Below, piece by piece: positions 1 through 64,000 of a stretch of 64,000 nucleotides of DNA (positions are counted from its first letter, which is position 1; each line of letters begins with the position of its first letter). The notes below the pieces were generated by a model, which saw only the letters and a list, made by a program, of their open reading frames with translations, was not told where the DNA came from and made no database searches. Both the position numbers and the translations under genes were made by a program. This DNA is from Syntrophobotulus glycolicus DSM 8271. GTDB lineage: Bacteria > Bacillota > Desulfitobacteriia > Desulfitobacteriales > Syntrophobotulaceae. The stretch covers positions 620,001 through 684,000 of the forward strand of contig NC_015172.1 of the NCBI RefSeq assembly GCF_000190635.1, written 5' to 3'.

Positions 1-2
1 CC

Positions 3-272
3 TGCTGGCTGGAACGAAGATATGTATGGTTCCCGTTGGTCGCTGTTTTATGGGTCCTGTTATTCTGGAATCTTCCCATCTATGTGCCGGCAGCGGTCTA
101 TGTGCTTCTGACCGTGATCGCATTCCCGATCAGATTTAGAGATTGCAGGCGGATTGGGGCCAAATACCGCTGTCTCTTCCTTGTTCCTTTACTCGGAATA
201 TTGTTGGCCATCTTTGGGGCGGCTTGGAACTATTCTGATTTCCTGTATCTTTACAGAATCTTCATGGGTTAA
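3..272 (+). CDS. C-terminal end of an unidentified membrane protein (5' end outside window)
   Basis: The frame is open from the left edge of the window to a stop at 270-272, so only about 89 C-terminal residues are visible. They form two or three hydrophobic segments (around LWVLLFWNLPIYVPAAVYV and VPLLGILLAIFGAAW), separated by a short basic loop with RFRDCRRIGAKYR. A TTG at 36 could act as a start, but the frame runs upstream without interruption, so truncation by the window edge is more likely. The pattern resembles the membrane-anchored tail of some glycosyltransferases or other polytopic proteins. I do not recognise the family and assign no function. A promoter for the next gene follows after about 40 bases. 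Confidence 0.55.
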   Translation, partial: CWLERRYVWFPLVAVLWVLLFWNLPIYVPAAVYVLLTVIAFPIRFRDCRRIGAKYRCLFLVPLLGILLAIFGAAWNYSDFLYLYRIFMG

Positions 273-312
273 AAGTATTCAATATTATAGCGTATTGGGC
301 CAGGCTGGCAGT

Positions 313-341
313 TTGATTCTTATCAGGCCATAATCTATAAT
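313..341 (+). promoter_or_regulatory. sigma-A type promoter for the DUF1858 gene
   Basis: TTGATT at 313-318 and a perfect TATAAT at 336-341 are separated by 17 bp. The start codon lies 40 bp downstream with a strong GAAGGAGG ribosome binding site between them. This matches the vegetative Firmicute consensus well. Confidence 0.7.
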
Positions 342-380
342 ATAAGAATATGATCAAAACAACAGAGAAGGAGGATCATC

Positions 381-578
381 ATGATCACGAAGGAAATGGT
401 TATCGGGCAGGTTCTTAGAGAATATCCTGAAACAGCTAGATTTTTCCTGGAACTTGGAATGCATTGCTTAGGCTGCCCTTCAGCAACAATGGAGAGTGTT
501 GAAGGCGCTGCTTTGACTCATGGTAAAGACCCTGACGAATTGGTTGCCGAGCTGAACAAAGCTATAGCCGAGAACTAA
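381..578 (+). CDS. DUF1858 / hybrid-cluster-associated redox disulfide domain protein
   Basis: This is a 65-residue protein made of a single DUF1858 domain. It starts MITKEMVIGQVL and carries the diagnostic HCLGCPSA segment near residues 28-35, whose two cysteines form a CxxC pair. Members of this family often accompany hybrid cluster proteins or other redox enzymes and are thought to carry a redox-active disulfide; the exact role is unknown. The start ATG has an AGAAGGAGG ribosome binding site 8 bases upstream and its own sigma-A promoter at 313-341. It appears monocistronic, with the next gene about 180 bases away. The family call is firm; the function is not. Confidence 0.85.
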   Translation: MITKEMVIGQVLREYPETARFFLELGMHCLGCPSATMESVEGAALTHGKDPDELVAELNKAIAEN

Positions 579-762
579 TCCGGACAGGAGTTAAGGCTCT
601 TTTGAAATGTGAGAAAAGATTTTGCATTTTGAAGTACACCCCGAATAGCAGTTGGTTTTTATCCAATATTTGGGGTGGGCTTCATCTTGTGGACTCTTTT
701 CTTTTTTGATCAGGATTGCTATGATTAAAGAGAGGAAAAACACAGGTAAAGAATCCGGGGTG

Positions 763-1995
763 ATGATGTTGTACGGACTGGTCCTGGAGGGCGGCGGAGC
801 GAGAGGTTCATATCAGATTGGGGCTTGCCGGGCTCTGAGCGAAATGGGATATGATTTTCAAGTTGTTGCAGGGACATCAATAGGCGCTTTGAACGGAGCA
901 ATGATTGTTCAGAATGAATTAGAGAAGGCTTATGAACTCTGGTATAATATCAGCCCTTCCCAGTTGTTTGATCTTGACGAAGAGAAACTGGAAAAGATTT
1001 TAAACAGGGAAATCACGCAAGACAGTCTTTTGTATGTGATGAAACAGGCCAGGGACATCATCTCCCAAAAAGGGCTGGATATCAGCCTGATTAAGGCTTT
1101 TTTGCAAGAGAATATTAATGAATCCAAATTGCGTTCTTCCAAGATAGAATTTGGCTTTGTCACGGTTTCTCTTTCCGATAAAAAGCCTCTGGAGCTGTAT
1201 CTGGAGGATGTTCCCAAAGGCAAACTGACCGAATATTTATTTGCCAGCGCTTATTTGCCGGCGTTTAAACGGGAAATGATTGACGGAAAGCATTTTTTGG
1301 ACGGAGCTTTTTATAACAATCTCCCGATCAGCATGGTAACCCGCAAAGGAATGAAGGATGTCATAGCCATCAAGACCAACTCGCTGGGGATTGTCCAAAA
1401 AAAAGAACTTGCCGGTCAACACATCGTTTACATCCAGGCTAATGAAAATCTGGGCCGGACTCTGGATTTCAGCAATGCCCGGGCCAGAGAAAACCTTCAA
1501 CTGGGGTATTATGACGCCTATAGGACCATACGTGGTCTGGGCGGGAAAAAGTATTATCTGACCTTAAAAAATAACGAAAAATATTTTTTTGAATTTCTTT
1601 ACGCCATCGAAGAAGAGAGTGTGGTCAGGGTAGGGGAAAGCCTGGGGCTGGCAGATATGCCTTACCGGAGGATTTTGTTTGAGCAGATTATTCCAAGGCT
1701 GGCCTATTTATTTGAGCTGAAAAAAGGATCGATGTATGAAGATATTGTGATCGCTGCAATGGAAGTTCTCGCTGAGGAATATGGATTGGAAAGATTCACG
1801 ATTTACTCCTTTGCGGGAATGCTGGATGAGGTGAGAAGAGCTTACCGTCTGAGGCCTTTTAACGGCGATCTCCAGGAACTGAAAAAGGTTCCGCTCTTTT
1901 GGAAACAAGGAACAGTTTTGTCAAAGAAGATGAGAAATATGCTGATCCGGCAAATCGTATTCGGACTGTTTGAAGGACGACTGAAACAGGATTAG
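763..1995 (+). CDS. patatin-like phospholipase (RssA family)
   Basis: This is a 410-residue serine hydrolase with the patatin Ser-Asp dyad. From the ATG at 763 it opens MMLYGLVLEGGGARGSYQIG with the oxyanion-hole GGGARG at residues 10-15. The nucleophile motif GTSIG lies at 37-41 (Ser39) and the catalytic Asp is in DGAF at 180. Bacterial members hydrolyse acyl esters of phospholipids or related lipids; the substrate here is unknown. The C-terminal 170 residues are not a recognised domain to me. The frame extends upstream to a TTG at 652, but family members begin just before the GGGxRG motif and the extension looks noncoding. The start at 763 (or GTG 760, ATG 721) is a choice made on homology, because no clear ribosome binding site decides it. 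A terminator follows. Confidence 0.8.
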   Translation: MMLYGLVLEGGGARGSYQIGACRALSEMGYDFQVVAGTSIGALNGAMIVQNELEKAYELWYNISPSQLFDLDEEKLEKILNREITQDSLLYVMKQARDIISQKGLDISLIKAFLQENINESKLRSSKIEFGFVTVSLSDKKPLELYLEDVPKGKLTEYLFASAYLPAFKREMIDGKHFLDGAFYNNLPISMVTRKGMKDVIAIKTNSLGIVQKKELAGQHIVYIQANENLGRTLDFSNARARENLQLGYYDAYRTIRGLGGKKYYLTLKNNEKYFFEFLYAIEEESVVRVGESLGLADMPYRRILFEQIIPRLAYLFELKKGSMYEDIVIAAMEVLAEEYGLERFTIYSFAGMLDEVRRAYRLRPFNGDLQELKKVPLFWKQGTVLSKKMRNMLIRQIVFGLFEGRLKQD

Positions 1996-2016
1996 CTCAT
2001 TCTTAAATACCAATAC

Positions 2017-2050
2017 GCAAAAAAGCAGGACTAATTTCCTGTTTTTTTAT
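2017..2050 (+). terminator. intrinsic terminator after the patatin gene, insulating the dcw cluster
   Basis: A stem formed by GCAGGA and TCCTG with a short CTAAT loop is flanked by an A run on the left and seven T residues on the right. It lies 20-50 bases after the patatin stop codon and before the mraZ promoter region, so it marks the boundary of the dcw transcription unit. Confidence 0.75.
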
Positions 2051-2096
2051 TTTTTTTCAGCCGGAAGAAGGATTTAGCAAAAGAATAAAGAATATA

Positions 2097-2141
2097 GTGG
2101 TGACAAGTGGAGTAAAGTGGTTGGCAAATTGGCTTTAGTGG
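2097..2141 (+). promoter_or_regulatory. MraZ operator: phased GTGG direct repeats upstream of mraZ
   Basis: GTGG occurs at 2097-2100, 2107-2110 and 2117-2120, exactly 10 bp apart, with a further GTGG at 2138-2141. In studied bacteria MraZ binds short direct repeats about one helical turn apart just upstream of its own gene and represses the dcw operon. The spacing and position fit that model. A possible -10 (TATAGT, 2093-2098) overlaps the first repeat; I see no convincing -35. Confidence 0.7.
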
Positions 2142-2149
2142 AGTGAGTA

Positions 2150-2584
2150 ATGATGTTTATGGGGGAATACCTCCATACAATCGATAATAAAGGCAGACTG
2201 ATTGTGCCTGTTAAATTTCGGGAGTCTTTGGGTGATCATTTTATTGCCACCAAAGGCTTGGATAATTGTTTGTTCATCTTCCCCCTGAAGGAATGGAAAA
2301 GCTTTGAGGAGAAGCTCAAACAACTGCCGATTTCCCGGCCCAATGCCAGATCCTTTGTCCGCTTCTTTTTTTCCGGGGCCGCAGAATGTGAATTGGATAA
2401 ACAGGGCAGAATCTTATTGCCGGCAAACCTTCGTGAATATGCTTCTCTGGATAAAGATGTCATTTTGGCCGGGGTAATGAACAGGATTGAAATATGGGAC
2501 AACAGCAGATGGAAGGATTACAGTTCCAATGCGGAGGATCATTATGCCGAAGCCGCCGAGTCTCTGGTGGACCTTGGTATTTGA
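2150..2584 (+). CDS. mraZ: transcriptional regulator MraZ
   Basis: This 144-residue protein begins MMFMGEYLHTIDNKGRLIVP and has the two tandem SpoVT/AbrB-like DNA-binding motifs of MraZ. The second is the CELDKQGRILLP segment near residues 79-90. It is the usual first gene of dcw clusters and represses its own operon by binding direct repeats upstream, which are visible at 2097-2141. The start ATG (2150, or 2153 within ATGATG) follows GGAGTGAG. The length is normal for the family and the gene is followed 8 bases later by rsmH, as expected. A promoter and operator upstream plus a terminator before it show that transcription of the whole cluster starts here. Confidence 0.97.
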   Translation: MMFMGEYLHTIDNKGRLIVPVKFRESLGDHFIATKGLDNCLFIFPLKEWKSFEEKLKQLPISRPNARSFVRFFFSGAAECELDKQGRILLPANLREYASLDKDVILAGVMNRIEIWDNSRWKDYSSNAEDHYAEAAESLVDLGI

Positions 2585-2592
2585 GATAGGAG

Positions 2593-3534
2593 ATGGCTGG
2601 CTTGGCCTTTGAGCATACAAGTGTTCTGCTGAAAGAAACCGTCGATTCTGTTTTGACAAAAGCAGATGGAACATATGTTGACTGTACATTCGGCGGTGGA
2701 GGCCATTCCCGGTTACTCCTGGAGAAACTGTCGGATCAGGCAAAATTGATTGCCTTTGATCAGGATGAAAAAGCATATTTAAATGCCCGGTGCAGATTTG
2801 CCGGGGACAAAAGAGTGATCTTTTTCCGCAGAAATTTTGTTCACATGGAAAATACTTTAGATACGGAAGGGCTCCTTCCGGTAACCGGAATCATGTTTGA
2901 TCTTGGTGTTTCATCTCCTCAGCTTGATGAAGCTGAACGGGGATTCAGCTATAGGCATGACGCACCTTTGGATATGAGAATGGACAGATCGGCAGAATTC
3001 AGCGCCGCTGAACTCGTCAATGGCTGGGATGAAGCCGAGCTGACGAGGATAATCAGAGCCTATGGGGAAGAAAAATGGGCTTCCCGTATTTCCAAGTTTA
3101 TTGTCGAAGCCAGAAAAGAACAAGAAATCAAGACAACCGGCAGGCTGGTGGAAATCATTAAAGCGGCTGTTCCGGCAGGCGCCAGGAAAGAAGGACCCCA
3201 TCCGGCAAAAAGAACGTTTCAGGCGTTAAGAATTGCTGTGAACAGAGAATTGGACGTCCTTGCCGAGGCTCTCGATCAGGCGCTCAGATGTCTTGATTCG
3301 GGAGGCAGGCTGGCCGTGATCACTTTTCACTCTCTTGAGGACAGGACGGTAAAAGAAAAAATCCTGGAGTGGCTGGGCAGATGCACTTGTCCTCAAGGAT
3401 TCCCGGTCTGTACATGCGGAGCCAGAGCTCAAGTGAAACAGATTACCCGAAAACCGGTCATTCCCTCAAATGAAGAGATAGAGAACAACCCTCGCTCACG
3501 CAGCGCAAAATTAAGGGTGGTGGAAAAAATTTGA
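2593..3534 (+). CDS. rsmH: 16S rRNA (cytosine1402-N4)-methyltransferase RsmH (MraW)
   Basis: This 313-residue SAM-dependent enzyme methylates N4 of C1402 in the ribosomal P site. The N-terminal SAM-binding signature is DCTFGGGGHSRLLLE. The conserved MFDLGVSSPQLDEAERGFSY and MRMD segments follow, and the C-terminal half has FHSLEDR and a cysteine-rich stretch (CTCPQGFPVCTCG) typical of RsmH. The length is standard. It sits 8 bases after mraZ with a GAGATAGGAG ribosome binding site and 28 bases before ftsL, the canonical dcw order. Confidence 0.98.
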   Translation: MAGLAFEHTSVLLKETVDSVLTKADGTYVDCTFGGGGHSRLLLEKLSDQAKLIAFDQDEKAYLNARCRFAGDKRVIFFRRNFVHMENTLDTEGLLPVTGIMFDLGVSSPQLDEAERGFSYRHDAPLDMRMDRSAEFSAAELVNGWDEAELTRIIRAYGEEKWASRISKFIVEARKEQEIKTTGRLVEIIKAAVPAGARKEGPHPAKRTFQALRIAVNRELDVLAEALDQALRCLDSGGRLAVITFHSLEDRTVKEKILEWLGRCTCPQGFPVCTCGARAQVKQITRKPVIPSNEEIENNPRSRSAKLRVVEKI

Positions 3535-3562
3535 GGTCTAAAGATAAGGGGAGAAGAATACC

Positions 3563-4087
3563 ATGTTAATGGCACAGAGAAAATTTGAGTACAGCACTCC
3601 AAATGAATATCAGAGCTATCCTGAGGAGCTTTTTGATCTCAGGCCGAACCGGACCAAAAAGATAAAAAGCGCGCCGAAGAAAAAAGCCTCCACGGCTATT
3701 GGGCTTAAAAGCTTGTGCATGATGATTACCGTTGTGACGATCTTCGGATTAATCGGTGCCAAAACGATACATACAACTGTCGTTAAAGGGGCGGAATTAA
3801 AGGCGATTCAGAAAGAGATAGACACTCTGAGCGCGGAAAACACTATGCTGCAAATTGAAAAGGATAAGCTCAGCTCTGTATCGAGAATTGAAAAAGCGGC
3901 CTTGGCCATGGGGATGGAAAAGCCACAAGGTACAATTTTTATCGCGAGTAATCTGATTAAGCCTGCAAATACGGCAGGGGTAGAAAATACTCAGCAAAAC
4001 ATAGCAACCCCGGCACCTGAAGCACCTAATACCTTAGCAAGCATTTTCAAAGCCTTTACCAGCTTTTTCGCTATAACCCAGAGATAA
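3563..4087 (+). CDS. ftsL: cell-division protein FtsL-like (septum formation initiator family)
   Basis: This 174-residue bitopic membrane protein has a basic cytoplasmic N-terminus (residues 1-47), one membrane segment at about 48-68, and a coiled-coil region with regular hydrophobic spacing at about 70-110. A Pro/Thr/Asn-rich tail follows, longer than in many FtsL proteins. FtsL joins the septal FtsQ/DivIB-DivIC-FtsW-transpeptidase complex. Sequence identity in this family is low, so the call rests on topology, coiled coil and position between rsmH and the transpeptidase gene. The start at 3563 has GGGGAGAAG upstream; a second ATG six bases on is possible. An intrinsic terminator directly follows the gene, which is unusual for this operon. 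Confidence 0.85.
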   Translation: MLMAQRKFEYSTPNEYQSYPEELFDLRPNRTKKIKSAPKKKASTAIGLKSLCMMITVVTIFGLIGAKTIHTTVVKGAELKAIQKEIDTLSAENTMLQIEKDKLSSVSRIEKAALAMGMEKPQGTIFIASNLIKPANTAGVENTQQNIATPAPEAPNTLASIFKAFTSFFAITQR

Positions 4088-4097
4088 GCTATTGAGT

Positions 4098-4129
4098 AAA
4101 TCTACCCCGAAACAGGGGGTAGATTTTTT
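4098..4129 (+). terminator. strong hairpin with T-run between ftsL and the transpeptidase gene
   Basis: AAATCTACCCC (4098-4108) pairs perfectly with GGGGTAGATTT (4116-4126) around a 7-base loop, and T residues run to 4129. The ATG of the next gene begins at 4130. The GGGG that would serve as its ribosome binding site lies in the 3' arm of the stem. It looks like an intrinsic terminator or attenuator inside the operon that could also hide the ribosome binding site. Confidence 0.75.
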
Positions 4130-6178
4130 ATGATCCAATACGTTCGTATGCATAAAAGAATAGTGTTCCTCTTTGCAATATGTTCGATATTTCTACTGGT
4201 GTTGGTTGTCAGACTTGGCATCGTTCAGTTAAGAGATGGGCCGTTTCTAAAGGGAATTGCAGATGACTATCACTTTCGGGGAGTGCCTGTTGCGCCGAAA
4301 AGAGGCAATATCGAAGACTGCAATGGCAATGTTCTGGCGATGAGTGTCAGCACTCAAACTGTTTATGCAATTCCGGCTGAAGTAAAAAAATCCGGCCGCG
4401 GTGATGAAATCGCAGATAAGCTTGCCAAAATTCTCGGGGAAAACAAGGAGGACATTTTAAAGAGGATCACCAAAAGATCTTCCTTGGAGTATGTAAAAAA
4501 GAAGATTCCTGCGGAAAACGCAGCTGAAATCAAGCAGGCCAACCTGCCCGGAATTGGGGTAGTCGAAGATAGCAGCAGGTATTATCCCAATCAGACCCTA
4601 GCCGCTCATATTTTAGGATTTGTCGGAATTGACAGTCAGGGACTTGAAGGGATAGAATTTTCTAGGAATAAAGAGCTGACCGGGATTGCCGGGAGTATTC
4701 TCACAGAGTATGAAGCAAACGGCATTGAGATGCCCAATGCTTTGCAGCAGTATGTGGACCCGATTCAGGGCAATACGGTAAAATTAACGATTGACAAAAA
4801 TATTCAGGCTTTTGCCCAAAGAGAATTAGATCAGCTCATGTCCGGTCAGGGACAAAATATGGAAGGCAAAGTGCCCAAGAGTGCTTCGATTTTGGTGATG
4901 GAGCCCTCTACCGGAAGGATGCTGGCGATCGCAAGCGCACCCACTTTTGACCCGAATAACTACAAGGATGCCGACCAAAGCACCCGCAGAAATGCAGCCA
5001 TTCAGAATGGCTATGAACCCGGCTCGACATTCAAGATTATCACCCTGGCAGCGGCTCTTGAAGAAAAGGTGATCAGTAAAGAGGAGCGTTTTTATGACTC
5101 GGGCTCTTATACTGTTCTGGGGAAGAATATCCACTGTTGGAAAAGCGGAGGACATGGCAGCCAGACCTTCACTGAGGTTGCGGAAAATTCCTGTAACCCG
5201 GGATTTATTGAAATGGGGCAAAGGCTGGGTACGGGTAAGTTTTATCAATATTTGACAGCGTTCGGTTTTGGAGAAAAAACGGGGATTGAAATGTCCGGCG
5301 AGGCAACCGGTATCCTCCGCAATAAAAAGAAAGCTACGGCCTTGGATCTGGCGACAATGTCCATCGGGCAGACCAATAATGTCACTCCGATCCAACTGCT
5401 GACCGCGGTAAGTGCGGTGGCCAACGGTGGAGTCCTGATGAAGCCTCAGCTTGTTCAGGAAATCATCAATCCACAGGGAGAGGTCGTCGTTCCTTTCGCC
5501 AAACAAGAGGTTCGGCGTGTAATCAGTAAAGATACCGCAAAATTGGAAAGAGAGATTCTGGAATCAGTAGTGACGAATGGAACCGGGCGCAGAGCTTTTT
5601 TGCCGGGATACAGAGTGGCGGGCAAGACAGGCACGGCGCAGAAAGTAGCGAATGGCTCCTATGTGCAGGGAGAATATATTGCCTCCTTTATCAGCTTTGC
5701 ACCGGCGGATAATCCACGCTTGGCAATTCTGGCCGTTGTAGACGGGGTTTCATTTTATGGCGGTACGGTCGCTGCCCCGATCGTCCAGTCTGTGATGCTG
5801 GATTCTCTGAAATATTTGGGAGTAAAACCCGATATGGGCGCCCCTCTCACCCCAAAGCCTCTGTATGGGGTAGAGTTTCCTATCATTAAAAAAGCAGCTG
5901 AGGTTCCTTCTGTTTTAGGGCAGCCGCTGGCCGACGCCCAGGAAGCTTTGAAAAAAGCGGGGTTTCAGGTCATGACCGAAGGCAGCGGAAATACGGTGAT
6001 CGATCAAATTCCTCATGCCGAGGCCAGTGTTGAACAAGGCTCCTCCATTCTTCTTTATCTGGGTACGGAGGCGGGGAAACAAACACTTGGCTCGTGGTGG
6101 CGGGAAATTGACGAAGATGTTGAAGCGATAGAATCAATCGGCCCAAGAATACCGCTCAATGAAAATGAGAATAAATAG
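4130..6178 (+). CDS. spoVD: septal penicillin-binding protein (SpoVD/FtsI type) with C-terminal PASTA domain
   Basis: This 682-residue class B PBP cross-links peptidoglycan during septation or spore cortex formation. A membrane anchor spans about residues 11-31. A dimerisation domain covers about 50-210 (note VAPKRGNIEDCNG). The transpeptidase domain has STFK at 299-302 (nucleophile Ser299), SCN at 354-356 and KTGTAQ at 499-504. One PASTA domain occupies about 591-649, then a short acidic tail. A single PASTA matches B. subtilis SpoVD better than PBP2B, which has two. Only one such gene is present in this cluster, so it may serve both vegetative and sporulation septa, or another ftsI lies elsewhere. 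The start at 4130 abuts a terminator hairpin; ATG 4148 is an alternative. Confidence 0.92.
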   Translation: MIQYVRMHKRIVFLFAICSIFLLVLVVRLGIVQLRDGPFLKGIADDYHFRGVPVAPKRGNIEDCNGNVLAMSVSTQTVYAIPAEVKKSGRGDEIADKLAKILGENKEDILKRITKRSSLEYVKKKIPAENAAEIKQANLPGIGVVEDSSRYYPNQTLAAHILGFVGIDSQGLEGIEFSRNKELTGIAGSILTEYEANGIEMPNALQQYVDPIQGNTVKLTIDKNIQAFAQRELDQLMSGQGQNMEGKVPKSASILVMEPSTGRMLAIASAPTFDPNNYKDADQSTRRNAAIQNGYEPGSTFKIITLAAALEEKVISKEERFYDSGSYTVLGKNIHCWKSGGHGSQTFTEVAENSCNPGFIEMGQRLGTGKFYQYLTAFGFGEKTGIEMSGEATGILRNKKKATALDLATMSIGQTNNVTPIQLLTAVSAVANGGVLMKPQLVQEIINPQGEVVVPFAKQEVRRVISKDTAKLEREILESVVTNGTGRRAFLPGYRVAGKTGTAQKVANGSYVQGEYIASFISFAPADNPRLAILAVVDGVSFYGGTVAAPIVQSVMLDSLKYLGVKPDMGAPLTPKPLYGVEFPIIKKAAEVPSVLGQPLADAQEALKKAGFQVMTEGSGNTVIDQIPHAEASVEQGSSILLYLGTEAGKQTLGSWWREIDEDVEAIESIGPRIPLNENENK

Positions 6179-6193
6179 AATGAGGACTAAAAA

Positions 6194-6265
6194 ATGGAAT
6201 CAAACCTCATGAATAGGATTGAACCCGGAATGAACGCGGGCATGGCCCCTAATAAGAAAGGATGA
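6194..6265 (+). CDS. possible 23-residue mini-ORF translationally coupled to murE
   Basis: An ATG at 6194 preceded by GAGGA at a good distance opens a 23-codon frame, MESNLMNRIEPGMNAGMAPN and three more residues. It ends in TGA at 6263-6265, overlapping the first ATG of murE as ATGA. Four internal methionines and low complexity make it unlike a known protein. It may be a translated leader that couples murE to upstream translation, or chance. I do not recognise it. Confidence 0.25.
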   Translation: MESNLMNRIEPGMNAGMAPNKKG

Positions 6266-7749
6266 TGAGGTTGCCGGAGAAAAACAATACTCTGCAGAGC
6301 ATATCGGACCAAATTGCTGGAGCAACCTCCAGAGGAAATTTGCAGGTCGGGATAACCGGAGCAAAGATGGACTCCCGCAAGGTTATTCCGGGGGACATTT
6401 ATATCTGTATTCCGGGTTTTCATGCTGACGGGCATGATTTTGCCGAGGCTGCGGTCAAGGCCGGGGCTGCCGCTTTAGCAGTGGAACGGTACTTGCCTCT
6501 GGATGTCCCCCAGATCAAGGTAAGGAATATCCGGCAGACGGCGGGCAAGATTGCCGCGGCGGTTTTCGGTTATCCTTCCCAAAAGCTTGAATTGATTGGG
6601 GTAACCGGAACAAACGGTAAGACCACGGTCACCCATCTCATCGAAAGCATTGCGCAAGAGAACGGCAAGAAAACCGGACTGATCGGAACTCTTGGTTCAA
6701 GAATCGGAAACAGGGGGATACCCGGGCAGCATACGACACCGGAGTCGGCAGAAATTCAAGATCTTTTGAACCAAATGGTTGAAGAGGGCGTGAATACCGC
6801 GGTCATGGAGGTTTCCTCACATGCCCTGGATTTAGGCAGAATTGTCGGCTGCCGGTTTGACACTGCGATTTTTACGAATCTGACGCAGGATCATCTGGAC
6901 TATCATCAAAGCATGGAAGAATATCTCGCCGCCAAGGGGCTGCTTTTTGCGCAAATGAGCGGAGAAAAGCCCGGGCAGAAAGCCATACTCAATGCTGATG
7001 ACCAGGCTTCGGAATATTTGATGACCAAAACATCCTGCAGGGTTGTGACATACGGCATCGAAAAAAAAGCAGATTACCAAGCAGAAAAGATCGTGCTTTC
7101 AGATAAAGGGATATATTTTGACTTGGTCTACAAGAAGATCCGGGAAAAAGTATTTTTCGCGACTCCCGGAAAGTTCAGCGTCTATAATGTCCTGGCTGCT
7201 TATGCCTGGGCTTTGGACAATGGCTATGAATCGGAAAAGGTTCAAAAGGCATTATGCAATTTGCAGGGTGTACCCGGTCGTTTTCAAAGTATACGGAAGG
7301 GTCAGCCTTTTTTGGTGATTATCGATTATGCCCATACCCCCGATGGGCTGGAGAATGTCCTTAGTACCGCCAGGGAAATTACGGGCCGAAGGCTGATTAC
7401 TGTATTCGGCTGCGGAGGGGACCGGGACAGGGGCAAGAGGCCCCTCATGGCCGAAGCGGCATCCGGGTGGAGCGATTATGTGATTGTCACCTCAGATAAC
7501 CCGAGAACCGAAGATCCGGAAAAAATTATCGGGGATATCCTGCCGGGAATGGGCAAGGTGGATTATGAGGTGATTGTTGACCGGCGCCGGGCGATTCACA
7601 GGGCCTGTACTATGGCCGGTGAAGGGGATACTGTACTTATTGCCGGAAAAGGGCATGAAGATTATCAGATTATCGGAACAAGCAAAATCCATTTCGATGA
7701 CAAGGAAGAAGCAAGCGCGGCACTAAGGAGCAAGGGTTATGCTGGATAG
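6262..7749 (+). CDS. murE: UDP-MurNAc-L-Ala-D-Glu:meso-diaminopimelate ligase MurE
   Basis: This roughly 495-residue cytoplasmic Mur ligase adds the third amino acid to the peptidoglycan stem peptide. The ATP-binding P-loop GTNGKT is at residues 116-121. The substrate-specificity motif DNPR at 412-415 indicates meso-diaminopimelate rather than lysine, which agrees with dapF further along this window. The N-terminal domain carries the usual DSRKVIPGDIYICI segment. The start is ambiguous: ATG 6262 and 6265 sit too close to the AAGAAAGG ribosome binding site, and TTG 6271 has better spacing. The 3' end overlaps murF by 11 bases, implying coupling. Confidence 0.96.
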   Translation: MMRLPEKNNTLQSISDQIAGATSRGNLQVGITGAKMDSRKVIPGDIYICIPGFHADGHDFAEAAVKAGAAALAVERYLPLDVPQIKVRNIRQTAGKIAAAVFGYPSQKLELIGVTGTNGKTTVTHLIESIAQENGKKTGLIGTLGSRIGNRGIPGQHTTPESAEIQDLLNQMVEEGVNTAVMEVSSHALDLGRIVGCRFDTAIFTNLTQDHLDYHQSMEEYLAAKGLLFAQMSGEKPGQKAILNADDQASEYLMTKTSCRVVTYGIEKKADYQAEKIVLSDKGIYFDLVYKKIREKVFFATPGKFSVYNVLAAYAWALDNGYESEKVQKALCNLQGVPGRFQSIRKGQPFLVIIDYAHTPDGLENVLSTAREITGRRLITVFGCGGDRDRGKRPLMAEAASGWSDYVIVTSDNPRTEDPEKIIGDILPGMGKVDYEVIVDRRRAIHRACTMAGEGDTVLIAGKGHEDYQIIGTSKIHFDDKEEASAALRSKGYAG

Positions 7750-9154
7750 CGCGAAGATCGCCGTACTGCTTAACGGCAGGCTTTACGGCTCGGAGAAAGC
7801 AGTGTTTCATCGCTGTACGGCGGACAGCCGTCAGGTTAAAGGCGGGGAAATGTTTATTGCTCTGGCCGGTGAAAAAACGGACGGGCATAAGTATATCGCG
7901 CGTGCTTTGCAAAGCGGGGCAGCTATTGTCCTTGCCGAAGAAAAACGCTTGCGGAGGGAAGGAGTCCCCGTTCTGCCGGAAAAGAGCTCCATCATCGCTG
8001 TCGAAGACTCTCTCAAAGGATTGCAGCAGTTGGCGGCAATATGGCTGAAGGAGATCGGGGCCAGAGTGATCGGGGTAACCGGCAGCAATGGAAAAACAAC
8101 GACTAAGGATATGGTGGCCGCTGTTCTGGGAACAAAGTTCAGAGTACATAAAAATGCGGGCAACCTGAATACGGAGATCGGTTTGCCGATGACTGTTCTT
8201 GGAGCGCCAAGCGATACTGAGGTTATGGTCCTGGAGATGGGCATGCGCGGCCTGGGTCAAATCAAAACCCTTTGTGAAATCAGCTGCCCCTGTGCTGCGG
8301 TGATCACCAATATCGGCGCGACCCACCTTGAATTGCTTGGTTCCCGGGAAAATATAGCCCGGGCCAAGTGGGAAATCGTGGAGAGCCTGCCGGAAGAAGG
8401 AATCGCAATTCTCAACACGGAAGACAAAATCAGTATGGAAAAAGCTGCTTCTTATCACGGGAAAACACTGTTCTATGGAATTGAAGGCAAATTTGGCCGG
8501 CCGGACCTCTGGGCGGAAGAGATCATCCCAAGCGGGGATACCGGAACGACTTTCCGGGCCCGCTACAAGAAAGAGAATGTCCTTATCCGGCTGCCCCTGC
8601 CCGGCAAACACAATGTTTTGGACGCGCTGGCCGCTTTAGGGGCGGGACTCCTGAACGGGGTCAATTTAGAATCAGGCTCGCAAGCTTTGGAAGGACTTCA
8701 GATTTCAGCGATGCGCCTGGAAATCTTGCCCGGCTGTCATCAAAGTATCATCATCAATGATGTTTATAATGCCAATCCGGCCTCCGTGAAAGCCTCTCTG
8801 GCTGTGCTTAAGGAACGAGGCGGGGCAAAGACGGTCGCTGTTTTAGGTGAAATGTACGAGCTGGGGGCAGCCTCGCAGTCCGGGCACAGGGAAGTGGGAG
8901 TTGAGGCGGCCGGGCTGGGAGTGTTAGAATTGGTGACAGTAGGGAAACTGGCGGAAGAAATCGCGGCCGGGGCCCTGCAAAATGGTTTTCTCCCTTCCAG
9001 AATCCATATTTGTGAGGATTGTGCGGAGGCGGTCACCGCAACCAAAAAAATCATTGATTTGTTGGGGGCCGGCACATGGGTGTTGATAAAAGGTTCCCGG
9101 GGTATGCATATGGAAAAGATCAGCAATGAGCTGAAAACAGATAATAAGCTGTAA
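7739..9154 (+). CDS. murF: UDP-MurNAc-tripeptide:D-Ala-D-Ala ligase MurF
   Basis: This 471-residue Mur ligase attaches the D-Ala-D-Ala dipeptide, completing the UDP-MurNAc-pentapeptide. It shows the P-loop [10 protein letters not shown], the [22 protein letters not shown] region after it with the modified-lysine position, and the [15 protein letters not shown] motif of the C-terminal domain. The ATG overlaps the end of murE and has AAGGAG about 12 bases upstream. It lies 14 bases before mraY, in standard dcw order. Confidence 0.97.
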
Positions 9155-9168
9155 AGAGAGGAAAGATC

Positions 9169-10170
9169 ATGCCGGAAAAGATCTTTTGGGCCGTGGGAAT
9201 TGCCACCTTGGCCAGCCTGATTGCCGGGCCGTTTTTCATCCCGTTACTGCGAATCCTCAAATTTGGGCAGAGTATTCGTGATGAGGGGCCAAAATCCCAT
9301 TTAAAAAAAGCCGGAACTCCAACAATCGGAGGTCTGATTTTCCTGGTGGGGATCACTGTTGCAGTCCTTATTGCGGCGGCAAAACCCATATCTCCTGTTA
9401 TCTGGATATCTCTTCTGGCCATGCTGGGATTTGGCTTAATCGGATTTTTAGATGATTTCATTAAGGTGCTGAGACATAGAAACCTTGGTTTGCGCGCCTG
9501 GCAGAAGCTCGCGGCTCAGCTTATCCTTGCTTTGCTTCTTGCCTTTGCCTCAGTTTATCTGGGAAGGGGAACTGTGGTTGATTTTCCTTTTACATCATTG
9601 AAAATTGACTTTGGTGTTCTTTACTACCCCTTGATCGTCGTCTTAGTCCTGGCAGTCACGAATTCAGTCAATTTAACGGACGGCTTGGATGGTCTGGCTG
9701 CCGGCTGTACGATGTTTGCCGCAATAGGCTACCTTGTCATCACGATAGCGGCTGTCAATTACGAGACGGCAAGCGGCGGAGGGACAGCGGCCGATCTGCC
9801 CGTTTTTGCGGGCGCGCTGGCCGGAGGCTGCCTGGGTTTTCTGCGTTTCAATTTTTATCCCGCCCGTGTTTTTATGGGCGACTGCGGTTCCCTGGCTCTG
9901 GGGGGCGCGCTGGGCGCGCTGGCAATTCTCAGTAAAACTGAGCTGATCCTGATCATCATCGGCGGTGTTTTTGTGATTGAGACACTCTCAGTCATCATTC
10001 AGGTCATTTCGTTTAAAACCACCGGCAAAAGAGTTTTACGCATGGCGCCCCTGCACCACCATTTTGAGCTTGGTGGCTGGAGTGAAAAGAAGGTCGTGGG
10101 CGTATTCTGGTCAGCTTCGGCACTGTGCACACTTTTGGGGATTGGTGCTTATATCGGTATGTTCAGATAA
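9169..10170 (+). CDS. mraY: phospho-MurNAc-pentapeptide transferase MraY
   Basis: This 333-residue polytopic enzyme transfers phospho-MurNAc-pentapeptide to undecaprenyl phosphate, making lipid I. About ten membrane segments are evident. Family motifs include GTPTIGGL after [11 protein letters not shown], the [10 protein letters not shown]-like aspartate pair (GFLDDFIKV), [26 protein letters not shown], and [15 protein letters not shown] near the C-terminus. The ribosome binding site is GAGAGGAAAG. The gene lies between murF and murD as expected. Confidence 0.98.
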
Positions 10171-10196
10171 AATTGATCATTTTGGAGGAAAACATC

Positions 10197-11561
10197 ATGA
10201 ATTGGCCTGAAATGAACGTTCTTGTTGTTGGGGCCGGTAAAAGCGGCAAAGCCGCGGTACAAAAGCTTTTGGATCTTGGGGCGGAGGTTTTTCTCACTGA
10301 CAGGCAGCAAACAGATCAAATTGAGGGAATAAATGAGCTGGGATTGGCCGGAGACAGGCTGATCCTGGGGCGGGACCCGGATGTGACCGCGATCAAGCCG
10401 GACTTAATTGTCCTTTCTCCCGGAATTTCCCCCGAACTGGCTTTCATTCGGGAAGCCACAGAGAAGGGAATTCCTGTTTGGAGTGAAGTAGAGCTTGCTT
10501 TGCGGGATTGTCAAGCCTTAGTGGTGGGGATTACCGGAAGCAATGGCAAAACGACCACAACCACCCTGATTGGAGAACTGGCCAAGAAAACAGGGAGACC
10601 GGCAGTTGTCGCCGGGAATATCGGGACAGCGATCAGCGGCAAGGTTGAAGGCCTCGGCTCCCGCGGAATTGTAGTCGCGGAACTGTCCAGTTTTCAATTG
10701 GAGTTGATCGACCGGCTGAGAGTGAATATTGCGGTGCTCATTAATATTACACCTGACCACCTGGACAGACACGGTACACTGGAGAATTATGCCGCGGCCA
10801 AAGCCAGGATCTTTGAGAACCAGACCGGTAAAGATCTGGCTGTTTTAAGCTGGGATTATCCCATGGTCAGAGAATACGGAAAAATAACTCAGGCTCGTGT
10901 GACCTATATCAGTACGGAAGAATTATTGGCAGATGGGATCGGCTTATCAGGCAATGATCTCGTTTGGTCCCGGGATGGAAAGACAACGAAAATCATCGCG
11001 AGAAATGAACTGCAATTGAGAGGAAAGCATAACCTGGAAAATGTCATGTGCGGGATAGCGGTCGGGCTGGAAATGGGCTTATCCGGACCTCAGATTGCCG
11101 AGGTCCTCAGGGGATTTGCCCCTGTCGCCCACAGGCAGGAGGTTGTCGGCAGCTATGACGGCATATTATACATCAACGATTCCAAGGGAACCAATCCGGA
11201 TTCGGCAATCAAAGCCTTGCAATCTTATGAGGAACCGATTGTCCTGATTGCCGGAGGCAAAAATAAGGGTTTAGATATGACGGAATTTCTGGAAGAAGCC
11301 AAAAAGAGGGTCAAGAGTCTGGTTTTAGTCGGCAAGGCGGCGGATGACCTGGAAATCATTGCTAAAAAAATCGGAATCAAAAACATCATCAAAGCAGTCG
11401 ACTTTGAAGATTGTGTGGATAAAGCTATTGCTGAGGCTGCGAAAGGGGATGTTGTTTTACTGTCGCCTGCTTGTACAAGTTGGGATATGTTTAAAAGTTA
11501 TGAAGAAAGAGGGGAATTGTTTAAGACGTTAGTGCGTAAGCATTATAGCAAGCCCATTTGA
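10197..11561 (+). CDS. murD: UDP-MurNAc-L-Ala:D-Glu ligase MurD
   Basis: This 454-residue Mur ligase adds D-glutamate to UDP-MurNAc-L-Ala. The N-terminal Rossmann-like domain starts NVLVVGAGKSGKAA. The P-loop is [10 protein letters not shown], followed by NITPDHLDRHG, and the C-terminal domain has NDSKGTNPDSA. The ATG at 10197 is chosen over an in-frame upstream start at 10125 because it has a strong TTGGAGGAAAA ribosome binding site, and the longer form would run into mraY. The closely following ftsW starts 18 bases after the stop. Confidence 0.97.
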   Translation: MNWPEMNVLVVGAGKSGKAAVQKLLDLGAEVFLTDRQQTDQIEGINELGLAGDRLILGRDPDVTAIKPDLIVLSPGISPELAFIREATEKGIPVWSEVELALRDCQALVVGITGSNGKTTTTTLIGELAKKTGRPAVVAGNIGTAISGKVEGLGSRGIVVAELSSFQLELIDRLRVNIAVLINITPDHLDRHGTLENYAAAKARIFENQTGKDLAVLSWDYPMVREYGKITQARVTYISTEELLADGIGLSGNDLVWSRDGKTTKIIARNELQLRGKHNLENVMCGIAVGLEMGLSGPQIAEVLRGFAPVAHRQEVVGSYDGILYINDSKGTNPDSAIKALQSYEEPIVLIAGGKNKGLDMTEFLEEAKKRVKSLVLVGKAADDLEIIAKKIGIKNIIKAVDFEDCVDKAIAEAAKGDVVLLSPACTSWDMFKSYEERGELFKTLVRKHYSKPI

Positions 11562-11579
11562 TTTAGAGGGGGAGGTATA

Positions 11580-12686
11580 ATGCTGAAAAGCCGTTTGAGG
11601 AGGATCGACAGGGTACTCCTGGGAGCAATTCTGTCCTTGCTGGCGATCGGAGTCATCATGACTTACAGTTCCAGTGCGGTCAAAGGATATCTTTATTATG
11701 ATGACCCATACCATTTTTTTAAGGCGGAGTTATTATGGGTAACGCTTGGTTTGACAGTGATGGCTTTTGCCCTGGCAGTAGATTGGAAGTTGCTGTATAA
11801 TTGGGCTAAACCGATATTATATGTTGCTTTATTTCTCCTGATTTTGGTTAAGGTGCCGGGGATAGGGCGTAATGTAAACGGGGCTGTGCGCTGGATTGGT
11901 CTTGGGCCTCTCTCCATTCAGCCCTCGGAAGTCATCAAGTTAGCAATGATCCTCATTGTTGCCCGCCTTCTCTCAGCTCATCCTCACCAAATCGGGAGGT
12001 TCAAAAATGGAATCATGCCGGTGCTCCTCCTTTTGGGTCTGGTTTGTCTGCTGATCATGCTGCAGCCGGACCTTGGGACTACCTTAGTGATTGCGGCGGC
12101 GACCTTCTTTATGTTGATTGCTGCCGGGGCCAGAGCCGGACATATTGCGGCTTTAGGGAGTGCCGGACTGCTCATGGTTGTGGCGGCGATTGCGGCGGCA
12201 CCTTACCGGATGCGTCGTATTTTTGCCTTCATTGATCCCTGGGCCGATCCGTCCGGGAAAGGATATCAGACCATCCAGTCTTTACTGGCGCTGGGGCCCG
12301 GAGGCCTGTTCGGGCTGGGGCTCGGGCAAAGCAGGCAGAAATTCCTATATTTGCCTGAAAATCATACGGACTTTATATTTGCCATGATCGGTGAAGAATT
12401 GGGTTTTATCGGGGCAACAATCGTTGTGGGTCTATTTTTTATCGTCGTCTGGAGAGGGTTCAGGACAGCAATGTATGCGCCGAATCCATTTTTGGCTTTG
12501 ATGGCGGTGGGGCTGACTTCATTGATCGGAATTCAGGCTATGATCAACATGGGGGTCGTGTCGGGAATTCTTCCTGTCACAGGGATTACACTTCCTTTTT
12601 TGAGTTATGGCGGGACTTCCCTGGTGTTCACTATGCTTGGAGCCGGGTTGTTATTGAACATTTCCTCGATCTGCAAAGAATCTTAG
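11580..12686 (+). CDS. ftsW: SEDS glycosyltransferase FtsW/SpoVE
   Basis: This 368-residue SEDS protein polymerises lipid II into glycan strands with its partner class B PBP. It has about ten membrane segments and the family motifs GAVRWIGLGPLSIQPSEVIKLA, LQPDLGTT, a long external loop ending in LPENHTDFIFAMIGEELGF, and LPFLSYGGTSL near the C-terminus. It could be the vegetative FtsW or the sporulation SpoVE; the neighbours allow either. A GAGGGGGAGG ribosome binding site precedes the ATG. Confidence 0.95.
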   Translation: MLKSRLRRIDRVLLGAILSLLAIGVIMTYSSSAVKGYLYYDDPYHFFKAELLWVTLGLTVMAFALAVDWKLLYNWAKPILYVALFLLILVKVPGIGRNVNGAVRWIGLGPLSIQPSEVIKLAMILIVARLLSAHPHQIGRFKNGIMPVLLLLGLVCLLIMLQPDLGTTLVIAAATFFMLIAAGARAGHIAALGSAGLLMVVAAIAAAPYRMRRIFAFIDPWADPSGKGYQTIQSLLALGPGGLFGLGLGQSRQKFLYLPENHTDFIFAMIGEELGFIGATIVVGLFFIVVWRGFRTAMYAPNPFLALMAVGLTSLIGIQAMINMGVVSGILPVTGITLPFLSYGGTSLVFTMLGAGLLLNISSICKES

Positions 12687-12697
12687 GGGGAATCGCA

Positions 12698-13807
12698 GTG
12701 CGTGTAATTGTAACCGGTGGCGGCACCGGCGGACATATTTATCCTGCTCTGGCCGTAGCGGAAGGACTGAAGGATAAAATCCCTGAAGTCAAAATTCTCT
12801 ATGTAGGAAATAAAGACGGCATGGAAGCCAGGATTGTTCCCGAAAACGGAACTGACTTTAAAGGGATATCCGGCAGGGGGCTGCCGCGCAGGCTCAGCCC
12901 GGACATGCTTAAAGCAGGGGGAAGCAACCTAAAGGCTCTTTGGCAAGCCAAACAGATTTTGAAAGAGTTCCAGCCTGACCTTGTGGTCGGGACCGGGGGC
13001 TATGTTTCGGGTCCGGTCGTATTTGTCGCCGCTTTATTTGGGATTCCGGCTATCTTGCATGAGCAAAATGCCTTGGCCGGGGTAACCAACAAAATGCTGG
13101 GTAGGGTGGTCAAGAAAATCCTGCTGACTTTTGAAGAAAGCAGAAAATATTTTTCCCATCAGGAAAAAATCGATGTTGTCGGTCTGCCGGTGCGCAAAGA
13201 GATCGGAAGCATCAGCCGTCAGGCCGGAGCCGCGGCTCTGGGAATTGATCCCGCTAAAAGAACCCTTCTTGTGACCGGCGGCAGCAGGGGAGCGCTGAAT
13301 ATCAATAAGGCCATGCTGGAGGTAGCCGAAAAACTGCGAACCAGAGAGGATATCCAGTTGATCTGGGCAACCGGTACGGCAACATATGAGGAGATCAGCA
13401 AAGAACTTGAGATCAGGCAAATCGACCGGAGAAGAAGAGGCTGGAGGATGACCAGTTATATCAGAAATATGCCTGAGGCCCTGGCCTGTTCCGATCTTTG
13501 CATCTGCCGGGCCGGGGCGGGCACTCTGGCCGAGCTCTCGGCGGCCGGGAGGGCAAGCATTCTGATCCCTTATCCCTATGCCGCGGAGAATCATCAGGAA
13601 CATAATGCCCGGGCCTTCGCCGACAAAGGTGCGGCGGTTGTGATCAAGGACAATGAATTAAGCGGGACCTTGCTTTGGGAACAGATAGAGGCTATTCTTT
13701 CCAACAGGTTTAAGTTTGAGGAAATGGGAGCGCGGGCCAGGGGAGTATTTCCGGCCGGGGCACTCAGCCGGATTGTGGAGTATTGCCGGGAGACAGCGTG
13801 GAAATAG
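12698..13807 (+). CDS. murG: UDP-GlcNAc:lipid I GlcNAc-transferase MurG
   Basis: This 369-residue peripheral membrane GT-B enzyme converts lipid I to lipid II. The N-terminal glycine-rich GGTGGHIYPALAVAEGL binds lipid diphosphate. A second G loop is GGYVSGP, followed by HEQNALAG. The C-terminal UDP-GlcNAc site includes GGSRGALNIN and RAGAGTLAELSAAGRASILIPYP. The start is GTG at 12698 behind an AGGGGGAA site. In many relatives murC follows; here the next gene is murB. Confidence 0.97.
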   Translation: MRVIVTGGGTGGHIYPALAVAEGLKDKIPEVKILYVGNKDGMEARIVPENGTDFKGISGRGLPRRLSPDMLKAGGSNLKALWQAKQILKEFQPDLVVGTGGYVSGPVVFVAALFGIPAILHEQNALAGVTNKMLGRVVKKILLTFEESRKYFSHQEKIDVVGLPVRKEIGSISRQAGAAALGIDPAKRTLLVTGGSRGALNINKAMLEVAEKLRTREDIQLIWATGTATYEEISKELEIRQIDRRRRGWRMTSYIRNMPEALACSDLCICRAGAGTLAELSAAGRASILIPYPYAAENHQEHNARAFADKGAAVVIKDNELSGTLLWEQIEAILSNRFKFEEMGARARGVFPAGALSRIVEYCRETAWK

Positions 13808-13818
13808 CACATTGGGAG

Positions 13819-13848
13819 TTTCATCTGCATAACATAATGCAGGTGAAA
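13819..13848 (+). promoter_or_regulatory. 12-bp hairpin overlapping the murB ribosome binding site
   Basis: TTTCATCTGCAT (13819-13830) pairs with ATGCAGGTGAAA (13837-13848) with only one G-U pair and a 6-base loop. The 3' arm enters the AAAGGAGG ribosome binding site (13846-13853) of murB. No T-run follows, so it is not an intrinsic terminator. The geometry suggests translational control of the TTG-started murB or an mRNA processing site. Confidence 0.5.
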
Positions 13849-13859
13849 GGAGGATTGAC

Positions 13860-14747
13860 TTGGAGCCGCAAATCAGCGAACGAAATGTAAGAGGAAAAAT
13901 AGAGCGTGACTTTTCTCTGAAAAAACTCAATACATGGCATATAGGCGGTAATGCTGAACTTGTTTTTTGGCCCGTAAGCTGCGAGGACTTACTAAAGGGC
14001 AGATCATGGTGTCAAAAGAATAAAGTGAAAATGCTGCTATTGGGCAGGGGGTCAAATATCCTTCTTCCTGATGAAGGAATAAAGGGAATGGTTATTGTGA
14101 CCTCCATGCTTAAGAACATAACCTGGCAGGAAAAGAGGATTATGGTGGAAGCCGGATATCCGCTGAGCCAATTGGCACGACAGGCTGCCGACAAAGGATT
14201 GGAAGGATTGGAATTTGCCTGCGGTATTCCCGGAACGGTCGGGGGAGCCGTCATGGTCAATGCGGGGGCGCATGGAGCGGAGATTTCCGATTTAGTCCGG
14301 CAGGTGCGGGTTCTGGATCAAAAGGGCGAGATCATGACCCTTGATCGCGAGCAGATCGAATTTTCTTACCGGACCAGTTCTCTGCAGGGGAAGTACTGGA
14401 TATTGGAATGTGTCCTGGAGCTTGTTCCCGGTGAACCTGCGGTACTGAAAGAAAAAATCAGGGTTTTTACAGAACAAAGAAAAAACGCCCAGCCACTGGA
14501 ATACCCTAACGCCGGCAGTGTGTTCCGCAATCCTCCCCACTTATCGGCAGGAGCCCTGATTGAGCAGGCCGGCTGGAAGGGGAAAACTGTCGGCGGTGCA
14601 CAGGTTTCCGCAAAGCACGCCAATTTTATTATTAATACGGGAAAGGCAACCGCTTTGGATGTAAAGACGTTAATCAATGCCATTACGGAAGATATAGAAG
14701 ATAAATTCGGAATCCAGTTGAAGACAGAAGTACAAATATTTTCTTGA
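13860..14747 (+). CDS. murB: UDP-N-acetylenolpyruvoylglucosamine reductase MurB
   Basis: This 295-residue FAD enzyme reduces UDP-GlcNAc-enolpyruvate to UDP-MurNAc with NADPH. FAD-binding motifs are LLLGRGSNILLPDEG and EFACGIPGTVGGAVMVNAGAHG. The proton-donor serine lies in AGSVFRNP and the catalytic glutamate in LKTEVQ near the C-terminus. The start is TTG at 13860 with a strong AAAGGAGG 5 bases away. A stem-loop (13819-13848) overlaps this site. The position after murG with no murC between is worth noting. Confidence 0.96.
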   Translation: MEPQISERNVRGKIERDFSLKKLNTWHIGGNAELVFWPVSCEDLLKGRSWCQKNKVKMLLLGRGSNILLPDEGIKGMVIVTSMLKNITWQEKRIMVEAGYPLSQLARQAADKGLEGLEFACGIPGTVGGAVMVNAGAHGAEISDLVRQVRVLDQKGEIMTLDREQIEFSYRTSSLQGKYWILECVLELVPGEPAVLKEKIRVFTEQRKNAQPLEYPNAGSVFRNPPHLSAGALIEQAGWKGKTVGGAQVSAKHANFIINTGKATALDVKTLINAITEDIEDKFGIQLKTEVQIFS

Positions 14748-14765
14748 CAGTTAGGAGGATCAGAC

Positions 14766-16031
14766 ATGGCGATGGATCGTTATGTCATAACAGGAAAGCA
14801 AAAGCTTGAAGGGGAAATCAGAACAAGCGGGGCGAAAAATGCCTCACTCCCCCTGATGGCGGCCGCTGTTCTCGCTGAAGGCAAAACAATTCTCAGGGGT
14901 ATTCCTGATTTAACAGATATCAACAGTATGGGGGAAGTGCTTGAACGTCTGGGATGCAGTGTCAGCAGAACAGGTGAAGAGCTGGTCATTGATTCGGCCT
15001 CCTTAAATGACTGTACCGTTGATGAAGAGCTGATGCGTAAAATGAGGGCCTCCAATCTAATTCTCGGTCCGATGCTGGCGAAAAAAGGGAAAGTGAGAAT
15101 TTCACGTCCGGGCGGCTGTGCGATCGGTTCACGGCCTATGGATCAGCATATTAAAGGGCTGCAGGATTTAGGCGTACGAATCAGGGAAAAACATGGGTAC
15201 ATAGAGGCTTATGCGGATAAGATGAGCGGAGCGGAGATTTATTTGGATGTTCCCAGTGTGGGAGCGACCGAAAATTTAGTCATGGCGGCTGTATTGGCCG
15301 CAGGGACCACGGTCGTCAATAATGCGGCAAGAGAACCTGAAATTGTTGATCTCCAGAACTTTCTCAATAAGATGGGGGCCCGAGTCCGGGGGGCGGGGAC
15401 CAATGTCGTCAGAATCGACGGAGTCACCAAGCTTGCCCCCGCAGAATACACTGTGATCCCCGATAGGATAGAAGCCGGGACACATATGGTGGCAGCCGTC
15501 ATGACAGAGGGGGATCTGGTCGTTGAAAATATCATCCCGGAACATGTCAGTTCCGTTATTGCCAAACTTAGACAGGCAGGAGCAGAGATCACGGTTTATC
15601 CTGACAGCGTAAGAGTGAAACAGGAGGGAAGGATTAAAGCTACGGACCTGAAAACTCTGGCTTATCCGGGATTCCCCACTGACCTGCAGCCTCAGTTTTT
15701 AGCAATGCTTTGTATGGCGAAAGGGACAAGTATCATTACAGAAACGATTTTTGAAAACAGATTTCAACATATCGCCGAACTGCGGAGGATGGGAGCAAGG
15801 ATCACCACAGATGGAAGAACAGCAGTAATATGCGGGGTGAAGTCCCTGGAAGGAGCCTTTGTGGAAGCGACTGATCTCAGAGCGGGGGCCGCGTTGTTCC
15901 TTGCGGCGCTTGCTGCGGATGAAGGCACCGTGCTGGAAAGGATCGATCATATTGACAGGGGCTACGAAAACCTTGAACAGAAGTACAAAGCCGTAGGTGC
16001 CAAACTGCAAAGAGTTGTAAAAAGCTGCTGA
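14766..16031 (+). CDS. murA: UDP-N-acetylglucosamine 1-carboxyvinyltransferase MurA
   Basis: This 421-residue EPSP-synthase-fold enzyme commits UDP-GlcNAc to peptidoglycan by adding enolpyruvate. The fosfomycin-target cysteine is present (Cys118 in GGCAIGSRP). The N-terminal SGAKNASLPLMAA motif and a C-terminal DLRAGAALFLAAL segment are also visible. It starts at ATG 14766 behind TTAGGAGGA, 18 bases after murB. Firmicutes often have a second murA (murZ); this copy is the dcw-linked one. Confidence 0.97.
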   Translation: MAMDRYVITGKQKLEGEIRTSGAKNASLPLMAAAVLAEGKTILRGIPDLTDINSMGEVLERLGCSVSRTGEELVIDSASLNDCTVDEELMRKMRASNLILGPMLAKKGKVRISRPGGCAIGSRPMDQHIKGLQDLGVRIREKHGYIEAYADKMSGAEIYLDVPSVGATENLVMAAVLAAGTTVVNNAAREPEIVDLQNFLNKMGARVRGAGTNVVRIDGVTKLAPAEYTVIPDRIEAGTHMVAAVMTEGDLVVENIIPEHVSSVIAKLRQAGAEITVYPDSVRVKQEGRIKATDLKTLAYPGFPTDLQPQFLAMLCMAKGTSIITETIFENRFQHIAELRRMGARITTDGRTAVICGVKSLEGAFVEATDLRAGAALFLAALAADEGTVLERIDHIDRGYENLEQKYKAVGAKLQRVVKSC

Positions 16032-16068
16032 AGTATTATAATAAAGAGATAAAGCCGGATGGAGGATT

Positions 16069-16788
16069 ATGTTCAGGAAAAGAAGTGCAGCCCTAGTCTA
16101 TTTATCATTATTGACCTGCCTGGTTGTCGTAGGAGGGTTTCTTTTCCTGCGTTCAGCCTTTTTTACAGTTCAGAAGATTGAAATTGACGGGCTGAACAGG
16201 ATTGCCAATGAAGAAATCAGTAAGCTGATCGGAAATGTGAAAGGGGAAAACATTTTTACGATTGACACCGCGGATCTAGCCACTAAAATACAATTGCACC
16301 CATTTGTCGAGCAGGCGGCAGTGGAAAGAAAGCTGCCTTCCACCTTGAAAGTGGCGATTAAAGAACGGAAAGCCGCTGCCTTAATTGTGGCTGGGGAAAA
16401 GGTTGTTGAGGTGGATTTGTCCGGGATCGTTTTAAAGTATTATGAAGGATGGCCCAAAGAGGACAGCCCGGTTTTGACGGGTGTTTCCATCCCGGAGAGC
16501 ACAGGTCCGGGTCAGAAGGTGTCCAGCCCGGAAATCGATGCTCTGATGAAGTTAGTTGGACAAGTTCCCCCGGAGTTATTGCCGAAAATCAGTGAGATCA
16601 GCTATAAGCCTTCCAAGCAGATCAACCTTTATCTCCTGAACGGGATTGAGGTCAGGCTGGGTTATTCCGGGGATTATGCGGAAAAAATCAAGCTGCTGAA
16701 CGAACTGCTTAACAGCGCTGATTTTCAAGCAGTGGAAAAAAGTATCAAATATATTGATCTGACAGCCGGAAAACCGGTATTAGGATAA
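16069..16788 (+). CDS. ftsQ: cell-division protein FtsQ/DivIB
   Basis: This 239-residue bitopic protein has a short basic N-terminus, one membrane segment at about residues 8-27, and an extracellular POTRA domain (FFTVQKIEIDGLNRIANEEISKLIG). An FtsQ-type domain follows (LKVAIKERKAAALIV and the VDLSGIVL strand). It scaffolds the septal synthase complex. A GGAGGA ribosome binding site lies just before the ATG. It is followed by sbp; ftsA, which often follows ftsQ, is absent. Confidence 0.92.
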   Translation: MFRKRSAALVYLSLLTCLVVVGGFLFLRSAFFTVQKIEIDGLNRIANEEISKLIGNVKGENIFTIDTADLATKIQLHPFVEQAAVERKLPSTLKVAIKERKAAALIVAGEKVVEVDLSGIVLKYYEGWPKEDSPVLTGVSIPESTGPGQKVSSPEIDALMKLVGQVPPELLPKISEISYKPSKQINLYLLNGIEVRLGYSGDYAEKIKLLNELLNSADFQAVEKSIKYIDLTAGKPVLG

Positions 16789-16808
16789 ACAAACGGAGGT
16801 ATTCTCAC

Positions 16809-17138
16809 ATGTGGCTGCCAATTTTCGGTTTGCTCATCGGGTTAATTATCGGCGCATTCACTCCTTTTACCATACCTGTTGAATATGCTAAATATCTTTC
16901 GGTTGCTATTGTTGTGGCGCTTGACACAGTAATGGGCGGGATCAGAGCCTATCAGGAAGAGAGTTTTGACAGCACGGTTTTTCTGAGCGGATTTGTTGTA
17001 AATATTATTGCCGCCAGTTTGCTGGCCTTTATTGGGGACCGCATGGGGGTTGACCTGTATCTTGCCGCCATAGTGGCCTTTGGTTCAAGATTATTTCAAA
17101 ATATCAGCATTATCCGCCGCCATGTCATCAAAAAGTAA
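16809..17138 (+). CDS. sbp: small basic protein Sbp (DUF1290)
   Basis: This is a 109-residue membrane protein with three hydrophobic segments and the DUF1290 signature: KYLSVAIVVALDTVMGGIRA followed by FVVNIIAASLLAFIGDRMGVDLYLAAIVAFGSR at its conserved C-terminal half. In Bacillus sbp sits between divIB and ftsZ, as here; its function is not established. An ACGGAGG site precedes the ATG. Confidence 0.93.
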   Translation: MWLPIFGLLIGLIIGAFTPFTIPVEYAKYLSVAIVVALDTVMGGIRAYQEESFDSTVFLSGFVVNIIAASLLAFIGDRMGVDLYLAAIVAFGSRLFQNISIIRRHVIKK

Positions 17139-17343
17139 GATGCAGGCCGGAGAATGCCCGGGGCAGTAAATATTTTTTATTTCCTGCGGTAAAAAAAGAG
17201 GAATAACGGCTTTTAATCTAGAAATTCCTTAGTTAAGTTTTTTCTTTAAAAATAACAGTTGTATTGGAAAAACAGAAAGAATTGATCATAGAGAAGACCG
17301 AATCTAAATCATATGAGTCTAAAGAGAGGCAGGGTAAATTAAG

Positions 17344-18405
17344 ATGCTGGAATTTGATACAGACAGTATGCAATTTGCGCGAATTAAAGTTATAGGTGTT
17401 GGCGGAGGGGGCAATAACGCTGTAAATAGGATGATTTCCGCCGATCTTAAAGGAGTAGAATTTATCGGTATTAATACAGATGCTCAGGCTTTGCAAATGT
17501 CCAGGGCTGCCGAAAAAATACAGATAGGAAACAAGCTGACAAAAGGACTCGGGGCTGGTGCCAATCCTGAGATTGGCCAGAATGCTGCGATCGAAAGCAA
17601 GGATGATTTGGCCCAGGTCCTGATGGGAGCAGATATGGTTTTTGTTGCCGCGGGAATGGGCGGAGGTACCGGGACGGGCGCAGCCCCTATTGTTGCCGAA
17701 ATCGCCCGCAGTGTCGGGGCGCTGACAGTTGGGGTGGTCACAAGGCCGTTTTCTTTTGAAGGCAGGAAAAGGGCGCTTCAAGCCGAACGCGGGATATTGG
17801 AGCTGAAAGACAAGGTGGATACCTTGATTACGATTCCGAATGACCGTTTGCTTCAGGTGGTGGACAAGCATACGACGATTCAGGAGGCATTTAAGATTGC
17901 CGATGATATCCTTTTGCATGGGGTTCAGGGCATTTCAAATCTCATTACGATTCCGGGCCTGATCAATCTTGATTTTGCCGATGTCAAAACAATTATGTCC
18001 GATACAGGTTCGGCCCTGATGGGAATCGGGGTATCCACAGGTGACAACAGGGCGGTGGAAGCGGCCAGAAGGGCAATCTCCAGTCCTCTTTTGGAAACCT
18101 CTATCGAGGGAGCAAAAGGGGTCTTATTAAATATTACGGGCGGTTCCAATATGACCCTTTTAGAAGTCAACGAAGCTTCCGAGGTTGTCGGCGAGGCGGC
18201 CGATCAGGAAGCCAATATCATATTCGGGGCTGTTATTGACGAATCCCTTAAAGATGATGTCAGGGTTACGGTGATTGCTACCGGCTTTGACCAGAGAAGT
18301 ACCCCCCAGCATAAAGGAACGACCAATTCCGATCCCATAGGGCAAAAGAACAATATCTTTTCAGATAATGTGGATATTCCTAATTTCCTGAAATTCAGAA
18401 AGTAA
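17344..18405 (+). CDS. ftsZ: cell-division GTPase FtsZ
   Basis: This 353-residue tubulin homologue forms the Z ring. The N-terminal [17 protein letters not shown] binds GTP, the tubulin signature [10 protein letters not shown] lies near residue 107, and the T7 loop contains [11 protein letters not shown]. The C-terminal peptide DIPNFLKF that binds SepF or other anchors is intact. The linker is short. A 205-base gap upstream is long enough for its own promoter, though I see no convincing -35/-10 pair there. FtsA is missing from this cluster, so SepF at 24345 is the likely membrane tether. Confidence 0.98.
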
Positions 18406-18690
18406 CAGCGGACAGCCATTGGATCAAATCAGGGGAAAAGGATAACGGCTGTAATTTGTTTTCATTTGTAATGAAGGCGTACCGAAGCTTTGTGCTGCGT
18501 CTTCGTTTTGTTGTCTTTAAAATTTAATTTGAGACGGGACCAGACAGGCTTGTAAACAGAGAATGACGCATTCCAGGCAATATTCTACTGTTTATTTTTT
18601 TTGCTGTTCTTATTGATTTTCACAATGCCTGCTTATCCTACAGAAAACGGGCTTTCCGGCAAAAAATAGCCTGTTTTTACCTAACCAAAA
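18406..18690. other. gene-free stretch between ftsZ and the spoIIGA promoter
   Basis: No ORF with a ribosome binding site is visible. ACAGCC (18412-18417) can pair with GGCTGT (18447-18452) just before a T-rich stretch, and CGAAG/CTTCG followed by TTTTG (about 18484-18515) could be a weak terminator of ftsZ. Neither is strong. A degenerate Spo0A-like box lies at its right end (18655-18663). Confidence 0.4.
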
Positions 18691-18723
18691 CCGACAGGAT
18701 TTATTTCCCTTTAAAGGTATAAT
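18691..18723 (+). promoter_or_regulatory. candidate Spo0A-dependent spoIIG-type promoter
   Basis: A perfect TATAAT -10 at 18718-18723 is preceded by CCGACA (18691-18696), a TTGACA-like element 21 bp away. The over-long spacer recalls the B. subtilis spoIIG promoter, which has a 22-bp spacer and needs Spo0A~P. The core CGACA matches the complement of the Spo0A box, and TCCGGCAAA at 18655-18663 is a second degenerate box. The start codon lies about 75 bp downstream. Confidence 0.45.
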
Positions 18724-18796
18724 TTTTACATAAGATCCAAAATGGAAAGGGATACAGCCACAAGGATCACCCGGATGATTGAAGGGATACGGCCAA

Positions 18797-19702
18797 ATGT
18801 ATTACCTGGATATTGTTTTATTGATTAATGGGCTGATGGATGCCCTGATCCTCCTTTTTGCTTCCAAGCTTCTCCACCGCAGGATCTATCCCGCTTTCCT
18901 TATTTCAGGCGCTCTGCTCGGAGAAATCCCCATCCTGCTTGCATTGTTCCCGTACAATCCCCTGGTTCATTTAAGCAAAGTGATCATTCCTCTGGCCGTA
19001 GCGGGGATAGGCATGCGGGCAAGGTCCTGGGGCGATCTTTGGGAGTGCTTTCTCTATTTTACCGTTCTCACGGCCATGACCGGCGGAGCGGCTTACGCAG
19101 GAATCGTTTGGTTTGGATTAGCCGATACGGCTGCCGGCTTCAGCCTGACGCTCGATAATATCTGGCTGCTCCTGGCGCTGATCCTGGTGCTTTGCTTATG
19201 CTACAGGTTATGGGGGAAAAACAATGGTAAACAATCTTTTTTTAGTCAGGTGCTGTACCGGATCGAATTGGATTTCGGCGGCGGGTCTGTTCTGAAAACG
19301 ACGGCTCTCCTCGATACCGGAAATGAGCTGAGGGATCCCCTGACAGATAAGCCGATGATATTGATTCAGGAAAATGTTTCCTTAACAGCTTTGCCCCGGC
19401 CAATTGCCGAATTTCTGCAATGTCCGTGGCGCGATCTGGCCGACCCCTGTTCTCTGCTCTGGAACAGCAGCAATAACATCGCGGAGAGGGTGACCTTCAT
19501 TCGGGTAAAAGGAGTAAACGGCCAGAGCTGGCTGCCGGGTGTCAGATCAGTCCGGTTAAAAATAACAGAGGACGGTTCCGTCCGGGAAAAAACCGTAACA
19601 GCGGTGATTGTGCCGCAGTTATTGAGCTCGGATAACAAATTTGAAGCTCTTCTGCATCCCGATCATGTCTGCAGGGAAAAATACAGGGAGGAAATCGCAT
19701 GA
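18797..19702 (+). CDS. spoIIGA: sporulation sigma-E factor-processing peptidase SpoIIGA
   Basis: This 301-residue protein has five N-terminal membrane segments (about residues 3-150) and a C-terminal aspartic-protease domain with [11 protein letters not shown], placing the catalytic Asp at 173. In B. subtilis SpoIIGA cleaves pro-sigma-E in the mother cell after a signal from SpoIIR. The ATG at 18797 ([16 protein letters not shown]) is chosen over TTG 18779 because GAAGGG lies 10 bases upstream and homologues start this way. The stop overlaps sigE as ATGA, the classic spoIIG arrangement. Confidence 0.95.
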
Positions 19703-20451
19703 TGATGTGGGGAAAGAATATCATTAATCTGTGGGGCAGAAAAACAGCAAACCTGTTTAGAAATGCTGCCGGCGCGGTGTTGAATAAAATCAGGAGAGTA
19801 AAAACTGTTTTCTATGTGGGAAGCAGTGAAGCACTGCCTCCGCCTCTAAGCTTTGATGAAGAAGAAGAACTGATCCTCAGACTGGAAAAGGGCGATCTGA
19901 GTGTGAAAGGGACATTAATCGAGAGGAATCTTCGTTTGGTCGTTTATATTTCCCGCAAATTTGAAAATACAGGGATCAGTATTGAAGACCTCGTTTCTAT
20001 CGGCACAATAGGGCTGATTAAAGCAGTGAATACGTTTGACCCCACAAAGAAGATCAAACTGGCAACGTATGCTTCTCGCTGTATCGAGAATGAAATCCTG
20101 ATGTATTTGCGCAGAAATAATAAAATCAGGTCGGAAGTCTCATTTGACGAACCGCTGAATATCGACTGGGACGGAAATGAATTGCTTCTTTCCGATGTAT
20201 TGGGAACAGAGAATGATATCATCTCCAAGCCTATTGAAGAAGAGGTTGACAGACAGCTTCTGGCCCAGGCGATGTCTTCGCTGAGTGAGAGAGAACAGCT
20301 GATTATGGAACTCCGGTTCGGGATGGGCGGCAAAGAGGAAAAGACCCAGAAGGAAGTGGCGGATAAACTGGGAATTTCCCAATCCTATATTTCCCGTCTG
20401 GAAAAAAAAATCATCAAAAGACTGCGTAAAGAATTTGTGCGTTTGGAATAA
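19699..20451 (+). CDS. sigE: pro-sigma-E, mother-cell sporulation sigma factor
   Basis: This 250-residue sigma-70 family protein has an N-terminal pro-sequence of about 30 residues that tethers it to the membrane until cleaved by SpoIIGA. Region 2 carries [34 protein letters not shown]. Region 4 ends with [26 protein letters not shown] as the helix-turn-helix. It directs early mother-cell transcription. Three consecutive ATG codons at 19699-19707 leave the exact start open. GAGGAAATC precedes them and translation is probably coupled to spoIIGA. Confidence 0.97.
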
Positions 20452-20508
20452 ACAAGAGGCTCTCAGGGTATACTCTCCAGAAGGATAACCGCACGGAGGG
20501 TATTTGAT

Positions 20509-21282
20509 ATGGTTTTGAACAAAGTGGAAATATGCGGAGTGAACACATCGAAACTGCCTGTCCTGAGTGGTGCAAAAATGAAAGAACTGTTTACAAAAAT
20601 GCAAGCGGGCGACGGCACGATACGTGAGCAGTTGATTAAAGGCAACCTGCGCCTGGTTTTAAGTGTGATTCAGAGATTCAGCAACAGGGGAGAGCATGTC
20701 GACGATTTGTTTCAGGTAGGCTGTATCGGGCTCATGAAAGCAATTGATAATTTTGATCTCAGCCAGAATGTCAAATTTTCAACTTATGCTGTTCCTATGA
20801 TCATCGGAGAGATCAGAAGATATTTAAGAGACAATAATTCGATCAGAGTCAGCAGGTCTTTAAGGGATATCGCTTATAAAGCCCTGCAGATCAGAGATAA
20901 ATTGGCGACAGAATGCTCCCGGGAACCGACCATCCAGGAAATCGCGGCAAAATTGGAGACACCCCAGGAAGAAGTGATCTTGGCCCTGGATGCCATTCAG
21001 GAACCGGTTTCCTTATTTGAACCGATTTACCATGATGGCGGCGATCCGATCTATGTCATGGATCAGATCGGTGATCATAAGCAATCCGACCGGATCTGGC
21101 TGGAAAGTCTGTCAATCAAAGAAGGGATTGAGCGGCTGGGGGAACGGGAAAAAAGAATTATCTCTCTCCGGTTTTTTCAAGGCAAGACTCAAATGGAAGT
21201 AGCTGAAGAAATCGGGATATCCCAAGCCCAGGTATCGCGTTTGGAAAAAGCGGCCCTTAAGCACATGCGTAAACATGTATGA
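20509..21282 (+). CDS. sigG: sigma-G, late forespore sigma factor
   Basis: This 257-residue sporulation sigma factor begins NKVEICGVNTSKLPVL, the N-terminal signature of sigma-G that binds CsfB/SpoIIAB-type regulators. Region 2 reads NLRLVLSVIQRFSNRGEHVDDLFQVGCIGLMKAIDNFD. Region 4 ends EVAEEIGISQAQVSRLEKAALKHMR. It drives late forespore genes. It sits 57 bases after sigE, as in Bacillus. I looked for a sigma-F/G type promoter in the gap and found no convincing one, so read-through from spoIIG is plausible. Confidence 0.97.
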   Translation: MVLNKVEICGVNTSKLPVLSGAKMKELFTKMQAGDGTIREQLIKGNLRLVLSVIQRFSNRGEHVDDLFQVGCIGLMKAIDNFDLSQNVKFSTYAVPMIIGEIRRYLRDNNSIRVSRSLRDIAYKALQIRDKLATECSREPTIQEIAAKLETPQEEVILALDAIQEPVSLFEPIYHDGGDPIYVMDQIGDHKQSDRIWLESLSIKEGIERLGEREKRIISLRFFQGKTQMEVAEEIGISQAQVSRLEKAALKHMRKHV

Positions 21283-21326
21283 CAGCCGTTTCTCTCTCAT
21301 ATGATAGAGGGAGAGGAGGGCTGGCA

Positions 21327-21584
21327 ATGAAAGTGTCTGAAATGCGTATGCTGGATATTATCAATGTTGAAGATGGCCGCAGGCTGGGGCCCATACTTGA
21401 TCTGGATATCGATCTGGAGAAAGGGATCATGAAAGGTCTTGTCGTTATGGTCACAGCCAAAGGCCGAAGCTTTTTTGGAAGCAACCGGGGAGGGGACGCC
21501 TTTATTCCCTGGGAGAGAGTGGTCAAGATCGGGGTTGATGTGATCCTGGTAGATGCTAAGGATATTGTCAGTTTAAACGGCTAG
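21327..21584 (+). CDS. ylmC: YlmC/YmxH family PRC-barrel sporulation protein
   Basis: This 85-residue protein is one PRC-barrel-like domain starting MKVSEMRMLDIINVEDGRRLG, with the conserved FFGSNRGGDAFIPWERVVKIG in the second half. YlmC/YmxH homologues often follow sigG or lie near ylm genes; their role is unknown. The ATG at 21327 has GGAGAGGAGGG upstream; an in-frame start at 21279 is rejected because it overlaps sigG and lacks a site. Confidence 0.9.
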   Translation: MKVSEMRMLDIINVEDGRRLGPILDLDIDLEKGIMKGLVVMVTAKGRSFFGSNRGGDAFIPWERVVKIGVDVILVDAKDIVSLNG

Positions 21585-21605
21585 AGTTTAAAATAACTAT
21601 AGAAA

Positions 21606-21635
21606 TTGACTTTTTTCGACGATAATATACATAAA
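21606..21635 (+). promoter_or_regulatory. possible sigma-A promoter upstream of pgeF
   Basis: TTGACT at 21606-21611 is followed by a poor -10, CATAAA, 18 bp downstream (21630-21635). TTCGACG at 21616-21622 differs by one base from the complement of a Spo0A box. The start codon is about 40 bp downstream. The -10 is weak, so this is tentative. Confidence 0.3.
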
Positions 21636-21676
21636 TAACAAATAACAAAGAACAAAGTGATTGATCAGAGGTGAAA

Positions 21677-22498
21677 ATGGGCTGGCAGTGGCAAAAAGGT
21701 AAAACATTAAATTATTTAATCATTGAGGAGTGGGCGGAAAAAGGTGTCACGGCTGCTTTTTCGTCGCGTAGCGGAGGGCTCAGCAACGGTCCCTATACGT
21801 CCCTCAATATCGGTCTTCATGTGGAGGACAAGCAAGAAACAGTCCTGGCCAACCGCAAAAGATTATTGGATGAATGGAGCATACCTTTTGAGGACTGTGT
21901 GGTGGCGGACCAGGTTCATGGCCGTCATATCCAGTTTATTACGGGTGAAGACAGAGGGAAAGGTATGGAAAGTACCGGGACGGCTATTCCTTCAACCGAT
22001 GGGATGCTTACGAACAGCGGGATCGCTTTAATGGCTTTTTTCGCAGACTGTGTACCTGTGTTCTTCTTCCATCCAGATATCAGGATCATTGGTCTGGCTC
22101 ATGCGGGCTGGAAAGGCACTGCGTCAGGAATTGCCGGCAAAATGATCGAAAAAATCAGCAGTTATGGCGGTCATCCGTCACGTTGCCTGGTCGGAATCGG
22201 TCCCTGCATCGGCAAGTGCTGTTATGAAGTCGATGAAAACGTGATTGAGGCGATTAATGAAAAAGTTCTCAATATCGCCCGTGTGGCAGCCCCCGTCGAA
22301 AAGAATGAATCAGCAAAGAAAAAATACAAGCTGGACTTGGCGGCGGCAAATAGAGAAATTCTTCTCGCTGGGGGAGTTCATCCCTCAAACATTTGGGAAA
22401 GCGGAATGTGTACTTCATGCCAGGAAGAAGATTTTTACTCATACCGAAGAGACAACGGCCGGACGGGCAGAATGGCCGGACTGATCAAGATGTGTTAA
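21677..22498 (+). CDS. pgeF: purine nucleoside phosphorylase / polyphenol oxidase family protein PgeF (YlmD, YfiH)
   Basis: This is a 273-residue member of the YfiH/LACC1 family. It carries the metal-binding HGR motif in ADQVHGRHI, the FADCVPVFFF segment, GLAHAGWKGT and GPCIGKCCYEV, with His and Cys residues forming the zinc site. Family members have been described as purine nucleoside-cleaving enzymes and as peptidoglycan-editing factors. The gene keeps the ylmD position before yggS (ylmE) and sepF (ylmF). The ATG at 21677 is preferred to GTG 21671 because of the AGAGGTG spacing. Confidence 0.9.
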   Translation: MGWQWQKGKTLNYLIIEEWAEKGVTAAFSSRSGGLSNGPYTSLNIGLHVEDKQETVLANRKRLLDEWSIPFEDCVVADQVHGRHIQFITGEDRGKGMESTGTAIPSTDGMLTNSGIALMAFFADCVPVFFFHPDIRIIGLAHAGWKGTASGIAGKMIEKISSYGGHPSRCLVGIGPCIGKCCYEVDENVIEAINEKVLNIARVAAPVEKNESAKKKYKLDLAAANREILLAGGVHPSNIWESGMCTSCQEEDFYSYRRDNGRTGRMAGLIKMC

Positions 22499-22587
22499 TC
22501 AGATAAAAAACGGTTGACGAATTAAGCTGTGCTGATCAGGCAAAATGACCGGACTGGCTGTTGGGGCGGCCGGTAAGAGGTGGTTGA

Positions 22588-23514
22588 ATGGCCGGTAAGA
22601 AAAAGGCCCGGGGTAAAATAAAATATTTTGTTTTGTTTGCGCTTGGCTGTACCTTGTTTTACTGGGCATATGATACAGCTTGGTTTCCCCGCAGCCTTCA
22701 ATATGCCGTTGCTGAACAGGGAAACCTCAATCATGAAACGAAGACCAAAGCAACTTTTGCTAACCGGGAAACTGTTTTAACCGCTCCCATCGAAGGCCGG
22801 GTGACCTACCTCTGTGACGACGGCCAGCGTTTAAGCAAAGGGGAAGAGACCATGTCAATTCTGCCTGGAGGGGTAGATTACGGTGTCAAGTTACAGGCAG
22901 TCACGGTCAATGCACCTGTTACAGGCCTTTTTTCTCAAGAATGTGATGGCTTGGAGGAAATAATCACCCCGGAGAATTTAATCAATATGGATTTATCCAG
23001 GCTGTTATTGGAAATGAACAAATCAGGGCAGCCTCAAACGGAAAATAACAGCCTGATTCCGGTGAACAGCGCCGTTGGGAAAATTATTGACAATCTTTCA
23101 CCAAGCTATGCCTTTATTGAGCTTCCTTCAATTCAAGGCTTAGCATTGAATCAAAGCATTAATCTGACAGTGGATCAGGAGGAGCATCTTTCCACAATCG
23201 TGAGACTGTCCGATCATCCGGTTGGTATTGTGGTCAAATGCGCCAGTTTTGTCAACGGGTCAATGAGGCCGAGAGTCAGGGAAATTACGGTCAGGACGCA
23301 GAAGGCATCGGATGGGACAATTGTTCCTTTATCCGCTCTGAGCACAAAGGGTCAGACCCAGGGAATTTATGTGGAAGAAAATGGAGTTGTCAGATTTAAA
23401 GAGGTGGAGATTATTGATCAAAATGAAACTGAGGTTTGTGTAAAGGGGATTTCAGCAAAAACCCAGGTTGTCGTAAACCCGCAGGAAGGGATCGAGGGGA
23501 CATTAGTGAGATAA
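22588..23514 (+). CDS. HlyD-like single-pass membrane protein, conserved between pgeF and yggS
   Basis: This 308-residue protein has a basic N-terminus (MAGKKKARGKIKY), one membrane segment at about 12-31, and an extracytoplasmic region resembling HlyD-family periplasmic adaptors. A lipoyl-like half (TVLTAPIEGRVTYLCDDGQRLSKGEETMSIL) comes first. A beta-barrel half near the C-terminus (GTIVPLSALSTKGQTQGIYVEENGVVRFKEVEI) follows. No ABC transporter or outer-membrane partner is adjacent. In Bacillus no such gene sits here, so in this lineage it may have a role linked to division or sporulation. That link is inference from position only. Confidence 0.7.
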   Translation: MAGKKKARGKIKYFVLFALGCTLFYWAYDTAWFPRSLQYAVAEQGNLNHETKTKATFANRETVLTAPIEGRVTYLCDDGQRLSKGEETMSILPGGVDYGVKLQAVTVNAPVTGLFSQECDGLEEIITPENLINMDLSRLLLEMNKSGQPQTENNSLIPVNSAVGKIIDNLSPSYAFIELPSIQGLALNQSINLTVDQEEHLSTIVRLSDHPVGIVVKCASFVNGSMRPRVREITVRTQKASDGTIVPLSALSTKGQTQGIYVEENGVVRFKEVEIIDQNETEVCVKGISAKTQVVVNPQEGIEGTLVR

Positions 23515-23621
23515 AACAGAAAAAAAGACTGATTTATTGTCAATTTTTCGCTGGCAGGAAGGGAAAACCTTAATCGTGTAGAACTTAAATTGAATAGGCT
23601 GAATGATTTGGAGTGATCGCT

Positions 23622-24311
23622 TTGTCAATTAAGCAAAATCTTTTGGATATCAGGGCAAGGATTGTCAGGGCAGCTGCAAATTCCGGACGCAGGATAGAGG
23701 ACATTAAGCTTGTCGCCGTATCAAAGACAGTTGCCATAGAGGGTTTAGCGGAAGCATACGCGGAAAATCAAAAAGTATTCGGGGAAAACCGAGTTCAGGA
23801 ATGGCAGGATAAATACGAACATCTTGCGGCAGATTGTGAATGGCATATCATTGGAAGCCTTCAGACAAACAAGGTAAAATATTTAAACAGCAGGATTGTC
23901 CTGATTCATTCTTTGGACAGGCTTCCCCTTCTGGAAAAGTTAAATTCCGAAGGAGAAAAAAAAGGCGGGGTGTGGAATGCTCTGGTTCAGGTCAATGTAG
24001 CCAGGGATGAAGCGAAGGCCGGTCTGGAAGTGAATGAAGTCAGGGACTTTATTGAAAATGCCGTTGCTTTTCCGAAAGTTAAAATTAAGGGACTGATGAC
24101 CATAGGGGCACTGAATGCCACAGCCGGAGAAACCAGGGACTGTTTTCACCAGCTGCGGGAGCTTCGTAACAGTCTGCAAACAGTCAAATACCCGGAAAAG
24201 ATTCAGGAGCTCTCGATGGGGATGAGTGATGATTTTGAAACGGCTATCGAAGAAGGAGCCACAATTGTCCGGATAGGAAGCAGAATTTTTGGACACCGGA
24301 GTGAGAAATAA
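23622..24311 (+). CDS. yggS: YggS family pyridoxal phosphate homeostasis protein
   Basis: This 229-residue PLP-binding TIM-barrel protein has the lysine that holds PLP in LVAVSKTV, then [29 protein letters not shown] and [28 protein letters not shown] at the phosphate-binding end. The family maintains PLP and amino-acid homeostasis without known catalysis. TTG at 23622 is chosen because GGAG lies 8 bases before it; a GTG at 23613 overlaps that site. Known as ylmE in Bacillus, directly before sepF. Confidence 0.95.
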
Positions 24312-24344
24312 AAAACGAATGAGATAATCATTGGGAGGTTTGAA

Positions 24345-24869
24345 ATGGGAAACTTGCTGGACAAATTTATTGGAATTATGGGCTTTGGTGATGATCAGAC
24401 AGATGATGAACTGGCAGCCGCCGAATTTGAAGAAGATTACGAAGATGAGGAACCGCGCTTTAAAACAAATACAACCCGGGACAATTTTGTCAGAGAATCG
24501 GCGCCGAGGGAAACAGCGCTCAGAGACGCAAAGGAAGTCAGACATAAATCTTCACCGGTCGTCAGTATTCATACCCAAAAACAAGTGCGTGTCATGATTG
24601 TGGAACCTTCTTCTTTCGAAGAAACACAAAATATCGCGGAGCATTTAAAATCACGCAGGGCGGTAGTGGTTAATCTCGAAAAGACAGATTCTTCAATTAC
24701 TCAGAGAATTGTTGATTTCGTCTGTGGAACAACCTATGCTTTGGGTGGCAATATGCAGAAAATTGGCAATGGGATTTTCATGTTTGTACCCAATAATGTC
24801 GACATCAGCGGTGAAACGAGCTTTAAAATGACCGACAGGGAAATCATCTGGCCGAAAATGAATCATTAA
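24345..24869 (+). CDS. sepF: cell-division protein SepF
   Basis: This 174-residue protein has an N-terminal amphipathic helix ([15 protein letters not shown]) for membrane binding, a charged linker to about residue 75, and the DUF552 globular domain ([20 protein letters not shown] to the C-terminus) that polymerises and binds the FtsZ tail. With no ftsA in this cluster it is the likely membrane anchor for FtsZ. GGGAGG lies a short distance upstream of the ATG. Confidence 0.96.
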
Positions 24870-24909
24870 TATTTTCAAGCTAAAACATTAGGGAGGGTAT
24901 TCATATTTT

Positions 24910-25197
24910 ATGATCAGCACTTTATACAGTATTATCTATATGGCTTTGGAAATTTTACAATTGCTCATATTGGTATATTGTATCGTTTCATGGATACCGA
25001 GCATCTCGAATCATCCTATTGTCAGGACGCTGAATGACTTTATCGAGCCCTTGCTGAGGCCTTTCAGGAGAATCAAGTTTGGCGGGGCAGGGATGATGAT
25101 TGATTTCGCACCTTTGCTTGCGCTTTTGTCTATCTGGGTGTTGCAGTCATTCGTCTTGAAATATTTATTTATCCTGCTGATGAATATTTCTTCTTAA
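24910..25197 (+). CDS. yggT: YggT family membrane protein
   Basis: This 95-residue protein has two hydrophobic segments (about 5-27 and 62-90) flanking the conserved SWIPSISNHPIVRTLNDFIEPLLRPFRRI loop. This is the YggT/YlmG signature. The family has been linked to membrane or division functions in bacteria and plastids without a settled role. It closes the ylm series here; ylmH and divIVA, which follow in Bacillus, are absent and a T-box with ileS comes next. Confidence 0.93.
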   Translation: MISTLYSIIYMALEILQLLILVYCIVSWIPSISNHPIVRTLNDFIEPLLRPFRRIKFGGAGMMIDFAPLLALLSIWVLQSFVLKYLFILLMNISS

Positions 25198-25232
25198 GTG
25201 TCGTCCTTTCTTAGGATCAATCTTTGTTTTCT

Positions 25233-25260
25233 TTGCATTTTCAATTCTTTTATATATAAT
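25233..25260 (+). promoter_or_regulatory. promoter for the T-box/ileS transcript
   Basis: TATAAT at 25255-25260 is preceded by TTGCAT at 25233-25238 with a 16-bp spacer, placing the start of transcription just before the T-box stem I. An A/T-rich region surrounds it. Confidence 0.6.
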
Positions 25261-25277
25261 AGTAAAGTAAAAGAATA

Positions 25278-25529
25278 AAATATTGGTGCAGAAAGCATGG
25301 ATGAGGACAGTACGTTTATCACCTTCCTCCAGCGAGCAGGGTATGGTGGAAGCCTGTGGAAGAAATATTCGGAAGATCACCTCGGAGCGGCAGACTGAAA
25401 GGTTAATCAGGGTAAGTCTGTCCGGATTGTCCCCGTTAAAAGACTTGGAGATGCCCGTGACGCAGTTTTGGAACGGGCAATTAAGGTGGTACCGCGAGAC
25501 TAGACTCGCCCTTTGAGGGCGGGTTTTTG
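25278..25529 (+). ncRNA. T-box leader (isoleucine, specifier AUC) controlling ileS
   Basis: Stem I features are visible: GAGGACAGTA, AGCGAGC and GGTATGGTGGAAGCC. The specifier region reads GGAAGATCACC, giving specifier codon AUC at 25376-25378, an isoleucine codon. The T-box sequence AAGGTGGTACCGCG at about 25473-25487 pairs with the tRNA acceptor end. A terminator follows: CTCGCCC (25505-25511) with GGGCGGG (25517-25523) and a T-run. Uncharged tRNA-Ile would stabilise the antiterminator and switch on ileS. Both codon and downstream gene agree. Confidence 0.95.
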
Positions 25530-25575
25530 TTTTTCGGACAGGGATTCAGGAAGAATATGTTCAGGAGTGATGACA

Positions 25576-28350
25576 ATGGATTACCGAGAAACATTAAATT
25601 TGCCTCAGACAGATTTTCCTATGCGCGGGAATCTGCCGCAGAGAGAACCGGATATTTTGCAAAAATGGGAAAACGGAGATATCTATGGTCAGGTTCAGGA
25701 GTCCCGCCGGGGACGCCGGAAGTTTATTCTTCATGACGGGCCTCCCTATGCCAATGGGGATATTCATCTCGGTCATGCTTTAAATAAAGTCCTTAAGGAT
25801 ATCATTATCCGTTTTAAGACGATGCAGGGATATGACGCTCCTTATGTTCCGGGCTGGGATACCCATGGCCTGCCGATCGAACAGCAAGTGATTAAAAAAC
25901 TGGGGCTGAACAGACATGCCGTTTCCACCCTGGAATTCAGGGCCCGGTGCAGTGATTATGCCAAGGAGTACGTGGAAATCCAGAAAGCCGAGTTTAAAAG
26001 GCTTGGCGTACGTGGAAACTGGGACAATGCTTACTTGACCCTGCATAAAGAATATGAAGCGGCGCAAATCGGTGTTTTCGGAGAAATGGCCAAAAAAGGC
26101 TATATCTACAAGGGTTTAAAACCGGTATACTGGTGTCCTTCCTGTGAAACAGCCTTGGCCGAGGCAGAAATTGACTATGCCGATAAAAAATCCACGGCAA
26201 TATTTGTGAAGTTCCCGGTCAAAGAAGATCAGGGTTTATTGGGAAAAGACAACACTTCTGTGGTGATTTGGACGACGACACCCTGGACATTGCCGGCTAA
26301 TCTGGCGATTTCCGTCCATCCGGAATATGAATATGCTCTGGTCCGGGACGGGGAAGAATATTTGGTGGTTGCCAAGGAACTTATGGAAGCTCTGAACAAA
26401 ACCTGGAACAGGGAGCTCACAGCGGTAAAAACCGTGAAAGGCAAAGAACTGGAAGGAATCGTTTGCCGCCATCCCCTGATGAGCCGGGATTCCGTATTGA
26501 TCTGCGGTGAACATGTTACTCTGGAGCAAGGGACCGGCTGTGTCCATACTGCTCCGGGCCATGGCGAAGACGACTTTATTGTCGGCAGGCAATACGGCCT
26601 GGATGTCCTTTGTCCTGTTGACCATCAGGGCAAGTTCACCAAAGAAGGCGGGCAATATGAAGGAATGAAGGTGGAGCAGGCTAATGCAGTGATCCTCAAA
26701 GATTTGCAGGAAGCCGGCATGCTGATCCATCAGGATAAAATCAAGCATTCCTACCCCCATTGCTGGAGATGCAAGAACCCGATTATTTTCCGGGCCACTG
26801 AACAATGGTTTGCGTCTATAGATGGATTCCGGCAGGCAGCCCTTGAGGAAATTGATCGGGTGGAATGGATTCCGGCCTGGGGCAAGGATAGGATTTACAA
26901 TATGATCGCCGACAGGGGAGACTGGTGTATATCCAGACAAAGAACCTGGGGTGTGCCGATTCCGATCTTTTACTGTGAAGATTGCGGAAAGGAAATCATC
27001 AACGAACAAACCATTGAGAAACTGCAGGAGATTTTCCGGCAGGAGGGTTCGGATGCCTGGTTTGCACACAGTGTCGAGGAGCTTCTGCCTGAAGGACTGA
27101 AATGTCAATGCGGGGGGACTGAATTCCGTAAAGAAACCGATATCATGGATGTTTGGTTTGATTCCGGAACCAGTCATGTCGGGGTTCTCAAGCTTAGACC
27201 GGAGTTAAGCTATCCTGCCGACATGTACCTGGAAGGGTCGGACCAGCACAGAGGGTGGTTCAATTCCTCTCTTTCAACCTCAGTGGCCGCTTATGGCCAG
27301 GCTCCCTACAAAACTGTTCTGACCCACGGTTTCCTGGTTGACGAGAAAGGACGCAAAATGTCCAAGTCTCAGGGTAACGGGGTAGATCCTCTCCAGGTGG
27401 TAAGGGACATGGGCGCGGATATTTTGAGACTATGGGTTTCTTCAGCGGATTACCGCAACGATGTAGCGGCATCTCCCCGCATTATGAACCAGATGGTTGA
27501 AGCGTACAGGAAAATCCGGAATACCCTGAGGTTCCTCTTAGGCAATCTCTATGACTTTAACCCCGAACAAGACAGGGTAGAGTACAGCAAGCTGCAGGAA
27601 ATTGACCGTTGGGTGCTGACCAGGCTGGCCAGGGTCATAGAGAAAGTCATCAAAGCTTATGAAACCTATGAGTTCCATGTTGTTTATCATACGGTTCATA
27701 ATTTCTGTACTGTTGAACTGAGCGCAATTTATCTGGATATTGTCAAGGACAGAGCGTATGTGGAAGGCAAAGAGTCCTTGCTCCGCCGTTCCGCCCAGAC
27801 AGTGATGAATGAGATTCTGAATGCTTTGGTGAGACTGCTGGCTCCGATCCTGGTATTCACAGCAGATGAAATCTGGGCGTATATACCGGGAGCAGATCCC
27901 GAAAGCAATGTTCAAATCGAGGAAATGCCGAAAATCAAACCGGAATGGGTTAACGAAGCGTTAGCCGCTAAGTGGGAAAAGATCTTGGCGATCCGAAATG
28001 ATATTACCAAGGCCTTGGAAACCGCCCGTCAGGAAAAACTGATCAATCATTCCCTGACAGCAAAGGTGGATGTCTATGTTGACCCTGAGCAATATGCCTT
28101 TGTCAGTGCCATACCCAATCTGGAGGAAATCGTCATCGTCTCCAGATTCATTGTGCACGAATTAAAGGACAATGTTCCTGAAGGGGCCTCAGCATCAGAA
28201 TTTTTCCCCGGCCTGAAGATCCTTGTCTCCAATGCCCCCGGGAAAAAGTGTGAAAGATGCTGGATCTATTATGAAGATTCGGGTACAGATACGGAGTATC
28301 CTGATCTCTGTCCGCGTTGTGCCGCTGTTGTCCGCAGTATCGGAAAATAA
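25576..28350 (+). CDS. ileS: isoleucyl-tRNA synthetase
   Basis: This 924-residue class I synthetase charges tRNA-Ile. The HIGH motif appears as HLGH at residues 64-67 and KMSKS at 594-598. The editing (CP1) domain lies between, with TTTPWTLPANLA. The C-terminus has the zinc-binding pairs C892/C895 and C912/C915, typical of the bacterial form. The ATG at 25576 is chosen behind CAGGAGTGATGAC; the open frame extends back into the T-box terminator and cannot be translated sensibly there. A terminator follows. Confidence 0.98.
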   Translation: MDYRETLNLPQTDFPMRGNLPQREPDILQKWENGDIYGQVQESRRGRRKFILHDGPPYANGDIHLGHALNKVLKDIIIRFKTMQGYDAPYVPGWDTHGLPIEQQVIKKLGLNRHAVSTLEFRARCSDYAKEYVEIQKAEFKRLGVRGNWDNAYLTLHKEYEAAQIGVFGEMAKKGYIYKGLKPVYWCPSCETALAEAEIDYADKKSTAIFVKFPVKEDQGLLGKDNTSVVIWTTTPWTLPANLAISVHPEYEYALVRDGEEYLVVAKELMEALNKTWNRELTAVKTVKGKELEGIVCRHPLMSRDSVLICGEHVTLEQGTGCVHTAPGHGEDDFIVGRQYGLDVLCPVDHQGKFTKEGGQYEGMKVEQANAVILKDLQEAGMLIHQDKIKHSYPHCWRCKNPIIFRATEQWFASIDGFRQAALEEIDRVEWIPAWGKDRIYNMIADRGDWCISRQRTWGVPIPIFYCEDCGKEIINEQTIEKLQEIFRQEGSDAWFAHSVEELLPEGLKCQCGGTEFRKETDIMDVWFDSGTSHVGVLKLRPELSYPADMYLEGSDQHRGWFNSSLSTSVAAYGQAPYKTVLTHGFLVDEKGRKMSKSQGNGVDPLQVVRDMGADILRLWVSSADYRNDVAASPRIMNQMVEAYRKIRNTLRFLLGNLYDFNPEQDRVEYSKLQEIDRWVLTRLARVIEKVIKAYETYEFHVVYHTVHNFCTVELSAIYLDIVKDRAYVEGKESLLRRSAQTVMNEILNALVRLLAPILVFTADEIWAYIPGADPESNVQIEEMPKIKPEWVNEALAAKWEKILAIRNDITKALETARQEKLINHSLTAKVDVYVDPEQYAFVSAIPNLEEIVIVSRFIVHELKDNVPEGASASEFFPGLKILVSNAPGKKCERCWIYYEDSGTDTEYPDLCPRCAAVVRSIGK

Positions 28351-28360
28351 AAAATGGACG

Positions 28361-28398
28361 ATAGGATGAAGGGGAGCATTTTGCTCCTCTATTCTTTT
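28361..28398 (+). terminator. terminator of ileS (copy A of a duplicated element)
   Basis: GGGGAGCA and TGCTCCTCT pair around a short TTT loop, followed by a short TTCTTTT tail. The 20-odd bases leading into it, and the general layout, are repeated at 29836-29893 after the HEPN gene. Confidence 0.7.
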
Positions 28399-28508
28399 GC
28401 CAGCACGGACAGATTTTTCTTTTTTCGTTCACCTCAAAGGATGAAGGGACATATATTGCTAGTGGGACGAGCAACCAGCTGGAAATATTGAAAAGAGGTT
28501 AGAATAAA

Positions 28509-28820
28509 ATGATAAAACTTTATTTCACTTCTCCCTCAGCCTTAACTTTATATTCAATCGCGGGCATAAGTGCAATCAGTTTTTTGGTCAAAAAATACCC
28601 CCAGGTTAAACAATATACCGATATTGCTGTCCATTTGACATCCTATATTGGGGACAATTATACATCCTGGGGGATAAAAAGCAACGAAATCGTCAATTAT
28701 TTCGTCAAAGATTTCATTAATAGGTATTACAATAATTTCGGAGTCATTTCAGTGCAGGAAATTCTTGTAAATGCGATGGGAATTGCTGAGATTCCGCAAA
28801 TTAAAATTGTACCTTCGTGA
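28509..28820 (+). CDS. hypothetical protein with N-terminal hydrophobic segment
   Basis: This is a 103-residue protein I do not recognise. It begins MIKLYFTSPSALTLYSIAGISAISFLV, suggesting one membrane span or a signal-like segment. The rest is mixed and rich in Tyr, Asn and Ile (NYFVKDFINRYYNNFGVIS). A GAAAAGAGG site lies 12 bases upstream of the ATG, and a strong terminator-like inverted repeat follows at 28858-28921, so it appears to be a single-gene unit. It lies in the A/T-rich island between two related terminators. No function can be assigned. Confidence 0.55.
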   Translation: MIKLYFTSPSALTLYSIAGISAISFLVKKYPQVKQYTDIAVHLTSYIGDNYTSWGIKSNEIVNYFVKDFINRYYNNFGVISVQEILVNAMGIAEIPQIKIVPS

Positions 28821-28857
28821 TGGATAGAGGTTGAATACAGATTGAAGCATATGATTC

Positions 28858-28921
28858 GGGGTTTGGTTTGATTGATGGGCAAACAGTCCTTTGCAGAATA
28901 GGTCAAACCATACCCCTTTTT
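28858..28921 (+). terminator. large nested inverted repeat, probable terminator
   Basis: The 14-bp outer arms 28858-28871 and 28903-28916 match with one mismatch and are followed by five T residues. Inside the loop a second stem GCAAA (28879-28883) and TTTGC (28890-28894) encloses six bases. The position after the hypothetical gene and the T-run suggest termination. The nested form is more elaborate than needed. Confidence 0.65.
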
Positions 28922-29001
28922 GATTTCACTGATATTTCTCACCACATTGAAAATATGGCCGGATAGTACAGATCCCCAGCTGTTAGTTTAATTTAGAAAA
29001 T

Positions 29002-29030
29002 TTTAACTGTTAAAGAGATTATGCTATAAT
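29002..29030 (+). promoter_or_regulatory. promoter with palindromic operator for the MNT/HEPN pair
   Basis: An extended -10, TGCTATAAT, ends at 29030 (TATAAT 29025-29030). A -35-like TTTAAC lies 17 bp upstream at 29002-29007. It forms one half of the perfect 13-base palindrome TTTAACTGTTAAA (29002-29014), a likely autoregulatory site. The first gene starts 60 bp downstream. Confidence 0.65.
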
Positions 29031-29090
29031 GATAATAAACAATAAGACCTGAGAATAACCGGCTATGCTGGCAAAAAGGGAGTTATTGGT

Positions 29091-29414
29091 GTGGAAAAAA
29101 AAATACAGGATGAGTTAGATATCCTTAAAGATATCATATTAAACACAGTTCCTGTGGAGCAGATATTTCTGTTCGGCTCTTATGTATATGGTGAACAGCA
29201 TACTGATTCGGATCTGGATATCTATGTGGTGATGGATGAAAATACGAAGATAAGAGAAATCGATGCAATAAGGTTGATTCGTAAAGCTATTCGTGATAAG
29301 AAAACAATGCCGGTGGATGTGGTTGTCCGTAAAAAAAATAAGTTTAATCAGCTTAAATACACCCCTTCGATTGAGCGGCAAATTGCTCAGGAAGGTGTGA
29401 TGCTGTATGGGTAA
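29091..29414 (+). CDS. MNT-type nucleotidyltransferase antitoxin
   Basis: This 107-residue minimal nucleotidyltransferase has FGSYVYGEQHTDSDLDIYVV at residues 28-47, giving the GSx10DxD metal-binding signature (Gly29-Ser30, Asp41, Asp43) and a third acidic residue in MPVDVVV (Asp76). In MNT/HEPN systems this protein neutralises the HEPN toxin, in some cases by adenylylating it. The start is GTG at 29091 behind AAAGGGAG. It overlaps the HEPN gene by 8 bases, as usual for the pair. Confidence 0.88.
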   Translation: MEKKIQDELDILKDIILNTVPVEQIFLFGSYVYGEQHTDSDLDIYVVMDENTKIREIDAIRLIRKAIRDKKTMPVDVVVRKKNKFNQLKYTPSIERQIAQEGVMLYG

Positions 29415-29811
29415 CCTAAAACAGGCACAGCAATGGCAGAGATTTGCTGCAATGGATTTAAAAAGTGCCGAGTACCTTCTCAGTATGCATCCTGTTCCGG
29501 TGGAAGTTATTTGTTATCATTGTCAGCAAGCTGCTGAAAAGTATCTTAAAGGCTATCTTGTTCTGAACGGAATGAATCCGCCTAAGATACATGATTTAGA
29601 CGAATTGTGCAAGCATTGTTTGGAATTATCCAATATCTTTAACAATATAGCTGACCAATGCTCGGACCTGACAGCTTACGGCGTACAGCCGAGATATCCA
29701 ATGGAGCCCATGTTGGAGGAACAAGATATGCAGCAGGCGTTGAATAGCGCGAAAACGGTTCGAGATTTAATTCTAAAGATTGCGCCAGAGATGGCTCATC
29801 AATCAATTTAG
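29407..29811 (+). CDS. HEPN domain protein, probable toxin partner
   Basis: This 134-residue helical protein has the HEPN core CYHCQQAAEKYLKGYLVLNG (around residues 36-55) and HDLDELCKHC at 62-71. It ends with YGVQPRYPME and a long C-terminal helix. The RxxxxxH ribonuclease motif of classic HepT is not evident; the YP-containing form belongs to another HEPN branch, so the toxic activity is uncertain. The ATG lies within the end of the MNT gene. A terminator duplicated from the ileS end follows. Confidence 0.85.
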   Translation: MGNLKQAQQWQRFAAMDLKSAEYLLSMHPVPVEVICYHCQQAAEKYLKGYLVLNGMNPPKIHDLDELCKHCLELSNIFNNIADQCSDLTAYGVQPRYPMEPMLEEQDMQQALNSAKTVRDLILKIAPEMAHQSI

Positions 29812-29835
29812 AAAATTATTTCATACAGTATTAAC

Positions 29836-29893
29836 AATAAAAAATAGACGATAGGATAAGGGAGAGGATTTTGCTCTCCCCTATCCTTATTTT
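29836..29893 (+). terminator. terminator after the HEPN gene (copy B of the duplicated element)
   Basis: AGGATAAGGGAGAG pairs with CTCTCCCCTATCCT, followed by TTATTTTTT. The leading 22 bases (29836 onward) match those before the ileS terminator at 28345 with one difference. Confidence 0.8.
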
Positions 29894-30104
29894 TTGCATT
29901 ATCCCGTACCCTTGCCTTAATTTTTTTAATATTGAAAATATTTATAATATTAATAGACAGGTAAAATGATTAGTTGTAAAATAAAGGGCAAATATATTTT
30001 TAGGGATTCTTTTTACATCTTTCCTGGGATTATGGTTTATTTTAAAGGTCAATGAGAAGAAGTGATTCAAAGAACATCTTAATACATACCGGGGGGGAAA
30101 TGAA

Positions 30105-30965
30105 ATGAATATTGATAAGGGTATTGCCAATGAGATTGTCAATTTTATTTTCGAAACAACAGGTTATCACGGAATTATAAGCAATAGCAAATCAGGAACA
30201 ATCATTGCCGATTCTTTCGGCAAAAGGGTCGGTGTTGTTCATGATGGGCACGTAAAGATCATGAACAGCGATCTCAAGGAGATCGCTGTCACGGTAGAAG
30301 ACGAGATGGCGGCCAATCACAGACAGAAAGAGGGGTATAACCTGGCAATTGAGCTTGACGGAGAAAAAATAGGCTGTATCGGACTGGCCGGGCCGGTCGA
30401 TATTGTCAAGAACCTCGGCAGGGTTGCGGCGGGAATGGTTGTGTCCAAGCTCCAGGCTGAAGAGTTGAAAAAGACTTTACAGGGTATGGTTTACAGGCTG
30501 AATGAGGCCATTGAGCATGCTGCCAGCGCGGTACAGGAGGTTGCGGCTTCTTCTCAGGAAGTGGCGGCGATCAGTGAAACGGTCTTAAAGGCGGTAGATG
30601 ACGGGCGTGATCAGGTTAAGCAAACCTCCAGCATTCTCGAATTTATCCGCAGGGTGGCTAATCAGACCAACCTTTTAGGTCTGAATGCCGCGATTGAAGC
30701 TGCCCGGGCCGGGGAAATGGGCAGAGGCTTTTCCGTGGTGGCCGATGAAGTGCGGAAATTGGCTGTTGACAGCAACAGGTCTACAGATGAGATTGCAGAG
30801 ATCTTGAAACAGTTTGAAAACGTGATTTTGAAAATCAGTGAAGGGGTCAAGCAAAATAATGAGATCATTCATGAACAAGCCAACGCAACCCAGGATATTA
30901 CCAGAATAGTGGAGGATGTCCAGCAGGTAGGGCGTGAGCTTGATAAAATGGCGGCCAAGCTGTAG
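30105..30965 (+). CDS. soluble methyl-accepting chemotaxis-like protein with N-terminal diacid-recognition-type domain
   Basis: This is a 286-residue protein without membrane segments. Residues 1-120 resemble the sugar-diacid recognition domain of CdaR-type regulators ([18 protein letters not shown], then RVGVVHDGH and [20 protein letters not shown]). Residues 130-280 are a coiled-coil chemoreceptor signalling domain with the tip sequence [38 protein letters not shown], which contacts CheA/CheW. It may report an intracellular metabolite to a chemosensory array. The coiled coil is short. Start ATG follows a G-rich GGGGGGG site. No che genes are adjacent. The gene converges on aguB. Confidence 0.85.
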
Positions 30966-30980
30966 AAAACCGGACCTGTC

Positions 30981-31865
30981 TTAATGGTCTTTGATGATAA
31001 GCTCACCGTCAGAGGAGGTAATCACCCGGTATAAATCCGGCCTCCTGTCCCTGAAGATTCCCCATTCCAGCCTTTGAGTCGCCAATTGATCCAGATCAAA
31101 GTCGGCCACAAGAACGGTTTCTTCGGTACGGCCTGCTTCGGCAACCTTATTTCCTTGCGGGCCGGCAATAAAGGAAGAACCGTAGAACGTGATCCGGGAA
31201 TCCTCGTCCGCTTCAACCCCGACCCGGTTGGAAGCGACGACAGGGAGGAGATTGGCGGCGGCATGGCCAAGCATACAGGCTTGCCAGTGCTCCTTGGAAT
31301 CAATACTCTTATCCTGAGGTTCTGAACCGATGGCAGTGGGATAGAAGAGGATTTCCGCACCCATCAGGGCCATACACCTGGCCGCTTCCGGGTACCATTG
31401 GTCCCAGCAGATACCGACCCCGATTTTTCCATAGCGGGTATTCCAGACCCGAAAACCGGTATCTCCGGGATTAAAATAAAATTTCTCCTCATAGCCAGGT
31501 CCGTCCGGTATATGACTTTTCCGGTATTTTCCCAGGATTTCTCCTCCGGCATCAATGATGGCGACAGAATTATACCGGGCATAGTTTTTCTTCTCATAAA
31601 AACTGATTGGCAGAACGACCTGAAGCTCTCCGGCAACCTGTTTAAAATGGTTGACGGCTTTATTTTGTTCCAGCTCGGTTGCATAGACATCATAATCCGA
31701 CTTCTCTTTTTGACAGAAGTACGGTGTTTCAAACAACTCCTGTAAAAGAATGATCTGAGCGCCTCCGGCAGCCGCCTGGCGAACCAGGCCGTCGGCTTTG
31801 GCGATGTTTTTGTCTATGCTCCCGGTGCAGCTCATCTGGGTTGCCGCTACTTTAACGTTTCTCAT
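30981..31865 (-). CDS. aguB: N-carbamoylputrescine amidase
   Basis: This 294-residue carbon-nitrogen hydrolase (nitrilase fold) converts N-carbamoylputrescine to putrescine, CO2 and ammonia. The Glu-Lys-Cys triad is visible: Glu in LLQELFETPYF, Lys in KYRKSHIPDG and Cys in GVGICWDQWYPEAAR. It overlaps the stop of aguA (TGATG), so it is translated from the same message. GTG 31868 directly before the ATG is an alternative start. The preceding gene, agmatine deiminase, fixes the pathway. Confidence 0.94.
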   Translation of the reverse strand: MRNVKVAATQMSCTGSIDKNIAKADGLVRQAAAGGAQIILLQELFETPYFCQKEKSDYDVYATELEQNKAVNHFKQVAGELQVVLPISFYEKKNYARYNSVAIIDAGGEILGKYRKSHIPDGPGYEEKFYFNPGDTGFRVWNTRYGKIGVGICWDQWYPEAARCMALMGAEILFYPTAIGSEPQDKSIDSKEHWQACMLGHAAANLLPVVASNRVGVEADEDSRITFYGSSFIAGPQGNKVAEAGRTEETVLVADFDLDQLATQRLEWGIFRDRRPDLYRVITSSDGELIIKDH

Positions 31866-32902
31866 CACTTTTCCTTCTTTCCTGACGGCAGTTGCTGAGT
31901 TATGCAGTGAACATTGCCGCCCTCTCTGATCAGGCCCATCCCGTTGACGGTGCGGAGCTGTCTTTCAGGAAACAGTTCGCCCAAAACCCGGATCGCTGAA
32001 TGATCGCTTTTCTCCGCCTGACCGCCGAAAACGGGTAAGATCAATCCCCCGTTGACAAAATAAAAATTCAGGTAGCTCAATGTTAACCGGCGGCCCCGGT
32101 CAGACATCTTTGGGGGCTGTTGGACAGGGATGATGTCCAGTTTCCTGTCCCTGGCATCGGTTGCTCCGGTTAAAACCTTGAGATTCTCTCTGGTGATCGC
32201 ATAATTTTCATCTTCCGGATCATCGCATACCTGCAACAGGATTTTGCCCGGAGCGGCAAAACAGGCCACATTGTCCACATGGCCGTCGGTCTCGTCACCG
32301 GACAAGCCGCTTTTCAGCCAAATCACTTTCCTGATATTTAAATATTTTTTTAATTGGTCTTCAATTTGTTCCCTGGTGAGGCCCCTGTTGCGGTTGGGAT
32401 TTAACAGGCATTCTTCCGTAGTAAGGACCGTGCCTTCCCCATCGACGTGAATTGAACCGCCCTCCAAAATCAGGGGGGAGTCAAACTGCTTCAGGGCAAA
32501 ATGGTCAAGAATGGCGGGGGCAGCCTGATTATCCAAATCCCAGGGCGAGTATTTGCCGCCCCAGGCATTAAACTGCCAATTGACCCCGGCAACATCTCCC
32601 TGATCACTGACCAGAAATGTTGGTCCATTGTCCCTGAGCCAGGCATCATTGTGTTCAATAGGCAAATATTGAATCCGCCCCTCCTGAAAAAGAGAAGAAA
32701 ACGTTGATAAATCAGGGGAATTGACCATAACCGTAACCGGTTCGAATTCTGCAATTGCCCGGATGATTTCAGCATAGGCCTGACAAACGGAAGCGTAATC
32801 TTCCGGATAACACATGGATTCCCGGACAGGCCAGGAAATCAAGGTTTGGGCATGTCCGTCCCATTCCGGGGGCATTCTATAATTTAGATCCTTGGGGTAC
32901 AT
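31865..32902 (-). CDS. aguA: agmatine deiminase
   Basis: This 345-residue enzyme of the guanidino-group modifying superfamily hydrolyses agmatine to N-carbamoylputrescine. It begins YRMPPEWDGHAQTLISWP, contains the LRDNGPTFL active-site segment, SGDETDGHVDNVACF, and the nucleophilic cysteine in EGGNVHCITQQ near the C-terminus. With aguB it forms a two-gene minus-strand operon for putrescine. It is divergent from comB, separated by 150 bases. Confidence 0.95.
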   Translation of the reverse strand: MYPKDLNYRMPPEWDGHAQTLISWPVRESMCYPEDYASVCQAYAEIIRAIAEFEPVTVMVNSPDLSTFSSLFQEGRIQYLPIEHNDAWLRDNGPTFLVSDQGDVAGVNWQFNAWGGKYSPWDLDNQAAPAILDHFALKQFDSPLILEGGSIHVDGEGTVLTTEECLLNPNRNRGLTREQIEDQLKKYLNIRKVIWLKSGLSGDETDGHVDNVACFAAPGKILLQVCDDPEDENYAITRENLKVLTGATDARDRKLDIIPVQQPPKMSDRGRRLTLSYLNFYFVNGGLILPVFGGQAEKSDHSAIRVLGELFPERQLRTVNGMGLIREGGNVHCITQQLPSGKKEK

Positions 32903-32960
32903 AACCGTCCCTTTCCAAAATCTTTATTATCACAAAATATGATTACTATTTTAGGTGAAC

Positions 32961-32989
32961 TTGACTGATTTTACAAGGATAGGTATTGT
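32961..32989 (+). promoter_or_regulatory. sigma-A promoter for comB
   Basis: TTGACT at 32961-32966 and TATTGT at 32984-32989 are 17 bp apart. The comB start lies 64 bp downstream behind GGAGGGG. It lies in the divergent region shared with aguA. Confidence 0.6.
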
Positions 32990-33052
32990 TAAAGAAAAAC
33001 GAATAAGCCGACCTGAATGAGGAAACACCATTTAAATCAGGAGGGGTTAACC

Positions 33053-33784
33053 ATGTACATCGAAGTGATCCCCAGTGCCCAATCTCATTACCAGGGAAGC
33101 CTGGAGAACAAAATTGCCATTGTGATCGATGTTTTTCGGGCGACAAGTACGATGGCGACAGCGCTGGCCAATGGAGCGGCGGCTCTGATCCCGGCGGCTT
33201 CGGTTGAGGAGGCTTTAGCCAGGAAGCGGGAGAACCCTGAAGCTCTTTTGGGCGGGGAAAGGCAGGCTGTATTGATTGAAGGATTTGATCTGGGCAATTC
33301 CCCCGATGAGTATACAGTGGAGAAAGTAAAGGGGAAAAAAGTGATCATCACGACAACAAATGGGACCATGGCCATTAAAGCGGCAGCTCCGGCGGAAAAA
33401 GTCCGGATGCTTTCGTTTTTGAACATGGACAGTGTTGTACGGAAAGTGGATCAGGAAATCAGGGAATGCCCCGGTATTGACGGCATAATCATCGTCTGTT
33501 CCGGGACGGAGGAGCGTTTTGATTTGCCTGATACATTGTGCGCGGGGATGTTTATTGAACAGTTCGGCAGAGGGATAAACGTCAATGATCTTGGTTTAGC
33601 CGCTCAAATGTTGTACAATAGTTCAAAACCCAATCTTCTGGAAACCCTGAAAAATACCGAACATGGTCAGGTCTTGATTACACTGGGGTTTCAGAAGGAT
33701 GTGGAGTATTGTTCCGCGGTCAATCGGTTGTCCGTTGTTCCGGTGCTTCGGAACGGGGAAATTGTTTGGCGGGAAGACAGATAA
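33053..33784 (+). CDS. comB: 2-phosphosulfolactate phosphatase family protein
   Basis: This 243-residue protein of the ComB family has IDVFRATSTMATALANGAAALIPA, LLGGERQAVLIEGFDLGNSP, and TTTNGTMAI, then an acidic VCSGTEERFDLPD segment. ComB dephosphorylates phosphosulfolactate in coenzyme M synthesis in archaea. Many Firmicutes carry homologues without coenzyme M, so the substrate here is not certain. No comA or comC is adjacent. The ATG at 33053 with GGAGGGG is chosen over GTG/ATG-like upstream options. Confidence 0.88.
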   Translation: MYIEVIPSAQSHYQGSLENKIAIVIDVFRATSTMATALANGAAALIPAASVEEALARKRENPEALLGGERQAVLIEGFDLGNSPDEYTVEKVKGKKVIITTTNGTMAIKAAAPAEKVRMLSFLNMDSVVRKVDQEIRECPGIDGIIIVCSGTEERFDLPDTLCAGMFIEQFGRGINVNDLGLAAQMLYNSSKPNLLETLKNTEHGQVLITLGFQKDVEYCSAVNRLSVVPVLRNGEIVWREDR

Positions 33785-33842
33785 CCCAGTGAGCAAAATG
33801 CGGAATTTTGGCAAAGAATTTAGATAAAGGGGTCTGATTTCC

Positions 33843-34421
33843 ATGAAAACGTTCCATGTCTCTGTGGGAGTATCAAACCATCATGTTCATCTTACGGCCA
33901 AAGATATTGAAGCATTATTCGGGGCGGGCTATCAGCTCGCGGTGAAGAAAGAGCTCAGCCAGCCCGGAGAATTTGCCGCTGAAGAAACCGTTACTCTGGT
34001 CGGCCCCAGAGGACAGGTACCCGGTGTCCGGATTTTGGGCCCGGCCAGGAAAAATACTCAGGTCGAAATCACCATGGCGGATAACATTAAACTGGGTATT
34101 ACCGCTCCTGTTCGTGATTCCGGTAATTTAGAGGGATCGGGGAGTGTGGTGATCGAGGCCAATGATCAAAGGATAAGCCTGAAAGAAGGGGTTATTGTGG
34201 CCGCGCGTCACCTTCATGCAAGCACCAGGGATGCCGCGGAATATGGCCTGCGGGACAGGGATGTCGTTCAGGCCAAAATCGACGGTCCCCGGGGCGGCAT
34301 TTTGGAGAACATCCTGGTCCGCGTTTCGCCGACTTACAGCCTGGACTTGCATCTTGATATCGAAGAGGCGAATGCCATGGGGCTTAAAAATGGGGATAAA
34401 GTGACCATCCTGGCTGATTAG
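33843..34421 (+). CDS. pduL: phosphate propanoyltransferase / phosphotransacylase PduL
   Basis: This 192-residue PduL-type phosphotransacylase interconverts acyl-CoA and acyl phosphate. It shows the zinc-binding motifs SNHHVHL near residue 12 and ARHLHA near residue 122, plus GPRGG and LDLHLDIEEANA. It lacks an N-terminal microcompartment-targeting extension, so a free cytosolic role, for example in acetate or propionate energy metabolism, is likely. It lies 58 bases after comB behind AAAGGGG. No acetate kinase is adjacent. Confidence 0.92.
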   Translation: MKTFHVSVGVSNHHVHLTAKDIEALFGAGYQLAVKKELSQPGEFAAEETVTLVGPRGQVPGVRILGPARKNTQVEITMADNIKLGITAPVRDSGNLEGSGSVVIEANDQRISLKEGVIVAARHLHASTRDAAEYGLRDRDVVQAKIDGPRGGILENILVRVSPTYSLDLHLDIEEANAMGLKNGDKVTILAD

Positions 34422-34433
34422 GAGGAAAACCAT

Positions 34434-34880
34434 TTGTATATTTGGGTTACGGTGTTTGTGGTTCTGGCATTGGACCGCCTGAGTAAGATGATCATTCAGG
34501 CCAACTTGGATTTGGGACAAAGTATTCCGGTGATTCCCGGTTTTTTTGATCTTACTTATATCCTTAATTCAGGGGCGGCTTTTGGGATGCTTCAGGGCAA
34601 GACAGGATTTTTTATCCTGACCTCCCTGCTTGTCTTAGGGGGGATTTTCTTCTTTCAGCATAGATTGCCTAAAGAAGAAAAACTGATGAGGATATGTCTG
34701 GGCATGATTGCCGGGGGGGCGATCGGGAATCTGACCGACAGGCTCCTGACCGGCAAGGTGATTGATTTTCTGGATTTCAAAATTTGGTCTTATATTTTTA
34801 ATGTGGCCGACAGCATGATCGTGGTCGGCGGATTGATCCTGGTTTATCTCATTTACAGATCGGAAAAGGAAGAAGCATGA
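34434..34880 (+). CDS. lspA: lipoprotein signal peptidase LspA
   Basis: This 148-residue membrane aspartic peptidase removes signal peptides from diacylglyceryl-modified prolipoproteins. It has four membrane segments, the NSGAAFGML motif, and the two catalytic aspartates in GNLTDRL and FNVADSMIVVG. The start is TTG at 34434 behind TAGGAGGAAAA. It overlaps the following pseudouridine synthase by 4 bases (ATGA), the usual lspA-rluD type pairing. Confidence 0.96.
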   Translation: MYIWVTVFVVLALDRLSKMIIQANLDLGQSIPVIPGFFDLTYILNSGAAFGMLQGKTGFFILTSLLVLGGIFFFQHRLPKEEKLMRICLGMIAGGAIGNLTDRLLTGKVIDFLDFKIWSYIFNVADSMIVVGGLILVYLIYRSEKEEA

Positions 34881-35815
34881 GTATTTTTGAAGAAGAAGAC
34901 TTCGCTTATGAGCAATGGCTTGCTGTTGAGGGTAAGCCTGAGGTGAGGCTGGATGTATGCCTGACGGAAAAAACCGGGACAAGCAGGAGCTTTATCCGGA
35001 ATATGATTGAAGAAGGCCGTGTTCTGGTAAACGGAGAAACAAAGAAAGCCAATTACCGGATCAGGGCAGAGGATAAAATCGGGATTAACTTGCCCAAACC
35101 GCGGGAATTAAAGGTTGTTCCTCAACAGATTCCTTTGGAGATCATCTATGAGGATGATGATCTGCTTGTGGTGAACAAACCTCAGGGCATGGTCGTCCAT
35201 CCGGCTCCCGGAGTCTGGGAAGGGACACTGGTCAATGCCCTTCTGTATCATTGCAGGGACCTTTCCGGGATAAACGGGATTATCCGGCCCGGTATTGTGC
35301 ACCGGATTGATAAGGACACCTCTGGTCTGCTGGTTGTCGCTAAAAATGATGAGTCCCATAATCAGCTGGCAGGGCAGTTGAAGGAGCATAAAATGCAGAG
35401 AAAGTATCTGGCGGTCGTGCACGGGGTGCTTTCTGAGCCATCGGGGACAATCGACGCTCCCATTGGCCGCGATCCCAAAGACCGTAAAAAAATGGCCGTA
35501 GTGTTTAAACATTCCCGGCCTGCCGTCACCCATTATGAGGTTGAGGAACGGTTTATTGGCTATACAAAGATCAAGGCAGTTTTGGAAACGGGCAGGACAC
35601 ATCAGATCAGGGTGCATATGGCGTATATCCGGAACCCTGTTCTGGGCGACCCGCTTTATGGTCCGAAAAAAAATATTCTGGGGTTGACAGGTCAGGTTCT
35701 GCATGCGCATACACTGGCATTCCTGCATCCGCGCGGGGGAAAGCTGATGGAATTCAGCGCCGATCCGCCCCGGGAGTTCCTGGAGGCGGTTGACAAATTA
35801 CGGGAGTTAACCTAA
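34877..35815 (+). CDS. RluA family pseudouridine synthase (RluD-like)
   Basis: This 312-residue enzyme isomerises uridine to pseudouridine in rRNA or tRNA. An S4 RNA-binding domain lies at about residues 20-80 (LDVCLTEKTGTSRSFIRNMIEEGRVLVNG). The catalytic domain contains HRIDKDTSGLLVVAKN with the invariant Asp, GRTHQIRVHM and LGDPLYG. The coupling to lspA by overlap is common in Firmicutes. The target site is not fixed by sequence alone. Confidence 0.95.
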   Translation: MSIFEEEDFAYEQWLAVEGKPEVRLDVCLTEKTGTSRSFIRNMIEEGRVLVNGETKKANYRIRAEDKIGINLPKPRELKVVPQQIPLEIIYEDDDLLVVNKPQGMVVHPAPGVWEGTLVNALLYHCRDLSGINGIIRPGIVHRIDKDTSGLLVVAKNDESHNQLAGQLKEHKMQRKYLAVVHGVLSEPSGTIDAPIGRDPKDRKKMAVVFKHSRPAVTHYEVEERFIGYTKIKAVLETGRTHQIRVHMAYIRNPVLGDPLYGPKKNILGLTGQVLHAHTLAFLHPRGGKLMEFSADPPREFLEAVDKLRELT

Positions 35816-35832
35816 AATCAAAAGAGGTGAGA

Positions 35833-35930
35833 ACATTGCCTTTAAAAATTGTCCGGAGAGACACTTAAGGCAGATCGGTTCATGAATGTATTTGTCATGT
35901 GCACTGTCTGCTTAAGCAGGCAGTTTTTTC
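35833..35930 (+). ncRNA. PyrR-responsive attenuator upstream of pyrR
   Basis: The leader has a PyrR-binding-type loop TCCGGAGAGAC at 35852-35862, within a stem formed by TGCCTT and AAGGCA. Downstream, ACTGTCTG (35903-35910) pairs with CAGGCAGT (35917-35924) and T residues follow, an intrinsic terminator. CTTAAGGCAGA (35864-35874) can instead pair with TCTGCTTAAG (35907-35916), an antiterminator. High UMP with PyrR would favour termination. Confidence 0.85.
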
Positions 35931-35941
35931 ATCCCCTTTAA

Positions 35942-36505
<564 letters not shown>

Positions 36506-36516
36506 TCAAGACAGAT

Positions 36517-36608
36517 CATTCCATTGCACCTTTAAATGTTATCCTGTGAGATGGCCAAGGGAGAGACGGATTGAACAATCTCCTCCTGCCCATGGCCGGA
36601 GGTTTTTT
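36517..36608 (+). ncRNA. second PyrR-responsive attenuator, upstream of pyrB
   Basis: The loop ATCCTGTGAGATGGCCAAGG (from 36541) resembles the PyrR-binding consensus. CCTCC (36582-36586) and GCC (36588-36590) pair with GGC (36594-36596) and GGAGG (36598-36602), with six T residues to 36608, as a terminator. GGAGA (36560-36564) can pair with TCTCC (36579-36583) to make an antiterminator. Confidence 0.8.
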
Positions 36609-36651
36609 GGTTTTACGGCAGAAATTGCGGCAATCAAGGAGGTGGCCCGTC

Positions 36652-37590
36652 ATGAAATGGATGTATAAGGATCTTCTGGATATGGATAAGCTGGAAGGAA
36701 AAGAAATTGAACTGATTTTGGAAACCGCTGTTTCCATGAAGGAAATACTGGGACGCCCGATCAAAAAGCTGCCGACACTCCGGGGAAAGTCGGTTTTGCT
36801 CTTGTTTTATGAATCAAGTACCCGTACCCGGACATCTTTTGAAACAGCGGCCAAGATCCTCGGTGCGGATACCGGAAATATTGCCGTGGCCCAGAGCAGT
36901 GTGACAAAAGGGGAAAGCCTTTTGGACACGGCCCGGACCCTTCAGGCCATGAATGTTGATTTGGTTATTGTCCGGCATTCCGGCTCCGGGGCGGCCCAAT
37001 TTCTGGCCGATGAGCTCAGTGCTTCGGTAATCAATGCCGGCGACGGCCAGCACGCGCATCCCACCCAGGCTCTTCTGGACTTTTTGACCATGAAGGAAAA
37101 ATTGGGCGGTTTTCAGGACAGGAAAATTGTGATTGTCGGGGATATTCTGCATTCCCGGGTGGCCCGCAGCAATGCCATAGGCTTAAAAAAGCTGGGTGCT
37201 GAGGTTGTTCTGGTGGGACCGCCTACCCTCCTGCCCCCGGAAATGAGCTACCTTGGGGTTCAAACCTCCTACGATTTGGACAGTGTACTGGAGGGGGCGG
37301 ATGCCGTGATGGCCTTGAGGCTTCAGCTGGAGCGCCAGCAAAGCGGCTTGTTTCCGTCGCTCAGAGAATACCGGGAGCTTTATTGCCTCACCCCGGAAAG
37401 GCTGAGAAAAACCGGCAAGGAGACGATTATTATGCATCCCGGACCGATGAACAGAGGAGTGGAAATCGCCGGAGAACTGGCGGACAGCCCTCTTTCAGTG
37501 ATTGAAGAACAGGTCACAAACGGAGTAGCAGTGCGGATGGCTTTGATCTATCTGCTGATCGGAGGGGGAACAAACAGTGTGGTGGATTAA
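36652..37590 (+). CDS. pyrB: aspartate carbamoyltransferase catalytic subunit
   Basis: This 312-residue enzyme makes carbamoyl aspartate. It has the carbamoyl-phosphate signature FYESSTRTRTSFETA, then SVTKGESLLDTARTL, the GDGQHAHPTQALLD motif and the HPGPMNRGVEI segment. The start ATG 36652 has CAAGGAGGTG upstream; a longer frame from 36571 would begin in the attenuator. No pyrI regulatory subunit is adjacent, as in other Firmicutes. It overlaps pyrC by 14 bases. Confidence 0.97.
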   Translation: MKWMYKDLLDMDKLEGKEIELILETAVSMKEILGRPIKKLPTLRGKSVLLLFYESSTRTRTSFETAAKILGADTGNIAVAQSSVTKGESLLDTARTLQAMNVDLVIVRHSGSGAAQFLADELSASVINAGDGQHAHPTQALLDFLTMKEKLGGFQDRKIVIVGDILHSRVARSNAIGLKKLGAEVVLVGPPTLLPPEMSYLGVQTSYDLDSVLEGADAVMALRLQLERQQSGLFPSLREYRELYCLTPERLRKTGKETIIMHPGPMNRGVEIAGELADSPLSVIEEQVTNGVAVRMALIYLLIGGGTNSVVD

Positions 37591-38896
37591 AAATGTTCAT
37601 CTGGTAGACCCTGCCCAGGGAATATCGGGAATAAGAGATATTTTGGTCAAAGACGGGCTGGTAAGAGAAGTTTCTGAAGACATCCCGGCAAACAGGGCTC
37701 AGGAAATCCTGGGCGCGGATTCGCCTGAGGAGATCGGGCTTGTAGACGGTCAGGGAAAGTATTTGTTTCCCGGCCTGGTGGATGTCCATGTTCATTTGCG
37801 CGAGCCGGGATTTGAAGACAAGGAAGATATCGCAAGCGGCTCCCGGGCTGCCGTGCGGGGAGGCTTTACCTCAATTATGGCCATGGCCAATACTTCGCCG
37901 GTTGTAGATCACCGGGCTCTGGCTGAATTTGTGCTGCGGCAGGGCCAGAGAGCGGGAAAAGCCAGGGTCTATACGGCCGCAGCGGTGACCAAGGGACTGC
38001 GGGGAGAAGAGCTTGTGGAGATGATGGATCTCAAGGAAGGCGGAGTATCGGCTTTCTCTGATGACGGCAAGGGGATTCAGAGCGCGGAAATGATGAGGCT
38101 GGCCCTGGAGTATGCCAAGCTGACCGGGCTGCCGGTCGTTGCCCATTGTGAGGATGAATCACTGGCGGCCGGGGGAGCCATACGGAAAAGCGAGACAAGT
38201 GCGAGGCTGGGGTTTAAAGGAATTCCGGCCGGTTCGGAAAGTGTGATGGTGGTCCGGGATGTGATCCTGGCCGGGGAAACCGGCGGTAAATTGCATATTG
38301 CCCATGTTTCCACCAAAGAAAGTGTGGAGGCGATTCGGACAGGCAAGGCCCGGGGCTTGGATATTACGGCTGAGGTCAACCCTTATCACCTCATATTTAC
38401 CTGTGAGGATGTGACCCTGACGGACACATCATATAAGGTTAACCCGCCCCTCCCTTCAAAAGAAGACCAGGAGGCCCTTTGGCAGGGTATCCTGGACGGG
38501 ACGATCGATATGCTGGCGACTGACCATGCTCCCCATACCAGGGAGGAAAAGGCCCGGCCGTTTGGAGAAGCCCCTTTTGGCATCAATGGTTTGGAGACAG
38601 CTCTGGCGGCGGTATGGCAGGCCTTTGTAGCCAAAGGGATTCTTTCTGTGGAAAAATTGATTGAATTATGGTCTCTGAATCCGGCGCGCCGCTTTGGCTG
38701 GGAGGCAGGGACGTTGAAACCCGGACATCCTGCGGATATGGTGCTTTTTGATCCGGAGCGCAGGGAAGTGATCGATCCGGCCGGGATGGAATCCAGGAGC
38801 GTCAACACGCCGTATTTGGGCAGGGAAATGCGAGGTCTGCCCGAGATGACCTGGGTGGCGGGCAAGCTGGTGATGAAGGACCGCAGGGTCATTTAA
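37577..38896 (+). CDS. pyrC: dihydroorotase
   Basis: This 439-residue zinc amidohydrolase cyclises carbamoyl aspartate to dihydroorotate. Metal ligands are in DVHVHLREPGFEDKEDI, HCEDESLAAGG, IAHVSTKESVE and TDHAPHTREEK. It is the type I dihydroorotase common in Gram-positive bacteria. The start is GTG at 37577 (MWWIKNVHLVDPAQG) inside the end of pyrB, with CGGAGGGGG upstream. Confidence 0.97.
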   Translation: MWWIKNVHLVDPAQGISGIRDILVKDGLVREVSEDIPANRAQEILGADSPEEIGLVDGQGKYLFPGLVDVHVHLREPGFEDKEDIASGSRAAVRGGFTSIMAMANTSPVVDHRALAEFVLRQGQRAGKARVYTAAAVTKGLRGEELVEMMDLKEGGVSAFSDDGKGIQSAEMMRLALEYAKLTGLPVVAHCEDESLAAGGAIRKSETSARLGFKGIPAGSESVMVVRDVILAGETGGKLHIAHVSTKESVEAIRTGKARGLDITAEVNPYHLIFTCEDVTLTDTSYKVNPPLPSKEDQEALWQGILDGTIDMLATDHAPHTREEKARPFGEAPFGINGLETALAAVWQAFVAKGILSVEKLIELWSLNPARRFGWEAGTLKPGHPADMVLFDPERREVIDPAGMESRSVNTPYLGREMRGLPEMTWVAGKLVMKDRRVI

Positions 38897-38969
38897 ATCA
38901 AGGTCATTGAAATTCAGAAAAGATCAAGATTGAACATGATGTAAAATCGGGCAGGAGAGGTGAGCAGTT

Positions 38970-40067
38970 ATGGCATGGCTGGTTCTCAAGGATGGCAAGG
39001 CCTACGAGGGCGAAGCGTTTGGTTTTTGGAAGGACAGTGAGCCGGTAACCGGTGAGGTGGTTTTCAATACCTCCATGTGCGGTTACCAGGAAATGATCAC
39101 TGATTTATCATATTCCGGTCAGATTCTGACCTTTACCCATCCGCAGATGGGCAATTACGGCTGGCATAATGAAGAAAGCGAAGCCGGCAAGGTGCTGATC
39201 AAAGGTGTGGCGGTCAAAGAATTGTCCGAAGGTGAAGGCAGCTTTCACGCGGACCGGAGCATGGAAGAATTTTGCCTGAATAACAAAATCCCCGGAATCA
39301 AGGATATTGATACCAGAGCCCTGACCAGACACATCAGACGAAATGGGACAATTTCCGGGGTGCTGGTGGCCGAGCTTGAGCAAGGAATCAAATTCTGGCA
39401 GGAACATTCCGAACAGGATATTCAGCCTGACCGGCATTGGGTATATCAGACGACAGTCAGTGAAGAATATGAGATACATGGCGAAGGACCCCTTCTGGCA
39501 GTTCTGGATATGGGGATCAAACGCAATATCCTGCGCTGCCTGCAGAAAAGAGGGTTCAGACTGCATGTTTTTCCGGCCTCAGCTTCCTGGGAGGAAATCC
39601 TCAATGTCAACCCGCAGGGACTGGTGCTGAGCAATGGCCCCGGAGACCCCGACGGTATTCCTGAGATTGCCCGCAATGTCGGCAATCTGATCCCCAAGCT
39701 GCCCGTTCTGGGCATTTGTATGGGCCACCAGATCATGGCCATGGCAGCGGGAGCTTCCACTTATAAGCTTCCGTTCGGGCACAGGGGGGGCAACCATCCT
39801 GTTCAGGATCTGGCCACAGGCAAGGTGACCATGACTTCCCAGAACCACGGTTATGCCGTCCGGGAAGAATCCTTGGAAGGGACAGGGTTTAAAGTCAAGT
39901 ACGTTAACCTTAATGACGGGACCGTCGAAGGACTGATTCATGAGAAATATCCGATCATTACCGTGCAGTACCATCCGGAAGCCGCTCCGGGGCCTGAAGA
40001 AAATTCCGGAATATTTGATTGCTTCGCAGAATTTGTCAGTGGGAAGGGGATCAACAGACATGCCTAA
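38970..40067 (+). CDS. carA: carbamoyl-phosphate synthase small (glutaminase) subunit
   Basis: This 365-residue subunit releases ammonia from glutamine for CarB. The N-terminal domain includes [20 protein letters not shown]. The class I amidotransferase part has [10 protein letters not shown], the nucleophile cysteine in [10 protein letters not shown], and the His-Glu in [19 protein letters not shown]. It overlaps carB by 8 bases. A GCAGGAGAGG site precedes the ATG. Confidence 0.97.
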
Positions 40068-43000
40068 AAAAGACTGGAAAAAGGTCATGGTGATCGGCTC
40101 CGGACCTATCGTCATCGGCCAGGCGGCGGAATTTGACTATGCCGGGACCCAGGCCTGCCGGGCATTGCGGGAGGAAGGACTGGAAACCGTTTTGGTGAAC
40201 TCCAATCCGGCGACAATTATGACGGATGCTGAGGTCGCGGATAAGATCTATATTGAGCCTCTGACCATAGAATTTCTGGAAAGAATTATTGAGAAAGAGA
40301 AGCCGGACGGACTCTTGCCGACCATGGGCGGCCAAACCGGTCTCAATCTGGCCTTTCAGTTATCCCAAAGTGGTATCCTGCAGCGTTGTGGTGTAACGCT
40401 ATTGGGTACTCCCCTGGACAGCATCAGCAAAGCTGAGGACAGGGAACATTTTCGCAACCTGATGCACGAAATCCGGCAGCCGATCCCGGAAAGCACGATT
40501 GTTTCCGAGGTCGGGGAGGCCGTCGCCTTTGCCGAAGAGATCGGCTATCCCCTGATTGTCAGGCCCGCCTTCACCCTGGGGGGAACCGGGGGCGGGATAG
40601 CGGGAGACAGGAAAACTCTGGAGGAAATTGCCGCCAGTGGGATCAATGCCAGTATGATCGGCCAAATCCTGATCGAGAGAAGTGTGGCCGGCTGGAAAGA
40701 AATTGAGTTCGAAGTGCTCAGGGACGGCATGGACAGCTGTATCGCGGTTTGTCATATGGAAAATATGGACCCTGTAGGTGTTCATACCGGAGACAGCATC
40801 GTCGTCGCCCCCTGCCAGACGCTGACGGATAAGGAAATCCAGATGCTGCGCACAGCGTCTTTCAATATCGTATCCGCTTTGGGGATTGAAGGGGGCTGTA
40901 ATGTGCAGTTTGCTTTAAACCCGGTCAATGATGAATACTATGTAATCGAAGTGAACCCCCGTTTGAGCAGGTCCAGCGCCCTGGCGTCCAAAGCGACCGG
41001 TTATCCGATTGCCAAGATCGCCGCGAAGATCGGTATAGGCTATACGATGGCCGAACTGAAAAATTCGGTGACAGGCAAGACTTCGGCCTGCTTCGAGCCG
41101 GCTTTGGATTATGTGGTTGTCAAGATTCCCCGCTGGCCCTTTGATAAATTCTCTGATGCCGACCGCACTCTGGGGACCCAGATGAAGGCGACAGGCGAGG
41201 TTATGGGATTGGGCCGCAATTTGGAAACGGCCCTGCTGAAAGCGGTGCGCTCTCTGGAAACAAAGTCTTTCGGCATCCTGAACCCGGAAAATGAACGCCT
41301 GGCGGACCGGGAGCTGGAAGCAAAGTGCGCCCAGGCCAGTGACAATATGCTTTACCTGATTGCCGAGGGCTTTCGCCGGGGCTGGAGCGTGGAAAAAATC
41401 AACAGGATCAATCAATGGAACCCTTACTTCCTGAAAATAATTCAAAGAATTGTCGATTTCAGCGCGGAAATCAAAAACCATCCCTGGGATGGGGCAATCT
41501 TGAGAAAAGCCAAAAAGCTTGGGTTTGCCGATCAAAACATTGCCCGGCTTTGGGCGGCGGAGGAAGAAAAGGTTTTTGCTTTCCGCAGGGAAAACGGGCT
41601 CCTGCCTGTTTTCAAGATGGTGGATACCTGTGCCGGGGAATTTGACGCGATGACCCCCTATTTTTATTCCAGCTATGATCAGGAAGATGAAGGAGAAGTG
41701 ACCTCCAGGCGTAAGGTTGTGGTGCTGGGATCAGGGCCGATCAGAATCGGCCAGGGGATAGAATTTGACTATTGCTCGGTTCACGCGGTCAAGGCCTTGC
41801 GCAAAGCCGGAGTGGAGAGCATCATCATCAATAATAATCCGGAAACAGTCTCCACCGATTTTGACACTTCCGACAGACTGTACTTTGAGCCCCTCACTCT
41901 GGAGGATGTCTCGGAGGTTCTGAATAAGGAAAAACCGGAAGGGGTCATTGTCCAGTTCGGAGGGCAAACGGCGATTGGTCTTTGCAAAGGCCTGGCAGCC
42001 AGAGGCTACCGTATTCTGGGGACGACCGTCGAAGATACGGACCGGGCTGAGGAGAGAGGAATCTTCGACCATGTGCTCCAGGAGCTGGGGGCGAAAAGAC
42101 CTCAGGGAGGGTGCGTTTCTACGGTCGAGGAGGCCGAGAAGCTGTCCGAAAAAATCGGATTCCCCCTGATTGTCCGTCCGTCTTATGTGCTGGGAGGAAG
42201 GGCCATGCAGATCGTTTATGACCGGGCGGACATCAAAAGGATTGTTCAAAATGCCTTTGCCGAATTCCCGGGCCAGCAGATTTGGATGGACCAGTACCTG
42301 GAAGGAAAAGAAGTTGAGGTAGATGCCATCTCGGATGGGGAGACAGTATGTATTCCGGGAATTATGGAACACCTGGAACGGGCAGGGGTGCATTCCGGCG
42401 ACTCCATTGCGGTCTACCCCCCGCAGACTCTTGCCCAGAAGATGGAAAACAGGATCAGCGATTTAACGGTTTCCATCGCCCGCAGTCTGAGGATCAAGGG
42501 ACTTTTAAATATTCAATATGTAATCTACAAAGATGAGGTTTATGTTCTGGAGGTGAACCCGCGCTCCAGCCGCACAGTGCCTTTCCTAAGCAAGGTAACC
42601 GGAGTGCCTGTTGTCGATCTGGCCACAAGGGTAATCCTTGGCCAGTCCCTGGCGAGTATGGGTATCTCATCCGGGGTGTGGCCGAAGAGTTCTTACGTTG
42701 CCGTCAAAGCGCCGGTATTCTCCTTCTCCAAGCTGCTGATGGTTGAGCCTTCCCTGGGGCCGGAGATGAAATCGACCGGGGAAGTAATGGGCACGGACAG
42801 CACCTATGAAAAGGCCCTGCATAAAGCCTTGCTGGCCGCGGGGATGCATATCTCGGCCCACGGTACCCTTCTGGTCACCCTGGCCGACAGGGATAAGGCC
42901 GAAGGCTTGCAGCTGGTGCGCCGGTTCTATGATCTGGGGTTCCATATCGTCGCTACGGCAGGAACAGCCCGGGCCATAGAAAAGGAAGGCCTGGAAGTCG

Positions 43001-43248
43001 AAGAGGTCAGGAAAATCTATACAGGCTCCAATGAGATTACGGAGAAAATCAAAGGCGGACAGATTCAGTGTGTGCTCAATACAACCACCCATGCCAAAAA
43101 TACAACCAGTGACGGTTTTGCCATCCGCAGGGCCGCGGTTGAGCAGGGAATCCCCTGCTTTACCAGCCTGGATACGGCACAAGCTCTGCTGCAGGTTCTG
43201 GAAGCCAATTCACCCAGCATAATTCCGCTGAATGAAAAGCGATTCTGA
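40060..43248 (+). CDS. carB: carbamoyl-phosphate synthase large subunit
   Basis: This 1062-residue subunit makes carbamoyl phosphate from ammonia, bicarbonate and two ATP. It has two homologous halves, each with GSGPIVIGQ or GSGPIRIGQ near its start, an ATP-grasp domain, and [18 protein letters not shown] or [19 protein letters not shown]. An MGS-like C-terminal allosteric domain follows ([21 protein letters not shown] to end). ATG 40060 ([16 protein letters not shown]) overlaps carA; a longer frame from 39940 is rejected. Full length. Confidence 0.98.
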
Positions 43249-43268
43249 AAAAGGGAAGTAATACTGTT

Positions 43269-44096
43269 ATGATGCTGATAAAGGAAAAGGTCATTGAAAA
43301 TAAGCAGATCGGCAATCCCGAGCAGGGACTGTTCAGGCTGGTTTTACAGGGTGAGGCCGCCCTGGCGGCCAGACCGGGGCAGTTTGTCCATATCAGGGTC
43401 GGTGAAACCTATGATCCCCTTTTGCGCAGGCCGGTCAGTATAGCGGCGATGAACAGGGAACGGCGGGAACTGACTCTGTATTACAGGGTTAAAGGCAAGG
43501 GTACGGCGCTGTTAACCCAAATAAGGCCGGACGAGATGGTCAGTATTCTTGGACCGCTCGGCAATGGTTTCCAGCTCCCTTCCTCAGGTCGATTATTGCT
43601 GATCGGGGGAGGAATCGGAGTATTCCCCCTTTTCTCCATTCTGGAGGCAGTTGACCGGAAAAAAGTGGATGTGAAGCTTTTATGGGGCGGCGAAAATCAA
43701 TGCTTTATGGAAAGCGCCGGACTGGATGGTCTGAAGAAGAGCGGGATTGATTATGAACTGGCCACCATGGATGGCAGTACAGGCTACAAAGGATTGGTGA
43801 CAGACCTTCTGCGAACAGAGCTGGAGTCTCCTCAAAATAAGAGGGATTCGCCTGCAAAAACGCTTTTGGCCGCTTCCTGCGGGCCCGGCGGCATGATGAA
43901 GGCAGTGGCCGCGATCTGCCGGGAAGCAGGAGTACCTTTGCAGGTATCTCTGGAAGAGAGAATGGCTTGCGGGGTAGGGGCTTGTCTGGGCTGTGTCTGT
44001 ACAGTCCGGGAAGCGGGCGTTCTTCAGCGGAAAAAGGTTTGCAAGGACGGGCCCGTTTTTGACGGAGAGGAGGTAGTCTGGGATGCCGAATGTTGA
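43269..44096 (+). CDS. pyrK: dihydroorotate dehydrogenase electron-transfer subunit PyrK
   Basis: This 275-residue flavo-iron-sulfur protein passes electrons from PyrD to NAD+. The FAD-binding domain has [10 protein letters not shown] and [10 protein letters not shown], then the NAD-binding [10 protein letters not shown]. The [2Fe-2S] cysteines are in [17 protein letters not shown] with a fourth in KVCKDGPVF. Its presence shows that PyrD is the class 1B, NAD-linked type. The end overlaps pyrD by 14 bases. Confidence 0.96.
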
Positions 44097-44997
44097 CTTG
44101 CAGGTTGAGCTGGCGGGAATAACCCTGAAAAATCCGGTCATGACCGCTTCCGGGACCTATGGTTTCGGGGAAGAATATGCTCCCTTTTACGATCCCGCCC
44201 TGCTCGGCGCGATTACAGTCAAAGGGATCACCCCTTTGCCCCGCCTGGGCAATCCGGTCCCCCGGCTAGCGGAGACTCCGGCAGGTATCTTAAATTCCGT
44301 CGGCCTGGAAAATCCGGGCCTGGAGGTTTTCCTTCAGGAATACCTGCCCCGCCTGAAAAATCTGGATACAGCCGTCATTGTCAATATTTCCGGGTTCTCC
44401 CTGGAAGACTATATGATGATGGCTTCCGCCTTTCAGAAAGGGTGCGGAATAGCTGCTTTGGAAGTCAATATCTCCTGTCCGAATATCAAGCACGGGGGCA
44501 TGGCTTTCGGTACAGATCCCCGCAGTGCCGAAGAGGTGATCGCGGCAGTGAGGAAAAATACCGGCCTGCCTTTAATTGCCAAGCTTTCCCCGAATGTGAC
44601 AAGCATTGCGGATATGGCCAAAGCCGTGGAAAGCGGGGGAGCGGATGCGGTATCTTTAATCAATACTTTGCTGGGGATGAGCATTGACATTCATGCCCAA
44701 AAGCCCCTTTTGGCCAATAAAGTGGGAGGATTATCCGGACCCGCCGTCCGGCCTGTGGCCGTAAGAATGGTTTATCAGGTTTTTGAGGCGGTCAAAATAC
44801 CGATCATCGGTATGGGAGGGATCATGACCTGGCAGGATGCTGTGGAATTTATGCTGGCCGGAGCCAGCGCGGTCAGTATCGGTACGGCAAATTTCACCGA
44901 CCCTTTGGCCCCTTTGGACGTGATCAAAGGTCTGGAGGAATATGCTGAAAGCAGAAAATGCGCTTCAATCAGGGAAATTATCGGTGCCGCTCATTGA
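44083..44997 (+). CDS. pyrD: dihydroorotate dehydrogenase catalytic subunit (class 1B)
   Basis: This 304-residue FMN TIM-barrel enzyme oxidises dihydroorotate to orotate. Key segments are [40 protein letters not shown] with the catalytic cysteine, SLINTLLGM and [29 protein letters not shown]. It works with PyrK as a heterotetramer. ATG at 44083 lies in the end of pyrK behind GAGAGGAGG. Confidence 0.97.
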
Positions 44998-45066
44998 GGA
45001 GCATGGCAGAGAGTGCGCAAGGATGAAGAGACCGTAAAGGTTAAAAAGACGCAAGGAGGTCAAGAG

Positions 45067-45792
45067 ATGCAAAGAGATCAAGGAGTGCCAGGAAGTCAAA
45101 GCAGCCCGGCAGATGAGAAAATTGCCAGGGTGATGGCAGCTTTGGATGTTGATTCAGCGGATAAAGCGGCAGAAATAGCAAAACAGCTGGCAGGCACCGG
45201 CTGTTGGTTAAAGATCGGTTTGGAGCTTTACGCTCTTTCAGGTCTCAGTCTTGTTCAGAAGTTCAAAGAAATGGGCTTTTCCATTTTTCTTGATCTCAAG
45301 CTTCATGATATCCCCAATACCGTTGCCAGAACGATGCAGGTTTTGGTGGATTCGGCAGTGGATATGATCAATGTTCACTGTGCGGGCGGATATGAGATGA
45401 TGGCCAGGGCCGCCGAGATCGGCCGGAAGAGCGGCAAGAAAATCATCGGGGTTACCGTCCTGACCAGCATGGGGCAAGAGGAGCTGTCCGGAGTCGGGGT
45501 GAACCGCATGGTCGAGGATCAGGTGATTAATCTGGCCCTTTTGGCCCAAAAAGCCGGGCTGGACGGAGTGGTCGCTTCAGCCAGGGAAGTGGTTTCCCTC
45601 CGCAGGGAATGCGGTGCGGATTTCCTGTTGGTCACCCCGGGAATCAGGCCTGCAGGCAGTGAACAAAATGACCAGGTCAGAGTGCTGACCCCCAAGGAAG
45701 CGCTGGAAAACGGAAGCTCCTATCTGGTGGTGGGCAGACCGATTACTGCTGCGGTCAATCCCCGGGAAGCGCTCTTCAAACTCTTTGACTAA
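45067..45792 (+). CDS. pyrF: orotidine 5'-phosphate decarboxylase
   Basis: This 241-residue TIM-barrel enzyme makes UMP. It has VMAALDVDSADKAAEIA, the catalytic FLDLKLHDIPNTVARTM with the Asp-Lys-Asp tetrad, LLVTPGIRP and YLVVGRPITAA. ATG 45067 is chosen because AAGGAGG lies 8 bases upstream. The protein has about 19 polar residues before the usual start, and the frame also runs back to a GTG at 45013, giving an odd Lys/Gln-rich extension. Confidence 0.95.
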   Translation: MQRDQGVPGSQSSPADEKIARVMAALDVDSADKAAEIAKQLAGTGCWLKIGLELYALSGLSLVQKFKEMGFSIFLDLKLHDIPNTVARTMQVLVDSAVDMINVHCAGGYEMMARAAEIGRKSGKKIIGVTVLTSMGQEELSGVGVNRMVEDQVINLALLAQKAGLDGVVASAREVVSLRRECGADFLLVTPGIRPAGSEQNDQVRVLTPKEALENGSSYLVVGRPITAAVNPREALFKLFD

Positions 45793-45827
45793 AATTTTGT
45801 GCAGAAAAACGATTGGAGGATAAAAAA

Positions 45828-46406
45828 ATGAATGAAGATATCCTGAACGTATTTACGGATACGGGGGCACTGTTAAACGGCCATTTTCTTTTGACCTCAG
45901 GCAAACACAGTGCCCAGTACATGCAGTGTGCCCAAGTGCTTCAATATCCCGATAAAGCGGCTTTTCTTTGTGCGCTGCTGGCGGAGAAATTCGCCGGGGC
46001 CGGAGCGGAAACCGTGATCGGACCGGCGATGGGCGGGATTATTGTGGCCCATGAGGTAGGCAAAGCATTAGGGACCAGGGTCATTTTTACGGAAAGGCAA
46101 AATGGTGAAATGTGCCTGCGGCGCGGCTTTGAACTCCGGCCGGGTGAGAAAGTCCTGGTCGTGGAAGATGTCATCACAACCGGCGGGTCAGTCCGGGAAG
46201 TCATTGAAATCGTCCGGAAATGCGGGGCCGTCCCGGTCGGGGTGGGTGTACTGGTTGACCGCAGCGGCGGTAAGGCCGATTTTGGGGGATTGCCTCTGCA
46301 AAGTCTTGTACAGCTGCAAATTGAGACCTTTGAACCGGACAACTGTCCGCTTTGCGGCCGGGGAATCCCGGCAATCAAGCCCGGCAGCCGGGGCAGCGGC
46401 AAATAA
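45828..46406 (+). CDS. pyrE: orotate phosphoribosyltransferase
   Basis: This 192-residue enzyme adds PRPP to orotate, giving OMP. The PRPP loop is VLVVEDVITTGGSVREVIEIV, and the active-site flexible loop includes FTERQNGEMCLRRGF. A C-terminal CPLCGRG cysteine pair resembles the subset of Firmicute PyrE with a metal-binding tail. ATG 45828 follows GGAGGAT; the earlier in-frame ATA/ATG-like start at 45813 overlaps this site. It ends the pyrimidine operon, facing a minus-strand gene 6 bases away. Confidence 0.96.
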   Translation: MNEDILNVFTDTGALLNGHFLLTSGKHSAQYMQCAQVLQYPDKAAFLCALLAEKFAGAGAETVIGPAMGGIIVAHEVGKALGTRVIFTERQNGEMCLRRGFELRPGEKVLVVEDVITTGGSVREVIEIVRKCGAVPVGVGVLVDRSGGKADFGGLPLQSLVQLQIETFEPDNCPLCGRGIPAIKPGSRGSGK

Positions 46407-46411
46407 GGATT

Positions 46412-46663
46412 TCAGCAGCCTTTCAGGGCTTCAATAATCTCTTCCCATTGAAAATCCTCACTTGATTTATATTCCTTGGCATAATAAACTTTGCCACAGC
46501 CTTTGCAAATGACCTTAATGCTATGCACAAAGTCTTCCATATAAAGTTTCCCGGCCAGTTTAGGCATGTTCAGGCTGGCTTCGCAGACGATCTGCGAACC
46601 ACAGGCGGAACAGGCCAAATCCTTTTCCCGGTCATCATTGATCTGATCTTTTTCTGTATTCAT
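46412..46663 (-). CDS. small zinc-ribbon-like hypothetical protein
   Basis: This 83-residue protein has two CxxC pairs, ACSACGSQIVC and VICKGCGKVYYAKEY, suggesting one zinc ribbon. The N-terminus is acidic and polar. I do not recognise the family and no catalytic motif is seen. AGGAGG lies 7 bases before the ATG, so it is likely translated. It converges on pyrE with a 5-base gap and lies 210 bases downstream of agrD on the same strand, beyond a hairpin. Confidence 0.7.
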   Translation of the reverse strand: MNTEKDQINDDREKDLACSACGSQIVCEASLNMPKLAGKLYMEDFVHSIKVICKGCGKVYYAKEYKSSEDFQWEEIIEALKGC

Positions 46664-46782
46664 AAGGGTCCTCCTGGTTATGACAATCTAAACATCTCGA
46701 TAAGATAAGGTAATATCAAATATCCGGGGTTCCGGAGGTTAAACAGAACAGTCTTGAACAGGATAGTTTTCTTTACATAAGC

Positions 46783-46808
46783 GGACCCGGAGGAATGATT
46801 CCGGGTCC
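46783..46808 (-). terminator. 9-bp hairpin downstream of agrD
   Basis: GGACCCGGA (46783-46791) and TCCGGGTCC (46800-46808) pair perfectly around an 8-base loop. No T-run follows on either strand, so it may be a weak or factor-assisted terminator, or an mRNA-stabilising hairpin, for the agr transcript. Confidence 0.45.
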
Positions 46809-46872
46809 ATTTGAATTCTGGCTTTCATGTTATGTGATCAGTACGAATTAATGAAACATGAAGCAGGAAACG

Positions 46873-46995
46873 TTAGCGCTGCAGAGACTTGGGAGTGTTG
46901 GGCTGATGAGAGAAAACAAAGCAAGCAAAAACAGAGCTGGCTGAGGCAAAGAGAAGTACAACTGAAGAGATAGCGGTGAAAAGTAGTCTTTTCAT
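46873..46995 (-). CDS. agrD: AgrD-like cyclic lactone autoinducer pre-peptide
   Basis: This 40-codon gene is too short for usual gene calls. Read on the minus strand it starts 2 bases after the agrB stop, with AAAGGGAGG inside the end of agrB as its ribosome binding site. Residues 1-24 form a basic and hydrophobic amphipathic leader (MKRLLFTAISSVVLLFASAS and four more). The core CFVFS spans Cys25 to Ser29, then HQPNTPKSLQR. The Cys plus four residues and the QPxxPKSL tail match clostridial AgrD peptides, where AgrB cleaves after the fifth ring residue and a thiolactone forms from the cysteine. Predicted signal: a five-residue ring CFVFS with a short N-terminal tail. Confidence 0.9.
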   Translation of the reverse strand: MKRLLFTAISSVVLLFASASSVFACFVFSHQPNTPKSLQR

Positions 46996-46997
46996 TT

Positions 46998-47579
46998 TTA
47001 GGACCCTCCCTTTCTTAGATTAAACAAAGGCAGCAGGGTCACAGTCTGATAGGCTATGCCCAGGGCCGCGCTTGTTCCGAGAATGATGTTTTGGGACAAG
47101 AAAACCAAAATGCTTGTCACGAGGACAAAAGCGATGGAGACCGATTTTAATTTTCGCCGGAAGCTCCGGGAATGGATGGGCTTGGCCGGACAGTCAACCG
47201 GGGCCAAAATGGCGACAACCGGGAGGCAGAGCAAGAGAATCACTAGATTCAAAGTTGAGCCGGCCAGGTTGTAAGCGATCAGGCTTTTGGCCGATAAGCC
47301 CAGAAAGGCGTAGACGACTGTTCCGATCGCCAGGCATTTGAAGGCGGAGCCGGCATGCGCCCCCCCAGAAAGCTTCCTTAAGCCCCCGCCGAAAAGGAGG
47401 GTCAAAGCTGTAAGAAGCAGAGTATCTAAAAAATAGGCCGCAAGGAGGATAGAAGCTGTACCGATGACGGCCAGAAAAATTAGTTCAAAGCCGTAGGTCA
47501 ATTCTTCTTCTTTCTCTTCGTTTAAGTCCAGACTACTGCTTAAAAGATTGCTCATTTGTTTGCTCAAGTGAGTGATCAT
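46998..47579 (-). CDS. agrB: AgrB, autoinducer-peptide processing membrane protease
   Basis: This 193-residue polytopic cysteine endopeptidase trims and cyclises AgrD. The conserved motif GGLRKLSGGAHAGSAFKC holds the catalytic His (AHA), and the catalytic Cys lies in APVDCPAKPI. Five or six membrane segments are visible. The ATG at 47579 overlaps the end of the upstream membrane gene by 47 bases and follows AAAGGAT. agrD follows 2 bases after the stop. Confidence 0.94.
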   Translation of the reverse strand: MITHLSKQMSNLLSSSLDLNEEKEEELTYGFELIFLAVIGTASILLAAYFLDTLLLTALTLLFGGGLRKLSGGAHAGSAFKCLAIGTVVYAFLGLSAKSLIAYNLAGSTLNLVILLLCLPVVAILAPVDCPAKPIHSRSFRRKLKSVSIAFVLVTSILVFLSQNIILGTSAALGIAYQTVTLLPLFNLRKGGS

Positions 47580-48030
47580 AGCGGATATCCTTTCTTTTTC
47601 GATAATATTTAATCAAGAAAGCAAAAAGAAACATCAATGAAACATGAGGCAGACCGGTAATAATTCTCAAAGACTGGCTCGACAGATAGCCTTGAGAAGA
47701 AAGGCCGAGAAGTTCAATAATATGTATACAAGCTGCTTCTGTCAGACAAAGTATGAGGAAACTTAGTAAAGTAGCAACAAGAGAAGTAAGGACACTGGCC
47801 CTGCCGACCTTGAACAGATAGAAAAAAAGAAAGGTAATCATGACAATGGTATGCAATCCAACATATACGGGATAAAATCTGATCAAATAAACAATCAAAA
47901 TGGAAAAAAACGCTCCCACAATAATTTTCCGCCAATTGAGGTCGATTTTGGCCAGGACGAAGGCTAAAGTATAGATTGCGATTCCTTCGGGAACGCCTTG
48001 AAAGATCAGTACTATTAATGGGATACGCAT
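47533..48030 (-). CDS. multi-span membrane protein resembling a detached AgrC sensor domain
   Basis: This 165-residue hydrophobic protein begins MRIPLIVLIFQGVPEGIAIY and continues TLAFVLAKIDLNWRKIIVGA, with five or six membrane segments and a short charged C-terminal tail. The early QGxPEGIAIYTLAFVLA segment and the RFYPVYVGLHTIV stretch recall, from memory, the membrane sensor half of clostridial AgrC-type receptors. No GHKL kinase domain follows. It lies between the histidine kinase (15 bases upstream) and agrB (overlapping). I infer that it senses or transports the peptide signal; alternatively it is an unrelated accessory membrane protein. CAGGAGG precedes the ATG. Confidence 0.7.
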   Translation of the reverse strand: MRIPLIVLIFQGVPEGIAIYTLAFVLAKIDLNWRKIIVGAFFSILIVYLIRFYPVYVGLHTIVMITFLFFYLFKVGRASVLTSLVATLLSFLILCLTEAACIHIIELLGLSSQGYLSSQSLRIITGLPHVSLMFLFAFLIKYYRKRKDIRYDHSLEQTNEQSFKQ

Positions 48031-48044
48031 GGGTTTTCCTCCTG

Positions 48045-49868
48045 TTAATCTGTTTGTGGTTCTTCTTTTTGTTCTTCATTGGATAAAGCAAAGCGGATAT
48101 AAAAGGTGGTTCCCTTCTCCCCGGTATCGTATTTGATGGTCGCATTGTGCCTGTTCAGGATTCCGATGGAGATCGCCAAGCCAAGACCGGTCCCGTTTTC
48201 CTTGGTCGTCAGGAAAGGCGTACCGAAGCTGTCCCGGACCTTTTGGCAAAGGCCGTGCCCGGCATCCTTAATTTCCAGAACCAAAGTGTTTTCCTCAAGA
48301 TATGTACTGATCTCCATAGAGGCGCCGGGAGGAGAGGCTTCCAGGCCATTGCGGATAAAGTTAAGCAAAACCTGTTTGATTTCCGATTCATTGAGCAGAA
48401 TTTCCGGGACCTCGCTCAGCTTCAGGTCAATGTCCTTATTGGAGTTATAGGCATCGGCCCGGACCAGGGGAAAGATCCGTTCAATGATTTGGTTGATGTT
48501 TCTCAGTTCATGGTTCTGGGTGGAGGCTTTGGCCAGGGAGAGAAAATCGTTAATGATGGCGTTGGCCCGGTCGATTTCCGAAATCATCAGGGTGATGTCT
48601 TCCTGGAGCTCCTGGCAGGTAGGATTGACGAAGAAAATCTGCAGGAAGCCTTTTACGGTAGTCATGGGGTTTCTGACCTCGTGGCTGATCCCGGCGGCCA
48701 TCTGTCCGATCAGGTTTAAGCGTTCCAGGCAGATCAGCTCCCTGGCCTGACGGTTGATGGCCGTGGTATCGCGGAAGAAGACCGATATCCCCTGAGAAAA
48801 CGGATAGGCATTGAACTCAAATTCCCTGTTGTCCGGCAGGGTCGTTTCCCAGAACAGGGGTTTGTTGTTCTGGACCGTGCTTTGCAGGATGGTCTCCAGC
48901 TCAGGGAAGAGATCGTGGAAAACCGAGCCGCGAAAGTTGCGGCCGACAAACTCTTCTTCAAAGGTCTTTTTGATGGTGTCATTGACAAACCTGAAATTGA
49001 GGTCGCTGTCGAGGGAGAAGAAGCCGTCGGAAATGCCGTCCATAATGGTCAGAAGCTCGTCATGAAGATTTCTTAAGCTCACACTGTGGTCTTGAATCTG
49101 CCGGAAGACAGGGGCCAATTCAGGCAGCTTGTCCATGGCAAACTCATTTCTCTGATTTTCATTGGAGGTGATATTTTGGGAAAAGGCCACTAATTCACCT
49201 TTGATTTGGCTGATTAGCCTTCTGATCAACAAAAGAATCAAAATAAGCAGCAAAATACTTGATCCCAGCAGAACAGCAAGGTTCAATTGGGTGTGATAAA
49301 AAATATAGGCTGAATTAAGTTTGGCCCAAACATAACCGGCATTTTGATTTTCGATATTGAGAGCCAGGAGGTTGGCAATGCATTTATTGGCGGAAGAGTC
49401 GGTATAGTTGTATTCCATAAGGAACTCCTCCGGAGACGGTCTAACTCCGGGGAAGGAGGGATCATTTGCAATATCATTACTGATCCTTAAGCCTGTATCA
49501 AAATTAATATAGCCCAAATTGATCGTAGGATATTTCTGTGTGTATTCATCAAGGACAGGACTGATGAGAACAGAGATTTCCCGGTTTTTTTCCTCCAGGG
49601 TGAGATCCCGGTAGTGGTCGGAATCATAAAATTGATCCAACTCTTTTGATATTGTTTGGTGCAAATTAAAGGTGATATTGCTTAATTCCAGTTTTTTCTG
49701 GTACATTTCCCGATTCCAATAGCTGTTATACATAAACATATAGAGAAAGATAAAAATGAAAAATACAACCAGGGATACTTTGACCAGAGCGGATTCAACA
49801 ATAGAGGTTCCTTTAGCCTTGCGGGGATTTACCGGTAAAAGGTTTCTTTTCTGTGTGAAAATATTCAT
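48045..49868 (-). CDS. PAS-domain sensor histidine kinase, sporulation-kinase type
   Basis: This 607-residue membrane kinase has one membrane segment at about 31-47, an extracytoplasmic region of about 145 residues, a second membrane segment at about 194-216, a linker, a PAS domain at about 270-370, HisKA with the phospho-accepting His396 in GISHEVRNPMTTVKGFLQ, and an ATPase domain with Asn503 (N box), DAGHG, and GTGLGLAI. HEVRNPMTTVKGFLQ is typical of KinA-E and other Spo0A-phosphorelay kinases rather than AgrC, which has a GHKL HK10 domain. No response regulator is adjacent. It heads the minus-strand operon that ends in agrD. A Spo0A box overlaps its promoter. Confidence 0.92.
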   Translation of the reverse strand: MNIFTQKRNLLPVNPRKAKGTSIVESALVKVSLVVFFIFIFLYMFMYNSYWNREMYQKKLELSNITFNLHQTISKELDQFYDSDHYRDLTLEEKNREISVLISPVLDEYTQKYPTINLGYINFDTGLRISNDIANDPSFPGVRPSPEEFLMEYNYTDSSANKCIANLLALNIENQNAGYVWAKLNSAYIFYHTQLNLAVLLGSSILLLILILLLIRRLISQIKGELVAFSQNITSNENQRNEFAMDKLPELAPVFRQIQDHSVSLRNLHDELLTIMDGISDGFFSLDSDLNFRFVNDTIKKTFEEEFVGRNFRGSVFHDLFPELETILQSTVQNNKPLFWETTLPDNREFEFNAYPFSQGISVFFRDTTAINRQARELICLERLNLIGQMAAGISHEVRNPMTTVKGFLQIFFVNPTCQELQEDITLMISEIDRANAIINDFLSLAKASTQNHELRNINQIIERIFPLVRADAYNSNKDIDLKLSEVPEILLNESEIKQVLLNFIRNGLEASPPGASMEISTYLEENTLVLEIKDAGHGLCQKVRDSFGTPFLTTKENGTGLGLAISIGILNRHNATIKYDTGEKGTTFYIRFALSNEEQKEEPQTD

Positions 49869-49898
49869 TATCTATACTCCAATATTTCTTATAACCAT

Positions 49899-49979
49899 TT
49901 TATACGATTTAAAGCAAAAAGGGTGTCGAAATATTTGCATAATGAAAAAATAAACTGAGAATTTTTTTACTTTTCGGCA
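49899..49979 (-). promoter_or_regulatory. promoter of the kinase-agr operon with Spo0A boxes
   Basis: On the minus strand, TCGACA (49929-49924) and TATAAA (49904-49899) form a -35/-10 pair with a 19-bp spacer. The -35 overlaps an exact Spo0A box, TGTCGAA, read on the plus strand at 49924-49930. A second match to TGNCGAA, TGCCGAA, lies on the minus strand at about 49979-49973. The kinase start is 30 bp downstream of the -10. Repression or activation by Spo0A~P is possible. Confidence 0.55.
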
Positions 49980-49995
49980 ACTTTTTATTTTTTTT

Positions 49996-50026
49996 GAAAA
50001 AAAAGCTGAAGATTAATCATAATCTT
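49996..50026 (-). terminator. terminator of rqcH
   Basis: On the minus strand a 7-bp stem, AAGATTA pairing with TAATCTT around four bases (50026-50009), is followed after CAGC by eight T residues. It lies 70 bases after the rqcH stop and before the kinase promoter. Confidence 0.6.
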
Positions 50027-50095
50027 TATTGTAAATGAATAATCGTCATATGGAAACACTTCCGGCAAAGATATTGGGCAAATTCCGAAAGTTAT

Positions 50096-51943
50096 TTAGG
50101 AAATCCCGCTGTCCAGCTCCGCACCGGTCTCTGTCGCCAGGAGGGCGTCAATGGTATCCTGACGGGGGGTGATCAATAGAGACCAGTTCTGTTCATAGAC
50201 GACCATCCCCGGCTTGGCCCCGTTGGGCTTTTTGATCTGCCTGACATGGGTGTAGTCCACCGGGATATGGGAAGACCCTCTGGCCTGACTGAAATAGGCG
50301 GCAAGGGCGGCTGCTTCCAGAAGAGTGGTGTCATCGGGAAATTCTTCCCCTTCTTGCAGGGGGACAATGACATGGGAACCCGGGATTTGCTTGACATGAA
50401 GCCAGAGATCATGAGGGCGGGCCTCGCGCCAGGTCATCCGGTCATTTTGCTTATTGTTGCGCCCGACAATGATGGGGTGTCCGCTGCCGGAAGTGTAGAC
50501 ATGGGGCAGGGAAAGCTTTTCCGGTTGTTTTTTCTTGGTCCCATGCTTTTTGTCGGCTTTATTCCTGGCCGGAAGGTTTTTGCCCGCGATATATTTCTGT
50601 TCGATCAGTTCATTATGGATTTCCTTGAGCTCGTCCGGGGAGGAAGCCTGGTCCAGGCTTACCCGCAGTGAGGAGAGGTAATTGATTTCTGTTTGGGCTT
50701 CAGCTTGCAGGGGCTTGGTTTTGAGAATGGTTGCTTTGGCTTTGTTATACAGCTTGAAATATTTTTGGGCATTGCCTGTCGGGGTGAGACGGGGATCAAG
50801 CTCGATCCGGACAGCTTTCAGCTCAGGGTCGGTGTAATCTTCCAGCTCAACCTGTTTCGCTCCGGCGGGAATCCGGTAAATATTCGAGGTAATCAGCTCC
50901 CCGGACTTGCGGTAGGCCAGTCCTTTCTCAGCCCGTTCTATGGCATCCTCATAAATGTTCAGCTTTTTCACCATGTGAGCCAGGTGGTCCTGGACGATCT
51001 TGCGCAGGGAACCGCGCATGGCTTCGGTTGTATGGAAATCCTGTCTTTTTTGATGGTAAAGGCCGACCGCTTCATTTAAAGAAGGGTTTTTTTCCAGAGG
51101 ATAGGGAGAGTACTGGGCATAAGGGATAAAGGTAAAGGCCTGGGCCAGAATTTTGGTCTGGTCCTGGAAATAAACACAAGGCTCCGGGGAAGCCCAGGCT
51201 TCATTTAAGGTGTCGATCAGAAAGAAGGAATAAGCCTGATATAAACGGCTGAGGTCAATATCGCCGCAGTGCTCCAGAACAGCGCCGTCATCCAGGCCCG
51301 CACGCAGAAGGATTTCTTTGGCCAGCTCCGGGCTGATGCCGTTGAAGGAGGCCACCAGGATAGTTTTGAGACTCTGTTCCAGGGGCTGCAATAGGATCAG
51401 TTCTTTAAATTTTTCCTCAGTCCTGACCGGCTCGTGCTTATTTTGAGAAGGGGGGGCGATGTAGATCCGGCCCGGTAAGACCTCGCGGTGCCTGCTGACA
51501 GAATGGGAATAGCGTTTTAACCCGTCAAGGATTGTCTGGGAGGCGGAATCGAGGAGGATCAGATTGCTGTGTTTGCCCATGATTTCCAGGATGAGCTCGA
51601 ATGACTGCAAATCCCCCCGGTCATTGTAATTTTGGATGATGATCTTGACCACCCGTTCCAAACCCTGCTGATTGATCTCCAGGATTTTTCCGCCTTCCAG
51701 GTGTTTGCGCAGGATCATGCAAAACATGGGAGGGGAGAGGGGATTTTTTTTGTTCTCAGAAGTCAGGTGCAGTCTGGCATGATTGGAGCTGCAATTGAGC
51801 AGCAGTTTGAGAGGCCGGTTGTTGCGGATGATGATGTGGACTTCCTCTTTTTCCGGCTGGTGGATTTTATCTATGCGGCTTCCGGTAAGCAAAGGCCGGA
51901 GCTCATTGATCAGATGATGGAGGGTAATGCTGTCTAAAGCCAT
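50096..51943 (-). CDS. rqcH: ribosome-associated quality control protein RqcH (fibronectin-binding A family)
   Basis: This 615-residue NFACT family protein adds alanine tails to nascent chains on obstructed large ribosomal subunits, marking them for degradation. It has the NFACT-N domain (start MALDSITLHHLINELRPLLTG), a coiled-coil middle with LNIYEDAIERAEKGLAYRKSGELITSN, and the NFACT-R domain (GHPIIVGRNNKQNDRMTWREARPHDLWLH and VDYTHVRQIKKPNGAKPGMV). ATG 51943 has GAAAGGAG upstream. An open frame runs 131 codons further upstream but is antisense to the neighbouring ATPase. Confidence 0.95.
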   Translation of the reverse strand: MALDSITLHHLINELRPLLTGSRIDKIHQPEKEEVHIIIRNNRPLKLLLNCSSNHARLHLTSENKKNPLSPPMFCMILRKHLEGGKILEINQQGLERVVKIIIQNYNDRGDLQSFELILEIMGKHSNLILLDSASQTILDGLKRYSHSVSRHREVLPGRIYIAPPSQNKHEPVRTEEKFKELILLQPLEQSLKTILVASFNGISPELAKEILLRAGLDDGAVLEHCGDIDLSRLYQAYSFFLIDTLNEAWASPEPCVYFQDQTKILAQAFTFIPYAQYSPYPLEKNPSLNEAVGLYHQKRQDFHTTEAMRGSLRKIVQDHLAHMVKKLNIYEDAIERAEKGLAYRKSGELITSNIYRIPAGAKQVELEDYTDPELKAVRIELDPRLTPTGNAQKYFKLYNKAKATILKTKPLQAEAQTEINYLSSLRVSLDQASSPDELKEIHNELIEQKYIAGKNLPARNKADKKHGTKKKQPEKLSLPHVYTSGSGHPIIVGRNNKQNDRMTWREARPHDLWLHVKQIPGSHVIVPLQEGEEFPDDTTLLEAAALAAYFSQARGSSHIPVDYTHVRQIKKPNGAKPGMVVYEQNWSLLITPRQDTIDALLATETGAELDSGIS

Positions 51944-52058
51944 TTTAAGGCTCCTTTCAGGAGAATACTGAATCTTTAGTATAACATATTTTGGAGTAAT
52001 TTTTTTCGGACGGAGCGAATAGCATGTACTAGCGGAGTATGTAGAGGAGGAACAGAGC

Positions 52059-54785
52059 ATGGAGAGGCAAGTATGGCATATCCTTTCAGGAGAGGAGATA
52101 TGCAGAACACTGAATGTCAATCCGGAAAAAGGACTCGGCGAAAAGGAAGTTGAGCGCAGGCTTTCGCATTTTGGACAAAATGTTCTGGCGGAAAAGAAGG
52201 GGGTTAACCCGGTTTTCTTGTTTTTGGGCCAGTTCAAGGATTTTATGGTGATGGTGCTGATGGTGGCCACCCTGATTTCCGGGCTCCTGGGAGAGGTTGC
52301 GGATGCCATTACAATCCTGGCGATTATTTTTCTCAATGCCGTCCTGGGCTTTGTTCAGGAATACAAGGCCGAAAGGTCGATGGAATCCCTGAGGTCTTTG
52401 ACAGCCCCGGAGGCTTTGGTTGTACGGGAGGGGTTGGACATCAGGATACCGGCAGCCGACCTTGTTCCTGGTGATATCCTTATCCTGGAAGCGGGAGACC
52501 GTTTGCCGGCAGATATCCGGTGGCTGAAGACGGCCAATATCAGGGTTGATGAGGCGGCCCTGACCGGAGAGTCCCAAGCCGTGAACAAGACAAGCCGGTC
52601 TCTGGAGGATGAGCTGACCCCGATGGCTGACCGCAGAAATATGGGCTATATGGGCACGGTCATTGTCAGCGGCCATGGGACAGGAGCGGTGGTCGCGACA
52701 GGGATGAAGACGGAGATGGGGGATATCGCGGGAATGATCCAAAATGTCAAGGATGAAGAAACCCCTCTCCAAAAAAGGCTCGACCAGCTGGGAAAATGGT
52801 TGGTTACGATCAGTCTGGCTGTTTGTATCATCGTGGTGATCACAGGAACTTTACAAGGGGAAAGTTTCAGCAAAATGTTTTTTGCCGGGGTTTCTCTGGC
52901 GGTTGCGGCGATTCCTGAAGGGTTGCCGGCTATTGTAACGGTTTCTCTGGCCTTGGGGGTGCAGAGGATGGTCAAACGCAAGGCCATCATCAGAAAGCTG
53001 CCTGCTGTGGAGACTTTGGGCTGTGCCACGATAATCTGTTCGGACAAGACAGGGACGCTCACCCAGAATCAGATGACTGTCCGGCAGGTTTATTGTGAAG
53101 GGAAGACGGTCACGGTTACGGGAAATGGCTATGATCCCAAAGGGGATTTTATCGGAGAGGCGGATTTTCGGGAGAAGAGTGTTTTCCATGCCTTGTTTCG
53201 GGGAGCTGTTTTATGCAATAACGCTTTCTTAAGCAGAAAAGGGATCAAGGTAGCCGGGATTTTCCGGGGCAGGAATAAGAGCACAGCCTGGGGGATAGAA
53301 GGAGATCCGACAGAAGGGGCTTTGCTTGTAGCGGGAGCGAAAGCGGGAATCTGGCGGGAAACGATTGAGCGCAAAGAAGAAAGAGTAGGGGAAATCCCTT
53401 TTGATTCGGAAAGAAAAATGATGTCGGTCATTTATAAGAATAAGGAAGGTCTGAAGGCTTATGTGAAGGGGGCGCCGGACAGTATTTTAAGGCTATGCAC
53501 CGCTGAGCTCACCAGGGAAGGGGTGATTGAGCTCACCCCCCAGCGAATAAAGGAAATCATTAAGGCCAATGACGCCATGGCCGGACAGGCTTTGAGGGTC
53601 CTGGCCGTCGCCGAAAGAAAATTAACTGACCTTCAAGAGGAAAGTGTGGAAAAAGAGCTGGTTTTTGTCGGGCTTCTGGGCATGATTGACCCGCCGAGGC
53701 CAAGCGCGGTCAAGGCAATTAAAATCTGCCGCCAGGCCGGGATTAAACCGGTCATGATTACCGGGGACCATAAGCTTACGGCTCAGGCGGTAGCCAGGGA
53801 GCTTGGCATGATTAAAGGAAGAAACCAGAGGGTGGTGACAGGACAGGAATTGGACAAAATGAGTGAGGAGGAACTGGGCAGGATCATCCTGGATATCTCG
53901 GTGTTTGCCCGGGTCGCCCCCAAGGATAAGCTGCGGATCGTCACAGCGTTGAAGAAGAAAGGGGAAATTGTGGCCATGACCGGGGACGGGGTCAACGACG
54001 CTCCGGCGGTTAAGGAGGCCGATATCGGAGTCGCCATGGGGATAGCGGGAACGGATGTGACCAAGGAGGCCTCTTCGATGATTATCTCTGATGATAATTT
54101 TGCGGCGATTGTGGCCGCCGTTGAGGAGGGAAGGGGCATATACGACAATATCAGAAAGTTTATCCGTTATTTGTTGTCCTGTAATCTGGGTGAAGTCCTG
54201 ACCATGTTTATCGGCACCCTGGTCGGGCTGCCGCTGCCTTTACTGCCGATTCAGATTTTATGGGTGAATCTGGTGACAGATGGACTGCCGGCAATGGCTC
54301 TGGGTGTGGACCGGGCGGAACCTGACATTATGCGGCGTCCTCCCCGCAGAACTGATGAGAGTGTTTTTGCCAGGGGGCTGGGCCGGAAAATCGTCATTAA
54401 TGGGACAATGATTGGTTTTGGGACACTGTTTGTTTTTATTTTCGGACTTTGGAGCGGCTGCGGACTGCCGACCGCCAGAACGATGGCTTTCACCACTTTA
54501 GTGATGGCCCAGCTGTTTCAGGTTTTTGACTGCAAATCAGAGACCAAGGGGATTTTTGAAATCAATATCTTCTCCAATCTCTTTCTGATCGCCGCCGTCC
54601 TGATTTCTTCCCTTATGCAGCTGGCGGTGATCTATCTGCCGCTGATGCAGGAGATTTTCCAGACTACGGCCCTGAACTCCTGGCAATGGCTTATTGTTCT
54701 GTTGGCCGCAGGCGGCCCGACAATGGTCCTGGGGGTTTTGAGATTGGTCCGTAACGTCGTATACAGCCGGGAGCAGTATGTTTAA
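52059..54785 (+). CDS. P-type Ca2+-translocating ATPase
   Basis: This 908-residue P2-type ATPase exports calcium. It has the actuator motif ALTGESQ, the M4 motif PEGLPAIVTV, the phosphorylation site CSDKTGTLTQNQM (Asp329), KGAPDSIL in the nucleotide-binding domain, and TGDGVNDAPAVKEADIGVAMG. The VNLVTDGLPAMALGVD segment in M6 supports Ca2+ or related cation specificity. Ten membrane segments are expected. The ATG has GTAGAGGAGG upstream. It is divergent from rqcH, about 115 bases away. It could alternatively move Mn2+. Confidence 0.93.
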   Translation: MERQVWHILSGEEICRTLNVNPEKGLGEKEVERRLSHFGQNVLAEKKGVNPVFLFLGQFKDFMVMVLMVATLISGLLGEVADAITILAIIFLNAVLGFVQEYKAERSMESLRSLTAPEALVVREGLDIRIPAADLVPGDILILEAGDRLPADIRWLKTANIRVDEAALTGESQAVNKTSRSLEDELTPMADRRNMGYMGTVIVSGHGTGAVVATGMKTEMGDIAGMIQNVKDEETPLQKRLDQLGKWLVTISLAVCIIVVITGTLQGESFSKMFFAGVSLAVAAIPEGLPAIVTVSLALGVQRMVKRKAIIRKLPAVETLGCATIICSDKTGTLTQNQMTVRQVYCEGKTVTVTGNGYDPKGDFIGEADFREKSVFHALFRGAVLCNNAFLSRKGIKVAGIFRGRNKSTAWGIEGDPTEGALLVAGAKAGIWRETIERKEERVGEIPFDSERKMMSVIYKNKEGLKAYVKGAPDSILRLCTAELTREGVIELTPQRIKEIIKANDAMAGQALRVLAVAERKLTDLQEESVEKELVFVGLLGMIDPPRPSAVKAIKICRQAGIKPVMITGDHKLTAQAVARELGMIKGRNQRVVTGQELDKMSEEELGRIILDISVFARVAPKDKLRIVTALKKKGEIVAMTGDGVNDAPAVKEADIGVAMGIAGTDVTKEASSMIISDDNFAAIVAAVEEGRGIYDNIRKFIRYLLSCNLGEVLTMFIGTLVGLPLPLLPIQILWVNLVTDGLPAMALGVDRAEPDIMRRPPRRTDESVFARGLGRKIVINGTMIGFGTLFVFIFGLWSGCGLPTARTMAFTTLVMAQLFQVFDCKSETKGIFEINIFSNLFLIAAVLISSLMQLAVIYLPLMQEIFQTTALNSWQWLIVLLAAGGPTMVLGVLRLVRNVVYSREQYV

Positions 54786-54860
54786 TCTTGACCCTTGTTG
54801 TCCGGCATAGTATTCTGGAAAAAAGGGAGAAACGGAAGCACGGAACAGGAGGCTGAGAAC

Positions 54861-55709
54861 ATGGACTTCATCAAAATGCATGGCTTGGGAAACGATTTTG
54901 TTTGTCTGGACCGTTTCCTTGATCCCGCAGAAAACAATCCGGCAGAGACGGACTATTCTGAATTGGCCCAACGCCTCTGTCACAGACAGCTGGGGATCGG
55001 AGGCGACGGGCTGCTCCTTATTCTGCCGTCTGAGAAGGCTGACGCCCGGATGCGGATCTTTAATGCCGACGGTTCGGAGCCTGAAATGTGCGGAAACGGC
55101 ATTCGTTGTTTTGCCCGCTATATTTATGAACAAGGCTACGTGCAAAAGGACCAATTAACTGTGGAGACGCTGGCCGGGATTAAACCTATCCGGCTTCAGA
55201 TGAAAGACGGCCGGGTTTACGGTGTGACTGTGGATATGGGCAAGCCTCGTCTGAGCGCGAAAGAAATTCCGGTTAACGATCATTCTGACCGGGTTGTCAA
55301 TAAGAGGTTGGAGGTCCTGGGTAAAGAAATAGGGATTACGGCCGTTTCCGTGGGGAACCCTCACTGTGTGCTGTTTTTGGATGATTTTGCCGAAACGGAT
55401 GTGCTGGCAGTGGGTGCGGCACTGGAGAAACATCCCTTTTTTCCCGCCAAGACAAATGTAGAATTTGTCCGGGTGGACAGCGGGGAAGAAATCACGGTCA
55501 AGGTCTGGGAAAGGGGTGTCGGCCCTACCCTGGCCTGTGGGACGGGGGCATGCGCCTCGGTGGTCGCCGCGGTTTTGAACGGCAGAACCGGCCGCCGGCT
55601 CACGGTTCATTTGCCGGGAGGGGATTTGCAGATTGAATATGCCGAGGAGGGCCGGATTTTGATGACCGGACCGGCTCAGTATGTATTCCGGGGCCAATTG
55701 ATCGATTAG
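54861..55709 (+). CDS. dapF: diaminopimelate epimerase
   Basis: This 282-residue PLP-independent racemase makes meso-DAP from LL-DAP, for lysine and peptidoglycan. It has two active-site cysteines, in EMCGNGIRCFARY and LACGTGACASV, plus HGLGNDFVCLD at the N-terminus and GVGPTLACG. ATG 54861 follows ACAGGAGGC; an in-frame start at 54795 is rejected. The product feeds the DAP-specific MurE upstream in this window. A terminator follows. Confidence 0.96.
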   Translation: MDFIKMHGLGNDFVCLDRFLDPAENNPAETDYSELAQRLCHRQLGIGGDGLLLILPSEKADARMRIFNADGSEPEMCGNGIRCFARYIYEQGYVQKDQLTVETLAGIKPIRLQMKDGRVYGVTVDMGKPRLSAKEIPVNDHSDRVVNKRLEVLGKEIGITAVSVGNPHCVLFLDDFAETDVLAVGAALEKHPFFPAKTNVEFVRVDSGEEITVKVWERGVGPTLACGTGACASVVAAVLNGRTGRRLTVHLPGGDLQIEYAEEGRILMTGPAQYVFRGQLID

Positions 55710-55740
55710 ATTGCTTTTCCATGAATGATCTGGCATGATA

Positions 55741-55772
55741 AAACGGAGAAATTTTTCTCCGTTTCTTCTTTG
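55741..55772 (+). terminator. terminator of dapF
   Basis: AAACGGAGAAA (55741-55751) pairs with TTTCTCCGTTT (55754-55764). T-rich sequence follows. It lies about 30 bases after the dapF stop. Confidence 0.75.
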
Positions 55773-55841
55773 TTCTCTCGGATAGTCGTCTTATGGCTAT
55801 TCGTTTGTCTTATTGAATGATTAGATAGGGAGGTCTGACTT

Positions 55842-56720
55842 ATGCCTGAAAGCATGACCGGATTTGGCCGGGGCAAGTCCGAAGGAGCGGGCTACCGTTT
55901 TGAAGTGGAGATGAAAGCGGTAAATCACAGGTACCTGGAGATCGTGATCAGAAATCCTCGCAGTTTTAGTTTCGCGGAGGATCCCATCAAAAAAATCATC
56001 CGGGAAAAGGTGTCCCGCAGCAGAATAGAAGTATATGTTAATGTTAAGCAAACGGAAGAAAAATTGAGATTGGTTAAGGTTGACAAAGATTTAGCCCTGT
56101 CGTATGATAAGTCTCTAAAGGAATTGGCAGAGGTCCTTCAAGCTGAATATATCTCCGATATTTACCGTCTGGCTTCTTTGCCCGAGGTTTTAGCGACCGA
56201 TGAAGAAGAGACGGATGGCAAGGCTGTCTGGCCTGTCCTGGAGGCTGCTGTGCGGGAGGCCCTGACAGAGTTGTTGGAGATGAGGAAAAGAGAAGGGGAC
56301 AAGTTAGTCCGGGACCTGGTGGAGAAGACTGGCGGAATGCGCGGAATCGCGGCTGAGATCGCGGCCAGGGCGCCGCAGGTGGTGGAGGAATACCGGCAAA
56401 AATTAAAGGACAGAATAGCCGCCCTGCTGGGAGATGTGACAGTGGATGAAACAAGGCTGGCCACAGAAGTGGCCCTTTTTGCGGACCGGGCGTCCATAGA
56501 AGAGGAACTGGTCCGGCTGAACAGTCACTTTGACCAATTTGAACATGCGCTGAGGCTTGCTGAACCTGTCGGCAGAAAACTGGATTTCTTAATTCAGGAA
56601 ATGAACAGGGAAATCAATACGATTGGCTCAAAGGCCAATGATTTTTTGATTTCACGGGCAGTGGTGAATGGAAAGAGCGAGCTGGAAAAGATCAGGGAAC
56701 AGGTTCAAAATATAGAATAA
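55842..56720 (+). CDS. YicC/YloC family endoribonuclease
   Basis: This 292-residue protein starts [32 protein letters not shown] and ends [46 protein letters not shown], both family signatures. YicC proteins are RNases acting on single-stranded or structured RNA. It leads the order yicC-remA-gmk-rpoZ-coaBC that is conserved in Firmicutes. AGGGAGG precedes the ATG. Confidence 0.95.
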
Positions 56721-56734
56721 CAGGAGGCACGGAT

Positions 56735-57010
56735 ATGGACATTAAGTTGATCAATATCGGCTTTGGTAACATTGTATCGGCAAACAGGATTATTGCGATT
56801 GTCAGTCCGGAATCGGCGCCGATCAAAAGAATTATTCAGGAAGCCCGTGATGAAGGGCTGCTGATTGACGCGACATATGGGAGACGGACCCGTGCGGTTG
56901 TCATTTGTGACAGCCATCATGTGATCTTATCGGCGGTCCAGCCGGAAACCGTGGCGCACAGGCTGAATGTGAAGGAAGCCAGTGTCAGCACTGAAGACCC
57001 GGCTGATTAA
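56735..57010 (+). CDS. remA: extracellular matrix regulator RemA (DUF370)
   Basis: This 91-residue DNA-binding protein begins [33 protein letters not shown] and has [29 protein letters not shown]. In B. subtilis RemA activates matrix and osmoprotection genes; the target set here is unknown. It sits 14 bases after yicC with ACAGGAGG and 2 bases before gmk. Confidence 0.96.
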
Positions 57011-57012
57011 GA

Positions 57013-57612
57013 ATGGGCATGTTGAAGAATGATCAGGGTATCCTTCTTGTGGTTTCCGGGCCTGCCGGAGTGGGAAAGGGAACGCTTTGCCGGGAGCTGA
57101 TGGCCCAGGCCGGGGATCTGGAATATTCGGTATCGGTGACCACCAGGGCCCCAAGACCCAAGGAACAGGAAGGCCGGGAATATTATTTCCGGAGCAGAGA
57201 AGAATTTGAACGAATGATTGAGGGCAGGGAGCTTTTGGAATGGGCCGAGTTTTGCGGCAATTATTATGGGACCCCCCTTTTTCATGTCCAAAAGGTCCTT
57301 GCCGAGGGAAGAACCATTCTTCTGGAAATAGATATTCAGGGAGCCAAGCAGGTTAAACAGGTTTTCCCTCAGGGAGTATTTATTTTTATTGCGCCGCCTT
57401 CGTTTGAAACTCTTTCGGAAAGACTCCACAAGCGGGGCACCGAACCGGAAGAAGTGATTCAAAAAAGGCTGAAGACTGCTGAAGGGGAATTAAGGCAGAT
57501 TCAGGCATATGATTATATTGTGGAAAATGACCGGATTGATTTAGCTGTGGAAAAGTTACGAAGTATCATCATCGCTGAAGGATGCCGGGTGAAAAATAAT
57601 CTTATTGTTTGA
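57013..57612 (+). CDS. gmk: guanylate kinase
   Basis: This 199-residue enzyme phosphorylates GMP to GDP. It has the P-loop [11 protein letters not shown] near residue 15, [19 protein letters not shown], and [28 protein letters not shown]. The ATG at 57013 lies 2 bases after remA; ATG 57019 is a possible alternative. The stop overlaps the upstream region of rpoZ. Confidence 0.97.
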
Positions 57613-57625
57613 GGAGGAATATCAG

Positions 57626-57829
57626 GTGAAACAACCTTCACTGGACATTTTGATGACCAAGGTGGACAGTAAATACACTTTGGTTGTTACGGCGGCCAAA
57701 CGGGCCCGTGTGGTAATGGATAAATTTGATGCTGAAGAGCTGGATGAAAATAAACCGGTCAGTGTGGCGCTGGCGGAAATTGCCGGAGGCAAAATCAGCT
57801 ATGAGTTAGTCCGCGAGGGAACAAAATAA
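57626..57829 (+). CDS. rpoZ: RNA polymerase omega subunit
   Basis: This 67-residue protein starts [30 protein letters not shown] and includes [20 protein letters not shown]. This is the standard omega form. GTG at 57626 behind GAGGAGGAA is preferred to TTG 57605. The TAA overlaps the ATG of coaBC as TAATG, so the two are probably coupled. Confidence 0.95.
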
Positions 57830-59022
57830 TGCTCCGGGGTAAAAGGATTCTTTTAGGGGTCAGCGGGGGCATTGCGGTCTATAAGGCTGTGGATCTGGTC
57901 AGCAGGCTGAAGAAAGCCGGAGCGGAAGTCTTTGTGGTCATGACAAAATCCGCTGCGGAATTTGTGAGTCCGATAACTTTCCGCAGCCTTTCTCATCATC
58001 CGGTTTATCTGAATCTGTTTGAAGAGCCAAGGATTTGGGATGTCGAACATATCGGGCTGGCGGAAAATGTGGATGCCGCGGTAGTGGCTCCGGCGACAGC
58101 CAATATCATCGCCAAAATGGCGGCAGGCCTGGCTGATGATTACCTGTCCACGGTTCTTTTGGCTGTCACACAGCCTATTTTTGCCGCCCCGGCAATGAAC
58201 CACAAGATGTATCATCACCCGGCAACCCAGAAAAACCTGGAGGTCCTTCAGAAACGCGGGGTTCGGATCATCGGCCCCGGTTCGGGATTCCAGGCCTGCG
58301 GGACTTCCGGTGACGGCAGGATGAGTGAACCGGCGGAGATTGTCTCTGAACTGGAAAGGTTCTTTGTCCGCAGTAATGGATTGGCAGGAAAGAAGGTTCT
58401 GGTGACGGCCGGGGGAACAAAGGAGCCTTTGGACCCGGTTCGCTATCTTGGCAACCATAGCTCCGGAAAGATGGGGTTCGCCTTGGCCCAAGCCTGTGCG
58501 GAGGCCGGTGCGGAGGTCGTTCTTGTACATACACAGGTTGAATTGCCGCTTCCTTTGGGCGTCCGCTCTGTTTTCGTGCGGACGGCCGGAGAAATGTATG
58601 AGGAAGTCACCGGGAGGTTCCCGGAGACGGATATTGTGATCAAAGCGGCGGCGGTTGCTGATTACCGTCCTCTGACCTGTTCCGAACAGAAAATCAAAAA
58701 AAGCGGCAGTCACTTAACTCTGGAGCTGGTGCCCAACCCGGATATCCTTGCGGAGCTCGGGCGGAAAAAGCAGCATCAGTTTTTGGTCGGGTTTGCGGCC
58801 GAAACTGAAAATGCCGTAGATAATGCGTTCAGCAAATTACAACGTAAAAATGCCGATCTGCTTGTGGTAAACGATGTGACGAAACCCGGTGCGGGGTTCG
58901 GAACAGAGACGAATATTGTCAGTCTGATTTTTCCTGACGGCAGCAGAGAAGATCTTCCCCGGATGAGCAAATTGGATATCGCCCGGGAGATCGTCAGGGT
59001 CATTGTTTCTCGTCAATCTTGA
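57829..59022 (+). CDS. coaBC: bifunctional phosphopantothenoylcysteine decarboxylase / synthase (CoaBC)
   Basis: This 397-residue two-domain enzyme of coenzyme A synthesis has an N-terminal flavoprotein decarboxylase domain ([18 protein letters not shown], then [15 protein letters not shown] and [13 protein letters not shown], with the catalytic cysteine). A C-terminal synthase domain follows ([29 protein letters not shown], then [11 protein letters not shown]). Domain order and length are normal. It overlaps rpoZ by one base. Confidence 0.97.
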
Positions 59023-59042
59023 GAGAGGAAGGGGTAATAGAG

Positions 59043-60230
59043 ATGAGTTCTAAACTGTTTACGTCCGAATCGGTGACAGAGGGGCATCCGGATAAAATCT
59101 GCGATCAGATTTCCGATGCCATTTTAGACGCGATCCTCAAAGAGGACAGGAAAGCCAGGGTGGCCTGTGAAACTGTAGTCAAGACAGGTCTGGTCCTGGT
59201 TTGCGGGGAGATCACCACAAATTGTTATGTCGATATCCCTAAAGTCGTAAGGGAGACCATCCGCGATATCGGTTATACAAGGGCCAAATATGGCTTTGAT
59301 GCCGATACGTGTGCGGTTTTGACCTCTATCGGAGAGCAGTCTCAGGATATTGCCGTGGGTGTTGATCAGGCTCTGGAGATCCGGGACGCAAAAGATACCG
59401 ACAGTGAAGAAGAGATGGGGGCCGGGGACCAGGGCATGATGTTCGGATATGCGACAAATGAAACGGAGTCCTTCATGCCCATGCCGGTGGATTTGGCCAA
59501 TAAATTGGCCCTGAGGCTCACCGAAGTGCGCAAAACGGGTGTCCTGGATTATTTGAGGCCTGATGGAAAAACTCAGGTGACAGTTCGCTATGTCGATCAT
59601 CAGCCGGTAAGTGTGGACACGATTGTGATTTCTACTCAGCATCATCCGGACATTGCTCAAGAGCAGCTGCGCAGGGACTTGTTGGAGCATGTCGTGTCTC
59701 CGGTTATCCCGCCCGGGATGCTGAGTGATCAGACCAAATATTTTATTAATCCTACAGGCAGGTTTGTGATCGGGGGCCCTCAGGGGGATTCCGGGCTTAC
59801 AGGCCGCAAGATTATTGTGGATACTTATGGCGGTATGGCCAGACATGGCGGCGGCGCTTTTTCCGGCAAAGATCCGACTAAGGTGGACCGTTCCGCCAGT
59901 TATGCGGCCCGTCATGTAGCCAAAAATGTTGTTGCCGCCGGATTGGCGGACCGTTGTGAAATTCAGATTGCCTATGCGATCGGAGTAGCACAGCCGGTCT
60001 CGGTTTCGGTAGAAACTTTTGGTACGGCAAAGATCAGTGAGGAAAAGATCGCTGAGCTGGTCAAGACCAGCTTTGATCTTCGCCCGTCCGGGATTATCAG
60101 GGAGCTTGACCTGCGCAGGCCAATTTACAGGCAGGTCGCCGCTTATGGGCATTTTGGCCGCAATGATCTTGACCTCCCGTGGGAACGTTTGGATAAAGCG
60201 GAAATCCTTCGTCAGCAGGCAGGACTATAG
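59043..60230 (+). CDS. metK: S-adenosylmethionine synthetase
   Basis: This 395-residue enzyme makes SAM from methionine and ATP. It begins [22 protein letters not shown] and has [12 protein letters not shown], the phosphate-binding [21 protein letters not shown] and [20 protein letters not shown] 59043 with GAAGGGG is chosen over GTG/TTG-like 59019. Only 20 bases separate it from coaBC, too short for a SAM riboswitch. Confidence 0.98.
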
Positions 60231-60254
60231 TAAGGCAGTATGGAGGAGAACAGG

Positions 60255-61520
60255 ATGTCGAACGAGGAATTGCTGGCAGGACTGCGCAAAACGGTTGAGC
60301 AGGTGTTAAAAGCGCCTTACTATAAAAAGAAGCTGGCCGGGGTAGGGATTGATTATCCTGATGATATTCAAACACTGGATGATTTCAGAAAGATTCCGTT
60401 AACAGAAAAGGAAGATTTGCGTCAGAATTATCCTTTTGGCCTTTTGGCCGAGCCGATGGATAAGATTATCCGGATTCACGCGTCTTCCGGGACGACAGGA
60501 AAACCGACTGTCGTCGGTTATACCAAAGAAGATATCAAGCTTTGGGCCCGGATGGTCGCCAATGGATTAAGACGGGTCGGAGTCACGTCCAGCGATATTG
60601 TGCAGATTGCCTATGGTTATGGTCTGTTCACAGGCGGGATGGGCCTCCATTATGGCTGTGAAGAATTAGGGACGATTACCATCCCGATTTCCGGGGGAAA
60701 TACGCAGCGTCAGCTGATGATTATGCGGGATTTCGGGGCAACGGTGTTATGCTGCACACCTTCTTACGCCTTAAACCTGGCGGAGAATCTCAAGGAAGCC
60801 GGTATTGCCAAAGATGAACTTAAGCTGAGGATCGGCGTCTTCGGCGCTGAGCCCTGGACTGACGGCATGAGGGCGGAAATCGAAGAGAGACTGGGGATCA
60901 GGGCTGTCGATATTTACGGTCTTAGTGAGATCATGGGGCCGGGCGTTTCGATGGAGTGTCTCAAATGCCGGGGGCTGCACATCGATGAGCATTTTTATCC
61001 GGAAGTCCTTGATGAAAACGGCAATCCCGTACCTGAAGGGAGCAAGGGGGAGCTGGTGATCACCAGCCTGAATAAGCAGGGGTTCCCAACACTAAGGTAC
61101 AGGACAAAGGATATTTCCAGCATCAGATATGGCGACTGTGTCTGCGGGCACAGAGGCTGGACCATGGACCGGGTATCGGCAAGAGTGGATGATATGCTGA
61201 TCATCAGAGGGGTGAATGTATTTCCAAGCCAGATCGAGGAAGCTATTCTGGCGGTCGGCGGCATTGAGCCTTTGTATCTGATCATGGTCGACAAGGAAGG
61301 AAACCTGGATACGATAGAGGTCCTGGTGGAAGTGAGCATTGACAGCTTTGATGATGAGATCCGGGAATTGGAAGATTTGCAGCTGAGACTGCAAAAGAAG
61401 ATTGAGGACATCATCGGAATTTCCGTTAAGGTCAGGCTTGTCGAACCGAAGAGTATTCCGCGCAGCGAAGGCAAAGCCCAGCGCGTCATCGACAGGCGGA
61501 AGGAAAAAGGCGGAGCATAA
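60255..61520 (+). CDS. paaK: phenylacetate-CoA ligase family adenylating enzyme
   Basis: This 421-residue ANL-superfamily enzyme activates an aryl or acyl acid to its CoA ester. It has the AMP/ATP motif SSGTTGKPTVVGYT, the GLSEIMGPGVSMEC segment, YRTKDIS, and a C-terminal domain with RVSARVDDMLIIRGVNVFP and RSEGKAQRVIDRR with the catalytic lysine. ATG 60255 behind GGAGGAG is chosen over 60240. In anaerobic Clostridia these genes salvage aryl acids from amino-acid fermentation; the actual substrate here is unknown. It is paired with the ACT gene. Confidence 0.9.
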   Translation: MSNEELLAGLRKTVEQVLKAPYYKKKLAGVGIDYPDDIQTLDDFRKIPLTEKEDLRQNYPFGLLAEPMDKIIRIHASSGTTGKPTVVGYTKEDIKLWARMVANGLRRVGVTSSDIVQIAYGYGLFTGGMGLHYGCEELGTITIPISGGNTQRQLMIMRDFGATVLCCTPSYALNLAENLKEAGIAKDELKLRIGVFGAEPWTDGMRAEIEERLGIRAVDIYGLSEIMGPGVSMECLKCRGLHIDEHFYPEVLDENGNPVPEGSKGELVITSLNKQGFPTLRYRTKDISSIRYGDCVCGHRGWTMDRVSARVDDMLIIRGVNVFPSQIEEAILAVGGIEPLYLIMVDKEGNLDTIEVLVEVSIDSFDDEIRELEDLQLRLQKKIEDIIGISVKVRLVEPKSIPRSEGKAQRVIDRRKEKGGA

Positions 61521-61543
61521 GGAAAAATAAAGGGGGATAAGAC

Positions 61544-61945
61544 ATGCTTCAACTCTCAATATTTTTGGAAAATGCCAAAGGACGCCTGGCTCAGGTTTTG
61601 AATACCTTGTCCGAATTGGGTGTGAATATTAAAGCGTTGTCCCTGGCCGATACCAAGGATTATGGCGTCCTTCGAATTATTGTTGATCACCCCGAAAAGG
61701 TAGCGGCCCAATTGAAGGAACGCAACTTTGTGGTGAAGCTGACACCGGTCTGGGTTTTGGAGGTGTCCGACCAGCCGGGCGGCCTGGCTCAGGTCTTGAA
61801 TAAGCTGGTTGATGAAGGTGTTATTGTGGAATACATGTATGCTTTTCTGGAAAAAGAGACCGGGCTTGTGCAGGTCGTGATGAGAGTTCGCGAGGAAGAG
61901 ATCATGATTAAGGCTGTTGAGAAATACGGTTTTTCTAAAATGTGA
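61544..61945 (+). CDS. tandem ACT-domain protein
   Basis: This 133-residue protein has two ACT-like repeats: LSIFLENAKGRLAQVLNTLSELGVNIKALSLAD and VLEVSDQPGGLAQVLNKLVDEGVIVEYMYAF. ACT domains bind amino acids. It lies 23 bases after the PaaK-type ligase behind AGGGGGA, a pairing common in anaerobic Firmicutes, and may sense aromatic or branched amino acids to regulate the ligase. Function is inference from context. Confidence 0.9.
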   Translation: MLQLSIFLENAKGRLAQVLNTLSELGVNIKALSLADTKDYGVLRIIVDHPEKVAAQLKERNFVVKLTPVWVLEVSDQPGGLAQVLNKLVDEGVIVEYMYAFLEKETGLVQVVMRVREEEIMIKAVEKYGFSKM

Positions 61946-61977
61946 TGAAACGTCTCCAAAAAGAAATTGGGGAACAG

Positions 61978-62021
61978 TCCCGGACCACACTGGTTTATGC
62001 CAGAATGGTCCGGGATTTTTT
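61978..62021 (+). terminator. terminator of the PaaK-ACT unit
   Basis: TCCCGGACCA (61978-61987) pairs with TGGTCCGGGA (62006-62015), with an inner CTGG/CCAG stem, followed by six T residues. Strong. Confidence 0.9.
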
Positions 62022-62094
62022 AGTGAAGCAGAAAGTGGGAAGGATGTTAAACCAAGTGTTTTTGATAAAAGAGATAAAGGTGGCCAATGTCGAT

Positions 62095-62133
62095 AAATGG
62101 AGAGTGATTTTTCATTGAGGAAATGGAGAGTGA
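62095..62133 (+). repeat. 13-bp direct repeat upstream of the CotJC-like gene
   Basis: AAATGGAGAGTGA occurs at 62095-62107 and again at 62121-62133, 26 bp apart start to start. The segment lies 65-105 bp before the TTG start of the next gene. It could be a regulator site or a relic of a tandem duplication. Confidence 0.5.
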
Positions 62134-62198
62134 CCTTCCAGGCCTGACGGAAATATACTAGTGAGGAATAGCAAAAAGGATGAAAGGAGGAAGACAGG

Positions 62199-62753
62199 TT
62201 GTTCAGTTACCAAAGAAGGCTCTTTTTTCCTGTCGCCATTGAAAGAAAAGATCCCGATGCGGCAAATATCCTGCGGGAGAGTTATGGGGGGAAGTTCGGG
62301 GAATTATCCACCGCAATACAGTATCTCAATCATAAATCAAAGATGACCAATAACTACATCCGAGACTTAATGGGCATGATTGCTGCCGAAGAGCTGGGAC
62401 ATCTGGAGTTATTGGAAAATGTGATTTATAAACTAAGCGGAGAACACCCGGACTATCTTGACCGTCAAAAGACTGGCTGGGAAATGAACCATGTGATTCA
62501 GACGGGAAGCGAGGTGGAAATGCTGGAACATAATGAGGAGTCTGAGTTTTACGCCAAAAAGGAATACATGAACAGTATTGATTTGATTCAGGACCCCGCT
62601 GTACATAAAATTCTGTTTTTTCTGGTGAACAGGGAAGAGGTTCATCAAAGACTGATCAGGAAAGCTAAGCTTCTCTTGCTGCAGGGCGGGAGCAATGAAA
62701 AGTTTTCGGCATTAATTCATGAGTATAAAATGAGCATCAGAATTATTGAATAG
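62199..62753 (+). CDS. manganese catalase / CotJC-like ferritin-like protein
   Basis: This 184-residue protein has the manganese-catalase-like four-helix fold with metal-binding motifs GELSTAIQYLNHKS, AEELGHLELLE and NREEVHQRLI. It resembles CotJC, a spore-coat protein related to Mn catalase, in its N-terminus (FSYQRRLFFPVAIE). It may detoxify peroxide or form part of the spore coat. TTG at 62199 with AAAGGAGGA is the start. No cotJA or cotJB homologue is adjacent here. Confidence 0.82.
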   Translation: MFSYQRRLFFPVAIERKDPDAANILRESYGGKFGELSTAIQYLNHKSKMTNNYIRDLMGMIAAEELGHLELLENVIYKLSGEHPDYLDRQKTGWEMNHVIQTGSEVEMLEHNEESEFYAKKEYMNSIDLIQDPAVHKILFFLVNREEVHQRLIRKAKLLLLQGGSNEKFSALIHEYKMSIRIIE

Positions 62754-62782
62754 CGGACAACCAAAAGCAAAGGAGGCTTGTC

Positions 62783-64000
62783 ATGAGGCTTTTGATGTCG
62801 AAAGCAAGTTACAGAAACCTTGTCATCGGAGTTGATACCCTTGTTCCTTTACATAATGGTCAGCAGGTGACGGCAATCAATTTTGATAATGCGGCGACAA
62901 CACCTCCTTTAGTAAGGGTCATGGAGGAGATCAACGCTTTTGCCCCTTATTATTCCTCAATACACCGGGGGGCCGGGTATAAATCGGCGCTGTCCTCTGA
63001 AAAGTTTGAAGAGGCCCGCCAAACGGTGCTGGATTTTGTCGGCGCCGACAGCCGCAAGGATACTGCGATCTTTGTCAAGAATGCGACTGAAGCAATTAAT
63101 AAACTGGCTTTTCGGCTATGCTCCGGTTCTGATGAACAAAAGAGCAGGTTTTCCCCTGAAAAAAAGGGGGTTGTGCTGTCCACAAGCATGGAGCATCACT
63201 CCAATGATCTGCCCTGGCGGGGGAGGTTTGCGCTGGATTATGTGGAAATTGATCAATGGGGGAGGCTCCACTTAAGTGATTTAGAAAATAAGCTGCAGAA
63301 ATACGCGGGCCGGGTAAAGCTGGTGACCGTATCGGGAGCCTCAAATGTCACCGGCTATGTGAATCCTGTACACAGAATAGCGGAGACGGCGCATAAATAC
63401 GGGGCAAAAATCATGGTAGACGGCTCCCAGTTGATCCCGCACCTGCCGTTTGACATGCGGGAACACGGGTCTAAAAGGCATATAGACTACCTGGTCTTCT
63501 CCGCTCATAAAATGTACGCCCCATTTGGGACAGGGGTCCTGATCGGCCCCAAGGATACATTTGTTCCCGGGGACCCCGATATTACGGGAGGGGGAACGGT
63601 ACAGGTCGTCACTCATGAGGATGTGATATGGAATCCCCCTCCGGCCAAGGAAGAGGCCGGAACACCAAATCTGATGGGAGTAGTGGCTTTGGACGCGGCA
63701 ATAAAAACCCTCCGGGGGATCGGAATGGACAATATCGGCAGGCATGAAAAGGATTTGGCGGACTATTTGCTCAAAGGGATGAAAAGTATTCCCCATCTCG
63801 ATATCTATGTTCGGGAGACAGGAGATGAACGGCTTGGGATCATTCCTTTCAATGTAAGAGGAATATTTCATGAAACAATGGCCGGAGTTATGGCCGGTGA
63901 AGCGGGGATAGCCATCCGCAACGGCTGCTTTTGCGCCCATCCTTATATCCATAGGCTGCTCAAAGTGCCGAACATGGATATCGTCAGAATGATCAACAGT
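62783..64000 (+). CDS. class V aminotransferase / cysteine desulfurase-like enzyme (3' end outside window)
   Basis: The frame runs from ATG 62783 (AAAGGAGG upstream) to the edge of the window, 406 codons without a stop. It shows INFDNAATTPPL, STSMEHHSNDLPWRG with the cofactor-binding His, VDGSQLIPHLPFD, and FSAHKMYAPFGTGVLIG with the PLP lysine. RNGCFCAHPY near the end carries cysteines in the position of the SufS/IscS active-site loop. It starts with an unusual 30-residue stretch (MRLLMSKASYRNLVIGVDTL and on). A desulfurase or other aminotransferase activity is likely; the choice is open. Confidence 0.88.
   Translation, partial: MRLLMSKASYRNLVIGVDTLVPLHNGQQVTAINFDNAATTPPLVRVMEEINAFAPYYSSIHRGAGYKSALSSEKFEEARQTVLDFVGADSRKDTAIFVKNATEAINKLAFRLCSGSDEQKSRFSPEKKGVVLSTSMEHHSNDLPWRGRFALDYVEIDQWGRLHLSDLENKLQKYAGRVKLVTVSGASNVTGYVNPVHRIAETAHKYGAKIMVDGSQLIPHLPFDMREHGSKRHIDYLVFSAHKMYAPFGTGVLIGPKDTFVPGDPDITGGGTVQVVTHEDVIWNPPPAKEEAGTPNLMGVVALDAAIKTLRGIGMDNIGRHEKDLADYLLKGMKSIPHLDIYVRETGDERLGIIPFNVRGIFHETMAGVMAGEAGIAIRNGCFCAHPYIHRLLKVPNMDIVRMINS

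Follow-up and report, generated by a model that had tools for sequence, protein, structure and literature searches.

A split Agr peptide-signalling operon that probably feeds the sporulation phosphorelay in Syntrophobotulus glycolicus

What receives an Agr-type peptide, and to what end, when its genes lie beside a sporulation-type histidine kinase instead of agrC and agrA? The question has a wider bearing, as to our knowledge the activators of sporulation kinases are largely not known, and the receptors through which clostridial agrBD loci lacking agrC promote sporulation have likewise not been found. The case considered here is an operon in the window, the 64-kb stretch of DNA that was analysed, which spans positions 620,001-684,000 of the closed genome (3,406,739 bp) of the spore-forming anaerobe S. 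glycolicus DSM 8271 (PMC3156405). Four minus-strand genes (46873-49868) follow one another in the order PAS histidine kinase, 165-residue membrane protein, agrB and agrD, and all four open reading frames are present as described in the initial annotation. The tight packing reported there, with gaps or overlaps of 15 bases or less, applies to the 14-base gap between the kinase and the membrane protein and to the 2-base gap between agrB and agrD; the overlap of the membrane-protein gene with agrB, however, is 47 bases long. Where agrD faces the convergent pyr operon, a 10-bp, GC-rich hairpin (46783..46808) in the space between them marks a probable terminator region, and promoter and terminator scans across the locus returned counts at about chance level.

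AgrB (46998..47579, minus strand, 193 residues), a peptide-processing membrane protease, matches PF04647 with 129 bits, and its H75/C82 pair has the spacing of AgrB proteases. AgrD (46873..46995, minus strand), a 40-residue cyclic-peptide precursor, scores 33.3 bits against TIGR04223, for which the cut-off is 19. Its length in relatives is 40 residues without exception, and the alignment shows invariant SVFAC and QP..P motifs around variable positions 26-29, a pattern that would be expected of a five-residue ring with diversified specificity. The predicted ring, C25-F-V-F-S29, is flanked by the invariant SVFA and (Y/H)QP, and the product is probably the five-residue thiolactone CFVFS, a structure that we infer. 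Because dozens of genomes have the same genes together, and an AgrD of exactly 40 residues each time, the operon is not a chance arrangement. With respect to the AgrBDCA scheme, AgrB and AgrD are thus present, and neither a fused receptor-GHKL AgrC nor an AgrA is encoded at the locus.

The identity of the small membrane protein (47533..48030, minus strand, 165 residues) provides the first part of the answer. It matched no family above cut-off in Pfam and NCBIfam, and a scan with the single S. glycolicus sequence found nothing, so that a profile from a 46-row alignment of relatives was needed. BLASTP aligned the protein, over 124 residues, with the AgrC encoded elsewhere in the same genome, in the N-terminal membrane domain of that kinase (E 4e-12), and hhalign matched the 46-relative alignment to AgrC N-termini over 143 columns with 99.5% probability (E 4e-22). 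The AlphaFold model (pLDDT 92) has five transmembrane helices and a long C-terminal helix; no solved structure resembling the modelled fold was found, and the profile had no match among PDB sequences. A Pfam hint of homology to SpoIIGA, a sporulation protein that also spans the membrane several times (PF03419, E 0.003, below cut-off), was refuted by hhalign, in which SpoIIGA served as the negative control and reached 0.2%. By homology, then, the 165-residue protein corresponds to AgrC's receptor half, separated from its kinase. It follows that AgrC is split here, not absent, and that another kinase replaces its GHKL half. The view that the operon has a sporulation-type kinase "instead of AgrC/AgrA" therefore holds for the kinase half of AgrC and for AgrA, and fails for the receptor domain.

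Compared with the staphylococcal-type system, the operon retains the AgrB H/C pair, a TIGR04223 AgrD and an AgrC-type membrane receptor domain, but the receptor is a separate 165-residue protein, the kinase is of the HisKA/PAS type and not a fused GHKL, and AgrA is missing from the locus. Four other loci (L068, L069, L313 and L318) likewise have a receptor frame apart from the kinase frame and adjoining agrB/agrD, but there the kinase half is still GHKL, with a LytTR regulator, and AgrA is kept; these split GHKL loci are a possible evolutionary intermediate. In C. difficile, Agr peptides promote sporulation and the receptor is not known (PMC10602386). Its agrB1D1 genes and RgaS-RgaR resemble the S. 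glycolicus case in having agr peptide genes without linked agrC/agrA, whereas the S. glycolicus operon includes a candidate receptor and kinase. A search of the literature lying largely outside subscription journals turned up no account of an AgrC receptor detached from its kinase. The novelty is Agr signalling with a detached receptor, one that no Pfam or NCBIfam model covers, and not a categorically new system.

A separate agrC-agrA locus, which the initial annotation had named as a possible challenge to its reading, does exist in the genome (L003, G000:C1 ~830-833 kb). It encodes a 476-residue AgrC-like kinase (SPOB_a/GHKL), AgrB, AgrD and a LytTR response regulator. With such a complete agrC-agrB-agrD-agrA set at hand, the operon peptide might be read by the canonical AgrC-AgrA pair, the adjoining kinase being a bystander. 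We regard this as highly improbable, since the second locus has its own AgrD, whose ring region reads CFFWF as against CFVFS in the operon, and since the linkage of kinase, receptor and agrBD is kept through rearranged gene orders. As its agrB is a separate gene and its agrD differs from that of the operon, the second locus is more likely a separate second system, from which there could be cross-talk.

The evidence for that linkage comes from AgrB searches in 61 genomes combined with neighbourhood analysis. The set of kinase, membrane protein, agrB and agrD is kept in two families, as the initial annotation had proposed to check: within the organism's own family the order is kinase, one or two membrane proteins, agrB and agrD, and in the sister family (Desulfosporosinus, Desulfitobacterium, Paradesulfitobacterium) one or two membrane proteins, agrB, agrD and kinase. 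The same set in two orders indicates that the linkage outlasts changes in gene order. Across these two families of the order, a response regulator is usually absent within several kb of the operon, and none recurs beside the kinase in relatives; the one neighbouring L315 is an ANTAR protein next to glutamine synthetase. In Desulfosporosinus, the tandem receptor copies fall into two separate clades, so that the pair is old; its members may act together.

The second part of the answer lies in the kinase (48045..49868, minus strand, 607 residues). Two transmembrane segments flank an extracytoplasmic alpha/beta domain, followed by a PAS domain at about residues 270-370 (PAS_4, 23.7 bits, marginally above the 23.1 cut-off), a HisKA domain with H396 in HEVRNPMTTVKGFLQI, and HATPase_c. 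The GHKL model HATPase_c_5 was not reported for this protein, in agreement with the earlier statement that no GHKL domain is present, and the best PDB match is sporulation kinase B (3d36, E 1e-34). The six HisKA residues that specify recognition of Spo0F read TAGFQL in KinA and TSGFQI in KinC (Davidson et al. 2018, PMC6136694), and TTGFQL/M/F in the phosphorelay kinases of Desulfotomaculum acetoxidans, one of which was verified in vitro (PMC6136694, Table 1). The operon kinase has TTGFQI, and all 28 of the full-length family kinases that were aligned conform to (T/S)xGFQ(I/L/M/F). These residues predict the partner of the kinase and fall short of proof.

A response regulator lies within 1.9 kb of 20 of the 21 HisKA kinases in the genome; for the operon kinase the closest is 62.7 kb away, which bears out the claim that the locus has none. 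The TTGFQ-type code was seen only in the operon kinase among these 21, the motif being unread in six by the simple pattern used. One HisKA_3-type kinase at ~2.811 Mb is likewise without an adjacent response regulator, and thus leaves room for other routes to Spo0A. The operon kinase is, in sum, an orphan with a PAS domain and Spo0F-type HisKA residues, in a genome that encodes Spo0F, Spo0B and Spo0A, as is characteristic of phosphorelay sporulation kinases. B. subtilis KinA-E and D. acetoxidans Dtox_1918 share these features (orphan gene, PAS, TTGFQx and the three phosphorelay proteins), but the operon kinase differs from them in being co-encoded with a peptide signal system and a receptor.

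The phosphorelay itself can be read from the genome. Spo0F adjoins pyrG, fba and tal and carries the residues QGILEVD; Spo0B, whose residues are QVGYQL, is encoded upstream of obg; and there are two Spo0A proteins. A Spo0A (0A) box, TGTCGAA on the plus strand and TTCGACA on the coding strand (49924..49930), precedes the kinase start by 62 bases. The window contains seven 0A heptamers, which equals the chance expectation, so that the weight is carried by the position and recurrence of the box. An exact 0A box was found in the 300 bases upstream of 17 of 31 operons, against 0.67 expected and a maximum of 5 in 200 dinucleotide shuffles, although the 31 operons are not independent samples, the genomes being related. 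The proximal box has the same orientation in both families despite differing first genes and promoter sequences, and four genera have a second, inverted copy at a distance of 41-43 bases from it. In S. glycolicus, 0A boxes also occur within 90 bases upstream of both spo0A genes and of the agrC at the second locus. The exact box is absent from the other 14 operons, including all four of one genus (g3) of the organism's own family, in one genome of which (G002) stop codons interrupt the frame of the receptor. The g3 operons could reflect relaxed selection in a little-sporulating lineage, or another role of the system.

These observations also bear on the possibility that receptor and kinase are true partners but that the kinase has a target different from Spo0F or works chiefly as a phosphatase. 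The output would then not be sporulation as such but, for instance, genes for solvent production, motility or biofilms controlled by Spo0A or by another orphan regulator. Single-domain receivers besides Spo0F do occur (e.g. G000:C1:3342429), the specificity residues are predictive in nature, and some clostridial orphan kinases reduce sporulation (PMC11210211). The code nevertheless matches that of verified Spo0F kinases, Spo0F and Spo0B are intact, and the 0A boxes tie the operon to Spo0A; we therefore hold such an output to be unlikely, and retain Spo0F as the favoured target.

Detached receptors extend far beyond this operon. Matches to the receptor profile were found in 49 of 83 genomes of the class and in 132 of 398 genomes sampled across the phylum. 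Among the 150 phylum matches listed, short stand-alone frames account for 129 and fused proteins for 21, the profile having been built from stand-alone proteins and being biased toward such matches. In 40 receptor-agrB-agrD neighbourhoods, the output protein precedes or follows the set, and some neighbourhoods have two outputs: GGDEF(/HD-GYP) proteins in 22, HisKA kinases in 11, hybrid kinases in 4 and separate GHKL kinases in 4. Pfam searches on example outputs confirmed GGDEF, HD_5 and GAF-HisKA-HATPase-REC architectures. The GGDEF outputs have an N-terminal membrane domain with homologues in most kinase outputs other than the S. glycolicus type (E 1e-20 to 1e-50). Of the 79 strongest matches to this domain in the 398 genomes, 58 have a detached receptor within 4 kb. 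This shared domain looks like a membrane coupling domain that would take the signal from the separate receptor.

The coupling domain was searched for and is absent in operon kinases of the S. glycolicus type, which have the transmembrane-extracytoplasmic-transmembrane front end instead, and it has no match in the S. glycolicus genome. Several relatives from the same family (L109, L110, L113, L116 and L121) encode a coupling-domain GGDEF protein directly after agrD, so that kinase and c-di-GMP outputs coexist there. Coupling-domain kinases with TTGFQx were found at L295, L300, L304, L311 and L130, in unrelated families; the pairing of a detached receptor with a phosphorelay-type kinase therefore spans two sensor front ends.

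The topology of the S. glycolicus kinase invites the question of whether its own extracytoplasmic domain senses the peptide, with the membrane protein as an accessory in export, stability or immunity. There is a parallel in KbaA, a six-transmembrane protein that acts upstream of KinB (PMC6011975). Both cases join a membrane kinase of the sporulation type to a separate multi-spanning protein, on which KinB depends and the operon kinase may depend, but KbaA has no known peptide ligand. The membrane protein of the operon has its homologue in that half of AgrC which binds the peptide, the ectodomain of the kinase shows poor conservation and is missing from other outputs, and the receptor remains with agrBD even where the output is GGDEF/HD-GYP. 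An accessory role of this kind is accordingly doubtful, and the membrane protein is preferred as the peptide receptor.

Gene content, conservation, receptor homology, the kinase code, orphan status, the phosphorelay and 0A-box enrichment are all properties of the sequences, and on these grounds a split Agr system probably drives the sporulation phosphorelay in S. glycolicus. The initial proposal that the peptide may inform the sporulation decision thus gains strength from TTGFQI, from the sole orphan among the HisKA kinases, from the presence of Spo0F, Spo0B and Spo0A, from the 0A box and from the conserved operon. In the mechanism that we envisage, AgrB would cut, cyclise and export the AgrD peptide, and the 165-residue receptor half would bind it outside the cell. 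The receptor may then make the neighbouring PAS histidine kinase more or less active through the membrane, and the kinase would phosphorylate Spo0F, from which phosphate would pass to Spo0B and on to Spo0A. Spo0A~P would bind the 0A box before the operon, closing a feedback loop. The signal and the feedback might each be activating or inhibitory.

Beyond the single operon, the balance of the evidence tilts slightly towards stand-alone AgrC-type receptors forming a widespread, unnamed class in the Bacillota, which would signal sideways in the membrane to interchangeable partners, many sharing the coupling domain, with c-di-GMP enzymes, hybrid kinases or sporulation-phosphorelay kinases as outputs, while in Syntrophobotulus such a module may be the main gate to sporulation. 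The AgrC receptor would then plug into c-di-GMP enzymes and kinases alike as their sensor, and its profile gives a means of searching for the receptors of orphan agrBD loci. In the S. glycolicus operon, a single transcription unit encodes the peptide, the protease that would produce it, a detached receptor and a kinase bearing the Spo0F code, so that quorum-peptide control of entry into sporulation becomes directly testable, and its sequence points to a direct input of cell crowding into the choice to sporulate.

Downstream of agrD, and separated from it by a hairpin, the minus strand of the window encodes an 83-aa CxxC zinc-ribbon-like protein (46412–46663), which matches a dual-CXXC selenoprotein family weakly. 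The window also contains spoIIGA (18779–19702, plus strand), at a distance of about 27 kb from the agr genes. The profile of SpoIIGA was compared with that of the small membrane protein of the operon (47533–48030), and the two are unrelated.

The same genome (G000) carries a second agr locus (L003:4276–7209; G000:C1, ~830.3–833.2 kb), composed of agrC (GHKL/SPOB_a), agrB, agrD and a gene for a LytTR regulator. The ring region of its AgrD reads CFFWF, and a Spo0A box (0A box) is found 66 bases upstream of agrC. Two full Spo0A paralogues are present in S. glycolicus (G000:C1:2104211 and G000:C1:1903505), each gene having a 0A box less than 90 bases upstream. Among the agr-type loci compared (L-numbers), an inverted pair of 0A boxes with a conserved spacing of 41–43 bases was identified in four genera (upstream regions of L041, L044, L045 and L047). 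The 0A box is absent from all four genomes examined of g3, a genus of the same family as S. glycolicus, probably Dehalobacter, and in one g3 genome the receptor gene is interrupted by stops (L043, G002:C1 ~877.3 kb). In Desulfosporosinus, tandem receptor copies (L054, L056, L057, L059–L062, L065, L066) fall into two clades split by position. This suggests that the duplication is old, and the receptor may be heteromeric.

GGDEF and kinase outputs share an N-terminal membrane domain of roughly 180 aa (alignment A5), here called the coupling domain, which is strongly associated with detached, stand-alone AgrC-type receptors. Pfam returned only weak sub-threshold matches (PF25323 and DUF4118), and the S. 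glycolicus genome contained no match to the domain. In several own-family relatives (L109, L110, L113, L116, L121), a GGDEF protein with this domain is encoded directly 3′ of agrD, so that the operon combines a kinase output with a c-di-GMP output. In many Bacillota families, a membrane GGDEF/HD-GYP protein is encoded after a detached AgrC receptor, agrB and agrD (L283, L285, L291, L293, L297, L299, L141–L145 and others); these loci apparently constitute a peptide-to-c-di-GMP system.
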